Part shown: piece after piece, positions 1-64,000 of the stretch
Numbering within the stretch: position 1 is the stretch's first letter
How the letters are laid out: every line of letters starts with the position of its first letter
Origin: Goekera deserti
GTDB lineage: Bacteria > Actinomycetota > Actinomycetes > Mycobacteriales > Geodermatophilaceae
DNA length: 64,000 bases
Assembly (NCBI RefSeq): GCF_010685995.1
Contig: NZ_JAAGWK010000025.1
Location: 1 to 64,000, forward strand
Direction: 5' to 3'
Translations under genes and position numbers: made by a program
Notes under the pieces: model-generated
What the model was told of the DNA's origin: nothing
The model's input: the letters and a program-made list of their open reading frames with translations, nothing else
Database searches by the model: none

Positions 1-83
1 CCCGTGTCACTGCCACCCATCCCACCCCTCAGCTGGGGTGATGCAACGACCCCCTGACGCCGGGTCAGCTGATCACCGTGCGG

Positions 84-111
84 CCGAGCTCACCAACGTC
101 GGTGAGCTCGG
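84..111 (-). terminator. Hairpin downstream of the metallopeptidase gene
   Basis: An 11-bp perfect inverted repeat (84-94 with 101-111, loop AACGTC) lies about 100 bp beyond the stop of the leftward metallopeptidase gene, without a T run. Further short AGCTGATCA/TGATCAGCT repeats flank it. I see no gene in positions 1-213. Confidence 0.5.
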
Positions 112-213
112 ACGGACACTGATCAGCCGAGCTGATCAACGCTGAGAGCCGGCCCCGTCGCAGGGGCCCGCGCCGAGTGCCAGCGAGGTGTAGGGGGGCG
201 ACGGGGTCCTTCC

Positions 214-1638
214 TCAGACCCCGACGTCGCAGACGCCGGCGCCCTCGAAGAAGCCGCTGCGGTAGGTGTCGACCAGCTCGAACCCGGACAGCTCGCTGCC
301 CGGGAACACGGCCGCCTGCGTGCCGAAGTCGAGCAGGAACGAGATGGCCTCGTCCAGGTCACCGGGGGACAGCTGCGCCGTCTCCTGAGTCTCGTTGAAC
401 AGCTGCGCGGCGTACCAGCCGGCCAGGCAGATCGTCGACGTCGTCACCGCCTGCTCGTCGTCGTCCGGCAGGTCCAGCTGGGCGCGTGCCGCCTCGGCGT
501 AGGGCAGTGCGACGGCGGTGGCCACCGCGAAGTCACCGATCTCGTAGGCGGGCGCGATCAGGTCGGTCTCGTCGACGTAGACGGTCTGGTCGTCCGGGCA
601 GTAGCCGAGGTCGCGGTCGGCGTCCAGGTCCTCGCAGTCCGGCCCGCTGCCGGGGAAGAGCTCCACCGCCGGCGGCTGGAACCCCGCGTCGAAGAGCTGG
701 TCGAACGCCGTGGTCCAGAAGGTCTCCAGGGTGCTGACGGTGAACTCGAGGGTGTCGGCGGTGCGGGGGTCGTCGTCGCCGTCCTCCAGCGGCAGGTTGC
801 CGTTGTTGTCCAGGTCCTCGTCGTCGGTGAACGGCTGCTGGGTGAACACCCGCTCCCCGTCGCCGAAGGCGTCCCGGCAGGCCCCGGCGCCGCCGTCGTA
901 GCCCTCCTGGAACCCGGAGACGCGGTCGAAGAACGAGCCGTGTGCGCCCTGCTCGTCGGCGTCGGTGCCGACCGGGTCGCGGATGAGCAGGAAGCCCTGC
1001 AGGGCCTGGTCCAGCTCGGGCGCGCGCAGGCTGGTGTACTGCGCCTCGCCGTCAAGCACCCAGCGGGTGAACGAGCCGGCGAAGCAGTCGGCCTGGGTCT
1101 CGGCGTTGATGCTGGCCTGGGGTGCGTCGTCGTAGCGGGCCTGGATGGCGTGGCCCCACTCGTGCGCCATCACCAGCGAGGGCAGGTAGCGGCCGTACTC
1201 GCCGGCGAGCTCGGCCATGAACGACCGGTCGTAGGTGATGCCGTCGCTGTTGGGGTAGTCGGGGGCAGCGCAGTAGTAGGCGTTGTCCTCGACGTCGGCG
1301 ACCTCCAGGCCGCAGGTGAGGCCGTCGGGGTAGTCGGCCGGGTCGAAGTCGTCCGGGTCGACGGAGTTCAGCGTCCCGGCCAGCGGCTCCCAGGACCCGC
1401 CGAACGTCTCCGGGAAGGTCTGCTGCCAGTAGGTGTCCAGGTCGGCGAGCGCGTCCCGGGCGGTGTCGTCGACCGGGTCGCCCACCACGGAGCCGTCGAT
1501 GCGCTGCTGGTCGGGGGAGACGTCCTGCGCGATGCCCGCGCCGGGCCGGCCCTGGCCGGTGACCGCGGTGGCGCAGCCGGTGAGCAGCAGGCCGCAGGCG
1601 GCTCCGGCCGCGAGACCGCGGCGCAGGACGTGCCTCAT
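214..1638 (-). CDS. Putative lipoprotein, neutral zinc metallopeptidase family (YpfJ-like)
   Basis: The 474-residue product starts with a lipoprotein signal: an Arg-containing n-region, a hydrophobic stretch and the lipobox LLTGC with the lipidated Cys near residue 22. It is probably anchored on the outer face of the membrane. The zinc signature HEWGHAIQ sits near residue 160, followed by ETQADCFAG, where a downstream acidic residue would be the third ligand; this layout is typical of the YpfJ/neutral zinc metallopeptidase family (family knowledge). The C-terminal half is Asp/Glu-rich and lacks a recognisable domain. A GAGGGAG ribosome site precedes the ATG by about nine bases. It is downstream of glgB but separated by a 17-bp hairpin, so it is probably transcribed alone. 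The substrate is unknown. Confidence 0.8.
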   Translation of the reverse strand: MRHVLRRGLAAGAACGLLLTGCATAVTGQGRPGAGIAQDVSPDQQRIDGSVVGDPVDDTARDALADLDTYWQQTFPETFGGSWEPLAGTLNSVDPDDFDPADYPDGLTCGLEVADVEDNAYYCAAPDYPNSDGITYDRSFMAELAGEYGRYLPSLVMAHEWGHAIQARYDDAPQASINAETQADCFAGSFTRWVLDGEAQYTSLRAPELDQALQGFLLIRDPVGTDADEQGAHGSFFDRVSGFQEGYDGGAGACRDAFGDGERVFTQQPFTDDEDLDNNGNLPLEDGDDDPRTADTLEFTVSTLETFWTTAFDQLFDAGFQPPAVELFPGSGPDCEDLDADRDLGYCPDDQTVYVDETDLIAPAYEIGDFAVATAVALPYAEAARAQLDLPDDDEQAVTTSTICLAGWYAAQLFNETQETAQLSPGDLDEAISFLLDFGTQAAVFPGSELSGFELVDTYRSGFFEGAGVCDVGV

Positions 1639-1740
1639 GGTCGTCGTCTCCCTCGATCACCCGGCGGTGGGCGGGCCCCGGGCCGGTACCCGCCATGATG
1701 CCCGGTCAGCGGCCCGGGCGGCGGGCGCCCGCCGGGGACG

Positions 1741-1778
1741 GCGGTGCGGTGCCACCCGTGGGGGTGGCACCGCACCGC
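1741..1778 (-). terminator. Terminator of the glgE-treS-mak-glgB operon
   Basis: A perfect 17-bp inverted repeat (1741-1757 with 1762-1778, loop GTGG) lies 20 bp past the glgB stop. There is no clear T tract, as is common in high-GC actinobacteria. It separates glgB from the metallopeptidase gene. Confidence 0.75.
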
Positions 1779-1797
1779 GTACCCGCGACCTCGGGGG

Positions 1798-4620
1798 TCA
1801 GCCCTCGTGCAGGAACCAGACCGTGCCCAGCGGGGGCGCCGCGATGGTCGCCGAGAACGGCTGGCCGTGCCACGGCTCCTCCACGGCGTCGACCCCGCCG
1901 AGGTTGCCGACGCCGGAGCCGCCGTAGGCCTCGGCGTCGGTGTTGAGCACCTCGCGCCAGCGGCCACCACGCGGCAGCCCGACCCGGTACTCCTGGTGCG
2001 GGGTGCCGGCGAAGTTCGCCACGCAGGCCAGCGCCTGACCGCCCGCGCCGTAGCGCAGGAAGCTGAGCGTGTTGCCGCCGGCGTCGTTGGCGTCGATCCA
2101 GGCGAAGCCCGCCGGGTCGACGTCCTGGCTCCACAGGGCCTCGGACTCGGTGTAGCGGCCGTTCAGGTCACGTACCAGGTCGAGCACGCCGCGGTGCGCC
2201 GGGTCGTCCAGGTGCCACCAGTCCAGCGAGCGGCTCTCGGCCCACTCGCCGTCCTGGGCGAACTCCTGGCCCATGAACAGCAGCTGCTTGCCTGGGTGCG
2301 CCCACATGTAGGCCAGGTAGGCGCGCAGGTTGGCCAGCTGCTGCCACCGGTCGCCGGGCATCTTGCGCAGCAGCGAGCCCTTGCCGTACACGACCTCGTC
2401 GTGGCTGATCGGCAGCACGTAGTTCTCCGAGTACGCGTACACCAGGGAGAACGTCAGCTGGTTGTGGTGGTAGACGCGGTGCACCGGCTGCTTCTCCACG
2501 TAGCCGAGCGAGTCGTGCATCCAGCCCATGTTCCACTTGAACCCGAACCCGAGACCGCCCAGGTGGGTTGCCCGGGTGACCCCCGGCCACGCCGTCGACT
2601 CCTCGGCGATCGTCATGATCCCGGGCACCTCGCGGTAGAGCGTCGCGTTCATCTCCTGAAGGAAGGCCACCGCCTCGAGGTTCTCCCGGCCGCCGTGCAC
2701 GTTGGGCGACCACTCGCCGTCGTTGCGGCTGTAGTCCAGGTACAGCATCGAGGCGACGGCGTCGACGCGGATGCCGTCGATGTGGAACTCCTTGGCCCAG
2801 AAGAGCGCGTTGGCCACCAGGAAGTTGCGCACCTCCGACCGGCCGAAGTCGAACACCAGCGTGCCCCAGTCGGGCTGCTCGCCGCGGCGGGGGTCGCCGT
2901 GCTCGTACAGCGCCGTGCCGTCGAAGCGGGCCAGCGCCCAGGCGTCCTTGGGGAAGTGCGCGGGCACCCAGTCGACGATGACGCCGAGCCCGGCCTGGTG
3001 CGCCGTGTCGATGAAGTAGCGCAGGTCGTCGGGGGAGCCGAAGCGTGCGGTGGGTGCGTAGTAGGAGGTGACCTGGTAACCCCAGGACCCGCCGAACGGG
3101 TGCTCGGCCAGCGGCATGAACTCCAGGTGCGTGAACCCGGCGTCAGCGGCGTAGGCGACCAGCTCGTCGGCCATCTCCCGGTAGCTCAGGCCCTCGCGCC
3201 AGGAGCCCGCGTGCACCTCGTAGACGCTGACCGGCCGCTCGTGCCAGTTGCCCCGCGCCCGCTGCTCCAGCCACGCGTCGTCGCCCCACTCGTGGGTCGA
3301 GCGGGTGACGACGGAGGCGTTCAGCGGCGGGACCTCGGTGGCGAAGGCCATCGGGTCGCTCTTCTCCCGCCACACGCCGTCGCGGCCGAGCACGTGGAAG
3401 CGGTACCGCTGGCCGTCCTGCACGCCCGGGACGTAGATCTCCCACACGCCGGAGGAGCCCAGCGACCGCATCGGCAGCATCCGCGCCTGCCACATGTCGA
3501 AGTCGCCGGTGACCTTCACGCCCTGCGCGTTGGGCGCCCACACCGCGAACGAGGCGCCCTCGACCCGGCCGCCGGGGGTGTCGTAGCCGCGCAGGTGCGC
3601 GCCGAGCGCCTCCCACAGCCGCTCGTGCCGGCCCTCGCGGATCAGGTGCTGGTCGATCTCACCGAGCGTCGGCAGCCAGCGGTACGGATCGTCGACCAGG
3701 AACGTGTCGGTGCCGCCCGCGCCGTCGGGGTAGGTGACGTCGATCCGGTAGTCACCCGGCTGGGCGGGCAGCCGCGCCTCGAAGACGCCGCCGGGGTGCA
3801 GCTGCTGCGCGTCGTACCGGCTGCCGTCCTGGTCGACGACGACGACCGACACGGCGTCGGGCCGCAGGGTGCGCACCGCCCAGCCGCCCGGCACCTCGTG
3901 GGCGCCCAGGGTGGCGTGCGGGTCGTGCGACCAGCCGTCGACGATCGCCTGCATCTGCTCCTGCGTGGCCTCCTGCGGGCCGGCGGGCACGGCGGGCACC
4001 TCGACCGGGGCATCGGACGTCGCGTCGGACGGTGCGTCGGACGTGGCGGTGACGACGTCGGCCGCGACCGGTCCTCCCTCGACGTCGGCGACATCGCCGA
4101 CCGCCACGATCTCCGTGCTGGGTGCGGCGTCCTGGGGGGCGGACTCCGCGGCGACGTCGGCGGCCTCGGCGGCCGGTGCGTCCACGCTCGGGGCGAAACC
4201 GCTGCTGGACTCCTCGGTGGCCCAGGTGCCCGCGGGGTCCCCGCCCAGCGGGGCGTCCGGCGCCACGTCGGCGGCGGCCGGCGCCGTGTCGGCAGGTGCA
4301 GGTGCGGCCCCGGCGGGTGCAGTCGGGGCAGCCTTCTTGGCGGCACGCTTGCGCGGGGCCTTCGGGGCCGCGCCGTCGGCGGCTGCCGCGGCCTTCTTGG
4401 GTGCCCGCTTGCGCACCGGGGCCGGTGCGCTCTCGCCGAGGGACTCCACGGCGCCCGCGGTCGCCGCGGTGGCGGTGGCGGTCGCCTCGGCGGCCTTCTT
4501 CGCTGCCTTGCGCACCGTCTTCCGGGCTGCCTTGGTGACCTGCTCGACCGCGGCGGCCGCGACCTCCCCGGCGCCCGGCTGCTCGGACGTGCTCGTCGTG
4601 CCTGCGTCGTCGGTGCTCAT
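1798..4620 (-). CDS. glgB: 1,4-alpha-glucan branching enzyme with a long Lys/Ala-rich N-terminal extension
   Basis: Cytoplasmic GH13 enzyme that introduces alpha-1,6 branches into alpha-glucan. The enzyme proper begins near residue 220 with an N1 module (..[12 protein letters not shown]..), then the CBM48 domain and the (beta/alpha)8 catalytic domain. The nucleophile is D620 in IRVDAVASM, the acid/base Glu is in [11 protein letters not shown] and the third Asp is in LPISHDEVV. With 940 residues it is about 200 longer than usual. The extra N-terminus holds [15 protein letters not shown]-type repeats (about 30-100) like histone-H1 tails, then an acidic Ala/Pro/Asp-rich stretch (about 100-215). 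The first ATG, with GGAG six bases upstream, is the start consistent with translation of the extension; a start near residue 223 would give a normal-length enzyme. It is the last gene of the GlgE operon, 79 bp after mak. Confidence 0.93.
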
Positions 4621-4699
4621 GCTCGCTCCGTCCTCAGGTCGGTGGTGCGTCGTGCTGGTGGCTGTCCTCGCCGCGCTGGGCCGGTGGACCCGGTCCCGG

Positions 4700-6060
4700 T
4701 CACTCCCCGGCGCTCAGACGCGACAGCGAGGTCAGCGGGATCATGAGCCAGTTCGGCCGGTTCCGCGCCTCGTAGACGCACTCGTAGACGGCCTTGTCGG
4801 CCTCGAAGGCCCGCAGCAGGGGCGACCCGCCGCACGGGTCGAGCCCGCTGGCCTCGGAGTACCCGGTGCAGAAGGCCGCGCGGTTGCGCTCGGCCCACTC
4901 CTGCGCGCGGTAGGCCCGCTGGTTGTCCTCCGGCTGCTCGATGAGCATGTGCCGGGCGGCGTAGTCGAAGGACCGGAGCATCCCGGCGACGTCGCGCAGC
5001 GGCGTGTCCAGCTCCCGGCGCTCGGCCAGCGGCCGGGCCGGCTCGCCCTCGAAGTCGAGCACCACCCAGCCGGTCGCGGTGCGCAGCACCTGGCCCAGGT
5101 GCAGGTCGCCGTGCACCCGCTGGCGCACCACCGGCTCCTCGGTGCGGGCCACCGCGGCGTAGAGCCGGCGCAGCCCGTCGGCGTGCGCCGCGAGCTCCGG
5201 GACGACGGCGACCGCGGCGTCCAGCCGGGCGTTCATCGCGGCGGCCACCTCGTCGTACCAGGCGCGCTCGGCCGGCTCGCTGGGCAGCACCCGGGCGAGG
5301 TCGGCGTGCACCGAGGCGGTGGCCGCACCCAGCCGCTCGCTCTCCCCGGCGAAGTCCCCACCGACCTCGTCGGCGTGCAGGTCGGCCTCGGCGTACAGGT
5401 CGCGGACACTGGCCGTGGCCAGCCGCCACCCGTCGCTGGCGTTGGACACGAAGCTCTGCAGCATGCCCACCGTGGCGGGCTCGCCGTCGGCGTCGTCGAT
5501 CTCGATGTGGCCCAGCAGCGGGGCGATGTGCTCGTTGTCGGCCCGGCGCAGCGCGTCGTGGATCTCCACGTCGGGGTTCAGGCCGGGCTCCAGCCGCCGG
5601 AACAGCTTGAGGATCGCGGTCTGCCCGAACACCAGCGAGGTGTTGCTCTGCTCGGTGGAGATGACGTCGCCCGGGGTGCCCTCGGGGATGTAGTCGACGC
5701 CGGCCGGGTGGAAGCGCATCGGCCCGACGGTCGCGGCGGCCACCAGGTTGGTCAGCCACGGCACGGTGGCGTCCCGGTCGCGCAGCGCGTCGTAGGCGTA
5801 GGTCTCCCGGCCGCTGTAGGGGATGGTGCCGACGAAGGCGTGCGCGAGCTCCTCGACGTGGTGGTCGCGCCAGGACAGCGGCACCAGGTAGGTGTCCGCG
5901 GCGCCGTCGGTGAAGGTGACGCGGACGCGGTGCACCGAGACGGCCGGGTCGCCCTCGTCGAGGAAGAACCCCTCCTCGTCGACGTCGGCCCACTCGCGGC
6001 CCTTGCCGCCGAACCAGCGCTGGTGCGGCATCCACTCCCGCAGGAGGTCGGTCAGTGCGC

Positions 6061-6064
<4 letters not shown>
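4700..6064 (-). CDS. mak: Maltokinase
   Basis: Phosphorylates maltose with ATP to maltose-1-phosphate, the donor used by GlgE. The 454-residue length fits the family. It has an N-terminal cap domain ([14 protein letters not shown]) and an aminoglycoside-phosphotransferase-like kinase core with the catalytic loop [11 protein letters not shown] and the metal-binding DFEGEPARP. Its ATG overlaps the treS stop in an ATGA tetranucleotide, so translation is probably coupled to TreS, with which Mak forms a complex in mycobacteria (family knowledge). A GAGGGGG ribosome site lies about seven bases upstream. Confidence 0.95.
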
Positions 6065-7902
<1,838 letters not shown>

Positions 7903-7943
7903 GGGGTGGATGTCCTCCGGGACGGTGGGAGGGGCGGCTCGGC

Positions 7944-7961
7944 GGCCCCCGTGCGGGGGCC
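7944..7961 (-). terminator. Hairpin between glgE and treS
   Basis: GGCCCCC-GTGC-GGGGGCC, flanked by further complementary CGGC/GCCG bases, lies in the 92-bp glgE-treS gap. It may be a partial terminator or an mRNA-stability element; the genes are otherwise arranged as one operon. Confidence 0.4.
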
Positions 7962-7994
7962 CGCCGCGAGCTCGCGAGTGGTGGGAGGCACGGT

Positions 7995-9992
<1,998 letters not shown>

Positions 9993-9999
9993 CACGATC

Positions 10000-10005
10000 A
10001 CGCTA
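10000..10005 (-). promoter_or_regulatory. Leaderless -10 box of glgE
   Basis: TAGCGT on the minus strand, seven bases before the ATG, which predicts that transcription starts at the start codon. Confidence 0.65.
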
Positions 10006-10166
10006 GCCGCGTCCGGGAGCCGCGGCACGTCGGCGAGCTGCCGGTCACCTGCCGCCCGCCGTCCGGCCACCGTGCCGACCGCCGCCGTCCACGCCGCCAC
10101 CCGGCCCCGGAGGTCGGCCAGCCGGCGGCAGAGGTGACCCAGGACACCCGCGAGCGCCCCTCTCGC

Positions 10167-10172
10167 TAGGCT
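10167..10172 (+). promoter_or_regulatory. Leaderless -10 box of glgP
   Basis: TAGGCT, then seven bases, then the GTG start. With the glgE box it forms a divergent promoter pair about 160 bp apart in the 187-bp intergenic region. Confidence 0.65.
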
Positions 10173-10179
10173 CTCCGCC

Positions 10180-12729
10180 GTGCGCGCCCTCCGACGGTTC
10201 ACAGTCCGAGCATCACTCCCCGACGCGTTGACGCCCCTGTCCCAGCTGGTGATGAACCTGCGCTGGTCCTGGCACCCGGAGACCCGCGACCTGTTCGAGG
10301 CGCTGGACCCGGAGCTCTGGGCCTCCTGCGGCGGCGACCCGGTCACCGTCCTCGGCGAGGTCTCCGCCGAGCGGCTGGCGACCCTGGCCAAGGACCGCAA
10401 GTTCGTCCGCCGGCTCACCGACGTCGTCGACGACCTCGACGACTACCTCGCCGCCCCGCACTGGTACCAGTCGCTGCCCGACACCGCGCCGAAGGCGATC
10501 GCCTACTTCTCCGCCGAGTTCGGCATCACCGAGGTGCTGCCCCAGTACTCCGGTGGCCTGGGCATCCTCGCCGGTGACCACCTCAAGGCCGCCTCCGACC
10601 TCGGCGTCCCGCTGATCGGGGTCGGGCTGCTCTACCGGGCCGGCTACTTCTCCCAGGGCCTGTCCGCCGACGGCTGGCAGCTCGAGCACTACCCGGCCCT
10701 GGACCCGCACGGGCTGCCGGTCAAGCTGCTGCGCCGCTCCGACGGGTCCGCGGTCGTCGTCACCGTCCCGCTCCCCGAGGCCCGCACCCTGCACGCCCAC
10801 GTGTGGCGCGCCCAGGTCGGCCGGGTCTCGCTGCTGCTGCTGGACACCGACATCGAGGAGAACACCCCCGCCGAGCGCGGGGTCACCGACCGGCTCTACG
10901 GCGGCGACGAGGACCACCGCCTGCGCCAGGAGATGCTGCTGGGCATCGGCGGGGTGCGGGCGCTGCGCGAGTACTGCTCGATCACCGGCACGCCGGCCCC
11001 CGAGGTGTTCCACGCCAACGAGGGCCACGCCGGCTTCCAGGGCGTCGAGCGCATCCGCGAGCTCACCGAGACCCACGGCCTGTCCTTCAACGAGGCCCTG
11101 CAGGCGGTGCGCGGCGGCACGGTGTTCACCACCCACACCCCGGTGCCGGCCGGCATCGACCGCTTCCCCCGCGCCCTGATCGAGCGGTACTTCGCCGGCT
11201 TCGGCGTCCCGGTGGACCGGATGCTGGCCCTGGGCGCCGAGGCGGACCCGACGAAGTTCAACATGGCGCACATGGGCCTGCGGCTGGGCCAGCGCGCCAA
11301 CGGCGTCAGCCAGCTGCACGGCGACGTCTCGCGCGGGATGTTCGGCGACCTGTGGCCCGGTTTCGACGAGCCCGACGTGCCGATCAGCTCCATCACCAAC
11401 GGCGTGCACGCCCCCACCTGGACCGCCCGCGAGCTGGTCGAGATGGGCACCCAGAGCACCAGCCAGGGCGACCCGGTCGACGTCGACGGCCCGGTGTGGT
11501 TCGACGGCGTGGACCGCATCCCCGCCGGTGAGCTGTGGACCGCCCGGCGGATGCTGCGCGGCCGCCTGGTCGGTGAGATCCGACGCCGCCTGCGGGAGAC
11601 GGCGCTGTCCCGCGGGGCGTCGGTGGCCGAGGTCGGCTGGACCGACACCGCCTTCGACCCCGACGTGCTCACCATCGGCTTCGCCCGGCGGGTGCCCAGC
11701 TACAAGCGGCTGACCCTGATGCTGCGCGACCCCGCCCGGCTCAAGGCCCTGCTGCTGGACCCCGAGCGGCCCATCCAGCTGGTCATCGCCGGCAAGAGCC
11801 ACCCGGCCGACGACGGCGGCAAGCAGCTGATCCAGCAGATCGTCAAGTTCGCCGACGACCCGGAGATCCGGCACCGCATCGCGTTCCTGCCCGGCTACGA
11901 CATCGGGATGGCCCGGTACCTGTACTGGGGCTGCGACGTCTGGCTGAACAACCCGCTGCGCCCGCTGGAGGCCTGCGGCACGTCCGGCATGAAGTCCGCG
12001 CTCAACGGCGGGCTGAACCTGTCCATCAAGGACGGCTGGTGGGACGAGTGGTTCGACGGCCAGAACGGCTGGGCGATCCCCACCGCCGACGGCATCGACG
12101 ACGCCGACCGCCGGGACGAGATCGAGGCCCGCGGCATCTACGACCTGATCAGCACCCAGGTGCTGCCGCGGTTCTACGAGACCGACCGGGACGGCGTGCC
12201 CACCCGGTGGGTGGAGATGGTCAAGCACACGCTGAAGAACCTCGGCCCCAAGGTGCTGGCCACCCGGATGGTCAGCGACTACGTGCAGCAGCTGTACGTG
12301 CCGGCCGCGGTGTCCGCCCGCAACCTCGCCGGCGACGGCTACGCGGTGGCCCGCACCGAGGCGAACTGGCGCCAGCACCTGCTGGAGCACTGGGGTGCGG
12401 TGCGGGTGGCCCACGTCGAGGCCACCGGCGCCGGGGACACCCCGGAGATCGGCTCCACGCTGGACCTGCGCGCCGAGGTGGAGCTGCCGGGGCTGAGCCC
12501 GGCCGACGTCGAGGTGCAGGCCGCCTACGGCCGGGTCGACGACGCCGACGGGCTGCACGACGTGACCACGGTGCCCATGCAGCTGGAGACCACCGAGGGC
12601 AGCCGGCACTGGTTCACCGCCACGCTGCCGCTGGAGCGCACCGGGGCCTTCGGGTACACGGTGCGCGTGCTGCCGCACTCGTCGAACATGGCCGACCCGG
12701 CCGAGCTCGGCGTGGTCAGCGTCGCCTGA
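10180..12729 (+). CDS. glgP: Alpha-glucan phosphorylase (mycobacterial-type GlgP)
   Basis: PLP-dependent GT35 phosphorylase releasing glucose-1-phosphate from the non-reducing ends of alpha-glucan; 849 residues, the length of the actinobacterial subfamily with the N-terminal DUF3417 region ([20 protein letters not shown]). The PLP lysine lies in [12 protein letters not shown], followed by the conserved [11 protein letters not shown]. The GTG start is supported by the leaderless promoter box seven bases upstream. It faces away from the synthetic glgE operon, so synthesis and breakdown share one regulatory region. A hairpin follows the stop. Confidence 0.95.
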
Positions 12730-12742
12730 CGAAGGAGAAGGA

Positions 12743-12794
12743 CCCCGCTGCCCCCCGCCCGACGCTCCGCGCCGGGCGGGGCCCTGCAGCGGGG
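12743..12794 (+). terminator. Terminator after glgP
   Basis: Outer 9-bp arms CCCCGCTGC (12743-12751) and GCAGCGGGG (12786-12794) enclose a second CCCGCCC/GGGCGGG stem, 13 bp after the stop. No T run. G-rich but otherwise featureless DNA follows up to about 12940. Confidence 0.7.
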
Positions 12795-12948
12795 CCAGGA
12801 GTCGGGGTGGGTGGGGGCTGGGGCCGGGGTGGGGTGGGGCTGCCGTCCCATCGCCGCTCAACCGCCCCGGCAGTCACACCCAGGCGTCACCCTCGCCACA
12901 CTCCGGCGTGGCTGGGGGGCGTCGGGGGCGGGATCGGGTGCGGATCAC

Positions 12949-12954
12949 TAGTCT
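12949..12954 (+). promoter_or_regulatory. Leaderless -10 box of the FHA-domain gene
   Basis: TAGTCT with seven bases to the ATG at 12962; it supports this start over upstream in-frame codons. Confidence 0.6.
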
Positions 12955-12961
12955 GCTCGTC

Positions 12962-13966
12962 ATGCCCGACCGCTGCGAAGTACTCCCCGGAGACTCCGTC
13001 GTCGCCCGTCGGGGCGGCGGCCTGCTGTGGGTGGACGCGCCCGGTTCGCCCGCCCTGGTGGCGACGCTGCACGCCTGCCTGGGGGTGGCCGGCCCGGGCG
13101 CCGACCGGGTGCTCACCGCGATCGCCCGGCAGGTGAACGAGCTGGCCGACAGCACGGCGTCCTTCGCGCTGGTGATCCTGGACAGCGAGGGCGGCACCGG
13201 GTCGGCCGTGGCGCTGTGGTCCGGCAAGGGCCAGCCGTCGGTGGACGGCGTCCCGGTGTCCGGGTCCTCGGTCGAGGGCTGCACGCTGGCCTCCGGTTTC
13301 GCCCTGGGGCAGACGCTCTACGTCGGCCCCGGCCAGGCCGGTGTCGCCGTCCCACCGGGGGTGGCCTTCGACCTCACCGAGGGCACCGTGCCCGGGTCCG
13401 GTGCGCTGCTGCAGCTGGCCGCCTCGGCGCCGCCCGCGGTCGCCGTCCCGCAGTCCGGGGCGCCGTCGGGTGCCGGGCACCTGGGCTCCTCGTCGTTCGG
13501 CTCCTCGCCGGACTCCGGCTTCGGCAGCTCCGCGGGCTTCGGCTCCCGGCAGGACTCCGGCTTCGGCCGGCAGGCCCCGGCCCCGGTCGGCGAGGCCACT
13601 GCCTTCTGGTCACCCGACCCGCCGGCCGCCCCCGTGCTGCGCTTCGACGACGGCCTCGTCGTCACCGTGGACGAGGACCTCGTGCTGGGCCGGCGCCCCG
13701 ACGGGCACGACCTGGTCACCGGCGGCGGCGCCCGCGGCGTCCCGATCGCCGACACGCAGAACGTGCTCTCCTCCGCCCACGCCGCCATCCAGCGCTCCGG
13801 CCGGGACGTGTCGCTGGTCGACCTCGGCTCGCTGAACGGCACCCACGTCGCCGGCCCCGAGGCCACCGAGTGGACCCAGCTGGAGCCCGGCGTCGCGCAC
13901 CCGCTCGCCGACGGCGACCGCCTGCTGCTCGGCTGGACCGTCATCACCTTCGAGCAGCCCGAGTGA
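12962..13966 (+). CDS. FHA-domain protein
   Basis: A 334-residue cytoplasmic protein. The C-terminal ~110 residues form a forkhead-associated domain that would bind phosphothreonine peptides: LGRRPDGHDLV, the SSAHAAIQ segment (Ser-x-x-His of FHA folds), LVDLGSLNGTHV and a closing LADGDRLLLGWTVITF. The first ~165 residues (MPDRCEVLPGDSVVARRGGG..) are a separate domain I do not recognise. The two are joined by a Gly/Ser/Phe-rich linker with repeated SSFGSS and DSGFG units. It lies alone between glgP and glgX; no Ser/Thr kinase gene is nearby in the window, so the phospho-partner is unknown. Confidence 0.8.
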   Translation: MPDRCEVLPGDSVVARRGGGLLWVDAPGSPALVATLHACLGVAGPGADRVLTAIARQVNELADSTASFALVILDSEGGTGSAVALWSGKGQPSVDGVPVSGSSVEGCTLASGFALGQTLYVGPGQAGVAVPPGVAFDLTEGTVPGSGALLQLAASAPPAVAVPQSGAPSGAGHLGSSSFGSSPDSGFGSSAGFGSRQDSGFGRQAPAPVGEATAFWSPDPPAAPVLRFDDGLVVTVDEDLVLGRRPDGHDLVTGGGARGVPIADTQNVLSSAHAAIQRSGRDVSLVDLGSLNGTHVAGPEATEWTQLEPGVAHPLADGDRLLLGWTVITFEQPE

Positions 13967-14098
13967 GGCTGTGACGTCGCGGTCCTCCGGACCGCACCGC
14001 GACCATGAGCCGTCCCCCTGGTGAGCTGAGCGTGTCCTGCGGTCCCCGGCGGGAGCCTCCGGCCCCGCGCCGGGTCCCGCACCTCCACAACCGACACG

Positions 14099-14134
14099 AA
14101 CAGCCCGCCACGATGGCCATCGTGGCGGGCTGTT
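14099..14134. terminator. Bidirectional terminator between the FHA gene and glgX
   Basis: Perfect 16-bp stem (14099-14114 with 14119-14134, loop GGCC) between two convergent genes; it serves both strands. Confidence 0.85.
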
Positions 14135-14157
14135 CTGTCCCGGGTGAGCGCGCCGGG

Positions 14158-16305
<2,148 letters not shown>

Positions 16306-16346
16306 GGTGCCAACACCTCCGCCGGTGGAGTTGGTTGGATGGGGGC

Positions 16347-17186
16347 GTGTCCAGCGCCCAGTCCAGCGCCCAGCCCCGTGTCGTTGCCGGTGCACTCTCC
16401 CCCGAGGCCGTCGTCGAGGTCGAGGGGGTGGACGTGGTCCGGGGCGAGAAGTTCCTGCTCCGCGCGGTCGACTGGACGGTCCGGGCGGACGAGCGCTGGG
16501 TGCTGCTGGGGCCGAACGGGGCGGGCAAGACCACCCTGCTGCAGCTGGCCTCGGCGTCCATGCACCCCACCCGGGGCCGGGTGACCCTGCTGGGGGAGAC
16601 CCTCGGCGCGGTCGACGTGTTCGAGCTGCGGCCGCGGATCGGGCTCACCAGCGCCGTCCTCGGGCAGCGGATCGCCCCGGCCGAGCGCGTCGGGGACGTG
16701 GTGGTCAGCGCCGGGTACTCGGTGGTCGGCAGGTGGCGGGAGCGCTACCAGGTCAGCGACCTCACCCGCGCGGCGATGCTGATGGACCAGTGGGGCGTCG
16801 CCGCGATCGCGCACCGGCCCTTCGGCACGCTGAGCGAGGGCGAGCGCAAGCGGACCCAGATCGCCCGGGCGCTGATGACCGACCCCGAGCTGCTGCTGCT
16901 GGACGAGCCGGGCGCCGGGCTGGACCTCGGTGGCCGGGAGGACCTGGTCAGCCGGCTCACCGACCTCGCCCGGGACCCCTACGCGCCGGCCCAGGTGCTG
17001 GTCACCCACCACGTCGAGGAGATCCCGGCCGACTACACCCACGCGCTGCTGCTGCGCGAGGGGCGGGTCGTGGCCGCCGGGCCGGCCGAGCAGGTGCTCA
17101 CCGCCGGCGCGCTCAGCGAGACCTTCGGCCTGCGCCTCACCCTGCACCGCGCCGGCGGCCGGCTCACCGCCCGCCGGGCGGGGTAG
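16347..17186 (+). CDS. Stand-alone ABC transporter ATP-binding protein (Rv3041c-like)
   Basis: A 279-residue ATPase from the GTG at 16347. Walker A is GPNGAGKTT, the signature is LSEGERKR and Walker B is LLLLDEPGAGLD; the H-loop is in VTHHVEEIP. No permease gene is adjacent, so partners are encoded elsewhere or it acts without a membrane subunit. Its place directly before an enoyl-CoA hydratase gene mirrors mycobacterial Rv3041c/Rv3039c (gene order recalled, not searched). The start is the only suitable codon near the divergent glgX start; an in-frame extension upstream would run into glgX. Confidence 0.85.
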   Translation: MSSAQSSAQPRVVAGALSPEAVVEVEGVDVVRGEKFLLRAVDWTVRADERWVLLGPNGAGKTTLLQLASASMHPTRGRVTLLGETLGAVDVFELRPRIGLTSAVLGQRIAPAERVGDVVVSAGYSVVGRWRERYQVSDLTRAAMLMDQWGVAAIAHRPFGTLSEGERKRTQIARALMTDPELLLLDEPGAGLDLGGREDLVSRLTDLARDPYAPAQVLVTHHVEEIPADYTHALLLREGRVVAAGPAEQVLTAGALSETFGLRLTLHRAGGRLTARRAG

Positions 17187-17216
17187 CGGCCCCCGACGGG
17201 TCCCGGGTGGGGCCGT

Positions 17217-17222
17217 TACCGT
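17217..17222 (+). promoter_or_regulatory. Leaderless -10 box of the enoyl-CoA hydratase gene
   Basis: TACCGT, seven bases before the ATG at 17230, although the gene follows the ABC ATPase gene by only 43 bp. It suggests an independent promoter. Confidence 0.6.
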
Positions 17223-17229
17223 ACGGGCC

Positions 17230-18015
17230 ATGACCGAGCCGGAGTTCGTGACCCTGCAGGTGGAGGACGGCGTGGGCACCATCCGCCTCGACCGGCCGAA
17301 GATGAACGCGATCGACGCCCAGCTGCACCACGAGGTGCGGGCGGCGGCCATGGAGGCCGGTGAGCGCGCCGACGTGCGGGCGGTGGTGATCTACGGCGGG
17401 GAGCGGGTGTTCGCCGCCGGCGCCGACATCAAGGCGATGGCCGAGCTCGACGGCCACACGATGGTGGCCTGGGGCCGGGAGCTGCAGCACTCCTTCCGCA
17501 CGGTCGCCCGGCTGCCCAAGCCGGTGATCGCGGCGGTGACCGGCTACGCCCTCGGCGGCGGCTACGAGCTGGCGCTCTGCGCCGACTTCCGCGTGCTCGG
17601 CACGAACGCCAAGATCGGTCAGCCGGAGATCCTGCTGGGCGTCATCCCCGGGGCCGGCGGCACCCAGCGGCTGGCCCGGCTCGTCGGCCCGGCGAAGGCC
17701 AAGGACCTGGTGTTCACCGGCCGGCACGTCGGTGCCGAGGAGGCACTGGAGCTGGGCCTGGCCGACGCCGTCGTCCCGGACGCGGACGTCTACGCCACCT
17801 CGGTGGCCATGGCGCGGAAGTTCGCCGCCGGGCCGCCGCTGGCGCTGGCGGCCGCCAAGCGCGCCATCGACGAGGGCCTGGACGGCGACCTGGACCGCGG
17901 TCTGGCGCTGGAGAGCGAGCTGTTCGCCGGGCTGTTCGGCACCGAGGACCAGCAGACCGGCATGCGCTCCTTCCTGGAGAGCGGTCCGGGCAAGGCCACC
18001 TTCACCGGCCGCTGA
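17230..18015 (+). CDS. Enoyl-CoA hydratase (EchA17-like)
   Basis: Crotonase-family protein of 261 residues that would hydrate trans-2-enoyl-CoA in fatty-acid beta-oxidation. The oxyanion-hole motif [15 protein letters not shown] is present. Both glutamates expected in true hydratases are visible, in [13 protein letters not shown] and [15 protein letters not shown], so it is probably catalytically competent. It lies upstream of etfBA, whose products accept electrons from acyl-CoA dehydrogenases, consistent with a fatty-acid oxidation context. Substrate length cannot be read from the sequence. Confidence 0.9.
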
Positions 18016-18062
18016 CGCCCCACCCGCACGGCCGGTCGCCGTGCGTGCGGGACCATGCCGGG

Positions 18063-19202
18063 GTGACCGCCACCCCGGCCGACCGTGCCGCCGACGCCGC
18101 CCTCGGGGCCGCCTCCGACGTGGACCGCTCGGACCCGGTGGGCCGGGCCTGGGTGGACCGCGCGGTGGCCCTGGTGGAAGCCGACGCCCGGCGCAGTGCC
18201 GACACCCACCTGCTGACCCACCCGCTGCCGCCCGAGTGGGGGGTGGACCTGTACCTCAAGGACGAGTCCACCCACCCCACCGGCAGCCTCAAGCACCGGC
18301 TGGCCCGGTCGCTGTTCCTGTACGCCCTGTGCTCCGGCCAGATCACCGAGGGCAGCACCGTGGTCGAGGCCTCCAGCGGCTCGACGGCGGTCAGCGAGGC
18401 CTACTTCGCCCGGATGCTGGGCCTGCCGTTCGTCGCCGTCATGCCGGCGAGGACCAGCGCCGAGAAGATCGCGCTGATCGAGCGGCACGGCGGGCGCTGC
18501 CACCTGGTCGCCGACGCCGGCACCGTCTACGCCGAGGCCCGGCGCATCGCCGACGAGACCGGCGGCCACTACCTGGACCAGTTCACCAACGCCGAGCGGG
18601 CCACCGACTGGCGCGGGAACAACAACATCGCCGAGTCGGTCTTCGACCAGCTGGCCCTGGAACGCCACCCGGTGCCCGAGTGGGTGGTGGTCGGCGCCGG
18701 CACCGGGGGCACCAGCGCCACCATCGGCCGGTACCTGCGCTACCGGCGGCTGCCCACCCGGCTGGCCGTCGTCGACCCGGAGTGCTCCTCGTTCTTCCCC
18801 GGCTGGCGCGACCGCGACCCCGCGACGGTGACCGGCCGCTCGTCCCGGATCGAGGGCATCGGACGGCCGCGGGTGGAGCCGTCGTTCGTGCCGACCATCG
18901 TCGACCGGATGATCTGCGTGCCGGACGCCGCATCGCTGGCCGCCATGCGGCACCTGGAGATGCTGACCGGCCGCCGGGCCGGCGGGTCGACCGGCACCAA
19001 CCTGTGGGGTGCCTACCTGCTGGTCGCCGAGATGCTCGCCGCCGGCCGCACCGGCAGCGTGGTGACGCTGCTCTGCGACGGTGGCGAACGGTACGCGAAC
19101 ACCTACTACGACGACGGGTGGGTCGCTGCGCAGGGTCTGGACCTGGGACCGCCCACGGCCACCGTCGAGCACTTCCTGGCGACGGGGGAGTGGCGGGCCT
19201 GA
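18063..19202 (+). CDS. PLP-dependent cysteine synthase-like protein, Cds1-type L-cysteine desulfhydrase
   Basis: A 379-residue fold-type II PLP enzyme. The Schiff-base lysine is in [15 protein letters not shown] and the phosphate-binding loop [10 protein letters not shown] is downstream. The phrase [14 protein letters not shown] with [18 protein letters not shown] closely resembles my memory of mycobacterial Rv3684 (Cds1), which degrades L-cysteine to pyruvate, sulfide and ammonia. I place the start at GTG 18063 ([11 protein letters not shown]); GTG 18045 is an alternative. It sits within an otherwise Rv3041c-Rv3029c-like order where Mycobacterium has other genes, so it is probably a lineage-specific insertion. 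Cysteine synthase activity is the alternative. Confidence 0.8.
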
Positions 19203-19299
19203 CCGACCCCGTCCGCACGGACGGTGCACGGCTGGGGGTTGTCCACAGGTCGGAGGTCGGGCCCAGCGGCCGGACCGTCCGGCGGGCGAGGCTGCGCGG

Positions 19300-21156
19300 G
19301 TGTACTCGCCGATGCTCCCCGTGGAGCACCAGTTCGATCTGCCCCGTCGTCCGGTTTCCGGCGCGCGCGTCCGGGAGGTCGGGCAGGCGCCGGACAGGCA
19401 CCCGGTGCCGGCGGGTGCGGCGGGGTGGGTCGCCGCCGGCGCGGCTCTCGCCGCCGCCGCCGGCGTCGAGACCGGGCTGTGGCTGCCCGGCAGCCCCGTG
19501 GGCGACCGTCCCGGCGGCTGGCTGACGGTGGTGGGGACGGCGACCGCCGCCGTCGTCGCGCTGGTGGCGGTGCTCGCCGCCGTGCGCTGGCAGGCCGCCG
19601 CGCGCGACTGGGCCTGGGTGGCGCTGGCCGGTGCCCTGCTGACCTGCTGGGCGTCGGCCCCGCCCGCGGAGCGTGAGCGGAGCGGCGGCTTCCCGGGCGC
19701 CGCGTTCGCGGTCACGGCGACCTCGGCCGCGCTGCTCGTGCTCTCGCTGGCCGTCGTCCTGGCCGCCCGGGGCGAGCGGCGGCCCCGGCTGCTGCCCACC
19801 GGCGCGGCCGCCGCGGCCGCGGTGCTCGTCGCGCTGCCGGCCGTCGTCCTGCTGTGGTCGCCCGAGCGCGGCTCCACCACCGCAGCCGGCGTCGACCCGG
19901 CGCCGGTCCCGGCCACGGTGGCATCACTGGCGTGGACCCGCTCGGCCCAGGCCGGCCAGGCCCCGCGGGCCGTGGTCGCGGCGGGCGCCGGGATCGTGCT
20001 CACGACCGTCGACGGGGTCACCGCGTTGGACGGGGTGACCGGCGCGCAGCGGTGGACGTACCGCCGGCCCGGCGCCGTCGTCGTGGGCTCGACGGCGGCA
20101 TCGGACGGTGGGCACGTGTTCCTCCGGCTCCGTCCTGGGGACGTGCTCCAGCCCCACCACTCGTACGCCGACCAGCTGGTGGTCCTCGACGCGGTGACCG
20201 GGTCGGTGCGGTGGCAGGCCGACGCCGACGGCCGGGCCGGCCGGTGGGGGTCCGGCCCGATCGACGACACGACCCCGTACCTGGCTGTGGACGACGTGCT
20301 CGTCCGGACCGGGGACGGGGTGCTCGCCGGGCTGGACTGGGACACGGGGGACCAGGTGTGGCAGTGGGCGCCGCCGCCCGGGTGCCGGCGGTACCAGCGC
20401 CTCAGCGACGGCTACTGGGCTGCAGGCACCGGCAACACGGTGGTGCTGACGCTGGTGTGCCGCGCCGGCTCCGACGAGCGGGTGCGGCTGGTGGCCCTGG
20501 ATGCCACCGACGGCAGCTCGCGCTGGTCGGCCGACCAGCCTCCCGGGGTCCCACTGCGCAACGAGATCGAGCAACGCACGGCGGTGGCGCTGACCTCCGA
20601 GCTGGTCGTGCTGGTGCTGGACCCCACCCGGGACCTCGATCCTCTGGCCGCTGTCCCGGAGTTCGTCGCTCCCACCCAGGTCGTGCTGGACGTCCACACC
20701 GGCCGGGAGCTCCGGCGTGCTGACGCCGCTGCGGAGGACGCGAGATCACTGGGGGACTCGGTGACGGGGCCGATCGCGCGCGGCGCCCGGGCCTTCGGGC
20801 CGGCAGCGGTCGCCGACACCCGGGTGTACGACACCTGGGCAGGTGACCCGGCCGCCCGGGTCGCGGACCTCGGCGTGGAACCCAGCCGCCGGCTCGGCGG
20901 GCGACTGGCCCTCGTGGACGCCGCGGTCACCGTGGCGCCCGACCCGGGCGGCTGGGTCCTGCGGGTCGCACCCTGGGGCGGGGCGCCGGGGGACGTCGTC
21001 GTGCTGCCGGGCGGCACCGGCCCGGCCGAGGTCGCGACCGGCCGGTCGTCGCTGTTCGGCCTGCCGACCGAGGTGGTCGGGCCGGCCCTGTACCCGGCGC
21101 CCGGTGCGGTGGTCGCCTGGGACCCGGCGACCGGGACGCTGTCGGGGTACACCTGA
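19300..21156 (+). CDS. Membrane protein with extracytoplasmic PQQ-like beta-propeller
   Basis: About 618 residues from GTG 19300 (ATG 19312 is the alternative). The N-terminal ~190 residues contain about five hydrophobic helices (for example GGWLTVVGTATAAVVALVAV and AALLVLSLAVVLA). The rest is a beta-propeller with PQQ/BamB-like blades: VTALDGVTGAQRW, LVVLDAVTGSVRWQA, LAGLDWDTGDQVWQW, LVALDATDGSSRWSA. These D-x-x-x-G-x-x-x-W units are typical of the repeat. The catalytic pattern of PQQ dehydrogenases is not evident, so a binding or scaffold role outside the membrane is more likely. It stands alone, upstream of etfB. Function unknown. Confidence 0.75.
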   Translation: MYSPMLPVEHQFDLPRRPVSGARVREVGQAPDRHPVPAGAAGWVAAGAALAAAAGVETGLWLPGSPVGDRPGGWLTVVGTATAAVVALVAVLAAVRWQAAARDWAWVALAGALLTCWASAPPAERERSGGFPGAAFAVTATSAALLVLSLAVVLAARGERRPRLLPTGAAAAAAVLVALPAVVLLWSPERGSTTAAGVDPAPVPATVASLAWTRSAQAGQAPRAVVAAGAGIVLTTVDGVTALDGVTGAQRWTYRRPGAVVVGSTAASDGGHVFLRLRPGDVLQPHHSYADQLVVLDAVTGSVRWQADADGRAGRWGSGPIDDTTPYLAVDDVLVRTGDGVLAGLDWDTGDQVWQWAPPPGCRRYQRLSDGYWAAGTGNTVVLTLVCRAGSDERVRLVALDATDGSSRWSADQPPGVPLRNEIEQRTAVALTSELVVLVLDPTRDLDPLAAVPEFVAPTQVVLDVHTGRELRRADAAAEDARSLGDSVTGPIARGARAFGPAAVADTRVYDTWAGDPAARVADLGVEPSRRLGGRLALVDAAVTVAPDPGGWVLRVAPWGGAPGDVVVLPGGTGPAEVATGRSSLFGLPTEVVGPALYPAPGAVVAWDPATGTLSGYT

Positions 21157-21200
21157 TCCCTCGTGAGGGGGGTCACCGGACCGGACCCCTCGGCCCCGAC

Positions 21201-21216
21201 GTTACCGACGGGTAAC
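21201..21216 (+). promoter_or_regulatory. Candidate operator and promoter of etfBA
   Basis: GTTACC-GACG-GGTAAC is a perfect inverted repeat with 6-bp arms. Its right arm overlaps the putative -10 box TAACAT (21213-21218), where a bound dimer would block transcription. The form resembles operators of TetR-type regulators of lipid genes (inference). The site is about 60 bp upstream of the etfB start. Confidence 0.55.
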
Positions 21217-21278
21217 ATGGATGATCGGTACTGCCGGCGCGGATCCGCGTCGCACTTCGACCACGGAGGTTGGTGGCG

Positions 21279-22058
21279 ATGAACATCGTCGTTCTTGTCA
21301 AGCAGGTCCCCGACTCGGGCAGCGAGCGCAAGCTCGACTCCTCGGACAACACCGTCGCCCGGGCGAGTGCGGACAACGTCATCAACGAGATGGACGAGTA
21401 CGCCATCGAGGAGGCGCTCACCGTCAAGGAGAGCCAGGGCGGTGAGGTCACCGTGCTGACCGTCGGCCCCGGCTCGGCCACCGACGCCATCCGCAAGGCG
21501 CTGTCCATGGGCGCCGACAAGGCCGTGCACGTCACCGACGACGCCGTCCACGGGTCGTGCGCCGTCCAGACCAGCGCCGTGATCGCCGCCGCGCTGCAGC
21601 AGCTGGAGTACGACCTCGTGCTCTGCGGCGCGGAGTCCACCGACGGGCAGGTGTCGGTCATGCCGGCGCTGCTCTCCGAGCGCCTGGGCATCCCGCACCT
21701 GTCCGGGGCCCGCAAGCTCACCGTCGAGGGCACCACGGTGCGCGTGGAGCGGCAGACCGACGGCGGCTACTGGATGCTCGAGAGCTCGCTGCCGGCGATC
21801 GTGTCCACCTGGGACACCATCAACGAGCCGCGCTACCCGTCCTTCAAGGGCATCATGGCGGCGAAGAAGAAGCCGGTCGAGACCAAGTCGCTGGCCGACC
21901 TCGGCGTCGACCCGGCCTCCGTCGGCCTGGCCACCGCCACCAGCCGCGTGCTCGACTTCGCCGGCCGCCCGCCCAAGGGCGAGGGCGTGAAGGTCGCCGA
22001 CGAGGGTGACGGCGCGGAGAAGCTGGTCGGCTACCTGGCCGCCCAGAAGCTCGTCTGA
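21279..22058 (+). CDS. etfB: Electron transfer flavoprotein, beta subunit (FixA)
   Basis: A 259-residue beta subunit that pairs with EtfA to pass electrons from acyl-CoA dehydrogenases to the quinone pool. Family phrases are MNIVVLVKQVPD at the N-terminus, INEMDEYAIEEAL, VLTVGPGSA and CGAESTDGQVSVMPALL. The ATG at 21279 has a strong GGAGGT eight bases upstream; an in-frame start three codons earlier would overlap that site. Etf alpha follows after 47 bp. Transcription probably starts near 21225 from a box overlapped by a palindrome. Confidence 0.95.
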   Translation: MNIVVLVKQVPDSGSERKLDSSDNTVARASADNVINEMDEYAIEEALTVKESQGGEVTVLTVGPGSATDAIRKALSMGADKAVHVTDDAVHGSCAVQTSAVIAAALQQLEYDLVLCGAESTDGQVSVMPALLSERLGIPHLSGARKLTVEGTTVRVERQTDGGYWMLESSLPAIVSTWDTINEPRYPSFKGIMAAKKKPVETKSLADLGVDPASVGLATATSRVLDFAGRPPKGEGVKVADEGDGAEKLVGYLAAQKLV

Positions 22059-22105
22059 CGCCCACCCCACCGACCGAACTCAGAGACAGAGGAGCAACGC
22101 ACGCC

Positions 22106-23068
22106 ATGGCAGAGGTACTCGTCCTGGTCGAGCTCAACCCCAGTGGCACCGGCGTCCGCAAGACGACGCTCGAGGCCCTCACCGCCGCCCGCGCGCTCGG
22201 TGAGGTGTCGGCCGTCGTCGTCGGCGCCCCCGGCACCGCGGCCGGTGTGCACGACGCGCTCGCCGAGTACGGCGCCGCGAAGGTGTACGTCGCGGAGTCC
22301 GAGGAGATGGACGCCTACCTGGTCGCGCCCAAGGCCGAGGTGCTCGCGCAGCTCGTCGGTCAGGTGAGCCCCGCCGCGGTCGTCATCCCCTCGTCCTCGG
22401 AGGGCAAGGAGGTCGCCGGCCGGCTGGCCATCAAGACCGGCAGCGGCTTCCTGACCGACGTCACCGAGATCGCCGCCGACGGCACCGCCACCCAGGTGGC
22501 CTTCGCCGGTGGCACCGTCGTGCACTCCCAGGTCACCGTCGGCACCCCGATCTACACCCTGCGCGGCAACTCCGTGGCCCCCGAGCCGTCCCCGGCCGCG
22601 GCCGCCGAGGAGCCGGTGTCGATCGCGCTGAGCGAGCAGGCCAAGCAGACCCGCGTCCTGGACCGGGTCGTGGAGACCAAGAGCAGCCGGCCGGAGCTCA
22701 CCGAGGCCGCGATCGTGGTCTCCGGTGGCCGCGGCGTGGCCAGCGCCGAGAACTTCTCCGTCATCGAGGGTCTCGCCGACTCCCTCGGTGCCGCCGTCGG
22801 CGCCTCGCGCGCCGCGGTCGACTCCGGCTTCTACCCGCACACCTTCCAGGTGGGTCAGACCGGCAAGACCGTCTCGCCGCAGCTCTACATCGCCGTCGGC
22901 ATCTCCGGTGCGATCCAGCACCGCGCCGGCATGCAGACCTCCAAGACGATCGTCGCGGTCAACAAGGACGCCGAGGCGCCGATCTTCGAGCTCGCCGACT
23001 TCGGTGTCGTCGGCGACCTGAACACCGTCGTCCCGGCTGCGACCCAGCAGATCGCCGCCCGCAAGTAG
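22106..23068 (+). CDS. etfA: Electron transfer flavoprotein, alpha subunit (FixB)
   Basis: A 320-residue alpha subunit carrying the FAD. The C-terminal FAD-binding domain shows [36 protein letters not shown] and [20 protein letters not shown], all family hallmarks. The N-terminal half ([14 protein letters not shown]) is the alpha/beta domain that contacts EtfB. An AGAGGAG-like ribosome site precedes the ATG. Two strong hairpins follow the stop, ending the etfBA unit. The products serve the acyl-CoA oxidation steps suggested by the hydratase gene upstream. Confidence 0.95.
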
Positions 23069-23121
23069 GCGACCCTCTCGCCCCCCGACCCCTCGCAGGC
23101 TCGGGGCGGGACCGTGCAGGG

Positions 23122-23160
23122 CTGCCGGACCTGACGCCCGCGGGAGTGCAGGTCCGGCAG
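23122..23160. terminator. First hairpin after etfA
   Basis: Perfect 12-bp arms CTGCCGGACCTG (23122-23133) and CAGGTCCGGCAG (23149-23160), 53 bp after the etfA stop. Confidence 0.7.
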
Positions 23161-23166
23161 CTGACC

Positions 23167-23201
23167 GTCGAGCGCCGCCCCGGCCAGGGGTGGCGCTCGA
23201 C
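23167..23201. terminator. Second hairpin between etfA and the SUKH gene
   Basis: A 15-bp stem (23167-23181 with 23187-23201) containing one G-U pair lies between convergent genes. It ends 12 bp from the stop of the leftward SUKH gene, so it probably terminates both directions. Confidence 0.75.
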
Positions 23202-23212
23202 TGCGTCGTGGG

Positions 23213-25885
23213 TCAGGCCTCCGGTGATCGGAAGGGAGTGCGCAGCACCTCCAGCAGGCGCCCGGGGTGCAGCTGGTCGCCCGGGACCACGGAAGGCGTA
23301 GCCCGCGGCGCCGCCCCCGCGGGCACGGACGGGACTGCCGGCTCGTGGACCTGCTGGTCGACCCGGTTCGGGTGCGCGAGCGCGCGGCGTAGGTCCTTGT
23401 CGTAGTAGAGGCCGAGCGGGGCGAGGTGGTTGGACGACATGGGCCGCCAGGTGGGCAGGGCAGCGCGCACGGTGTGCCAGGCCGCGTCCGGCTCGCCGGC
23501 GGCGATCTGACCGCGGGCAACCTCTACCTGGGTCGAGAACTCCGGTGCATAGGAGAAGACGGCGGCCGGCCCACTGCCGTCGGCGATCTCTGCCAGCAAT
23601 CGCCGGATCTCGTCGGCCACCGCGCGCGGCGCCCGACCGGCCTGGTACTCGGCGTTCAACCCCGACTCCACCATCCGGACGACGTACAACGGCAGCAGGT
23701 CCTCGATCAGCACCTGGTCGACGAGTGCCTCGTCGGTGCTGACGTCCCCGATGCCCCACCAGAGGTGGTTGACCGACGTGGAGTGGTCGCTCACGGCCGA
23801 GCCGGCCCCGAAGGCGTCGAACTGAGCGGCGAGGAGCCAGGCCCGCCAGGTGGTCGTGAGCACCTCCTCCAGCCGGTCCCGGGCAGTGAGGTCGCCCGCC
23901 AGGATGGCCAGGTAGGCCTGCTCCACGTCATCGGCAGCTTGGTCGAGCGTGACGGACGGGATGGGATCGCCGTAGCTCAGGAAGTCCCGGTACAGGTCCT
24001 CCAGTCCCGCCCGGAAAGAGCGACCCAGCGGCACCGGGCCCTCCTTCCAGAACCGGGAGCAGGCCCACTCCCCGGACTCCGGGTCGACGTCGCCCGGGTC
24101 GAGCAGCAGCACGTCGCCACCGGGTTTGGAGACCATCAGTGTTCTGCCGACCATGGGCTCCATCTCCAGCCAGATCTGCACCCAGTCCGGTTCCAGGTCC
24201 CTGAACCAGCCGACCGCCGGGGTCGGAGCCAACCCGGCGATGAAGCCCCGGGTGGCCGGCCAGCCGTCGCAGACGGACAAGAACTGGCGGTAGCTGGGTG
24301 GCAGTGGCGTCCCCAGCCGGTCCTCCAGGGTCCGCAACGCCTCGGCTCCGGCCGGCCCCCGGTGCCCGTCCCATGCCCCCGGTGAGGCGATGGCCTCACC
24401 GACGGCCTCGGAGCGCCATCGCTGCAAGAGCTCCCGCGTGGTCAGGTGCGCCACCGCAGACCACTCGGCGCCCAGCACCGGTTCGGGTTGGTCGCTCGGC
24501 GCGAGGAGGGAGGGAGCAGGGCCGGCCGGGATCTCAGCTGCGAGCACCTCCTCGTCCACGGGTACCGCCTCCGGTGCGGCAGGCAGCGTGGCTGCCCTGA
24601 ACGGCGTCTGGAGCACGGCCAGCGTGCGGGCCGAGTGCCACTTGAGGTCCATCGGCTCGGCCTCGGCCCGCGGTATCGCCCACAGGGGACCGGACAGCCA
24701 GGCCTGCTGGCGCTCGTGCTGGAGACGGAGGACGCGCGTGAGCTCTGGCGCTGGCTCACCCGGGGCAGGTGGCGGGATCAGGAGGATGCGCAGGGTGCCG
24801 TCGTAGTACAGGCCCAGCGGAGCCAGGTGGTCGCCGTTGCGTGGCGTCCAGCTGGGCAGGGCCTGCCGTACGGTCTCCCACGCCCCGACCAGGTCGCCGG
24901 ACCGGACCTGCTCGCGGGCGGTCTCCATCTGCGCGGCGAACGCAGGTGCGTAGGAGAAGTCGGCGACCAGGCCCCGCATCGGGTCACGCTCGTCGACGAG
25001 CGCCTGCAGGCGGTCGGCGATCGGGCCTGGCGCCTGCTGCACCACGTCGGACACCGAGCCCGAGGACTCCGTGAGCCGCTGGAGGTACAGCGGAAGGAGC
25101 TCCTGCACGAGCACGTCGTTCGAGGCCGCCTCGTCCGGTGACACCCCGCCGACCGTGCCCGACCAGAGCCCGTCGACGAGCAACGAGTGGTCCGGCCGGT
25201 CGATGGTGCCGAACGCGTCGAACTGCGCCGCGATCAGCGCGGCGCGCCAGTCGAGGTCGACCAGCTCGCTCAGCGCGGCCCGGGCGCCGAGCTCGCCGGC
25301 CAGCAGGTCGCGGTACAGGTGCTCGACCGCGTCGTCCACCAGCGCCCAGCGCGTCCCGCTGAGCGCCACGTGTTCGAGGAGTCGGCGTTCCAGCGCGTCG
25401 CGGAACGACCGTGCGACCGGGACGGGTGCCCAGGTGTGCCAGTCGACGCTCCAGCACGCCCACTCGCCGGTGGCCGGATCGACGTCCTCCGGGTCGAGCA
25501 GCAGCGTGTCCTCGCCCACCGGCGAGATCACCAGCGCGCGCGACATCAGAGTGACCTCGCTGCGCTCGACCCCGGGGTACATGTGTGCGTAGGCGCGCTG
25601 GGCCTGCAGGAACGCAGGACGGTCGACGGTGGCGAACCAGCCCACCTGGGTGGCCCGGCGCAGGCCGTGCCGGGACCGGCCGGTCGGCGGCCAGCCGTCG
25701 GTCGTGGCGAGGAACTCCCGGTAGCTGGGCGGGAGGACCCTCCCCAGCAGCCCCTCCAGGCGCGCGAGCTCTGCCGGCGGCACCGGCTCGCGGTCGACCC
25801 ACAGCTCGTGCGCGAGCGGTTCGGCAGCCCGGGCCTCGGACCGCCAACGCTCCAGCAAGGTCCTCGTGTCCATCCACGCGTACAC
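23213..25885 (-). CDS. Tandemly duplicated SUKH (SMI1/KNR4) domain protein
   Basis: An 890-residue cytoplasmic protein made of two copies of the same ~410-440-residue unit, about residues 5-445 and 480-890. Each begins with a LLERWRSEA / LLQRWRSEA helix. A SUKH domain follows, with the hallmark [15 protein letters not shown] or [15 protein letters not shown], then [20 protein letters not shown] or [21 protein letters not shown] helical segment with [14 protein letters not shown] / [14 protein letters not shown] comes next. Each unit closes with an unfamiliar module: FSYAPxF, AWxTVRxALPxW, [10 protein letters not shown] and xTPFR. SUKH proteins are often immunity factors for nuclease toxins (family knowledge), but no toxin gene is adjacent. 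The GTG start is preferred because GAGGTG lies about eight bases upstream; ATG 25873 is an alternative. It interrupts the conserved etfBA-desulfurase neighbourhood. Confidence 0.8.
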
Positions 25886-25999
25886 CGTGACCCCACCTCG
25901 TCCGGTCGCGCCGCGGTGACGCGATCGCGCCGATCATGCAGCCTGGTCCCGACGACGCGGTGGCGCCGGTGCCGCGCACGGTCCCGTACGGGCATCGAG

Positions 26000-27487
26000 A
26001 TGAGTCGGGTGGGGAAGCAGGGAGTGCACCGAGGGGTTGGGGGCAGGGTGGCGGACCAGACGGCGGGCGTCTTCGACCGGCGGCACCGGCTGACCACCGC
26101 CGGGCTGCTGATGCTGATCACCTTCGTCGCGTTCGAGGCGATGGCCGTCGCCACCGCGATGCCCTCCGCGGTGCGGGAGCTGGACGGGCTGTCCTGGTAC
26201 GGCTGGCCGTTCACCGGGTTGCTCGTCGCCCAGGTCATCGGCATGGTGGTCGGCGGCGACGTCGGTGACCGGCGCGGCGTCCGCACCGCGCTGCTGTGGG
26301 GCGTGGGCCTGTTCGCCCTCGGCCTGCTCGCCTGCGGGGTGTCGGTCACCATGGTCGCGTTCGTGGCCGGCCGGGTGCTGCAGGGCCTGGGAGCCGGCCT
26401 CATCTCCGTGTCGCTGTTCGTGGTGGCCGGCCAGGCGTACTCAGCCGCGCTGCGCCCGGCGCTGTTCGGGGCCTTCAGCGCAGCCTGGGTGCTGCCCGCC
26501 CTGCTCGGCCCGCTGGTGGCCGGGCTGCTCGCCACCCACGCCACCTGGCGGCTGGTGTTCCTCGGCATCCTGCCGCTGATCGCCGTGGGCCTGCTGCTGG
26601 TGCTGCCGGCCACCAGCCGGCTGCCGGTGCCCACCGAGCGTCCCCGCCCGGCCCGCGCGCGCCGGGCGTGGGCGGTGCTCACCGGGCTCGGCGTCGGGTG
26701 CCTGCAGTACGCCGGCCAGCGGCTGGACCTGATCGCCGTCGGCATCGCCGTCTTCGGGCTGGCGGCGCTGGTGGCCGGCCTGCGGCCGCTGCTGCCGGCG
26801 GGCACGGCCCGCCTCCGGCGGGGGCTGCCCACGGTGATCGCCGTGCGCGGCCTGCTGTCCGGCTCGTTCTTCGGCGTGGACGCCCTGCTGCCGCTGGCCC
26901 TGTCGGAGGTGCACGGCTACAGCGCGGTGCAGGCGGGGATCCCGCTCACCGTCGGTGCCCTCGGCTGGTCGGCTGCCTCCCAGCTGCAGGCACGGCGGCC
27001 CGACACCTCCCGGGTGCGGCTGCTGCAGATCGGCTTCGTGTGCATCGCCGTCGGGGTCGCGGGCACGGCGCTGGCCGTGGCGCCGGGGCTCGGCGGGTTC
27101 AGCGCCTACGTCACCTGGAGCATCGCCGGCTTCGGGATGGGCCTGGGGATGCCGAGCGTCGGCGTGCTGCTGCTGGACCTGTCGCCGGAACACCGGCGGG
27201 GCGCCGACTCGGCCGCGCTGCAGATCGCCGACGTGGTGGGGGCAGCGCTCTGCATCGGCCTGGCCGGCGTGCTGGTGGCAGCGGCGACAGGCGGGGCGCT
27301 GCCGCTGAGCACCGCGCTGCTCGTGGCGATCGCGGTCTTCACCACCATCGCGGTGGCCGGCGCGCTCGCGGCCGGCCGGGCCGCGCCGCCCGCGGACGGC
27401 GGCACCCGGCCCGCCCCGGGTGTCGGGGTGCAGTCCTCGTCACCGTCCGGGACCGGCGGTCCCGCGACTACGCTTGCCCCGTCATGA
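26000..27487 (+). CDS. MFS transporter
   Basis: A major facilitator of about 495 residues with many hydrophobic helices. An MFS A-type loop [14 protein letters not shown] follows helix 2, and [20 protein letters not shown] resembles drug:H+ antiporters of the DHA2/EmrB-like group. A central loop ([13 protein letters not shown]) splits the halves. The start could be ATG 26000 or GTG 26048 ([15 protein letters not shown]); neither has an outstanding ribosome site. The C-terminus ends in a Pro/Ser/Gly-rich tail, and its stop overlaps the next ATG (ATGA). It is divergent from the SUKH gene. Substrate unknown. Confidence 0.82.
27469..27474 (+). promoter_or_regulatory. Internal -10 box for the cysteine desulfurase gene
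   Basis: TACGCT lies nine bases before the ATG at 27484, inside the end of the MFS gene. It would let the desulfurase-mnmA pair be expressed separately from the transporter. Confidence 0.5.
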
Positions 27488-28686
27488 CCTACCTGGACCA
27501 CGCGGCCACCACGCCGATGCTCCCCGAGGTGCTCGCCGCGATGGCCGAGCAGTGGGGCCGGGTGGGCAACGCCTCCTCGCTGCACGCCAGCGGCCGCGCC
27601 GCGCGCCGCACGGCCGAGCAGGCGCGCGAGCGGCTGGCCGCCTCGCTCGGTGCCCGGCCCTCGGAGGTGCTGTTCACCGGCGGGGGGACCGAGAGCGACA
27701 ACCTGGCCGTCAAGGGCATCGCCTGGGCGCGCCGCGAGGCCGACCCGCGCCGCCGCCGGGTGGTGGTCAGCCCGGCCGAGCACCACGCCGTCCTGGACAG
27801 CGTGGAGTGGCTGGCCGAGCACGACGGCGTCGAGATCACCTGGGTCGACGTCGACCCGCACGGCCGGGTCACCCCGGCGGCCCTCCGGGCGGCACTGGGC
27901 GACGGCGAGGACGTGTCGGTCGCCAGCGTCATGTGGGCCAACAACGAGATCGGCGCGGTCAGCGACCTCGCCGCGCTGGCCGACGTCGCCCACGCGGTGG
28001 GGGTCCCGCTGCACACCGACGCCGTGCAGGCGGTCGGCCAGGTGCCGGTCGACTTCGCGGCCAGCGGCGTCGACGCCCTCACCATGACCGGCCACAAGCT
28101 CGGCGGGCCGATGGGCGCCGGCCTGCTGGTGCTCCGCCGTGACGCCGACTGCATGCCACTGCTGCACGGCGGCGGTCAGGAGCGCGACGTGCGCTCGGGC
28201 ACCCTGGACGTGCCGGCGATCGTCGGCCTCGCCACCGCCACGGCGCTGGCCGTGGACGGCCGGGAGGACCGCGCCGAGCGGATCGCCTCGCTGCGCGACC
28301 GGCTGGTCGCCGGCATCATGGCCGCGGTCCCCGATGCCCAGCTGAACGGGCCGCCGCTGGACGACCTGCTCGACGGCACGCCCGAGGGTGGCCCGGGCCG
28401 GCTGCCGGGCAACGCCCACGTCTCCTTCCCCGGCGCCGAGGGCGACGCCCTGCTGATGCTGCTCGACGCCCGCGGCGTCGAGTGCTCCACCGGCTCGGCC
28501 TGCAGCGCCGGGGTGGCCCGGCCCAGCCACGTGCTGCTGGCCACCGGTGCCGACGCCGCCCGGGCCCGCAGCTCGCTGCGGTTCAGCCTGGGCCACACCT
28601 CCACGCCCGAGGACGTCGAGCAGGTCCTCGACGTCATCGGCCCGGTGGTCGAGCGCGCCCGGCGGGCCGGGATGGGCCGGCGGTGA
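27484..28686 (+). CDS. Cysteine desulfurase (IscS/NifS family)
   Basis: A 400-residue class V aminotransferase-fold PLP enzyme that removes sulfur from cysteine as a persulfide. The PLP lysine is in [14 protein letters not shown] and the catalytic loop cysteine is in [11 protein letters not shown]. Other hallmarks are [21 protein letters not shown] and [10 protein letters not shown]. It overlaps mnmA (GTGA), so the sulfur is most likely used for tRNA 2-thiouridine, as with the iscS-like/mnmA pair Rv3025c-Rv3024c; supply to Fe-S assembly is also possible. Confidence 0.94.
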
Positions 28687-29756
28687 GGGTCGTCGCCGCG
28701 ATGAGCGGCGGGGTGGACTCCGCGGTGGCCGCGGCGCTCGCGGTCGACGCCGGCCACGACGTCACCGGGGTGCACCTGGCGCTGTCCCAGGACCGGCGGG
28801 CGATGCGCAGCGGCTCCCGGGGCTGCTGCACCGTCGAGGACGCCGACGACGCCCGCCGGGTGGCCGGCGAGCTGGGCATCCCGTTCTACGTGTGGGACCT
28901 CGCCGCGGAGTTCAGCGAGGACGTCGTCGACGACTTCGTCGCCGAGTACGCCGCGGGCCGGACGCCGAACCCGTGCCTGCGCTGCAACGAGAAGATCAAG
29001 TTCACCGCCGTGCTGGACCGTGCGCTGGCGCTGGGCTTCGACGCCGTCGTCACCGGGCACCACGCGCGGCTGGCCGACGGCGAGCTGCGCCGCTCGGTCG
29101 ACCCGGCCAAGGACCAGTCCTACGTGCTCGGCGTGCTCACCCCCCGCCAGCTGGCCGGGGCGGCGTTCCCGCTGGGCGGCATGACCAAGCAGCGGGTGCG
29201 GGCGATCGCGGCCGAGCGTGGCTACGCGGTGGCCACCAAGCCCGACTCGCACGACATCTGCTTCATCCCCGACGGCGACACCCGCGGCTTCCTGGCCCGC
29301 CGGCTGGGTGCCCTGCCGGGACCGGTCGTCGACGCCGCGACCGGCACCACCGTGGGTGAGCACCAGGGCGCCTACGGGTTCACCGTCGGGCAGCGCCGCG
29401 GGCTGGGTGTCGCCACCGTCGACCAGCGGCCCCGCTACGTGCTGGACATCGAGCCGGTGAGCCGCACCGTGACCATCGGCACCGCCGACCAGACCGGTGT
29501 CGGCGAGGTGCGCACCGCACCCCCCACCTGGACGGCGGCCGCGCCGGAGCTGCCGCTGCGCGCGGAGGTGCAGCTGCGGGCGCACGGCGCCGCGGTGCCG
29601 TGCGAGGTCCGCGCCGCCGGCGACGGCGGCCTGCGGCTGCTGCTGGACGGCCAGCAGCGCGGCGTGGCCCCCGGGCAGTCGGCGGTGCTCTACGACCCCG
29701 ACCCGGTGCGCGGTGACCGCGTGCTCGGCCAGGGCACGGTGCTCGGCACCGCCTGA
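28683..29756 (+). CDS. mnmA: tRNA-specific 2-thiouridylase
   Basis: A 357-residue enzyme that activates U34 of Lys, Glu and Gln tRNAs with ATP and thiolates it. The N-terminal PP-loop motif is [13 protein letters not shown]. The first catalytic cysteine lies in [12 protein letters not shown] and the second in [22 protein letters not shown] and YVLDIEP belong to the central and C-terminal beta domains. The GTG start overlaps the desulfurase stop (GTGA), indicating translational coupling with its sulfur donor. Confidence 0.95.
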
Positions 29757-29795
29757 GCCGCACCCGGCGGCGCGGTCCGCCCCGGGCGCCGGCGG

Positions 29796-29801
29796 TAGCG
29801 T
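29796..29801 (+). promoter_or_regulatory. Leaderless -10 box of the MetE-core gene
   Basis: TAGCGT with seven bases to GTG 29809. Confidence 0.6.
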
Positions 29802-29808
29802 CGCCGTC

Positions 29809-30837
29809 GTGCCCACGCCGAGCGAGACCAGCGACAGCGGCGACGACCTCCGGCCTGCTCCGCCCACGTGGGGGCCGGCCTCCGGTGTCGGGTCGCTGCC
29901 CGGCACCGACCCCGCCGAGGCGGTGCGCGTCGTCCTCGGGGAGCTTCCGGAGTTCCCGCACCTGCCCGAGCTGCCGGGCCGGGGCGCCGGCAGCGACCTG
30001 GTGGGCCGGTCCGCGGCGCTGCTGGTCGACCTCGCCGTCGACCTGACGCCGGCGGGCTGGCGGCTGGTGCCGCGGGCGGGCAACGACCTGCGCCGTGCGC
30101 GCGAGATGCTCGCCCGCGACCTGGACGCCCTGCACGAGGCGGCCGAGGGGCACGTGGGCCCGTTCAAGGTGCAGAGCGCCGGCCCCTGGACGCTCACCGC
30201 GGCGCTGGAACGCAGCCGCGGTGACCGGGCGGTGGTCGACCCGGGTGCCCGCCGCGACGTCGCGCAGTCGCTGGCCGAGGGGCTGCGGCAGCACGTCGCC
30301 GACGTCACCGGCCGGGTGCCCGGGGCCCGCGTCGTCGTGCAGCTGGACGAGCCGTCGGTGCCCGCGGTGCTGCAGGGCGGGCTGCCCACGATCACCGGCT
30401 TCGGCAGGCTGCCGCCGGTGGAGGCCACCATCGTGGAGGCCGAGCTGGACCTGCTGGTCTCGGCGATCGGCGTCCCCGTGGTGCTGCACTGCTGCGCCTC
30501 GCGGGCACCGGTCGCGCTGTTCCGGGCCGCCGGTGCGGCCGCCGTCTCCTTCGACCTCGGCCTGGTGCACGACCTGGACGCCGTCGGCGAGGCCGTGGAC
30601 GCCGGCACCCGGCTCTTCGTCGGGGTCGTGCCCGGCACCGATGCGCCGCTGCCCACGCCCGCGGCGACCGCCCGCCGGGTGCACGCCTGGTGGAACGAGC
30701 TGGGCTTCCCGGCCGACCAGCTGCACACCGCGGTGACCCTCACGCCGTCCTGCGGGCTGGCCGGGGCGAGCCCGGAGCACGCGCGTGCGGCGATGGCCCA
30801 CGTGCGCGAGGCCGCCCGGTACCTGCTGCCCGACTGA
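29809..30837 (+). CDS. Cobalamin-independent methionine synthase-like protein (MetE catalytic core only, Rv3015c-like)
   Basis: A 342-residue protein corresponding to the C-terminal barrel of MetE. Zinc-thiolate ligands of the MetE type can be recognised: His and Cys in VVLHCCAS, and Cys in LTPSCGLAGA. QLDEPSVPAVL is also typical. The long N-terminal half that full MetE uses to bind folate is absent, so the methyl donor and acceptor are uncertain. The stand-alone core in this position matches mycobacterial Rv3015c as I recall it. The GTG start is supported by the leaderless promoter. Not assigned as metE. Confidence 0.8.
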   Translation: MPTPSETSDSGDDLRPAPPTWGPASGVGSLPGTDPAEAVRVVLGELPEFPHLPELPGRGAGSDLVGRSAALLVDLAVDLTPAGWRLVPRAGNDLRRAREMLARDLDALHEAAEGHVGPFKVQSAGPWTLTAALERSRGDRAVVDPGARRDVAQSLAEGLRQHVADVTGRVPGARVVVQLDEPSVPAVLQGGLPTITGFGRLPPVEATIVEAELDLLVSAIGVPVVLHCCASRAPVALFRAAGAAAVSFDLGLVHDLDAVGEAVDAGTRLFVGVVPGTDAPLPTPAATARRVHAWWNELGFPADQLHTAVTLTPSCGLAGASPEHARAAMAHVREAARYLLPD

Positions 30838-30850
30838 GCGATACGGGTGT

Positions 30851-30876
30851 ACGGGTCGAATGGTATGGTGACCCGT
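30851..30876 (+). promoter_or_regulatory. vapBC promoter and palindromic operator
   Basis: Perfect 7-bp arms ACGGGTC (30851-30857) and GACCCGT (30870-30876) enclose a 12-base spacer that ends with the -10 box TATGGT (30864-30869). The right arm fills the seven bases up to the GTG start. A direct repeat of TACGGGT overlaps the left arm. This is a good position for autorepression by a VapBC complex. Confidence 0.65.
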
Positions 30877-31115
30877 GTGAAGACCACGATCGACATTGCT
30901 GACGCGCTGTTCGCCGAGGCCAAGGCCGAAGCAGAACGGCGCGGCACGTCGCTCCGGTCGCTGGTGGAGGACGGGCTGCGTCAGCTGCTGGACCGGAGGT
31001 CGCAGGACGAGCCCTTCGTCCTGCAGGACCTCAGTGTCGGAGGTCGGGGGATCCGGGCCGAGTACCTGGCCGGCGGCCACGACGCCTTCCTCGACGCCGC
31101 CTACGGCCCCGGCCG

Positions 31116-31119
<4 letters not shown>
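30877..31119 (+). CDS. vapB: Type II antitoxin, VapB-type ribbon-helix-helix
   Basis: An 80-residue protein starting VKTTIDIADALFAEAKAEAE, a typical ribbon-helix-helix DNA-binding N-terminus, followed by RRGTSLRSLVEDGLRQLL. The C-terminal part (FVLQDLSVGGRGI..) would wrap the toxin. I choose GTG 30877 because the -10 box is seven bases upstream; ATG 30865 and GTG 30847 are in-frame alternatives that would overlap the promoter. Its stop overlaps the toxin start (GTGA). Likely binds the palindrome at its own promoter. Confidence 0.85.
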
Positions 31120-33888
<2,769 letters not shown>

Positions 33889-33930
33889 CAGCGCGCTCCT
33901 CCCCGCACGTCAGCCGGATACGGGGACCGG

Positions 33931-34596
33931 TCAGACGGGCGGCAGCTCCGCGACGGTGGCGGCCAGGCCCGCGAGGTGGGCCAGCCGCAGCAGCTCCGAG
34001 CGGCGGAACGCCGGCCCGCCGGAGCGGCCCAGCAGCACCGCCGTCCCGCGCGCGTCGACCGGGGCGGCCATCATCTCGATGGCCATCTCCCGCCACCGCT
34101 CGGGCAGCCACTCGCCCTCGCTGGGCAGCAGCAGCGGCGCACCCAGCGGCAGCCAGGGCATCGCCAGCTCGGTCAGCGAGGGCGCGGCGGGGTGCGCGGC
34201 CAGCACGGTGACGTCGTCCGGCTCGGTGCAGCGCAGCACCACCGCCCAGCCGGCGTGGTGCACCCGGGGCAGCATCTCGGCCAGCAGGTGGGCTCCCTGC
34301 CGCCCCGCCCGGGCCAGCTCGTCGAGCAGCTCCAGCTCGCGGTGGGTGTCCAGCGGGCCGGAGAACGGCCGCAGCGACTCCACCTGCACGCCGGGCACGG
34401 TGAGCGCGGCCGTGATCAGCGAGTCGGCCAGCCGGTCCTCCGGCAGCTCGACCACGATGTCGTCCACCGCGTAGCCGTTGCCCCGCTCGAGCACCTCGAC
34501 GGAGAGGATGTCGACGCCGACGACGCCCAGCGCCGTGGCCACCGCACCGAGCGAGCCGGGGCGGTCGGGCACGACCAACCGCAGCAGGTAGGACAC
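33931..34596 (-). CDS. ACT-domain protein (Rv3013-like)
   Basis: A 221-residue cytoplasmic protein. The N-terminal ~75 residues form an ACT domain ([20 protein letters not shown] then [13 protein letters not shown]), a ligand-binding fold usual in amino-acid control proteins. The remainder ([13 protein letters not shown] .. [14 protein letters not shown]) resembles a GAF-like or ACT-associated domain I cannot name. The GTG start has GGAGG about seven bases upstream. It lies convergent with ligA and divergent from gatC, matching the order ligA-Rv3013-gatC. The ligand is unknown. Confidence 0.8.
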
Positions 34597-34730
34597 GCGT
34601 GGCCTCCGGGGGCGACTGGTCGGGCGATCAGCGTCGATCGGTGGCGGTCGGTGGTGGGGGCGAGCTTGCCGTACCGGGGCGGGGCGGCGTCAACCAGCCT
34701 CGCGCCCGCGAGCGCTGTCCCCTCGGCACG

Positions 34731-34736
34731 TACAGT
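34731..34736 (+). promoter_or_regulatory. Candidate -10 box of the gatCAB operon
   Basis: TACAGT is placed to start an mRNA near 34743, giving a leader of about 60 nt. A short CCGGGCA/TGCCCGG hairpin (34757-34772) lies in that leader. Confidence 0.45.
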
Positions 34737-34801
34737 GATCGGGTTGTACAGACCCGCCGGGCACCTGCCCGGACATCGTCGAAGTGGGGTTCCACCACAG
34801 C

Positions 34802-35101
34802 ATGAGCAACCTCTCCCGCGAGGACGTCGCCCACCTGGCGCGCCTGGCCCGGCTGGCGGTCACCGACGAGGAGCTCGACCTCTTCGCCGGGCAGCTCGAC
34901 GTCGTGCTCGGGGCCGTGGCCCGTGTCGGCACCGCCGCGGTGGCGGACGTGCCCCCCACGACGCACGCCGTGCCGCTGACCAACGTGCTGCGCCCCGACG
35001 AGCTCACCCCGAGCCTGCCGCGGGAGGCCGTGCTCGCCGGCGCCCCGGCGTCCGAGGACGACCGCTTCCGGGTGCCGCGGATCCTGGGGGAGAGCGCGTG
35101 A
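34802..35101 (+). CDS. gatC: Asp-tRNA(Asn)/Glu-tRNA(Gln) amidotransferase subunit C
   Basis: A 99-residue subunit that wraps around GatA and stabilises the GatCAB complex. The family start [20 protein letters not shown] and the C-terminal [20 protein letters not shown] .. DRFRVPRIL are intact. ATG 34802 is preferred to the in-frame GTG at 34784 because it gives the usual N-terminus. Its stop overlaps the gatA start (GTGA). Confidence 0.94.
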
Positions 35102-36660
35102 CCACGACACCCGCCGCCACCGACCTCACCCACCTCGACGCCGCCGAGCTCGGCCGGCTGCTGGGCGCCGGCGAGGTCAGCGCCGTGGACGTCACCCGGG
35201 CCCACCTGGACCGGATCGCCGCCGACGACGGCCTGCTGCACGCCTACCTGCACGTCGACGGGGAGACCGCGCTGGCCACGGCCGCCGCGGTGGACGCCGC
35301 CCGGGCCGCCGGCGACGAGCTCGGCCCGCTGGCCGGCGTGCCGGTGGCGCTCAAGGACGTCGTGGTCACCGAGGGCGTGCCGACGACCAGCGGGTCGCGG
35401 ATTCTCGAGGGCTGGCGCCCGCCGTACGACGCCACGGTCGCCGCGCGGCTCAAGGCCGCGGGCACGGTGCTGCTGGGCAAGACCAACATGGACGAGTTCG
35501 CCATGGGCTCCTCCACGGAGAACTCCGCCTACGGCGTGACCCGCAACCCGTGGGACCCCGAGCGCATCCCCGGCGGCTCCTCCGGCGGGTCCAGCGCGGC
35601 CGTCGCCGGGCACCTCGCGCCGTGGGCGCTGGGCACCGACACCGGTGGCTCGATCCGGCAGCCGGCCGCGCTCACCGGGCTGGTCGGCCACAAGCCGACC
35701 TACGGCTCGGTGTCCCGCTACGGGCTGATCGCGTTCTCCTCCAGCCTGGACCAGGCCGGGCCGATGGCCCGCACGGTGCTGGACGCCGCGGTGCTGCACG
35801 AGGCGATCGGCGGGCACGACCCGCGCGACTCCACCAGCATCCCCGGCCAGCACCCGCTGCTGGCCGAGGCGGCCCGGCTGGGCGCGGGCGGCGACCTCAC
35901 CGGGGTGCGCATCGGCGTGGTTCGCGAGCTCGGTGGCGAGGGCCACGCCGAGGGCTACGAGCCCGGCGTGCTGGCCCGGGTCGCGGAGGCCCTGGCGGTG
36001 CTGGAGGGTCTCGGCGCCGAGGTGCGGGAGGTGTCCTGCCCCAGCTTCGACCTGGCGCTGGCCGCCTACTACCTGATCGCGCCCAGCGAGGCGTCGTCCA
36101 ACCTGTCCCGCTTCGACGGCGTCCGGTTCGGCCTCCGGGTCGGCGACGACGGCAGCCGCGACCTGGACGAGGTCATGGCCCTCACCCGCGAGCAGGGCTT
36201 CGGCGCCGAGGTCAAGCGCCGCATCATCCTGGGCACCTACGCCCTGTCCAGCGGCTACTACGAGGCCTACTACGGGCAGGCGCAGAAGGTGCGCACCCTG
36301 ATCGGCCGCGACTTCGCCTCGGCGTTCGGCTCCGGCGACGGCGACGGGGTCGACGTGCTCGTCTCGCCGACCACGCCCACGGTCGCGTTCCCGCTCGGCG
36401 CCCGGGTCGACGACCCGATCGCCATGTACGCCGCCGACCTCTGCACGCTGCCGGCCAGCCTGGCCGGCACCCCGGCCATCTCGGTGCCGTGCGGGCTCTC
36501 CGACGGGCTGCCGGTCGGCTTCCAGATCATGGCGCCGACCCTGGCCGACGACCGCTGCTACCGGGTGGCCGCGGCACTGGAGGCCGCGCAGGACGCCGCC
36601 CGCGGGCACCGGCTGCTCGACGAGCTGGCCGCCCGGCGCACCACCGGGGGGCCGGCGTGA
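35098..36660 (+). CDS. gatA: Asp-tRNA(Asn)/Glu-tRNA(Gln) amidotransferase subunit A
   Basis: A 520-residue amidase-signature subunit that hydrolyses glutamine and sends ammonia to GatB. The Ser-cisSer-Lys triad is visible: Lys in [12 protein letters not shown], the Gly/Ser-rich [14 protein letters not shown], and [16 protein letters not shown]. Its GTG start overlaps gatC, and its stop overlaps the start of a small membrane-protein gene, so the four genes form one coupled unit. Confidence 0.95.
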
Positions 36661-36851
36661 ATGGCGCGCTGAAGGCCGCGTGGGCGCTGACCGCCTTCGT
36701 CGTCCTGGTGGGCGCGATCGGCTGGGCGACCACCGGCCGGGCCGTGTTCTCGGTGTTCCTGGTGCTCGGCATCCTCACCGCCGTCGGCGCCGCCCTGATG
36801 CTGCGCTCCGTGCCGCCGGCCTCCACCCGACCAGAGAAGGACACCCCGTGA
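36657..36851 (+). CDS. Small two-helix membrane protein between gatA and gatB
   Basis: A 64-residue protein starting at GTG 36657 inside the end of gatA (GTGA). It is almost entirely two hydrophobic helices, [19 protein letters not shown] and [20 protein letters not shown], followed by a short polar tail [14 protein letters not shown]. Its stop overlaps the gatB start (GTGA as well). The double coupling and intact frame argue for a real gene. I recognise no family; mycobacteria have other genes between gatA and gatB. Confidence 0.72.
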
Positions 36852-38365
36852 CGACGACGACCGGCGACCGCTTGCTCGACTTCGACGACGTCGTCTCCCG
36901 CTACGAGCCGGTGATCGGCCTGGAGACCCACGTCGAGCTCGGCACCGTCACCAAGATGTTCTGCGGCTGCTCCACCACCTTCGGCGCCGAGCCCAACACC
37001 CAGACCTGCCCGGTCTGCCTGGGCCTGCCCGGCTCGCTGCCGGTGGCCAACGCCGCCGCCATCGAGGCGACCGTCCAGATCGGCCTGGCGCTGAACTGCC
37101 GGATCGCCAGCTGGTGCCGGTTCGCGCGGAAGAACTACTTCTACCCCGACATCCCCAAGGGCTTCCAGACCAGCCAGTACGACGAGCCGCTGTGCGTCTC
37201 GGGGTACCTGGACGTCGTGGTCGACGGCGAGACGCACCGGGTGGAGATCGAGCGGGTGCACCTGGAGGAGGACACCGGCAAGAACCTGCACGTCGGTGGT
37301 TCCACCGGGCGCATCCACGGCGCCGACCACTCGCTGGTCGACTACAACCGGGCCGGCATCCCGCTGGTCGAGATCGTCACCCGGCCGGTGTCCGGCGCGG
37401 GCGCCAAGGCACCCGAGGTGGCCAAGGCCTACGTCACCGAGCTGCGCGAGATCATCCAGGCCCTCGGCGTCTCCGACGTCCGGATGGAGCAGGGCAGCCT
37501 GCGCTGCGACGTGAACACGTCCATCGCCCCGGTCGGCGCGCTGGAGATGGGCACCCGCACCGAGACCAAGAACGTGAACTCGCTGCGGTCGGTGGAGCGC
37601 TCGGTGCGCTACGAGATCCGCCGCCAGGCCGCGCTGCTGGACGAGGGCGTGCGCATCCGGCAGGAGACCCGGCACTTCCACGAGGACACCGGCTCGACGT
37701 CCCCGGGCCGCAGCAAGGAGGAGGCCACCGACTACCGGTACTTCCCCGAGCCCGACCTGGTGCCACTCGCCCCGGACGCCGCGTGGGTGGAGTCGCTTCG
37801 GCTGGCGCTGCCCGAGCTGCCGGCCGCCCGGCGGGCCCGGCTCATCCAGGAGTGGGGCCTGTCGGACACCGAGATGACCTGGCTGCTCAACGCCGGGGCG
37901 CTCGGGGTCGTCGCCGAGACCGTCGCCGCCGGGGCCTCACCCGCCGAGGCCCGCAAGTGGTGGCTCGGTGAGCTGGCCCGGCGGGCCAACGAGAGCGGCA
38001 CCGAGCTCACCGACCTGCCGATCACCCCGGCCCAGGTCGCCGAGCTGTCCGGCCTGGTCGCCGAGGGCCGGGTCAACGACAAGCTGGCCCGTCAGGTCCT
38101 GGACCACGTGCTGGCCGGCGAGGGCGGGCCGACCGAGGTCGTCGAGGCGCGCGGCCTGGCCGTGCTGGGCGAGTCCGACGAGCTGGTCGCCGCCGTCGAG
38201 GCCGCCATCGCCGGCGCCCCGGACGTCGTCGCCAAGGTCCGGGCCGGCAAGGTGCAGGCCCTGGGTGCCCTGGTCGGTCAGGTCATGAAGACGACCAAGG
38301 GGCAGGCCGACGCCGCCACCGTCCGCCGCATGCTGGAGGAACGGGTCGTCGGTCAGACCGGGTGA
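36848..38365 (+). CDS. gatB: Asp-tRNA(Asn)/Glu-tRNA(Gln) amidotransferase subunit B
   Basis: A 505-residue subunit that phosphorylates the misacylated tRNA and amidates it with ammonia from GatA. Hallmarks are [13 protein letters not shown], the zinc-site cysteines in [32 protein letters not shown] and the C-terminal YqeY-like tail domain ([19 protein letters not shown]). The cell therefore probably makes Gln-tRNA, and perhaps Asn-tRNA, by transamidation. The GTG start overlaps the preceding small gene. Confidence 0.95.
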
Positions 38366-38378
38366 CCGGGGCCCCGCC

Positions 38379-39548
38379 TCACAGCGGGGAGTCCCCCGAC
38401 GACGTCGGCGCCACGATCCGCAGCACCTTGTCGTCATCGGCCGCGGGGGTGCCCGCCCCGTCCCGGTTGGACGTGGTGACCCACAGCCCGCCCTGCGCGT
38501 CGACGACGACGGTGCGCAACCGCCCGTACCTGTCGCCCAGCACGTCCGCGGGCTCACCGGTCGGGACGCCGTTGCCGTCCAGGGTGACGATGTGCACCCG
38601 CTTGCCGTCCCGCGCGCCCAGGAACACCGTCCCCGCGGTGACGGCGCACCCGCCCAGCCCGCCGTCGGCCGCCGCGACGGTGGTCACCGGGTCGGCGGTC
38701 GTGGGCGACTCCGCCGGCCAGCCGTAGTCGCCGCCGGGCACCAGCCGGTCCAGCTCGTCGAGGCCCTGCGCCGAGTCGTCGGTGGCGAACACCGCCGCGT
38801 CCGCGCCCAGGCACAGCGCGGTGACGTCGCTGTGCCCGCGGGTGAACACCGGGTCCCCGCCCACGGTGGGCTGCCCGAAGCCGTCGATCGCCAGCACCTT
38901 GCCGGCCAGCGACGCCGGGTCCTGGGCCAGGGCCGGGTTGCCGGTGTCGCCGGTGCCCACGTACAGCGTGCCGTCGGGGGCGAAGACCAGGCCGCCGCCG
39001 TTGTGGGTCTCCCCGCGCGGGATGCCGGTGAACACCGGGTTGGGCGTGCCCCCCAGCGGGAAGCGCACCACCTGGTTGTCGGTCGCGGTGGACAGGTAGG
39101 CGTAGAGCAGCCCGTCCTCGGTGTACGTCGGGGACAGGGCCAGGCCCAGCAGGCCGCCGTCGCCGGCGGTGTCGACCGGCACGGTCATCAGCTCGCGGGC
39201 GGGGGAGCGGTCGGGGAAGACCTGCAGCAGGCGCCCGGTCTCCCGCTCGCCCACGATGGCGCTGCCGTCGGGCAGCACGACCAGCCCGGTCGGCACCGCC
39301 AGGTCGGTGGCCACCACGTTCGGGTCGCCGGCCGCGGGGTCGCCCGGGTCGGCCGGGTCCGCCGGGTCGGTCGGCGCCTGACCGGGTGGCTGCTGGCTGG
39401 GTGGCGCGACCACCGGCGGCTCGCCCTCGGGCACGGCGCGCCACGGGCCGCTCGGCTCGTAGCCGTCGCTGCCGCAGCCGGCCAGCAGCACCGAGCCCAG
39501 CAGTGCAGCGGACACCCAGGCGGCGCGGCGGGTGGTCGGGCGGCTCAC
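38379..39548 (-). CDS. Lipoprotein of the PQQ-dependent sugar dehydrogenase / sorbosone dehydrogenase family (LppZ-like)
   Basis: A 389-residue exported protein. The signal VSRPTTRRAAWVSAALLGSV ends in the lipobox LLAGC, so it is anchored outside the cell membrane. The rest is a six-bladed propeller of the soluble glucose-dehydrogenase type: LAVPTGLVVLPDGSAIVGER, GLLGLALSPTYTEDG and THNGGGLVFAPDGTLYVGTGD, the last holding the usual ligand His. A Pro/Asp repeat-rich linker follows the lipobox. The GTG start is backed by a TACTGT box seven bases upstream. Position after gatB matches mycobacterial lppZ (Rv3006). Sugar oxidation is not proven for this group. Confidence 0.82.
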   Translation of the reverse strand: MSRPTTRRAAWVSAALLGSVLLAGCGSDGYEPSGPWRAVPEGEPPVVAPPSQQPPGQAPTDPADPADPGDPAAGDPNVVATDLAVPTGLVVLPDGSAIVGERETGRLLQVFPDRSPARELMTVPVDTAGDGGLLGLALSPTYTEDGLLYAYLSTATDNQVVRFPLGGTPNPVFTGIPRGETHNGGGLVFAPDGTLYVGTGDTGNPALAQDPASLAGKVLAIDGFGQPTVGGDPVFTRGHSDVTALCLGADAAVFATDDSAQGLDELDRLVPGGDYGWPAESPTTADPVTTVAAADGGLGGCAVTAGTVFLGARDGKRVHIVTLDGNGVPTGEPADVLGDRYGRLRTVVVDAQGGLWVTTSNRDGAGTPAADDDKVLRIVAPTSSGDSPL

Positions 39549-39555
39549 CCCTGCC

Positions 39556-39561
39556 ACAGTA
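39556..39561 (-). promoter_or_regulatory. Leaderless -10 box of the LppZ-like gene
   Basis: TACTGT (minus strand), seven bases before GTG 39548. Divergent from the promoter of the hydroxyacid dehydrogenase gene. Confidence 0.6.
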
Positions 39562-39650
39562 CGTGCGGACCGGCCCCCGGCCCGGCTCGCGGGACGACCC
39601 CGCCCCCGGTGCCGTGCCGGGGCGCTGCCCGCGCGCCCGGGCCCGGCCCC

Positions 39651-39656
39651 TAGTCT
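39651..39656 (+). promoter_or_regulatory. Leaderless -10 box of the hydroxyacid dehydrogenase gene
   Basis: TAGTCT with eight bases to GTG 39665. Confidence 0.58.
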
Positions 39657-39664
39657 CGGAGACC

Positions 39665-40603
39665 GTGCCCGACGTCGACCTCGGCCCCGCCGACACCCTG
39701 CACGTCCTCGTGCCCTCGCGGGCCCTGGCCGCCGCCGCCCAGTCCGTCTCACCGCGGGTCCGCGCGCACCGGCTGCCTGCTGGGGAGGGCCCGCCCACCG
39801 GCGAGGCCGCTCTCGCCCAGGTCTGGGTGCCCGGGGGGCCGGGCATCCCGGCGTGGCTGGCCGACGGGGCCCCGCACCTGCGGGTGGTGCAGCTGCTGAC
39901 CGCGGGCGCGGAGGCGTTCGCCGGCCGGCTGCCCGGCGGGCTGGTGCTCTGCAACGCCCGCGGCGCGCACACGCCGTCCACCGCGGAGTGGGTGCTCGCC
40001 GCCACGCTCGCCGCGCAGCGGGGCATCCCCGCGTTCGTCCGCCAGCAGGACGCCGGCCACTGGCAGGCCGCCGTCCACCGGTCCCTGGTCGGGGCCCGGG
40101 TGCTCGTCGTGGGTGCCGGGGACATCGCCCGGCGGATCGGGCGGATGATGGCCGGCTTCGACGTCGAGCTGACCTACGTCGGCCGCACCGCGCGCGAGGG
40201 CGTGCTGTCCACCGACGACCTGCCCCGCCTGCTGCCCGACGCCGACGTCGTGGTGCTCATCGTGCCGGTCACCGAGGAGACCGTCGGCATGGTCGACGCC
40301 GAGTTCCTCGCCGCCATGCCCGACGGCGCGCTGCTGGTCAACGCCGCGCGCGGCGCCATCGTGGACACCGACGCCCTGCTCGCCGAGCTGCGGTCCGGCC
40401 GGCTGCGCGCCGCCCTGGACGTCACCGACCCGGAGCCGCTGCCGGCCGGGCACCCGCTGTGGTCGGCGCCGGGCCTGCTGCTCACCCCGCACGTGGGCGG
40501 CGCCGTGCCGCAGACCAACGACCGGGCCGCGCAGGCCCTCACCGACCAGCTCGGCCGCATCCTGCGGGGCGAGCCCCTGGCGAACGTGGTCGACGAGTAC
40601 TGA
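39665..40603 (+). CDS. D-isomer-specific 2-hydroxyacid dehydrogenase
   Basis: A 312-residue NAD(P)-dependent reductase/dehydrogenase. The Rossmann motif is VLVVGAGDIARRIGRMM; the substrate arginine lies in NAARGAIVDTDAL, an acidic residue in DVTDPEPLPAGHPLW, and the catalytic His in LLTPHVGGAV. The N-terminal substrate domain is short and unlike SerA, and no ACT domain is present, so it is not phosphoglycerate dehydrogenase. Hydroxypyruvate or glyoxylate reduction is possible but not readable from sequence. A perfect terminator follows. Confidence 0.88.
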   Translation: MPDVDLGPADTLHVLVPSRALAAAAQSVSPRVRAHRLPAGEGPPTGEAALAQVWVPGGPGIPAWLADGAPHLRVVQLLTAGAEAFAGRLPGGLVLCNARGAHTPSTAEWVLAATLAAQRGIPAFVRQQDAGHWQAAVHRSLVGARVLVVGAGDIARRIGRMMAGFDVELTYVGRTAREGVLSTDDLPRLLPDADVVVLIVPVTEETVGMVDAEFLAAMPDGALLVNAARGAIVDTDALLAELRSGRLRAALDVTDPEPLPAGHPLWSAPGLLLTPHVGGAVPQTNDRAAQALTDQLGRILRGEPLANVVDEY

Positions 40604-40608
40604 CCTCC

Positions 40609-40636
40609 CTGGACCCCGAACGCGGTCGGGGTCCAG
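40609..40636 (+). terminator. Terminator after the hydroxyacid dehydrogenase gene
   Basis: Perfect 11-bp stem CTGGACCCCGA / TCGGGGTCCAG with a six-base loop, five bp after the stop. No T tract. Confidence 0.8.
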
Positions 40637-40714
40637 CGCGTGACGTGCCTGTGAGTTCGCGGTGCGTTGCCTGCCGGTCGGCTGCGGGGCCTGGCCCGGT
40701 CCGGGACCGTTCCC

Positions 40715-40720
40715 TAGATT
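40715..40720 (+). promoter_or_regulatory. Candidate -10 box of the ABC exporter operon
   Basis: TAGATT lies about 58 bp upstream of the small gene at 40779. The leader mRNA would be about 50 nt. Confidence 0.4.
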
Positions 40721-40778
40721 GTTCCCACCCCGCAACCAGTGGGTGGGGACAGGTCAGCGCGCCCTCGGGAGGCCGGTC

Positions 40779-40937
40779 ATGGGAGGACACCTCGCCACCC
40801 ACGGTCTGCTCGCCGGCTGCACGGCGTGCGCCGCGACCGTGGACGTCCAGCAGGAGGCCCGGGTCGACCATCGGGTCGGCGTCTGCGGCCAGCGGGACCG
40901 GCTGGGCGTCCGGGCCGGCGAGCGGGTGCGACGGTGA
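40779..40937 (+). CDS. Small cysteine-containing protein coupled to an ABC exporter
   Basis: A 52-residue product (MGGHLATHGLLAGCTACAAT then an Arg/Val-rich tail). ATG 40779 has GGGAGG six bases upstream, the best ribosome site in this operon, and the stop overlaps the GTG of the ABC ATPase gene. It has three cysteines, two in the pattern GCTAC. I recognise no family. It could be a coupling leader that aids translation of the ATPase, a small regulatory or accessory peptide, or conceivably a peptide substrate of the exporter. Confidence 0.5.
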   Translation: MGGHLATHGLLAGCTACAATVDVQQEARVDHRVGVCGQRDRLGVRAGERVRR

Positions 40938-41926
40938 CCGGCGCGGTCACGGCGGTGACCCCGCGCGAGCAGGTCGCCCGACCGGCGCCGGCGATCGAGC
41001 TGACCGGCGTCACCCGGCAGTTCGGGGACACCACCGCGCTCGACGACGTCACCTTCCGGGCCGAGCCTGGGCAGGTTGTCGGGCTACTGGGGCACAACGG
41101 GGCGGGCAAGACCACCGTCACCCGGCTGGTGGCCGGGCTGGTCGCGCCCACCCGGGGCCAGGTGCGGCTGCTCGGCCACGACCCGACCACCGACGGGGTG
41201 TGGGTGCGCCGCCGGCTCGGTGTGCTGCCCAGCTCGCAGCTGGTCGACCTGCGGATGACCGCCCGGGAGAACCTCGTGTTCGCCGCCCGGCTGTTCGGGC
41301 TGCCCGCCGCGGCCGTCGCGCCGCGGGTGGCCGCCGTGCTGGAGGAACTGGGGCTGGCCGACCGCGCCGACGACCGGGCCGGCACGTTCAGCGCCGGCAT
41401 GCGCCAGCGGCTGGCGCTGGCCCGGGTGCTGCTGCCCGAGCCCCCGGTGCTGCTGCTGGACGAGCCGTCGTCGGCGCTGGACCCGGTCGCGGCACGGGAA
41501 CTGCGCGACCTCGTCCGCACCGCCAGCCGGAGCCAGGGACGCACCGTCGTGCTCTGCACGCACGACCTGGCCGAGGCGGCCGAGCTGTGCGACGAGGTGG
41601 TCATCCTCGCCTCCGGGCGGGTGGTGGCCTCCGGTCCGCCGGCCGAGCTGGCCGCCCGGCTGGACGTCACCGCCGTGGTCGACCTGGGGTGCGACCCCGC
41701 GGACGAGACGGCCGCGGCCGCCGTCCTGCGCCGCCGCGGCACGCCGGGCGAGCGCACCGGAGCCGGGGAGTTCCAGGTGCCCGGGGTCGACCGGGCCGGG
41801 GTGCCGGGGCTGCTGTCGGACCTGCTGCGGGACGGGGTGCGGGTGCAGGCCGTCGCGCCTCGGCACCACACGCTGGCCGACCTCTACTTCAGCCTGCACA
41901 CCACTCGGGACGGAGGTGCGGCGTGA
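40934..41926 (+). CDS. ABC-2 type exporter, ATP-binding protein
   Basis: A 330-residue ATPase beginning at GTG 40934. Walker A is GHNGAGKTT, the signature is FSAGMRQRLALARV and Walker B is VLLLDEPSSALDP; the H-loop is in LCTHDLAEAAELCDEV. The ~100 residues after the ATPase core are the extra domain common in NatA/CcmA-like exporters. The stop overlaps the permease start (GTGA), so the two subunits are made together. The NatA-like resemblance suggests Na+ or drug export, but the substrate is undetermined. Confidence 0.9.
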   Translation: MTGAVTAVTPREQVARPAPAIELTGVTRQFGDTTALDDVTFRAEPGQVVGLLGHNGAGKTTVTRLVAGLVAPTRGQVRLLGHDPTTDGVWVRRRLGVLPSSQLVDLRMTARENLVFAARLFGLPAAAVAPRVAAVLEELGLADRADDRAGTFSAGMRQRLALARVLLPEPPVLLLDEPSSALDPVAARELRDLVRTASRSQGRTVVLCTHDLAEAAELCDEVVILASGRVVASGPPAELAARLDVTAVVDLGCDPADETAAAAVLRRRGTPGERTGAGEFQVPGVDRAGVPGLLSDLLRDGVRVQAVAPRHHTLADLYFSLHTTRDGGAA

Positions 41927-42720
41927 ACGGGGACGCCGTCCGGGCGATCGCCCGCCGCGACCTCACGGCCGTCGCGCGCGACAAGGGCGTGCTGGCGCCC
42001 ATGCTGATCGTGCCGCTGGTCTTCGTCGTCGTGTTCCCCGCGCTGGCCTTCGGCATCAGCCAGGTGTCGGTCGACCTGGGCGACTTCGCCCGCATCCTGG
42101 AGCTCGTGCCGCGGCCGGTGCTCGACGCCCTGCCGGCCGACCCGTCGGTCCGGCTCGCGCTGGTCTTCGCCAGCTACGTGGTGCCGCCGCTGATGCTGGT
42201 GGTGCCGCTCGTCGTCGCGCAGGTGATCGCCACCGACGCGGTGGCGGGGGAGCGGGAGCGGGGCACGATCGAGGGCCTGCTGCTCGCGCCGGTGACCGAC
42301 ACCGAGGTGCTGCTGGGCAAGCTGCTCGGCGCCTGGGTGCCGGCGCTGGTCGTGGGTCTGGCCAGCTCGCTGGCCTACGGCGCTGCCCTGGACGTGCTGT
42401 TCTGGTCGACGCTGCACCACCTGCTGCTGCCCACCGGGTCCTGGCTGCTGATGGTGCTGTGGTTCGGCCCGGCGTTCAGCGCGGCCGCACTGGGGCTCAC
42501 CGTGCTCGTCTCGGCCCAGGCGCGCAGCGTGCAGGCAGCCTCCCAGGTGGCCGGGGTGGCGGTGCTCCCGGTGATCCTGGTGACCGTCGGCCAGCTCACC
42601 GGCCTGCTGCTGCTCACCGGCTGGGTGGTCCTGCTCGCCGGCCTGGCGCTGTGGTGCCTGGCCGGCTGGCTCACGGTGCTCGGCGCCCGGGCGCTGCGGC
42701 GGGAGAACCAGGTCGCCTGA
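41923..42720 (+). CDS. ABC-2 type exporter, permease
   Basis: A 265-residue membrane protein with about six helices (such as [36 protein letters not shown] and [16 protein letters not shown]). The cytoplasmic [16 protein letters not shown] motif, typical of ABC-2/NatB permeases, contacts the ATPase. An extracytoplasmic stretch lies between the first two helices. It is the last gene of the three-gene unit and is convergent with the PH-domain gene. Confidence 0.88.
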
Positions 42721-42739
42721 GCCGCGAGCCCCTCCGCGG

Positions 42740-43126
42740 TCAGGCGGGTCCGGACTCCGGGGCGGCGGGGACGTCGATCCGGCCGCCGGAGAAGCGGGAC
42801 AGCACCGGCAGGTCACGGGCCCGCACCGCGGGCAGCCGGACCTCGGTGCCCTGCCGGGTCACCAGCCACAGTTCCCCCGCGGGGGAGACCCGGATGCCGA
42901 GGACGTCGGTCCACGGCACCCGGCGGCTGCCGACCAGCGACCGCGCGGTGACGGCGTCCTCGCCGACGTCGACGCCGCTGCGGCGCACCCAGGCCCCCGC
43001 GACGACCGGCACGAGCAGGAACACCGCTGTCCACGGCGAGCCGAGGGCGAAGGGCAGCACGCAGATGGCCAGCATGCCCACCGGCAGCAGCATGGTCTGG
43101 TTCATCCGGAAACGGGCGGTGGGCAC
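42740..43126 (-). CDS. PH-domain membrane protein (Cfp6-like)
   Basis: A 128-residue protein from GTG 43126, or 121 residues from ATG 43105. Two hydrophobic segments near the start ([32 protein letters not shown]) precede a bacterial PH (DUF3093/PH_6-like) domain: [20 protein letters not shown] and [17 protein letters not shown]. The match in layout to mycobacterial Cfp6 (Rv3004), next to ilvB there, supports the assignment. It is divergent from ilvD with overlapping promoter DNA. Function unknown. Confidence 0.75.
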
Positions 43127-43166
43127 GTCTGCACATGCTCCCAGACGCACGGCCCGCGAGCGGGCA

Positions 43167-43172
43167 TAGCAT
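43167..43172 (+). promoter_or_regulatory. Leaderless -10 box of ilvD
   Basis: TAGCAT with eight bases to GTG 43181. The surrounding ATAGCAT is in the 54-bp region shared with the divergent PH gene. Confidence 0.58.
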
Positions 43173-43180
43173 CTGCCCTC

Positions 43181-44890
43181 GTGACCACCGTCGAGGACGC
43201 CGCCACCGACACCGCACAGCACGACATGAAGCCGCGCAGCCGCGAAGTGACCGACGGCGACGCCAAGGCGCCCGCCCGGGCCATGCTGCGCGCCGTCGGC
43301 ATGGGCGACGAGGACATGACCAAGCCGCAGATCGGCGTGGCGTCGTCGTGGAACGAGATCACCCCGTGCAACCTCTCGCTGGACCGGCTGGCCAAGGCGG
43401 CCAAGGAGGGCGTCCGCGCCGCCGGCGGGTTCCCGATGGAGTTCGGCACGATCTCGGTGTCCGACGGCATCTCGATGGGCCACGAGGGCATGCGGGCGTC
43501 GCTGGTCTCCCGCGAGGTCATCGCCGACTCGGTCGAGACGGTGATGTTCGCCGAGCGGCTGGACGGCTCGGTGACGCTGGCCGGCTGCGACAAGTCGCTG
43601 CCCGGGATGCTCATGGCCGCCGCCCGGCTGGACCTGGCCAGCGTCTTCCTCTACGCCGGCGCGACGCTGCCGGGCAAGCTCGGCGACCGGGACCTGACGA
43701 TCATCGACGTCTTCGAGGGCGTCGGCGCGTGCGCCGCCGGCAAGATCACCCGCGAGCAGCTCACCGAGATCGAGAAGGCCACCTGCCCCGGTGAGGGCGC
43801 CTGCGGCGGCATGTACACCGCCAACACCATGGCCAGCGCCGCCGAGGCGCTCGGCATGAGCCTGCCCGGCAGCGCCGCCCCGCCGGCCCCGGACCGCCGC
43901 CGGGACGGCTACGCGGTGGCCAGTGGCGAGGCGGTGGTCGGCCTGCTGCGCCGGGGGATCACCGCCCGGCAGATCATGACCAAGAAGGCCTTCGAGAACG
44001 CGATCACCGTGGTCATGGCCCTGGGCGGCTCCACCAACGCCGTGCTGCACCTGCTGGCGATCGCGCACGAGGCCGACGTCGACCTCACCCTCGACGACTT
44101 CAACCGGATCGGCGACCGCACCCCGCACCTGGCCGACGTGAAGCCCTTCGGCCGGTTCGTCATGACCGACATCGACCGCATCGGCGGCGTCCCGGTGGTC
44201 ATGAGGGCACTGCTGGACGCTGGCCTGCTGCACGGGGACTGCCTGACCGTGACCGGGAGGACGCTGGCGGAGAACCTGGCCGACATCGCCCCGCCCGACC
44301 CCGACGGCGCGATCATCCACGCGATGGACGACCCGATCCACACGACCGGTGGCCTGCTGGTGCTCCGCGGCTCGCTGGCGCCGGAGGGCGCGGTCGTGAA
44401 GTCGGCCGGCTTCGACGCCGAGGTCTTCGAGGGCACCGCCCGCGTCTTCGACGGCGAGCAGGGCGCCATGGACGCCGTCACGCAGGGCCGCCTCGAGCCC
44501 GGCGACGTCGTCGTCATCCGGTACGAGGGCCCGCGCGGCGGCCCGGGGATGCGCGAGATGCTCGCGGTCACCGGTGCGATCAAGGGCGCCGGCCTGGGCA
44601 AGGACGTGCTGCTGCTGACCGACGGGCGCTTCTCCGGCGGGACGACGGGCCTCTGCATCGGCCACGTCGCCCCGGAGGCCACCGACGGGGGACCGATCGC
44701 CTTCGTGCGCGACGGCGACCGGATCCGGCTGGACATGGCCGCCCGCACCCTGGACCTCGGCGTGGACGAGGCCGAGATCGCCCGCCGGCGCGAGGGCTGG
44801 GCGCCGCCCGCGCCCCGCTACACCCGGGGGGTGCTGGCCAAGTACGCCAAGCTGGTGGGTTCGGCCGCCCAGGGTGCCGTCTGCGGGTGA
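43181..44890 (+). CDS. ilvD: Dihydroxy-acid dehydratase
   Basis: Fe-S enzyme that dehydrates 2,3-dihydroxy-isovalerate and -methylvalerate, the step after IlvC in valine, leucine and isoleucine synthesis. 569 residues. Cluster cysteines are in [11 protein letters not shown] and [17 protein letters not shown], with a third in the N-terminal region (EITPCNLSL). [19 protein letters not shown] is the C-terminal signature. The GTG start is supported by the leaderless box. It is separated from the ilvBNC operon by two signalling genes. Confidence 0.95.
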
Positions 44891-45024
44891 CGCGCCCTCC
44901 TGCGCGAGCGGGCGGCGGACCGGGCGGAGGCCGCTGACCGGGTCGACCGGCGCGTGCGCCCCGAACGGGTGACTGTCCGCCGTCCGAGCTGCTCACGTGG
45001 CGTCAGCGAGCCGACACTCAGTGT

Positions 45025-47805
45025 GTGCACCCGAGCAGAGGGACCCTGGCGTGCCTCGGCGTGGCGGTCGCCGTCGTGGCCGGCAGTCCCGCGGTGCTGG
45101 CCCCGGCCGGCGCCGCGCTGGCCGGTCAACTGGTCGTGGTCGTCGTCGCCCTGGGCGCCGCGGTGGCGCTCTGGCGCGCCGGCGGGCGAGCCGTGGGCGG
45201 GCACCGGCGCGGCTGGCGCCTGCTCTCCGGGGCGGTGCTGACCGGGGTCGTCACCTCGACCGCGGAGCAGCTGCTCCGCGGTGCGGACGTGCTCCAGGCC
45301 GTCGACCCGCTGCGCGCCCTCGCCCCCGTCCCGGGCTCCGTGCTCGCCTGCCTCGGGCTGCTGAGCCTGCTCGGTCGCGTGCGTGCCCGGCGCACCGACG
45401 CCCGGCTCGTCGCCGAGATCGGCCTGTTCTACGCCGGCAGCGTCGTGCTGGCCCAGCTGTTCGTCGTGGCCCCGGCGGCCGGCCGGGGGCAGCTCGGCGT
45501 CCCCGGGCTGCTGTACGCGCAGCTGACCGTGCTCGCCGGCGCCGCCGTGCTGTCGGCCGGTCTCACGCTCATCGTCCGGACCCGCGGCGCCCGGCGCGCG
45601 CAGGCCGGCGTCGTCCTGCTCGCCCTCGCCCTGCTCGGTGGCGCCGACGGGCTGGCGACCGTGTTCGCCGAGGGCGTCCCCGCCGGTGCGACGCTCACGG
45701 CCCTCAGCCGCGTCCTGGACGTCACCGGCCTGCTCCTGCTGGCCCGGGCGGCAGCCTGCCGCGCGGTGCTCCGCCAGCCGGCGACCGCCGACCCGGCCGT
45801 GGACCCCAGCGCGGACTCCCCGGTCAGCCAGCGGCTGGGCCAGGTCGGTGAGCTGCTGCCCTACGCGGTGACCGTCGTCGCGGCCGTGGCCCTGGTGACC
45901 ACCACCGCCCTCGGCCGGCCGCCGGCGGCGTCCACCGTGGCCGCGGCCCTCGCCTGCGTGGTGCTCGCCGCGGTGCACCGGTGGGCGACGGCCCGCCAGG
46001 AGATCGCCCTGACCACCCGGCTGCGCCGCAGCGAGGCGCACTTCCGGTCACTCGTCCGCTCGAACACCGACGGCGTCCTGCTCCTGGACGGCGACGGGGT
46101 GGTCCTGTGGGCCGCCCCCTCCATCCTCGCGCCGTCGGGCGCCGACCCCGCCACCGTCGTGGGGCGGCGCCTGCTGGACGCCGTGCACCCGGACGACGTC
46201 CCCGCGCTGTCCGGCTGGCTGTCGACGCCCGACCCCGGCGCCGGGCAGGCGACCGGGCTGCACGCGTTCCGGCTGCCGCGTGCCGACGGCGGTCAGGTGC
46301 ACCTGGAGGCCAGCGCGACCGACCTGCGCGCCGACCCCGACGTGCGCGCGGTGGTGCTGCACTGCCGGGACGTCACCGCCCGGGTGGAGCGGGAGACCGA
46401 GCTGACCGCCCTGGCCTACACCGACGCGGTCACCGGGCTGCCCAACCGTGCCGCCCTGGCCGTCGCGCTCACCGCGGCGCTCGAGGCCGTGCCGGCGGTC
46501 GAGCTGACCGCCGCCGCCGTCGACCCGCCCACCGACGACACCGACGACGACGAGGAGCCCGACCCGTCGTCCGGCCCACCGGCGGCGGACGGGTCTGCCA
46601 CGCTGCTGCTGCTGGAGCTGGTCGGGCTGGGCGAGGCCCGCACCGCACTGGGGCGCGCCGGCGTCGACGTCGCGGTCGCCGAGGTCGGCGCCCGGTTGCG
46701 CGGCGTCCTGCGCACCGACGACGTCGTCGCCCGCTTCTCCGAGCAGGTGTTCGCCGTCCTGGCGCACGGCACCGCGGCCGAGGGCGAGCGGGTGGCCGCC
46801 CGCTGCCTGTCGGTGGTCGACCAGCCGATCAGCACTCCGCTCGGCCCGCTGGACCTGGCCGGCGACGTCGGGCTGGCCGCCCTGCGCCCCGGGCAGGGCA
46901 TCGAGGAGCTGGTGCAGCTGGCCGACCTGGCGCTGGCCGCGGCGGCCGAGGCGGGCCCCGGCGTGGTCCGGCAGGCCACGGCCTCGCTGCTTGCTGCCCG
47001 TGACCGCCGGGACCTGCTGCTGCGCGACCTCGTCGGCGCGCGGGCCCGGGGCGAGCTCGGCGTGGTCTACCAGCCGATCGTGTCCGTCGCCGAGCACCGG
47101 ATCACCGGCGCCGAGGCGCTGGTGCGCTGGACGCACCCGCTGCTGGGCGAGATCCCGCCGGAGGAGTTCCTGCCGATCGCCGAGCGTGCCGGTGTGCTGG
47201 CCGACCTGGAGCGCTGGGTGCTCGCCGAGGCCGCGACCGCCGCGGCCTCCCTGCCGGACGTCGGCGGGCCGCTGCGGATGGGCGTCGACGTCTCGGCCGG
47301 CCACGTGGCCACCGGGATGCTGGTCGGTCACGTGTCCGCCGCCCTGGCCCGCAGCGGGCTGGCGCCCGAGCGGCTCGTCGTCGAGGTGTCCGAGGCCGCG
47401 GTCACCGCCGACGGCGACCGGTTGCGCACCGAGTTCGACGCGCTGCGGCTGATGGGCGTGCGGGTCGGCCTGGACGGCTTCGGCGCGCACACCTCGGGGC
47501 TGTCCCACCTCACCCGGCTGCCCCTGGACCTGCTCAAGATCGACCGCAGCTTCCTCACCCGCATCGACCGCGACGCGACCACCCGGGCGCTGTGCGAGTC
47601 GACGATCCGGGTCTCCCAGGCGCTGGGCTTCGACGTCGTCGCGGTGGGCGTGGAGTCCCCCAGCGAGCTCGCCGTGCTCGGCCAGCTGGGCTGCGGCTCC
47701 GCCCAGGGCCGGCTGCTGGCCCGGCCGATGGCGCTGTCGGCGCTGCACGCGCTGGTGGAGGAGCGTGCCGGGCTGCTGTGGCCGGGCCTGGTCGGCCGGT
47801 CGTGA
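45025..47805 (+). CDS. Membrane PAS-GGDEF-EAL protein with degenerate catalytic sites
   Basis: 926 residues: about eight hydrophobic helices (1-330), a PAS domain (HFRSLVRSNTDGVLLLDGDG), a GGDEF-like domain and an EAL domain. The GGDEF active site is replaced by FSEQVF, and an acidic loop interrupts the domain near residue 510. In the EAL domain the EAL Glu and Lys (LLKIDRSF) remain, but the catalytic Asn is Asp (MGVDVSAGH), the second Asp of DDFG is Gly (LDGFGAH) and the AEGVE glutamate is Val (AVGVES). It is therefore probably a c-di-GMP sensor or regulatory partner, not an enzyme. The GTG at 45025 follows a short ACACTCAGTGT palindrome. Its stop overlaps the next gene. Confidence 0.85.
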   Translation: MHPSRGTLACLGVAVAVVAGSPAVLAPAGAALAGQLVVVVVALGAAVALWRAGGRAVGGHRRGWRLLSGAVLTGVVTSTAEQLLRGADVLQAVDPLRALAPVPGSVLACLGLLSLLGRVRARRTDARLVAEIGLFYAGSVVLAQLFVVAPAAGRGQLGVPGLLYAQLTVLAGAAVLSAGLTLIVRTRGARRAQAGVVLLALALLGGADGLATVFAEGVPAGATLTALSRVLDVTGLLLLARAAACRAVLRQPATADPAVDPSADSPVSQRLGQVGELLPYAVTVVAAVALVTTTALGRPPAASTVAAALACVVLAAVHRWATARQEIALTTRLRRSEAHFRSLVRSNTDGVLLLDGDGVVLWAAPSILAPSGADPATVVGRRLLDAVHPDDVPALSGWLSTPDPGAGQATGLHAFRLPRADGGQVHLEASATDLRADPDVRAVVLHCRDVTARVERETELTALAYTDAVTGLPNRAALAVALTAALEAVPAVELTAAAVDPPTDDTDDDEEPDPSSGPPAADGSATLLLLELVGLGEARTALGRAGVDVAVAEVGARLRGVLRTDDVVARFSEQVFAVLAHGTAAEGERVAARCLSVVDQPISTPLGPLDLAGDVGLAALRPGQGIEELVQLADLALAAAAEAGPGVVRQATASLLAARDRRDLLLRDLVGARARGELGVVYQPIVSVAEHRITGAEALVRWTHPLLGEIPPEEFLPIAERAGVLADLERWVLAEAATAAASLPDVGGPLRMGVDVSAGHVATGMLVGHVSAALARSGLAPERLVVEVSEAAVTADGDRLRTEFDALRLMGVRVGLDGFGAHTSGLSHLTRLPLDLLKIDRSFLTRIDRDATTRALCESTIRVSQALGFDVVAVGVESPSELAVLGQLGCGSAQGRLLARPMALSALHALVEERAGLLWPGLVGRS

Positions 47806-50555
47806 CCGGGCCCGCCACCGAGCGGGCCGCCGTGCTCCGCAGCGTGCTGGGCCTGCTCGGCGTCGCCGCGGTCCTGCTGTGCGTGCTGCAGGTCGCGGCA
47901 CCCGCGCGGACGGCCGACGCCGGCCCCGCCGTGCTCGCCGTCGCCTGCTGGGCGGTGGCCGCGGCCCTCGCCCGGCGTGCCCCGTCGTCGCGGGCCGTCC
48001 CGGCCCGGTCCGGCACGGCCCTGGCCGTCGCCCTGATGGGTGTCGGGCTGGGCGTGAGCGCCGCGCTCGGTGCCGGCGTCCCCGACGGGTCGACCGGCTG
48101 GCTCGACCTGCCGCTGGTGCTCGCCCTGCTGCTGGCGCTGGTCGCCTGTGGTCGGCTGGTGGGCCGCGCCCCGCGCCCACGGATCGGTTCACGGGTGCTG
48201 CTCGACGCCGCGGCGGCCGCCCTGGCCGGCGGCGTGCTGGTCGAGCTGTTGGTCTCCGGCGCGGTGCCCGCGGCCGGCGCCGCCACCGGGGTGCTGGTGG
48301 AGATCGGGCACCCCGTGGTCGGTGCCGTGCTGGTGGCCCTCGTCGTGGTCGTGCTCACCGCCACGCCGCGGGGCAGCCGGGCGGGCGCCCGGTGGCTGCT
48401 CACCGCACTCGTCGCGCTGACGGTGGTCGCCGTCAGCGGCGCCCTGGGCGGGGTCGACAGCGGGCTGGACCTGGTGGCCGGGCTCGCCTGGCTGGGGGCG
48501 CTGGCCGCGGGGCTGCTCGCCGCCGTCCACCGTCCCGGCGCCGCGCGGCAGGGCACGCCGCGGCCGGTCGGCGGGGCTCCGGCCACGCTGCCGCCGTCCG
48601 GGATCGTGCTCGGCCACGGCGCGTGCGCGGTGCTGGTGCTCCCGGTCCTCGCCGGCCCGGCCGCCGGGTACCCGGTGGACGCCGCTGCGGCCGCGGGCGC
48701 GGCGCTGCTGCTGGTGGTGACGCTGGTCCGCAGCCTGCTCCGGGCGGCCGACGGCGACCGCCTGGCCCGGCAGCTGGTGCACACCGAGGCGCACTTCCGC
48801 AGCCTGGTGCAGCACTCCTCGGACATGACCGTGGTGCTCGACGCCACCGGGCGGGTGAGCTGGGTGTCCAGCGCCGTCGCGACGCAGCTCGGCTGGTCGG
48901 CCCGGGAGCTGTGCGGGCGCGCCCTGGTCGACCTCGTGCACGCCGAGGACCGGCCGGCGCTGCGCCCGGTGGTCGGCGGCGCGCCCGGACCGGGGGGCAC
49001 GGTGCACCTGCGGGTCCGGACCCGGCAGGGCGCCTGGCGCGAGCTCGAGGGCTCCTGGGCAGGGCGGCCCACCGGGCCCGCCGCGGACGGCCCGCGCGGG
49101 GCGGCGGACGGCGACGCCGGCGACACCGTGCTCTCCCTGCGGGACGTCACCGAACGCCGCAGCACCCAGCGCCGGCTGGAACAGCTGGCCTACACCGACC
49201 ACCTGACCGGGCTGGCCAACCGCCCCCGGTTCGAGACCGCGCTCACCGCCTCCTGGGCCCGGCTCGCCGAGGGCTCGGCCGGCTGCGTGCTGCTGCTGGA
49301 CCTGGACGGCTTCAAGGCCGTCAACGACGTCGCCGGGCACCACGCCGGGGACCGGCTGCTCGTCGAGGTGGCCGACCGGCTGCGGGCCGTCGTGCGGGAC
49401 CGCGACCTGGTGGCCCGCCTCGGTGGGGACGAGTTCGCCGTCCTGGTGCACGCCGGGATCACAGAGGCGACCGCGCTCGGCGAGCGGGTCGTCGCCGCCC
49501 TGGACGGCGGCTACCGGCTGGACGGCGCCGATGACGACGGCCGGCCGCTGCAGTTCGCCGTCTCCTGCAGCGGTGGGGTGGCCGCGCTGGGCGCCGACCG
49601 GGACGCCGCGACCGCCGTCCGGCAGGCGGACTCCGCGCTGCGCGCGGCGAAGGCCGCGGGCAAGACGTGCGTGCGGGTGCACGCCGACACCGTGGACAGC
49701 GCCACCGGCCGGCGCACCCGGCTGGTCCGTGACCTGCCCGAGGCGCTGGCCCACGGGGAGCTGCAGCTGGCCTACCAGCCGGTCGCCGGGATCGAGCAGC
49801 GCGCGGTGCTGGGCGTGGAGGCGCTGATCCGCTGGGAGCACCCGACGCTGGGTGCCGTGCTGCCGCACGAGTTCGTCGGCCTGGCCGAGGAGGACGGCAT
49901 GATCGTGCCCCTGCAGCGCTGGGTGCTGGAGCAGGCGACCCGGGACCTGGCCGGGTGGCTGGCCGAGGGCCGCGACCTGCAGCTGGGCGTGAACATCTCC
50001 GTGCGGCACCTGCAGGCCGGCTGCCTGGTCGAGGACGTGGAGGCCGCGCTGGAGCGCGCGTCGCTGCCGGCCCGCCGGCTCATGGTCGAGCTGACCGAGT
50101 CCATGCTGCTGGACGACAACGAGCGGACCCGGGCCGAGGTGGCCCGGCTGCGTGCCACCGGCTGCGTGATCTCGCTGGACGACTTCGGTCGCGGGTCCTC
50201 CTCCTTCGGGCACCTCGCCGGCTCCCCGGTGGACGTGATCAAGATGGACCGCGCCTTCACCGCCGGGGTGGACACCGACCCGCGCCGCGCCGTCGTCGTC
50301 CAGGGCGTGGTGGACATCGGCCGCCGGCTCGGCATCGACGTCGTCGGGGGAGGGGTGGAGACCGCCGACCAGCTGGCGGCACTGCGGGCGATCGGCTGCC
50401 TGTTCGTCCAGGGCTGGCTGATCGGGCGCCCGGTGCCGGCCGCCGAGCTGCCCGCGATGCTGGACGGGTTCGACCCGGCGGTGCTGGACGGCGCGCCGGT
50501 GAGGACGGTCGACGGTGCGGTCACGACCTCCCGGGCGCTGCCCGTACCGGGCTGA
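47802..50555 (+). CDS. Membrane PAS-GGDEF-EAL protein, probable diguanylate cyclase
   Basis: 917 residues, coupled to the preceding gene by GTGA. An N-terminal membrane region (~300 residues, about eight helices) is followed by a PAS domain (HFRSLVQHSSDMTVVLDATG), an intact GGDEF domain (YTDHLTGLANR, VARLGGDEFAVL) with an RDRD inhibitory-site motif five residues before GGDEF, and an EAL domain. Most EAL residues are kept (VEALIRWEH, LGVNISVRH, MVELTESML, LDDFGRG, VIKMDRAF), but the first Glu of AEGVE is Gly (VVGGGVET), which is expected to impair phosphodiesterase activity. Net c-di-GMP synthesis is the likelier role. The neighbouring degenerate paralogue may partner it. Confidence 0.87.
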   Translation: MTGPATERAAVLRSVLGLLGVAAVLLCVLQVAAPARTADAGPAVLAVACWAVAAALARRAPSSRAVPARSGTALAVALMGVGLGVSAALGAGVPDGSTGWLDLPLVLALLLALVACGRLVGRAPRPRIGSRVLLDAAAAALAGGVLVELLVSGAVPAAGAATGVLVEIGHPVVGAVLVALVVVVLTATPRGSRAGARWLLTALVALTVVAVSGALGGVDSGLDLVAGLAWLGALAAGLLAAVHRPGAARQGTPRPVGGAPATLPPSGIVLGHGACAVLVLPVLAGPAAGYPVDAAAAAGAALLLVVTLVRSLLRAADGDRLARQLVHTEAHFRSLVQHSSDMTVVLDATGRVSWVSSAVATQLGWSARELCGRALVDLVHAEDRPALRPVVGGAPGPGGTVHLRVRTRQGAWRELEGSWAGRPTGPAADGPRGAADGDAGDTVLSLRDVTERRSTQRRLEQLAYTDHLTGLANRPRFETALTASWARLAEGSAGCVLLLDLDGFKAVNDVAGHHAGDRLLVEVADRLRAVVRDRDLVARLGGDEFAVLVHAGITEATALGERVVAALDGGYRLDGADDDGRPLQFAVSCSGGVAALGADRDAATAVRQADSALRAAKAAGKTCVRVHADTVDSATGRRTRLVRDLPEALAHGELQLAYQPVAGIEQRAVLGVEALIRWEHPTLGAVLPHEFVGLAEEDGMIVPLQRWVLEQATRDLAGWLAEGRDLQLGVNISVRHLQAGCLVEDVEAALERASLPARRLMVELTESMLLDDNERTRAEVARLRATGCVISLDDFGRGSSSFGHLAGSPVDVIKMDRAFTAGVDTDPRRAVVVQGVVDIGRRLGIDVVGGGVETADQLAALRAIGCLFVQGWLIGRPVPAAELPAMLDGFDPAVLDGAPVRTVDGAVTTSRALPVPG

Positions 50556-50575
50556 CCGTCCCACGTACGGGTACC

Positions 50576-50600
50576 ACTCGTCCCACTCTGCGGGACGAGT
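50576..50600 (+). terminator. Terminator after the GGDEF-EAL pair
   Basis: Perfect 9-bp stem ACTCGTCCC / GGGACGAGT (loop ACTCTGC), 20 bp after the stop and immediately before the ilvB promoter. Confidence 0.6.
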
Positions 50601-50603
50601 CGG

Positions 50604-50632
50604 TTGACGCCGGGCCGGGGGGAGCGCATGGT
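50604..50632 (+). promoter_or_regulatory. ilvB operon promoter
   Basis: TTGACG (50604-50609), a 17-bp spacer and CATGGT (50627-50632). This is the only clear -35/-10 pair I found in the window. Transcription would begin at or next to the leader-peptide GTG at 50639. Confidence 0.6.
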
Positions 50633-50638
50633 GTGCAT

Positions 50639-50674
50639 GTGCTCCACGCCCGCACCCTCGTAGTCATCGACTAG
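50639..50674 (+). CDS. ilvB attenuation leader peptide
   Basis: An 11-codon reading frame encoding MLHARTLVVID (or MHVLHARTLVVID from GTG 50633). It holds two Leu, two Val and one Ile codon, with a Leu-Val-Val-Ile run just before the stop. Ribosome stalling there when branched-chain aminoacyl-tRNAs are scarce would free downstream RNA to form an antiterminator. Comparable ilvB leaders are known or predicted in other actinobacteria (family knowledge). The -10 box leaves no room for a ribosome site, so the peptide is probably translated from a leaderless end. Confidence 0.75.
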   Translation: MLHARTLVVID

Positions 50675-50698
50675 CGCGCCGGTCCGACGACCGACGCG
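50675..50698 (+). promoter_or_regulatory. Pause hairpin of the ilvB leader
   Basis: CGCG-CGGTC-CGAC-GACCG-CGCG, nine pairs with one internal mismatch, starts immediately after the leader-peptide stop. It fits the 1:2 pause structure of a classical attenuator. Confidence 0.55.
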
Positions 50699-50701
50699 CC
50701 G

Positions 50702-50734
50702 ACCCCTCCGTGCCCCGGGCACGAGGGGTTTTTT
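50702..50734 (+). terminator. ilvB attenuator terminator
   Basis: Arms ACCCCTC + GTGCC pair with GGCAC + GAGGGGT (one bulged C at 50709), followed by six T residues (50729-50734). It ends 60 bp before ilvB and is the only U-tailed intrinsic terminator I found in the window. Confidence 0.8.
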
Positions 50735-50794
50735 GTTGCCACGAGACCCGGCGCACACCGCACGCCCGCCCTGCAGCCTCAGGAGTTCATCCAG

Positions 50795-52732
50795 ATGAGC
50801 ACCACCACGCCCGTGACCCCGGCCCCGACCCCCGCCGTCCAGGCCGCCGCCCCGGTCGCCGGTGACGTCCGCGAGGCGCCGTCGGCTGCTGCGGCCGTCG
50901 CCACGCTCGGCGTGGAGACGACCACCCGCACGCCCCGCGAGATGGCCGCCGAGCCGGTCACCGGCATCACCGGCGCGCAGAGCCTGGTGCGCTCGCTGGA
51001 GGCGGTCGGCGTCGAGGTCGTCTTCGGCATCCCCGGCGGGGCGATCCTGCCGGCCTACGACCCGCTGTTCGACTCCGCGGTGCGGCACGTGCTGGTCCGG
51101 CATGAGCAGGGCGGCGGCCACGCGGCCACCGGGTACGCGCAGGCCACCGGCAAGGTGGGCGTCTGCATGGCCACCTCCGGCCCCGGCGCGACCAACCTGG
51201 TCACCCCGCTGGCCGACGCGCACATGGACTCCGTCCCGATCGTCGCCATCACCGGCCAGGTGCCCAGCGGCGCCATCGGCACCGACGCCTTCCAGGAGGC
51301 GGACATCCGCGGCATCACCATGCCGGTCACCAAGCACAACTTCCTGGTCACCTGCGCCGACGACATCCCGCAGCGGATCGCCGAGGCCTTCCACCTGGCC
51401 AGCACCGGGCGCCCCGGGCCGGTCCTGGTGGACATCCCCAAGGACGTGCTCCAGGCCACCACCGACTTCTCCTGGCCGCCGCGGCTGGACCTGCCCGGCT
51501 ACAAGCCGACCACCCGCCCGCACAGCAAGCAGGTGCGCGAGGCCGCGGCGATGATCGCCGCCGCCCGCCAGCCGGTGCTCTACGTCGGCGGCGGCGTGCT
51601 CAAGGCCGGCGCGTCCCAGGTGCTGGCAGAGCTGGCCGAGCTGACCGGCGCGCCGGTGGTGACCACGCTGATGGCCCGCGGTGTCTTCCCGGACAGCCAC
51701 CCGCTGAACATCGGCATGCCCGGCATGCACGGCAACGTCACCGCGGTCACGGCGTTGCAGAAGGCCGACCTGCTCATCGCGCTGGGCACCCGCTTCGACG
51801 ACCGGGTGACCGGCAACCTCGACTCGTTCGCCCCGCACGCCAAGGTCGTGCACGCCGACATCGACCCGGCCGAGATCGGCAAGAACCGCGTCGCCGACGT
51901 CCCGATCGTGGGGGACGCCAAGGAGACGATCACCGAGCTGGTCGCCGCCCTGCAGGCCCTGCGCGGCACCGGCCCGGTGGCGGACCTGTCCGCCTGGTGG
52001 GCCCAGCTGCACCGCTGGCAGGCGACCTACCCGCTCGGCTACGACTGGCCCGAGGACGGCTCGCTGGCCCCGCAGTACGTGATCGAGCGGCTCAGCGCGA
52101 TCGTCGGCCCGGACGCCGTCTACGCCTCCGGTGTCGGCCAGCACCAGATGTGGGCCGCCCAGTTCGTGCAGTATGAGAAGCCCGGCACCTGGCTGAACAG
52201 CGGTGGCCTGGGCACGATGGGGTACGCCGTGCCCGCCGCCATGGGCGCCAAGTACGGCCTGCCCGATACCACGGTGTGGGCGATCGACGGCGACGGCTGC
52301 TTCCAGATGACCAACCAGGAGCTGGCCACCTGCGCGATCGAGGGCATCCCGATCAAGGTCGCCGTGATCAACAACGGCAACCTCGGCATGGTCCGCCAGT
52401 GGCAGACCCTGTTCTACGAGGGCCGGTACTCCAACACGCACCTGAGCACCCACGGCAGCAAGGCCGACGCCGGCACCCCGCGCTCGGTGCGCATCCCGGA
52501 CTTCGTCGCCCTGGCCGAGGCGCTGGGCTGCGTGGGGCTGCGCTGCGAGACCCGCGAGGACGTCGACGCCACGATCGAGAAGGCGATGGCGATCAACGAC
52601 CGCCCGGTGGTGGTCGACTTCATCGTCGGCGCCGACGCCCAGGTGTGGCCGATGGTGGCCGCCGGCTCCAGCAACGACGACATCCTCGCCGCGCGCGACG
52701 TGCGACCCGTCTTCGGGGAGAACCAGGTGTAA
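50795..52732 (+). CDS. ilvB: Acetolactate synthase, large catalytic subunit
   Basis: ThDP- and FAD-dependent enzyme condensing pyruvate with pyruvate or 2-oxobutyrate, the first shared step of branched-chain amino acid synthesis. 645 residues; the first ~55 (Thr/Pro/Ala-rich) precede the catalytic core [23 protein letters not shown]. The catalytic Glu is in [17 protein letters not shown], and the ThDP-Mg motif is [30 protein letters not shown] lies about 11 bases upstream of the ATG. First structural gene of ilvBNC, behind an attenuator. Confidence 0.96.
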
Positions 52733-52735
52733 GGA

Positions 52736-52787
52736 CCCCCTCTCCCCCCACCACGCGCTCCGCACGCGGCGGGCCCCTGAGAGGGGG
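52736..52787 (+). terminator. Hairpin between ilvB and ilvN
   Basis: CCCCCTCTC (52736-52744) pairs with GAGAGGGGG (52779-52787). It lies within the operon, so it is more likely a partial terminator or an mRNA-processing/stability element than a full stop. Confidence 0.45.
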
Positions 52788-52818
52788 CCGAACCGCCCAG
52801 ACGAAGAGGTACCCCTTC

Positions 52819-53346
52819 ATGACCAGGCACACGCTGTCCGTGCTGGTGGAGAACAACCCCGGGGTGTTGGCGCGGGTGTCGGCGCTGTTCAGCCGGCGGG
52901 CGTTCAACATCGAGTCGCTGGCCGTCGGACCCACCGAGAACCCCGACCTCTCCCGGATGACGATCGTCGTCGACGCGGAGTCCGCGCCGCTGGAGCAGAT
53001 CACCAAGCAGCTGAACAAGCTGATCGAGGTGATCAAGATCGTGGAACTCGAGGAAGGTGCCGCCGTCCAGCGCGAACTGCTGCTGGTCAAGGTGCGCGCA
53101 CCGCTCGCCGACCGCACCCAGGTGCTGCAGACCGCCGAGCTCTTCCGCGCCCGCGTCATCGACGTCAACACCGACACGGTGAGCCTGGAGGCGACCGGCA
53201 CGCCGGAGAAGCTCCAGGCCCTGCTCGCCGTCCTCGCCCCGCTGGGGATCAAGGAGATGGCCCAGTCCGGCACCGTCGCGCTGGGCCGGGGTCCCCGGTC
53301 GATGTCCGGCGCCGGTACCTTGCGCCCCGTCGACCGCACCGCCTGA
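52819..53346 (+). CDS. ilvN: Acetolactate synthase, small regulatory subunit
   Basis: A 175-residue regulatory subunit that activates IlvB and confers feedback inhibition by valine. The N-terminal ACT domain is HTLSVLVENNPGVLARVSALF then FNIESLAVGPTE; the C-terminal domain follows (ELLLVKVRAP, ELFRARVIDV). GAAGAGG precedes the ATG by about nine bases. It is 86 bp after ilvB and 121 bp before ilvC. Confidence 0.95.
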   Translation: MTRHTLSVLVENNPGVLARVSALFSRRAFNIESLAVGPTENPDLSRMTIVVDAESAPLEQITKQLNKLIEVIKIVELEEGAAVQRELLLVKVRAPLADRTQVLQTAELFRARVIDVNTDTVSLEATGTPEKLQALLAVLAPLGIKEMAQSGTVALGRGPRSMSGAGTLRPVDRTA

Positions 53347-53353
53347 CGAAGGA

Positions 53354-53403
53354 CCTCGTCGCCCCACGACGCACGCCGTGCGCCGCGGGACCCTCCGACG
53401 AGG
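53354..53403 (+). terminator. Hairpin between ilvN and ilvC
   Basis: CCTCGTCG (53354-53361) pairs with CGACGAGG (53396-53403), enclosing smaller GC-rich stems. It resembles the ilvB-ilvN element in place and is probably an intra-operon processing or partial termination signal. Confidence 0.4.
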
Positions 53404-53425
53404 CCGACCCAGCACCTCACCGCAC

Positions 53426-54496
<1,071 letters not shown>

Positions 54497-54502
54497 CGGG
54501 AC

Positions 54503-54550
54503 CCCCGTCCTCCTCGCTCCCCGCAGCCCGGAGCGAGGATCGGGACGGGG
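54503..54550 (+). terminator. First hairpin after ilvC
   Basis: Stacked stems: CCCCGTCC/GGACGGGG (54503-54510 with 54543-54550) and CCTCGCTCC/GGAGCGAGG (54512-54520 with 54530-54538). Confidence 0.75.
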
Positions 54551-54556
54551 CCCGCG

Positions 54557-54604
54557 GACGACAGCAGCCCCACGCACCGGACGGTGCGTGGGGCTGCTGT
54601 CGTC
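54557..54604. terminator. Bidirectional terminator, 22-bp perfect stem
   Basis: 54557-54578 pairs perfectly with 54583-54604 around a GGAC loop, between the convergent ilvC and YGQ-protein genes. It is the longest perfect hairpin I found in the window. Confidence 0.88.
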
Positions 54605-54635
54605 GTGCTCCGGGTGGCCGCCCGGAGCGGGCGGG

Positions 54636-55292
54636 TCAGGAGGTGCCGCGGCCGGCGAACCAGGCGCTGTTCTGCCGGATGAACACCACGATGAGGATCG
54701 GGAGCACGAAGCCGAGGATCCCGCCGAACGCGGTACCGCCGCCGTCGACGAGCACCACGATGATCGACAGCACGTTGACCGCGATCGCGCCGTACGCAGC
54801 GTTGAGCAGCAGCTGCGGCGCCTGGCCGCGGATCACCTGGATGCCGCCGACCAGCATCGCCACGCCGACGACCAGCCCGAGCAGCGTCAGGATGCCGTAG
54901 AGCGGGCTGAGGTCGAAGGCGAAGCCGATCGCGAACAGGTTGAGCATGCTGATCGTGCCGATCACGATCCCGATGACGCCCGCGGCGGTCACCTGACCCG
55001 GCCGCTTGCCGGTCGGGGCGTCCCCGTAGCCGGCCGGGGCGCTCGGGTAACCGCCCGGACCCTGCGGTGCCTGGCCGTAGGGCGGCGGCTGCTGGCCGTA
55101 CCCGCCGGCCTGCTGGCCGTACGGCGGGGGCTGCTGGCCGTACCCGCCGGCCTGCTGGCCGTAGGGCGGGGGCTGCTGCCCGTAGGCCGGAGGCTGCTGG
55201 CCGTAGGGCGGCTGCTGCCCGTAGCCCGGCTGCGGGCCCTGGCCTCCGCCCTGCTGGGAGTAGGGGTCCTCGCCGGACGTGGGGGTGGACAT
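54636..55292 (-). CDS. Four-helix membrane protein with YGQ-rich N-terminal tail (short paralogue)
   Basis: 218 residues. The first ~95 are a cytoplasmic-type low-complexity tail of Tyr-Gly-Gln-Gln-Pro-Pro repeats (about eight YGQ units). Four hydrophobic helices follow, including [33 protein letters not shown] and [13 protein letters not shown]. The end ([13 protein letters not shown]) is polar. ATG 55292 is chosen because the frame upstream loses the compositional pattern. It lies 103 bp downstream of a longer paralogue with the same layout, so the two probably share an operon. Function unknown. Confidence 0.75.
55023..55226 (-). repeat. In-frame repeats encoding YGQQPP units
   Basis: DNA repeats of TACGGCCAGCAG-type units encode the Tyr-Gly-Gln tail of the short paralogue (about residues 23-90). 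Such repeats can expand or contract. Confidence 0.8.
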
Positions 55293-55395
55293 GGGAGATG
55301 AGCCTCCTGGGCCTGGTGGGGGACGGTCGTGCACGGTGACACGGTGCGGCGCTGCGCGCGACCCGGGCGGCTGCCCGGGGCGTGAGGGGGAGCGG

Positions 55396-56364
55396 TCAGG
55401 ACCCCCGGTGCGCCCGGTGGGCGGCGTAGAAGCGCGCCGCGCTGCCGAGGCACAGCAGCACCACGATGGCCACGGCCATCGCGAAGAAGAGCAGGCTGAA
55501 CAGCACGCCACCGGTGGTGGGGTCGTCGAAGCTGCCGAGCAGGCCCAGGCCGGTCGCGGCGATGCTGATCGAGCCGCCCACGAGCAGCAGCACGCGGCTG
55601 CGGCCGTTCAGCGCCCGCACCGAACCCCAGATCATCACCACGGTCCAGGCCAGCGCCATGAAGGCGAACAACACCAGCACGGCGGTGACGCCGTCGGTGA
55701 GGCCGTTCAGCCCCGGGATGTCGTCGAACTCCCCGGACGCGCCGCCGATGAAGGCCGCGCCGATGAACGAGAAGACGGTGACCAGCACGCCCAGGGCCCC
55801 GAACACGAAACCGAACACCGCCGCGGTCACCACCCCGGCCGGCTTGGCGGGCAGGGGGCCGTAGGGGGACTGGCCGTAGGGTGCCTGCCCGTAGCCGGCC
55901 TGCCCGTAGGCCGGCGCCTGCCCGTACCCGGCCTGTCCGTAGGCCGGGGCCCGCCCGTACCCGGCCTGGCCGTAGCCGGCGACCTGGCCGTGATCGGACT
56001 GGCCGTAGCTGTTCTGGCCGTAGCCGCTCTGCCCGTAGCCGCTCTGCCCGTAGCTGCTCTGCCCGTAGCTGCTCTGCCCGTAGCTGCTCTGGGCCTGGTC
56101 GCCCTGCTCGTACGGCGCCTGGCCGTAGCCCGCCTGCCCGTACTGCGTCCCGTAGCCGGGCTGCCCCTGCCCGTAGGCCGGCTCCTGCCCACCCGACTGC
56201 CCGTAGGCAGTGCTGCCCTGCCCGTACTGCTGCCCGTACGGCGCCGAGCCCTGCCCACCGGTCGCACCCGGGGTGCCCGTGTCGAAGGGGGTCGTCCAGC
56301 TGCGGTCGCCCCCGTCGCGCCCGCCGTCCGTGCGGGCCTGGTCGTCGTCCTGCTGGTTGCTCAT
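55396..56364 (-). CDS. Four-helix membrane protein with long YGQ-rich N-terminal tail
   Basis: 322 residues. Residues ~1-40 are acidic and polar; ~42-170 hold about eighteen YGQ units ([22 protein letters not shown]), a prion-like composition. Four helices follow, including [40 protein letters not shown] and [17 protein letters not shown], then a basic end ([12 protein letters not shown]). ATG 56364 (MSNQQDDDQ) is the start that avoids an unrelated upstream extension. It is divergent from serA. Function unknown. Confidence 0.75.
55855..56241 (-). repeat. In-frame repeats encoding YGQ units of the long paralogue
   Basis: Degenerate 12-15 bp units encode (S/G/A)-x-Y-G-Q. The densest part, near 56035-56095, has nearly identical consecutive [10 protein letters not shown] units. 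Confidence 0.8.
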
Positions 56365-56536
56365 GGTCCCCTCCGCGCAGCAGTCGGCGACTGCCGACCA
56401 TGTGCCGCCAGGATGTCCGGCACAGCCCGTCCACGGCAAGCACAAGGCATCCGGTGGGGTGACCCGCGCGCCGGACGTCGTCCTCCGCGGTGCCCCGGCG
56501 TGTCGGACCGCCGCCGACCGGTGGACCCCGCGCTCC

Positions 56537-56542
56537 TAGGCT
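56537..56542 (+). promoter_or_regulatory. Leaderless -10 box of serA
   Basis: TAGGCT with eight bases to GTG 56551. Confidence 0.58.
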
Positions 56543-56550
56543 GTGCGGTC

Positions 56551-58152
56551 GTGACCTCGCCTGCGCCCGTCGTCCTGATCGCCGAAGAGCTCGCCCCCAG
56601 CGCCCTGGAGGTGCTCGGCGACGGCTTCGACGTCCGCCACGTGGACGGCGCCGACCGCTCGGCGCTGCTGCCCGCGCTCGCCGAGGCGCACGCGGTGATG
56701 ATCCGCAGCGCCACGACGATCGACGCCGAGGCGCTGGCCGCTGCGCCGCTGCTCGAGGTGGTGGCGCGCGCGGGCATCGGGCTGGACAACGTGGACGTCG
56801 CGGCGGCGACCGCCCGGGGTGTCATGGTGGTCAACGCGCCGACCTCCAACATCGTCAGCGCCGCCGAGCACGCCGTGGCGCTGCTGCTCGCCGCGGCCCG
56901 CCGCATCCCGGCCGCGGACGCCTCGCTGCGCGCGGGCACCTGGAAGCGGTCGCAGTTCACCGGCGTCGAGGTCACCGAGAAGACCGTCGGCGTCGTCGGG
57001 CTCGGCCGGATCGGCGTGCTGGTCGCCCAGCGGCTGGCGGCCTTCGGCGTCACGCTGATCGCCTACGACCCCTACATCCAGCCCGGGCGGGCCCAGCAGC
57101 TCGGCGTGCGGATGGTCGGGCTGGACGAGCTGCTGCGCGAGTCGGACTTCATCACCGTCCACCTGCCGAAGACGCCGGAGACCCTCGGCCTGATCGGGGC
57201 CGACGAGCTGGCCACCACCAAGCGCGGGGTCATCCTGGTCAACGCCGCCCGCGGCGGCCTGGTGGACGAGGCCGCGCTGGCCGACGCGCTCCGGTCGGGT
57301 CAGGTCGGTGCCGCCGGCATCGACGTGTACGCCACGGAGCCGTGCACCGACAGCCCGCTGTTCGGGCTGCCGAACACCGTGGTCACCCCGCACCTGGGCG
57401 CCTCGACGTCCGAGGCGCAGGACAAGGCGGGCACCGCGGTGGCCCGCAGCGTGCGCCTGGCGCTGCAGGGCGACTTCGTGCCGGACGCCGTCAACGTGCA
57501 GGCCGGTGGGGTGGTGGCGCAGGAGGTACGCCCGGGCCTGCCGCTGGCGGAGAAGCTCGGCCGGGTGTTCAGCGCCGTCGCCGGTGGCCTGGCGCAGTCG
57601 CTGGCGGTGGAGGTGCTCGGCAAGCTCGCCGAGTTCGACGTCTCGGTGGTGCAGCTGGCCGTGCTCAAGGGCGTGTTCGCCGACGTGGTGGAGGAACCAG
57701 TCACCTACGTCAACGCCCCGCTGCTGGCCGGCTCCCGCGGGCTGGAGGTGTCGCTGACCTCGGACGTGGAGAGCCCGCACTACCGCAACCTGATCACCGT
57801 GCGCGGCACGATGGCCGACGGCGGCGAGGTGACCGTGTCCGGCACGCTCTACGGCAAGAACCAGGTGCCCCGGCTGACCGAGGTGGCCGGCTTCGAGATG
57901 GACCTGGAGGCCTCCGGTCACCTGCTCTTCTTCGTCTACGCCGATCGGCCGGGCGTGGTGGGCAGCGTGGGAGCCGCCCTCGGCGAGGCCGGCGTCAACA
58001 TCGCCGGCGCGCAGGTCAGCCGGTCGACGCGGGGCGGCGAGGCGCTCATGGCGGTCACCGTGGACTCACCCGTCGGAAGCGACCTGCTGGCCGGGATCGC
58101 GGCCGGCATCGGCGCCCGCGAGGCGCGCGCCGTGGACCTCGACGCCGTCTGA
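56551..58152 (+). CDS. serA: D-3-phosphoglycerate dehydrogenase, long (type 1) form
   Basis: Catalyses the first committed step of serine synthesis. 533 residues as in the mycobacterial type: substrate and nucleotide domains (GVVGLGRIGVLVAQRL; Arg in NAARGGLVDEAAL; His in VVTPHLGASTSEAQ), an allosteric substrate-binding domain (~320-455) and a C-terminal ACT domain (LLFFVYADRPGVVGSVGAAL) where serine is expected to bind. The GTG start is backed by the leaderless box. In the window it lies between ilvC and leuB, as Rv2996c does in M. tuberculosis (recalled). Confidence 0.96.
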   Translation: MTSPAPVVLIAEELAPSALEVLGDGFDVRHVDGADRSALLPALAEAHAVMIRSATTIDAEALAAAPLLEVVARAGIGLDNVDVAAATARGVMVVNAPTSNIVSAAEHAVALLLAAARRIPAADASLRAGTWKRSQFTGVEVTEKTVGVVGLGRIGVLVAQRLAAFGVTLIAYDPYIQPGRAQQLGVRMVGLDELLRESDFITVHLPKTPETLGLIGADELATTKRGVILVNAARGGLVDEAALADALRSGQVGAAGIDVYATEPCTDSPLFGLPNTVVTPHLGASTSEAQDKAGTAVARSVRLALQGDFVPDAVNVQAGGVVAQEVRPGLPLAEKLGRVFSAVAGGLAQSLAVEVLGKLAEFDVSVVQLAVLKGVFADVVEEPVTYVNAPLLAGSRGLEVSLTSDVESPHYRNLITVRGTMADGGEVTVSGTLYGKNQVPRLTEVAGFEMDLEASGHLLFFVYADRPGVVGSVGAALGEAGVNIAGAQVSRSTRGGEALMAVTVDSPVGSDLLAGIAAGIGAREARAVDLDAV

Positions 58153-58450
58153 CCCGGCACGCGGGGACTCTGGTTGAGCGCTGTGCGAACGTGTCGAACG
58201 GCGTACCTGGGTAGGCCGTTCGGACCAGCTGTCACCTGCCTGTGAGCACCCGGGCGCACCTCTGGTCCCACCCGACCCTCCGTAGGGCCGAACGGCCCAG
58301 CGTCAGGCGCTCGGCGTGGGCCGGATGGCCTATTGGCCGTTAGCCGGGGCAAGGACCACCGTGATGGGGCCGCGCCCGGTGACCTCTGTCGCCGGGACGG
58401 CGCCGGCCGAGCCGGTGCCGGCGGCATCACCAGGCTCATCACTGACAGGG
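58153..58450. other. serA-subtilase intergenic region
   Basis: 298 bp without a gene I can support. It contains an 8-bp inverted repeat CGAACGGC (58195-58202) / GCCGTTCG (58215-58222) and a GGGCCGAACGGCCC palindrome (near 58282-58295). The GAACGGC core is shared between them, and ATGGCC-TATT-GGCCGT follows near 58325. I see no recognised riboswitch. Confidence 0.4.
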
Positions 58451-62014
<3,564 letters not shown>

Positions 62015-62039
62015 CCGCCGGCACGACCCGCAGCGCCAC

Positions 62040-62074
62040 GGACGCCCCCCGCACACCACGTGCGGGGGGCGTCC
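62040..62074 (+). terminator. Terminator after the subtilase gene
   Basis: Perfect 15-bp stem (62040-62054 with 62060-62074, loop ACCAC), 25 bp after the stop. Confidence 0.85.
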
Positions 62075-62132
62075 TGGTGCCCGGTGCCGGCACCGCGCGG
62101 AGTGCTGCCGGAGCTGCCCGCACGCAGGGCAC

Positions 62133-62138
62133 TAACCT
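62133..62138 (+). promoter_or_regulatory. Leaderless -10 box of leuB
   Basis: TAACCT with eight bases to ATG 62147. leuB is thus transcribed separately from serA, with cimA following it. Confidence 0.58.
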
Positions 62139-62146
62139 CTGCAGCC

Positions 62147-63169
62147 ATGCGCCTGGCAGTGATCCCCGGAGACGGCATCGGCACCGAGGTGGTGGCCGAG
62201 GGCCTCAAGGTCCTGGGCGAGGTCGCCCACGACGTGGAGACGACCTCGTACGACCTGGGGGCGGCGCGCTGGCAGCGCACCGGCGAGCTCCTCCCGGACT
62301 CGGTGCTGGAGGAGCTGCGCCAGCACGACGCCATCCTGCTCGGCGCCGTCGGCGACCCGAGCGTGCCGCCGGGCATCCTCGAGCGCGGCCTGCTGCTGCG
62401 GCTGCGCTTCGAGCTCGACCACCACGTCAACCTGCGCCCGGCGAAGCTGTACGACGGCGTCCGGTCGCCGCTGGCCGAGCCCGGCGAGATCGACATGCTC
62501 TGCATCCGCGAGGGCACCGAGGGCCCGTACACCGGCAACGGCGGCGTGCTGCGCCGGGACACCCCGCACGAGGTGGCCACCGAGGTCAGCGTCAACACCG
62601 CCTTCGGCGTCGAGCGCGTGGTGCGCTACGCCTTCGAGCGGGCGCTGGCCCGGCCCCGCCGGCACCTGACGCTGGTCCACAAGACCAACGTGCTCTCCCA
62701 CGCCGGGTCGCTGTGGTCGCGCACCGTGGAGGAGGTCGCCGCGGAGTTCACCGAGGTGACCGTGGCCTACCAGCACGTCGACGCCGCGTCGATGTTCTTC
62801 ATCACCGACCCGTCGCGCTACGACGTGATCGTCACCGACAACCTCTTCGGCGACATCATCACCGACGTCGCGGCGGCGGTCACCGGGGGCATCGGCCTGG
62901 CCGCCAGCGGCAACCTGGACGTGTCCGGCACCAACCCGAGCATGTTCGAGCCGGTGCACGGCTCGGCACCGGACATCGCCGGGCAGGGCAAGGCCGACCC
63001 CACCGCGACCGTGCTGTCGGTCGGGCTGCTGCTGGAGCACCTGGGTCTGGGCGACCAGGCCCGCAAGGTCAACGCCGCCGTCGCCTTCGACCTCTCGACC
63101 CGTGACCCGCTGGCCCCGATGCGCACCTCCGAGGTCGGCGACCGGCTCGCCGCCCTGGCCAGCGGCTGA
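62147..63169 (+). CDS. leuB: 3-isopropylmalate dehydrogenase
   Basis: NAD-dependent decarboxylating dehydrogenase of leucine synthesis; it can also act on methylmalate in the citramalate route to isoleucine (family knowledge), which fits the cimA gene next door. 340 residues, the short actinobacterial form. Motifs: [12 protein letters not shown], the substrate arginines in [32 protein letters not shown] and the NAD-binding [18 protein letters not shown]. The cimA start is 18 bp downstream. Confidence 0.95.
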
Positions 63170-63187
63170 GGCCCGGGGGAGTGCTCC

Positions 63188-64000
63188 GTGAGTCCTGAGT
63201 TCCACGTCTTCGACACCACCCTGCGCGACGGCGCCCAGCGCGAGGGCGTGAGCTACTCCGTGGCCGACAAGCTCGCCGTCGCGCGGCTGCTGGACGAGGT
63301 CGGGGTCGGGTTCATCGAGGGCGGCTGGCCCGGCGCGCTGCCCAAGGACACCGAGTTCTTCGCCCGCGCCCGCACCGAGCTGCAGCTGCGGCACGCCCAG
63401 CTGGTGGCGTTCGGTGCCACCCGCAAGGCCGGCGTCCGGGTCGAGGACGACGTCCAGGTGCAGGCACTGCTCGACGCCGGGACGCCGGTGGTGTGCCTGG
63501 TCGCCAAGAGCGACGTGCGGCACGTGCGCGACGCGCTGCGCACCACGCCGGAGGAGAACCTGGCGATGGTGACCGACACCGTCGCCCACCTGGTCGCCCA
63601 GGGCCGCCGGGTGTTCGTCGACTGCGAGCACTTCTTCGACGGGTACGCCGCCGACGCCGACCACCCGATCGCGGTGCTGCAGGCGGCGTTCGCGGCGGGC
63701 GCGGAGGTCGGCGTCCTGTGCGACACCAACGGCGGCATGCTGCCGATGGGGGTGGGCCGGGTCGTCGCGGAGGTCCGCGGGCGGGTCGAGGGGCGCCTGG
63801 GCATCCACTGTCAGGACGACACCGGCTGCGCTGTGGCCAACACCCTGGCCGCTGTCGAGGCCGGCGTCACCCACGTGCAGGGCACGGCGAACGGCTACGG
63901 GGAGCGCGCCGGCAATGCCGACACGTTCGCCGTGATCGCCAACCTGGTCACCAAGATGGGCCTGCCCGTGGTGCCGGCGGAGTGCCTCACCGAGCTCAAG
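63188..64000 (+). CDS. cimA: Citramalate synthase (partial, runs off the window)
   Basis: The first 271 codons are present. DRE-TIM metallolyase of the CimA group: FDTTLRDGAQREGVSYSVAD holds the catalytic Arg-Asp, VGVGFIEGGWPGALPKDTEF is typical of CimA as opposed to LeuA, and HCQDDTGCAVANTLAAVEAG with GTANGYGERAGNAD includes metal-binding and structural residues. It would condense pyruvate and acetyl-CoA to citramalate, giving 2-oxobutyrate for isoleucine without threonine. The GTG start has GGGGGAG about six bases upstream. 2-isopropylmalate or homocitrate synthase is the less likely alternative. Confidence 0.88.
   Translation, partial: MSPEFHVFDTTLRDGAQREGVSYSVADKLAVARLLDEVGVGFIEGGWPGALPKDTEFFARARTELQLRHAQLVAFGATRKAGVRVEDDVQVQALLDAGTPVVCLVAKSDVRHVRDALRTTPEENLAMVTDTVAHLVAQGRRVFVDCEHFFDGYAADADHPIAVLQAAFAAGAEVGVLCDTNGGMLPMGVGRVVAEVRGRVEGRLGIHCQDDTGCAVANTLAAVEAGVTHVQGTANGYGERAGNADTFAVIANLVTKMGLPVVPAECLTELK

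Follow-up and report, generated by a model that had tools for sequence, protein, structure and literature searches.

A leaderless-peptide attenuator of the known actinobacterial class probably precedes ilvB in a Geodermatophilaceae genome

Leader peptides with terminators ahead of ilvB were predicted in 2005 in Corynebacterium, Mycobacterium and Streptomyces, the mode of regulation being left unclear (PMC1262725). The ilvBNC leader peptide of Corynebacterium glutamicum is described as lacking a ribosome site, with its start 1 nt from the end of the transcript (Morbach 2000, as cited in PMC11857589), and IlvL of Streptomyces lividans is transcribed leaderless according to RNA-seq (PMC8079986). 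For S. coelicolor, changed ilvB leader codons are reported to have left regulation unaffected (Craster 1999, as reported in PMC1262725). For Mycobacterium tuberculosis ilvB1, codon-dependent attenuation was shown with LVVI and GUA in the leader, and the change of LVVI to AAAA abolishes induction (PMC13236596). A preliminary description of the locus treated here stated that attenuation of ilvB is known in actinobacteria.

Here we present an analysis of the region upstream of ilvB in the window, a stretch of 64,000 nucleotides from a Geodermatophilaceae genome. A promoter, a peptide of 11 or 13 residues with a Leu-Val-Val-Ile run, a hairpin directly after its stop codon and a T6 terminator had been described within 50604-50734, and each was found at its place (Table 1). 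Directly upstream, on the same strand, lies an ORF of the GGDEF/EAL type (47592-50555), which ends 239 bp before ilvB. The N-terminus of IlvB is rich in Ala, Pro and Thr over about 57 residues (50795-50965), and matches to actinobacterial IlvB proteins usually begin at query residue 58. Adjacent ORFs with YGQ-rich repeats are located on the minus strand at 54636-56445.

Table 1. Features of the ilvB leader region, with positions in the window
Feature	Position	Strand	Remarks
-35 element TTGACG	50604-50609	+	TTGACG in all matched Geodermatophilaceae loci
-10-like element CATGGT	50627-50632	+	spacer 17; relatives: CACAGT in 44/48
GTGCAT	50633-50638	+	six bases separating the -10 element from GTG 50639
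Leader peptide ORF VLHARTLVVID, 11 codons	50639-50671	+	GTG at the putative transcript 5' end
Control codons CTC GTA GTC ATC (Leu-Val-Val-Ile)	50657-50668	+	GTA very rare
Leader stop codon TAG	50672-50674	+	TAGCGCG conserved in the family
Hairpin P1, candidate antiterminator	50674-50699	+	begins 14 nt after GTA
Intrinsic terminator T	50701-50734	+	stem 50701-50730, T6 50729-50734
ilvB, acetohydroxyacid synthase large subunit	50795-52732	+	regulated gene; SD AGGAG 50781-50785

Very probably the region controls the ilvB-ilvN-ilvC cluster as a transcription attenuator that depends on translation and has a leaderless start, and in which P1 would serve as antiterminator by its position. The predicted promoter, leaderless start and control codons, as well as the structures P1 and T, are supported by sequence comparison; where the ribosome stands in the model follows from geometry, and for P1 an antiterminator role exerted by its placement next to the base of T is proposed.

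The family set comprises 50 Geodermatophilaceae ilvB upstream regions, the window included, and the whole layout was recovered by pattern in 48 of them. The wider set consists of 55 ilvB loci from beyond the family, most of them actinobacterial. The combination of -35 element, -10 element, start codon and a short ORF rich in Leu, Val and Ile was present in 32 of these 55 loci (0.00 expected from dinucleotide shuffles), a number that counts conforming loci and not the share of leadered ones, since the scan demanded a start codon 6-8 nt from the -10 element. Among the matching loci are those of Mycobacterium, Rhodococcus, Nocardia, Pseudonocardiales, Streptomyces, Actinomadura and several Micrococcales; those lacking a match belong chiefly to Microbacteriaceae and Bifidobacterium. 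Measures on P1 and T refer to 78 leaders, 30 from the wider set (same scan) and 48 from the family (pattern with TAGCGCG and a T-run).

An intrinsic terminator between leader ORF and ilvB, one of the features that define the class, is present in the window, where T is the only site on either strand of the 64 kb to pass a filter requiring at least 5 T behind a hairpin no less stable than -12 kcal/mol. P1 pairs GCGCG-C-CGGTC with GACCG-A-CGCGC; it overlaps the end of the stop codon by one base, and 1 nt separates it from the stem of T. Folded together, P1 and T reach -39.9 kcal/mol, compared with a shuffle mean of -24.1 (z -5.4; 0 of 200 shuffles). The gap between P1 and T is 0-2 nt in all 78 leaders, while the length of P1 spans 26 to 77 nt, and P1 starts 8-14 nt past the GTA of the control run in every leader having one. 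A small gap alone is unremarkable, occurring in 60-66% of shuffles; distinctive is its combination with stem strength, as a gap of at most 2 nt together with a P1 of -12 kcal/mol or better was found in 78 of 78 leaders versus 8% (family) and 33% (wider set) of shuffled sequences upstream of T. The lower five P1 pairs are invariant GCGCG/CGCGC in the wider set; inside the family the invariance of GCGCG arises partly by selection, because the family pattern contains TAGCGCG. Positions 6-9 of P1 vary with compensation across actinobacteria, with 87.5% paired compared with 63% in shuffles (0 of 5000 reach it; each sequence counted once, kinship uncorrected). An Rfam search delivered no match among 4227 models up to E 10.

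In the proposed switch, RNA polymerase would start at GTG 50639 or within a nucleotide or so of it, and the ribosome would load directly on the 5' end. The leading edge of a ribosome is taken to lie about 12 nt past the first nucleotide of the codon in the A site. With plentiful branched-chain aminoacyl-tRNA the ribosome would reach TAG 50672, its footprint extending to about 50684, where the 5' arm of P1 ends; with P1 thus blocked, T would end transcription. With Val, Leu or Ile in short supply the ribosome would stall within CTC-GTA-GTC-ATC, mainly at GTA 50660, a rare codon, where its leading edge would come to lie near 50672, so that P1 (from 50674) would be free to fold; by its position P1 would then make it harder for the base of the terminator to close in the exit channel, and transcription would proceed into ilvB.

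The leader was folded with the ribosome footprints masked. T kept a pair probability of about 0.95 in every ribosome state, no base-sharing alternative appeared, and the 5' arm of the terminator was mostly free in the stalled state; for these reasons folding alone does not explain the switch, a point that weighs against the preferred model, as do the ineffective codon changes reported for S. coelicolor. The minimum free energy method ignores cotranscriptional kinetics and coaxial stacking. Neither folding nor extension of P1 revealed an antiterminator sharing bases with the terminator in the window, and the word 'complete', which had been applied to the attenuator, was therefore too strong. 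P1 is proposed to act by position because it shares no terminator base. It may accordingly be described as a conserved structure that does not compete for terminator bases and whose position appears tied to both of its neighbours, the stalled ribosome and the terminator. Two candidate antiterminators were rejected. The first, drawn by eye, pairs GGTC and GCGCG of the P1 5' arm with GACC and CGTGC, respectively, of the terminator, and depends on a GACC that is not kept across the family (e.g. L008, L013 and L117). In the second, which pairs CCTCGT of the leader with ACGAGG of the terminator, the logic runs the wrong way, because the stalled ribosome would cover the leader strand, and the pairing is weaker in mycobacterial loci. 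CTCGTA of the leader (50657-50662), which is similar to the 5' arm of the terminator, is able to pair with ACGAG of the terminator (50721-50728); this pairing was judged not functional, since the stalled ribosome would cover the leader strand.

A classical trp-type antiterminator that shares terminator bases and was missed by folding, being non-nested or longer-range, would leave the attenuator the same and concerns the last step only, in which the terminator is stopped by P1 or by some other structure. Such an element is rather unlikely: adjacent hairpins of C. glutamicum ilvBNC are reported to overlap at a boundary GCC (PMC11857589), and in two Mycolicibacterium loci P1 can be lengthened into the terminator core, by 3 nt in L046 and by 2 nt in L051, but P1 extended outward reaches the core in 4 of the 78 leaders, no core base is shared in 74 (47 of 48 in the family, 27 of 30 in the wider set), and the 5' arm of T remains unsequestered in the stalled state. 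The positional action of P1 might also be extended to the class, so that the actinobacterial ilvB attenuator would switch without alternative base pairing, a P1 dependent on stalling at GTA and carrying the invariant GCGCG/CGCGC clamp physically keeping the lowest terminator pairs apart in the exit channel of RNA polymerase; we put this forward as a tentative generalisation that is more doubtful than probable. Literature searches for earlier reports of a hairpin that abuts a terminator and acts on it yielded nothing of direct relevance.

Another defining feature of the class, a short ORF that precedes ilvB and contains a Leu/Val/Ile run, is likewise present in the window, and it is conserved in the 50 family loci. 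All 48 family leaders contain a GTA valine codon, GTA accounting for 48 of 92 internal leader valines, compared with 0.18% of the Val codons across 30 IlvB genes of the family and none of the 91 in ilvB and ilvC of the window. The final LVVA/VLVLA run is preceded in some family members by an insert such as DGCPVN or PADARTRG (L012, L016, L017, L019, L021, L026, L033 and L122; also L023, L024, L027, L028, L030 and L116), with the spacing of start, P1 and terminator unaltered. It is conceivable, though improbable, that terminator and ORF are present without the ORF exerting control, ilvB expression being set either by a constitutive partial terminator or by a protein or Rho; the S. coelicolor codon changes reported as having no effect (PMC1262725) and the formation of T in all modelled states agree with this, but the rare GTA is conserved at a near-fixed distance to P1 and codon dependence was shown in M. 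tuberculosis (PMC13236596).

The window promoter was not called by a generic sigma-70 scan because CATGGT is a poor match, and its deviation from the Geodermatophilaceae -10 consensus counts against the attenuator with leaderless start as the best explanation. The support for the promoter is comparative: TTGACG-N17/18-nAnnnT-N6-GTG occurs in all 48 relatives matched by pattern, with a spacer of 17 or 18 in each and CACAGT in 44, followed by six variable bases and GTG. The loci L018 and L022, read by eye, have the same promoter and start layout with a weaker U-tract. That the -10 element ends six bases before GTG 50639, as previously described, was confirmed, and the same 6 nt, variable in sequence, are found in 50 of 50 family loci. 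The base after the GTG start (50639-50642) is C in all 48 pattern-matched family leaders and T in L018.

No conserved ribosome site for the leader GTG was found among the 50 Geodermatophilaceae ilvB upstream regions, and SD-like sites of -6 kcal/mol or better occur upstream of the equivalent of GTG 50639 in 2% of family loci versus 19% of random 15-mers drawn from the same loci. The earlier statement that no ribosome site is left holds if transcription starts near 50639; otherwise it fails, as the purine tract GGGGGGAG at 50616-50623, upstream of GTG 50633, pairs with the anti-SD sequence at -9.4 kcal/mol. A leadered version of the same attenuation, with transcription from upstream of 50616 and a 13-codon reading opened at GTG 50633 by way of GGGGGGAG, has this pairing at a suitable distance in its favour but is highly improbable, for the tract could serve GTG 50633 only with a transcription start upstream of the promoter spacer, and it sits within the -35/-10 spacer, which is variable in relatives. 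Moreover, all relatives have GTG 50639, but just 17 of 48 have GTG as the in-frame codon at 50633, a difference that speaks against the 13-residue peptide.

The leader peptide is thus probably translated leaderless, from the very first base of the message. The Streptomyces loci L039 and L041, matched in the wider scan, encode MRTRILVLGKRVG, identical to the peptide transcribed leaderless in S. lividans, and this match serves as a positive control for deducing a leaderless start from the distance to the -10 element. Comparison lends good support to an ilvB attenuator whose 11-residue peptide is leaderless. The leaderless arrangement had been singled out as the notable part, a view that did not hold: it is already reported for C. 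glutamicum, in the description cited above, and for S. lividans (PMC8079986), and it appears to be common in the actinobacterial ilvB attenuator class.

As leaderless leader starts and codon-dependent attenuation of ilvB have already been reported, the leader in the window is an ordinary member of this class. It shares with M. tuberculosis ilvB1NC (PMC13236596) the LVVI codons with GUA, a post-codon hairpin and a Rho-independent terminator upstream of ilvB; that paper describes a mutually exclusive terminator and antiterminator, whereas in the mycobacterial relatives compared here P1 and T mostly abut without shared core bases, and it does not stress a leaderless uORF start. With S. lividans ilvL (PMC8079986), the transcript of which is leaderless, it shares a short Ile/Leu/Val peptide, hairpins and a U-rich terminator before the cluster, there ilvBHC; in that type, however, the stop codon lies within P1 and not at its first base, and P1 measures 68 nt in L039 and L041 compared with 26 nt in the window. 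Adjacent bases of antiterminator and terminator hairpins are also known from C. glutamicum ilvBNC and the ilvB-II motif (PMC11857589, PMC10272879), and the 1-nt leader start without ribosome site there would correspond to a start at the putative transcript end here. The C. glutamicum hairpins overlap at a GCC trinucleotide, whereas the window and 74 of the 78 leaders have no such overlap; the boundary trinucleotide of the Corynebacterium ilvB-II or 'fast' attenuator is absent in the window, and the proposed positional action of P1 resembles that attenuator (PMC11857589) minus the shared GCC. The window leader would work like an attenuator, yet it is not classed as trp-type, as an antiterminator sharing terminator bases was found neither in the window nor, at the level of core bases, in those 74 leaders.

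For the genome of the window the analysis offers a specific prediction of how ilvB would be controlled. The measured layout, with a rare GTA, P1 8-14 nt further on, T 0-2 nt after P1 and 74 of 78 leaders without shared core bases, narrows the question of regulation, and it applies also to the relatives in Streptomyces and Mycobacterium.
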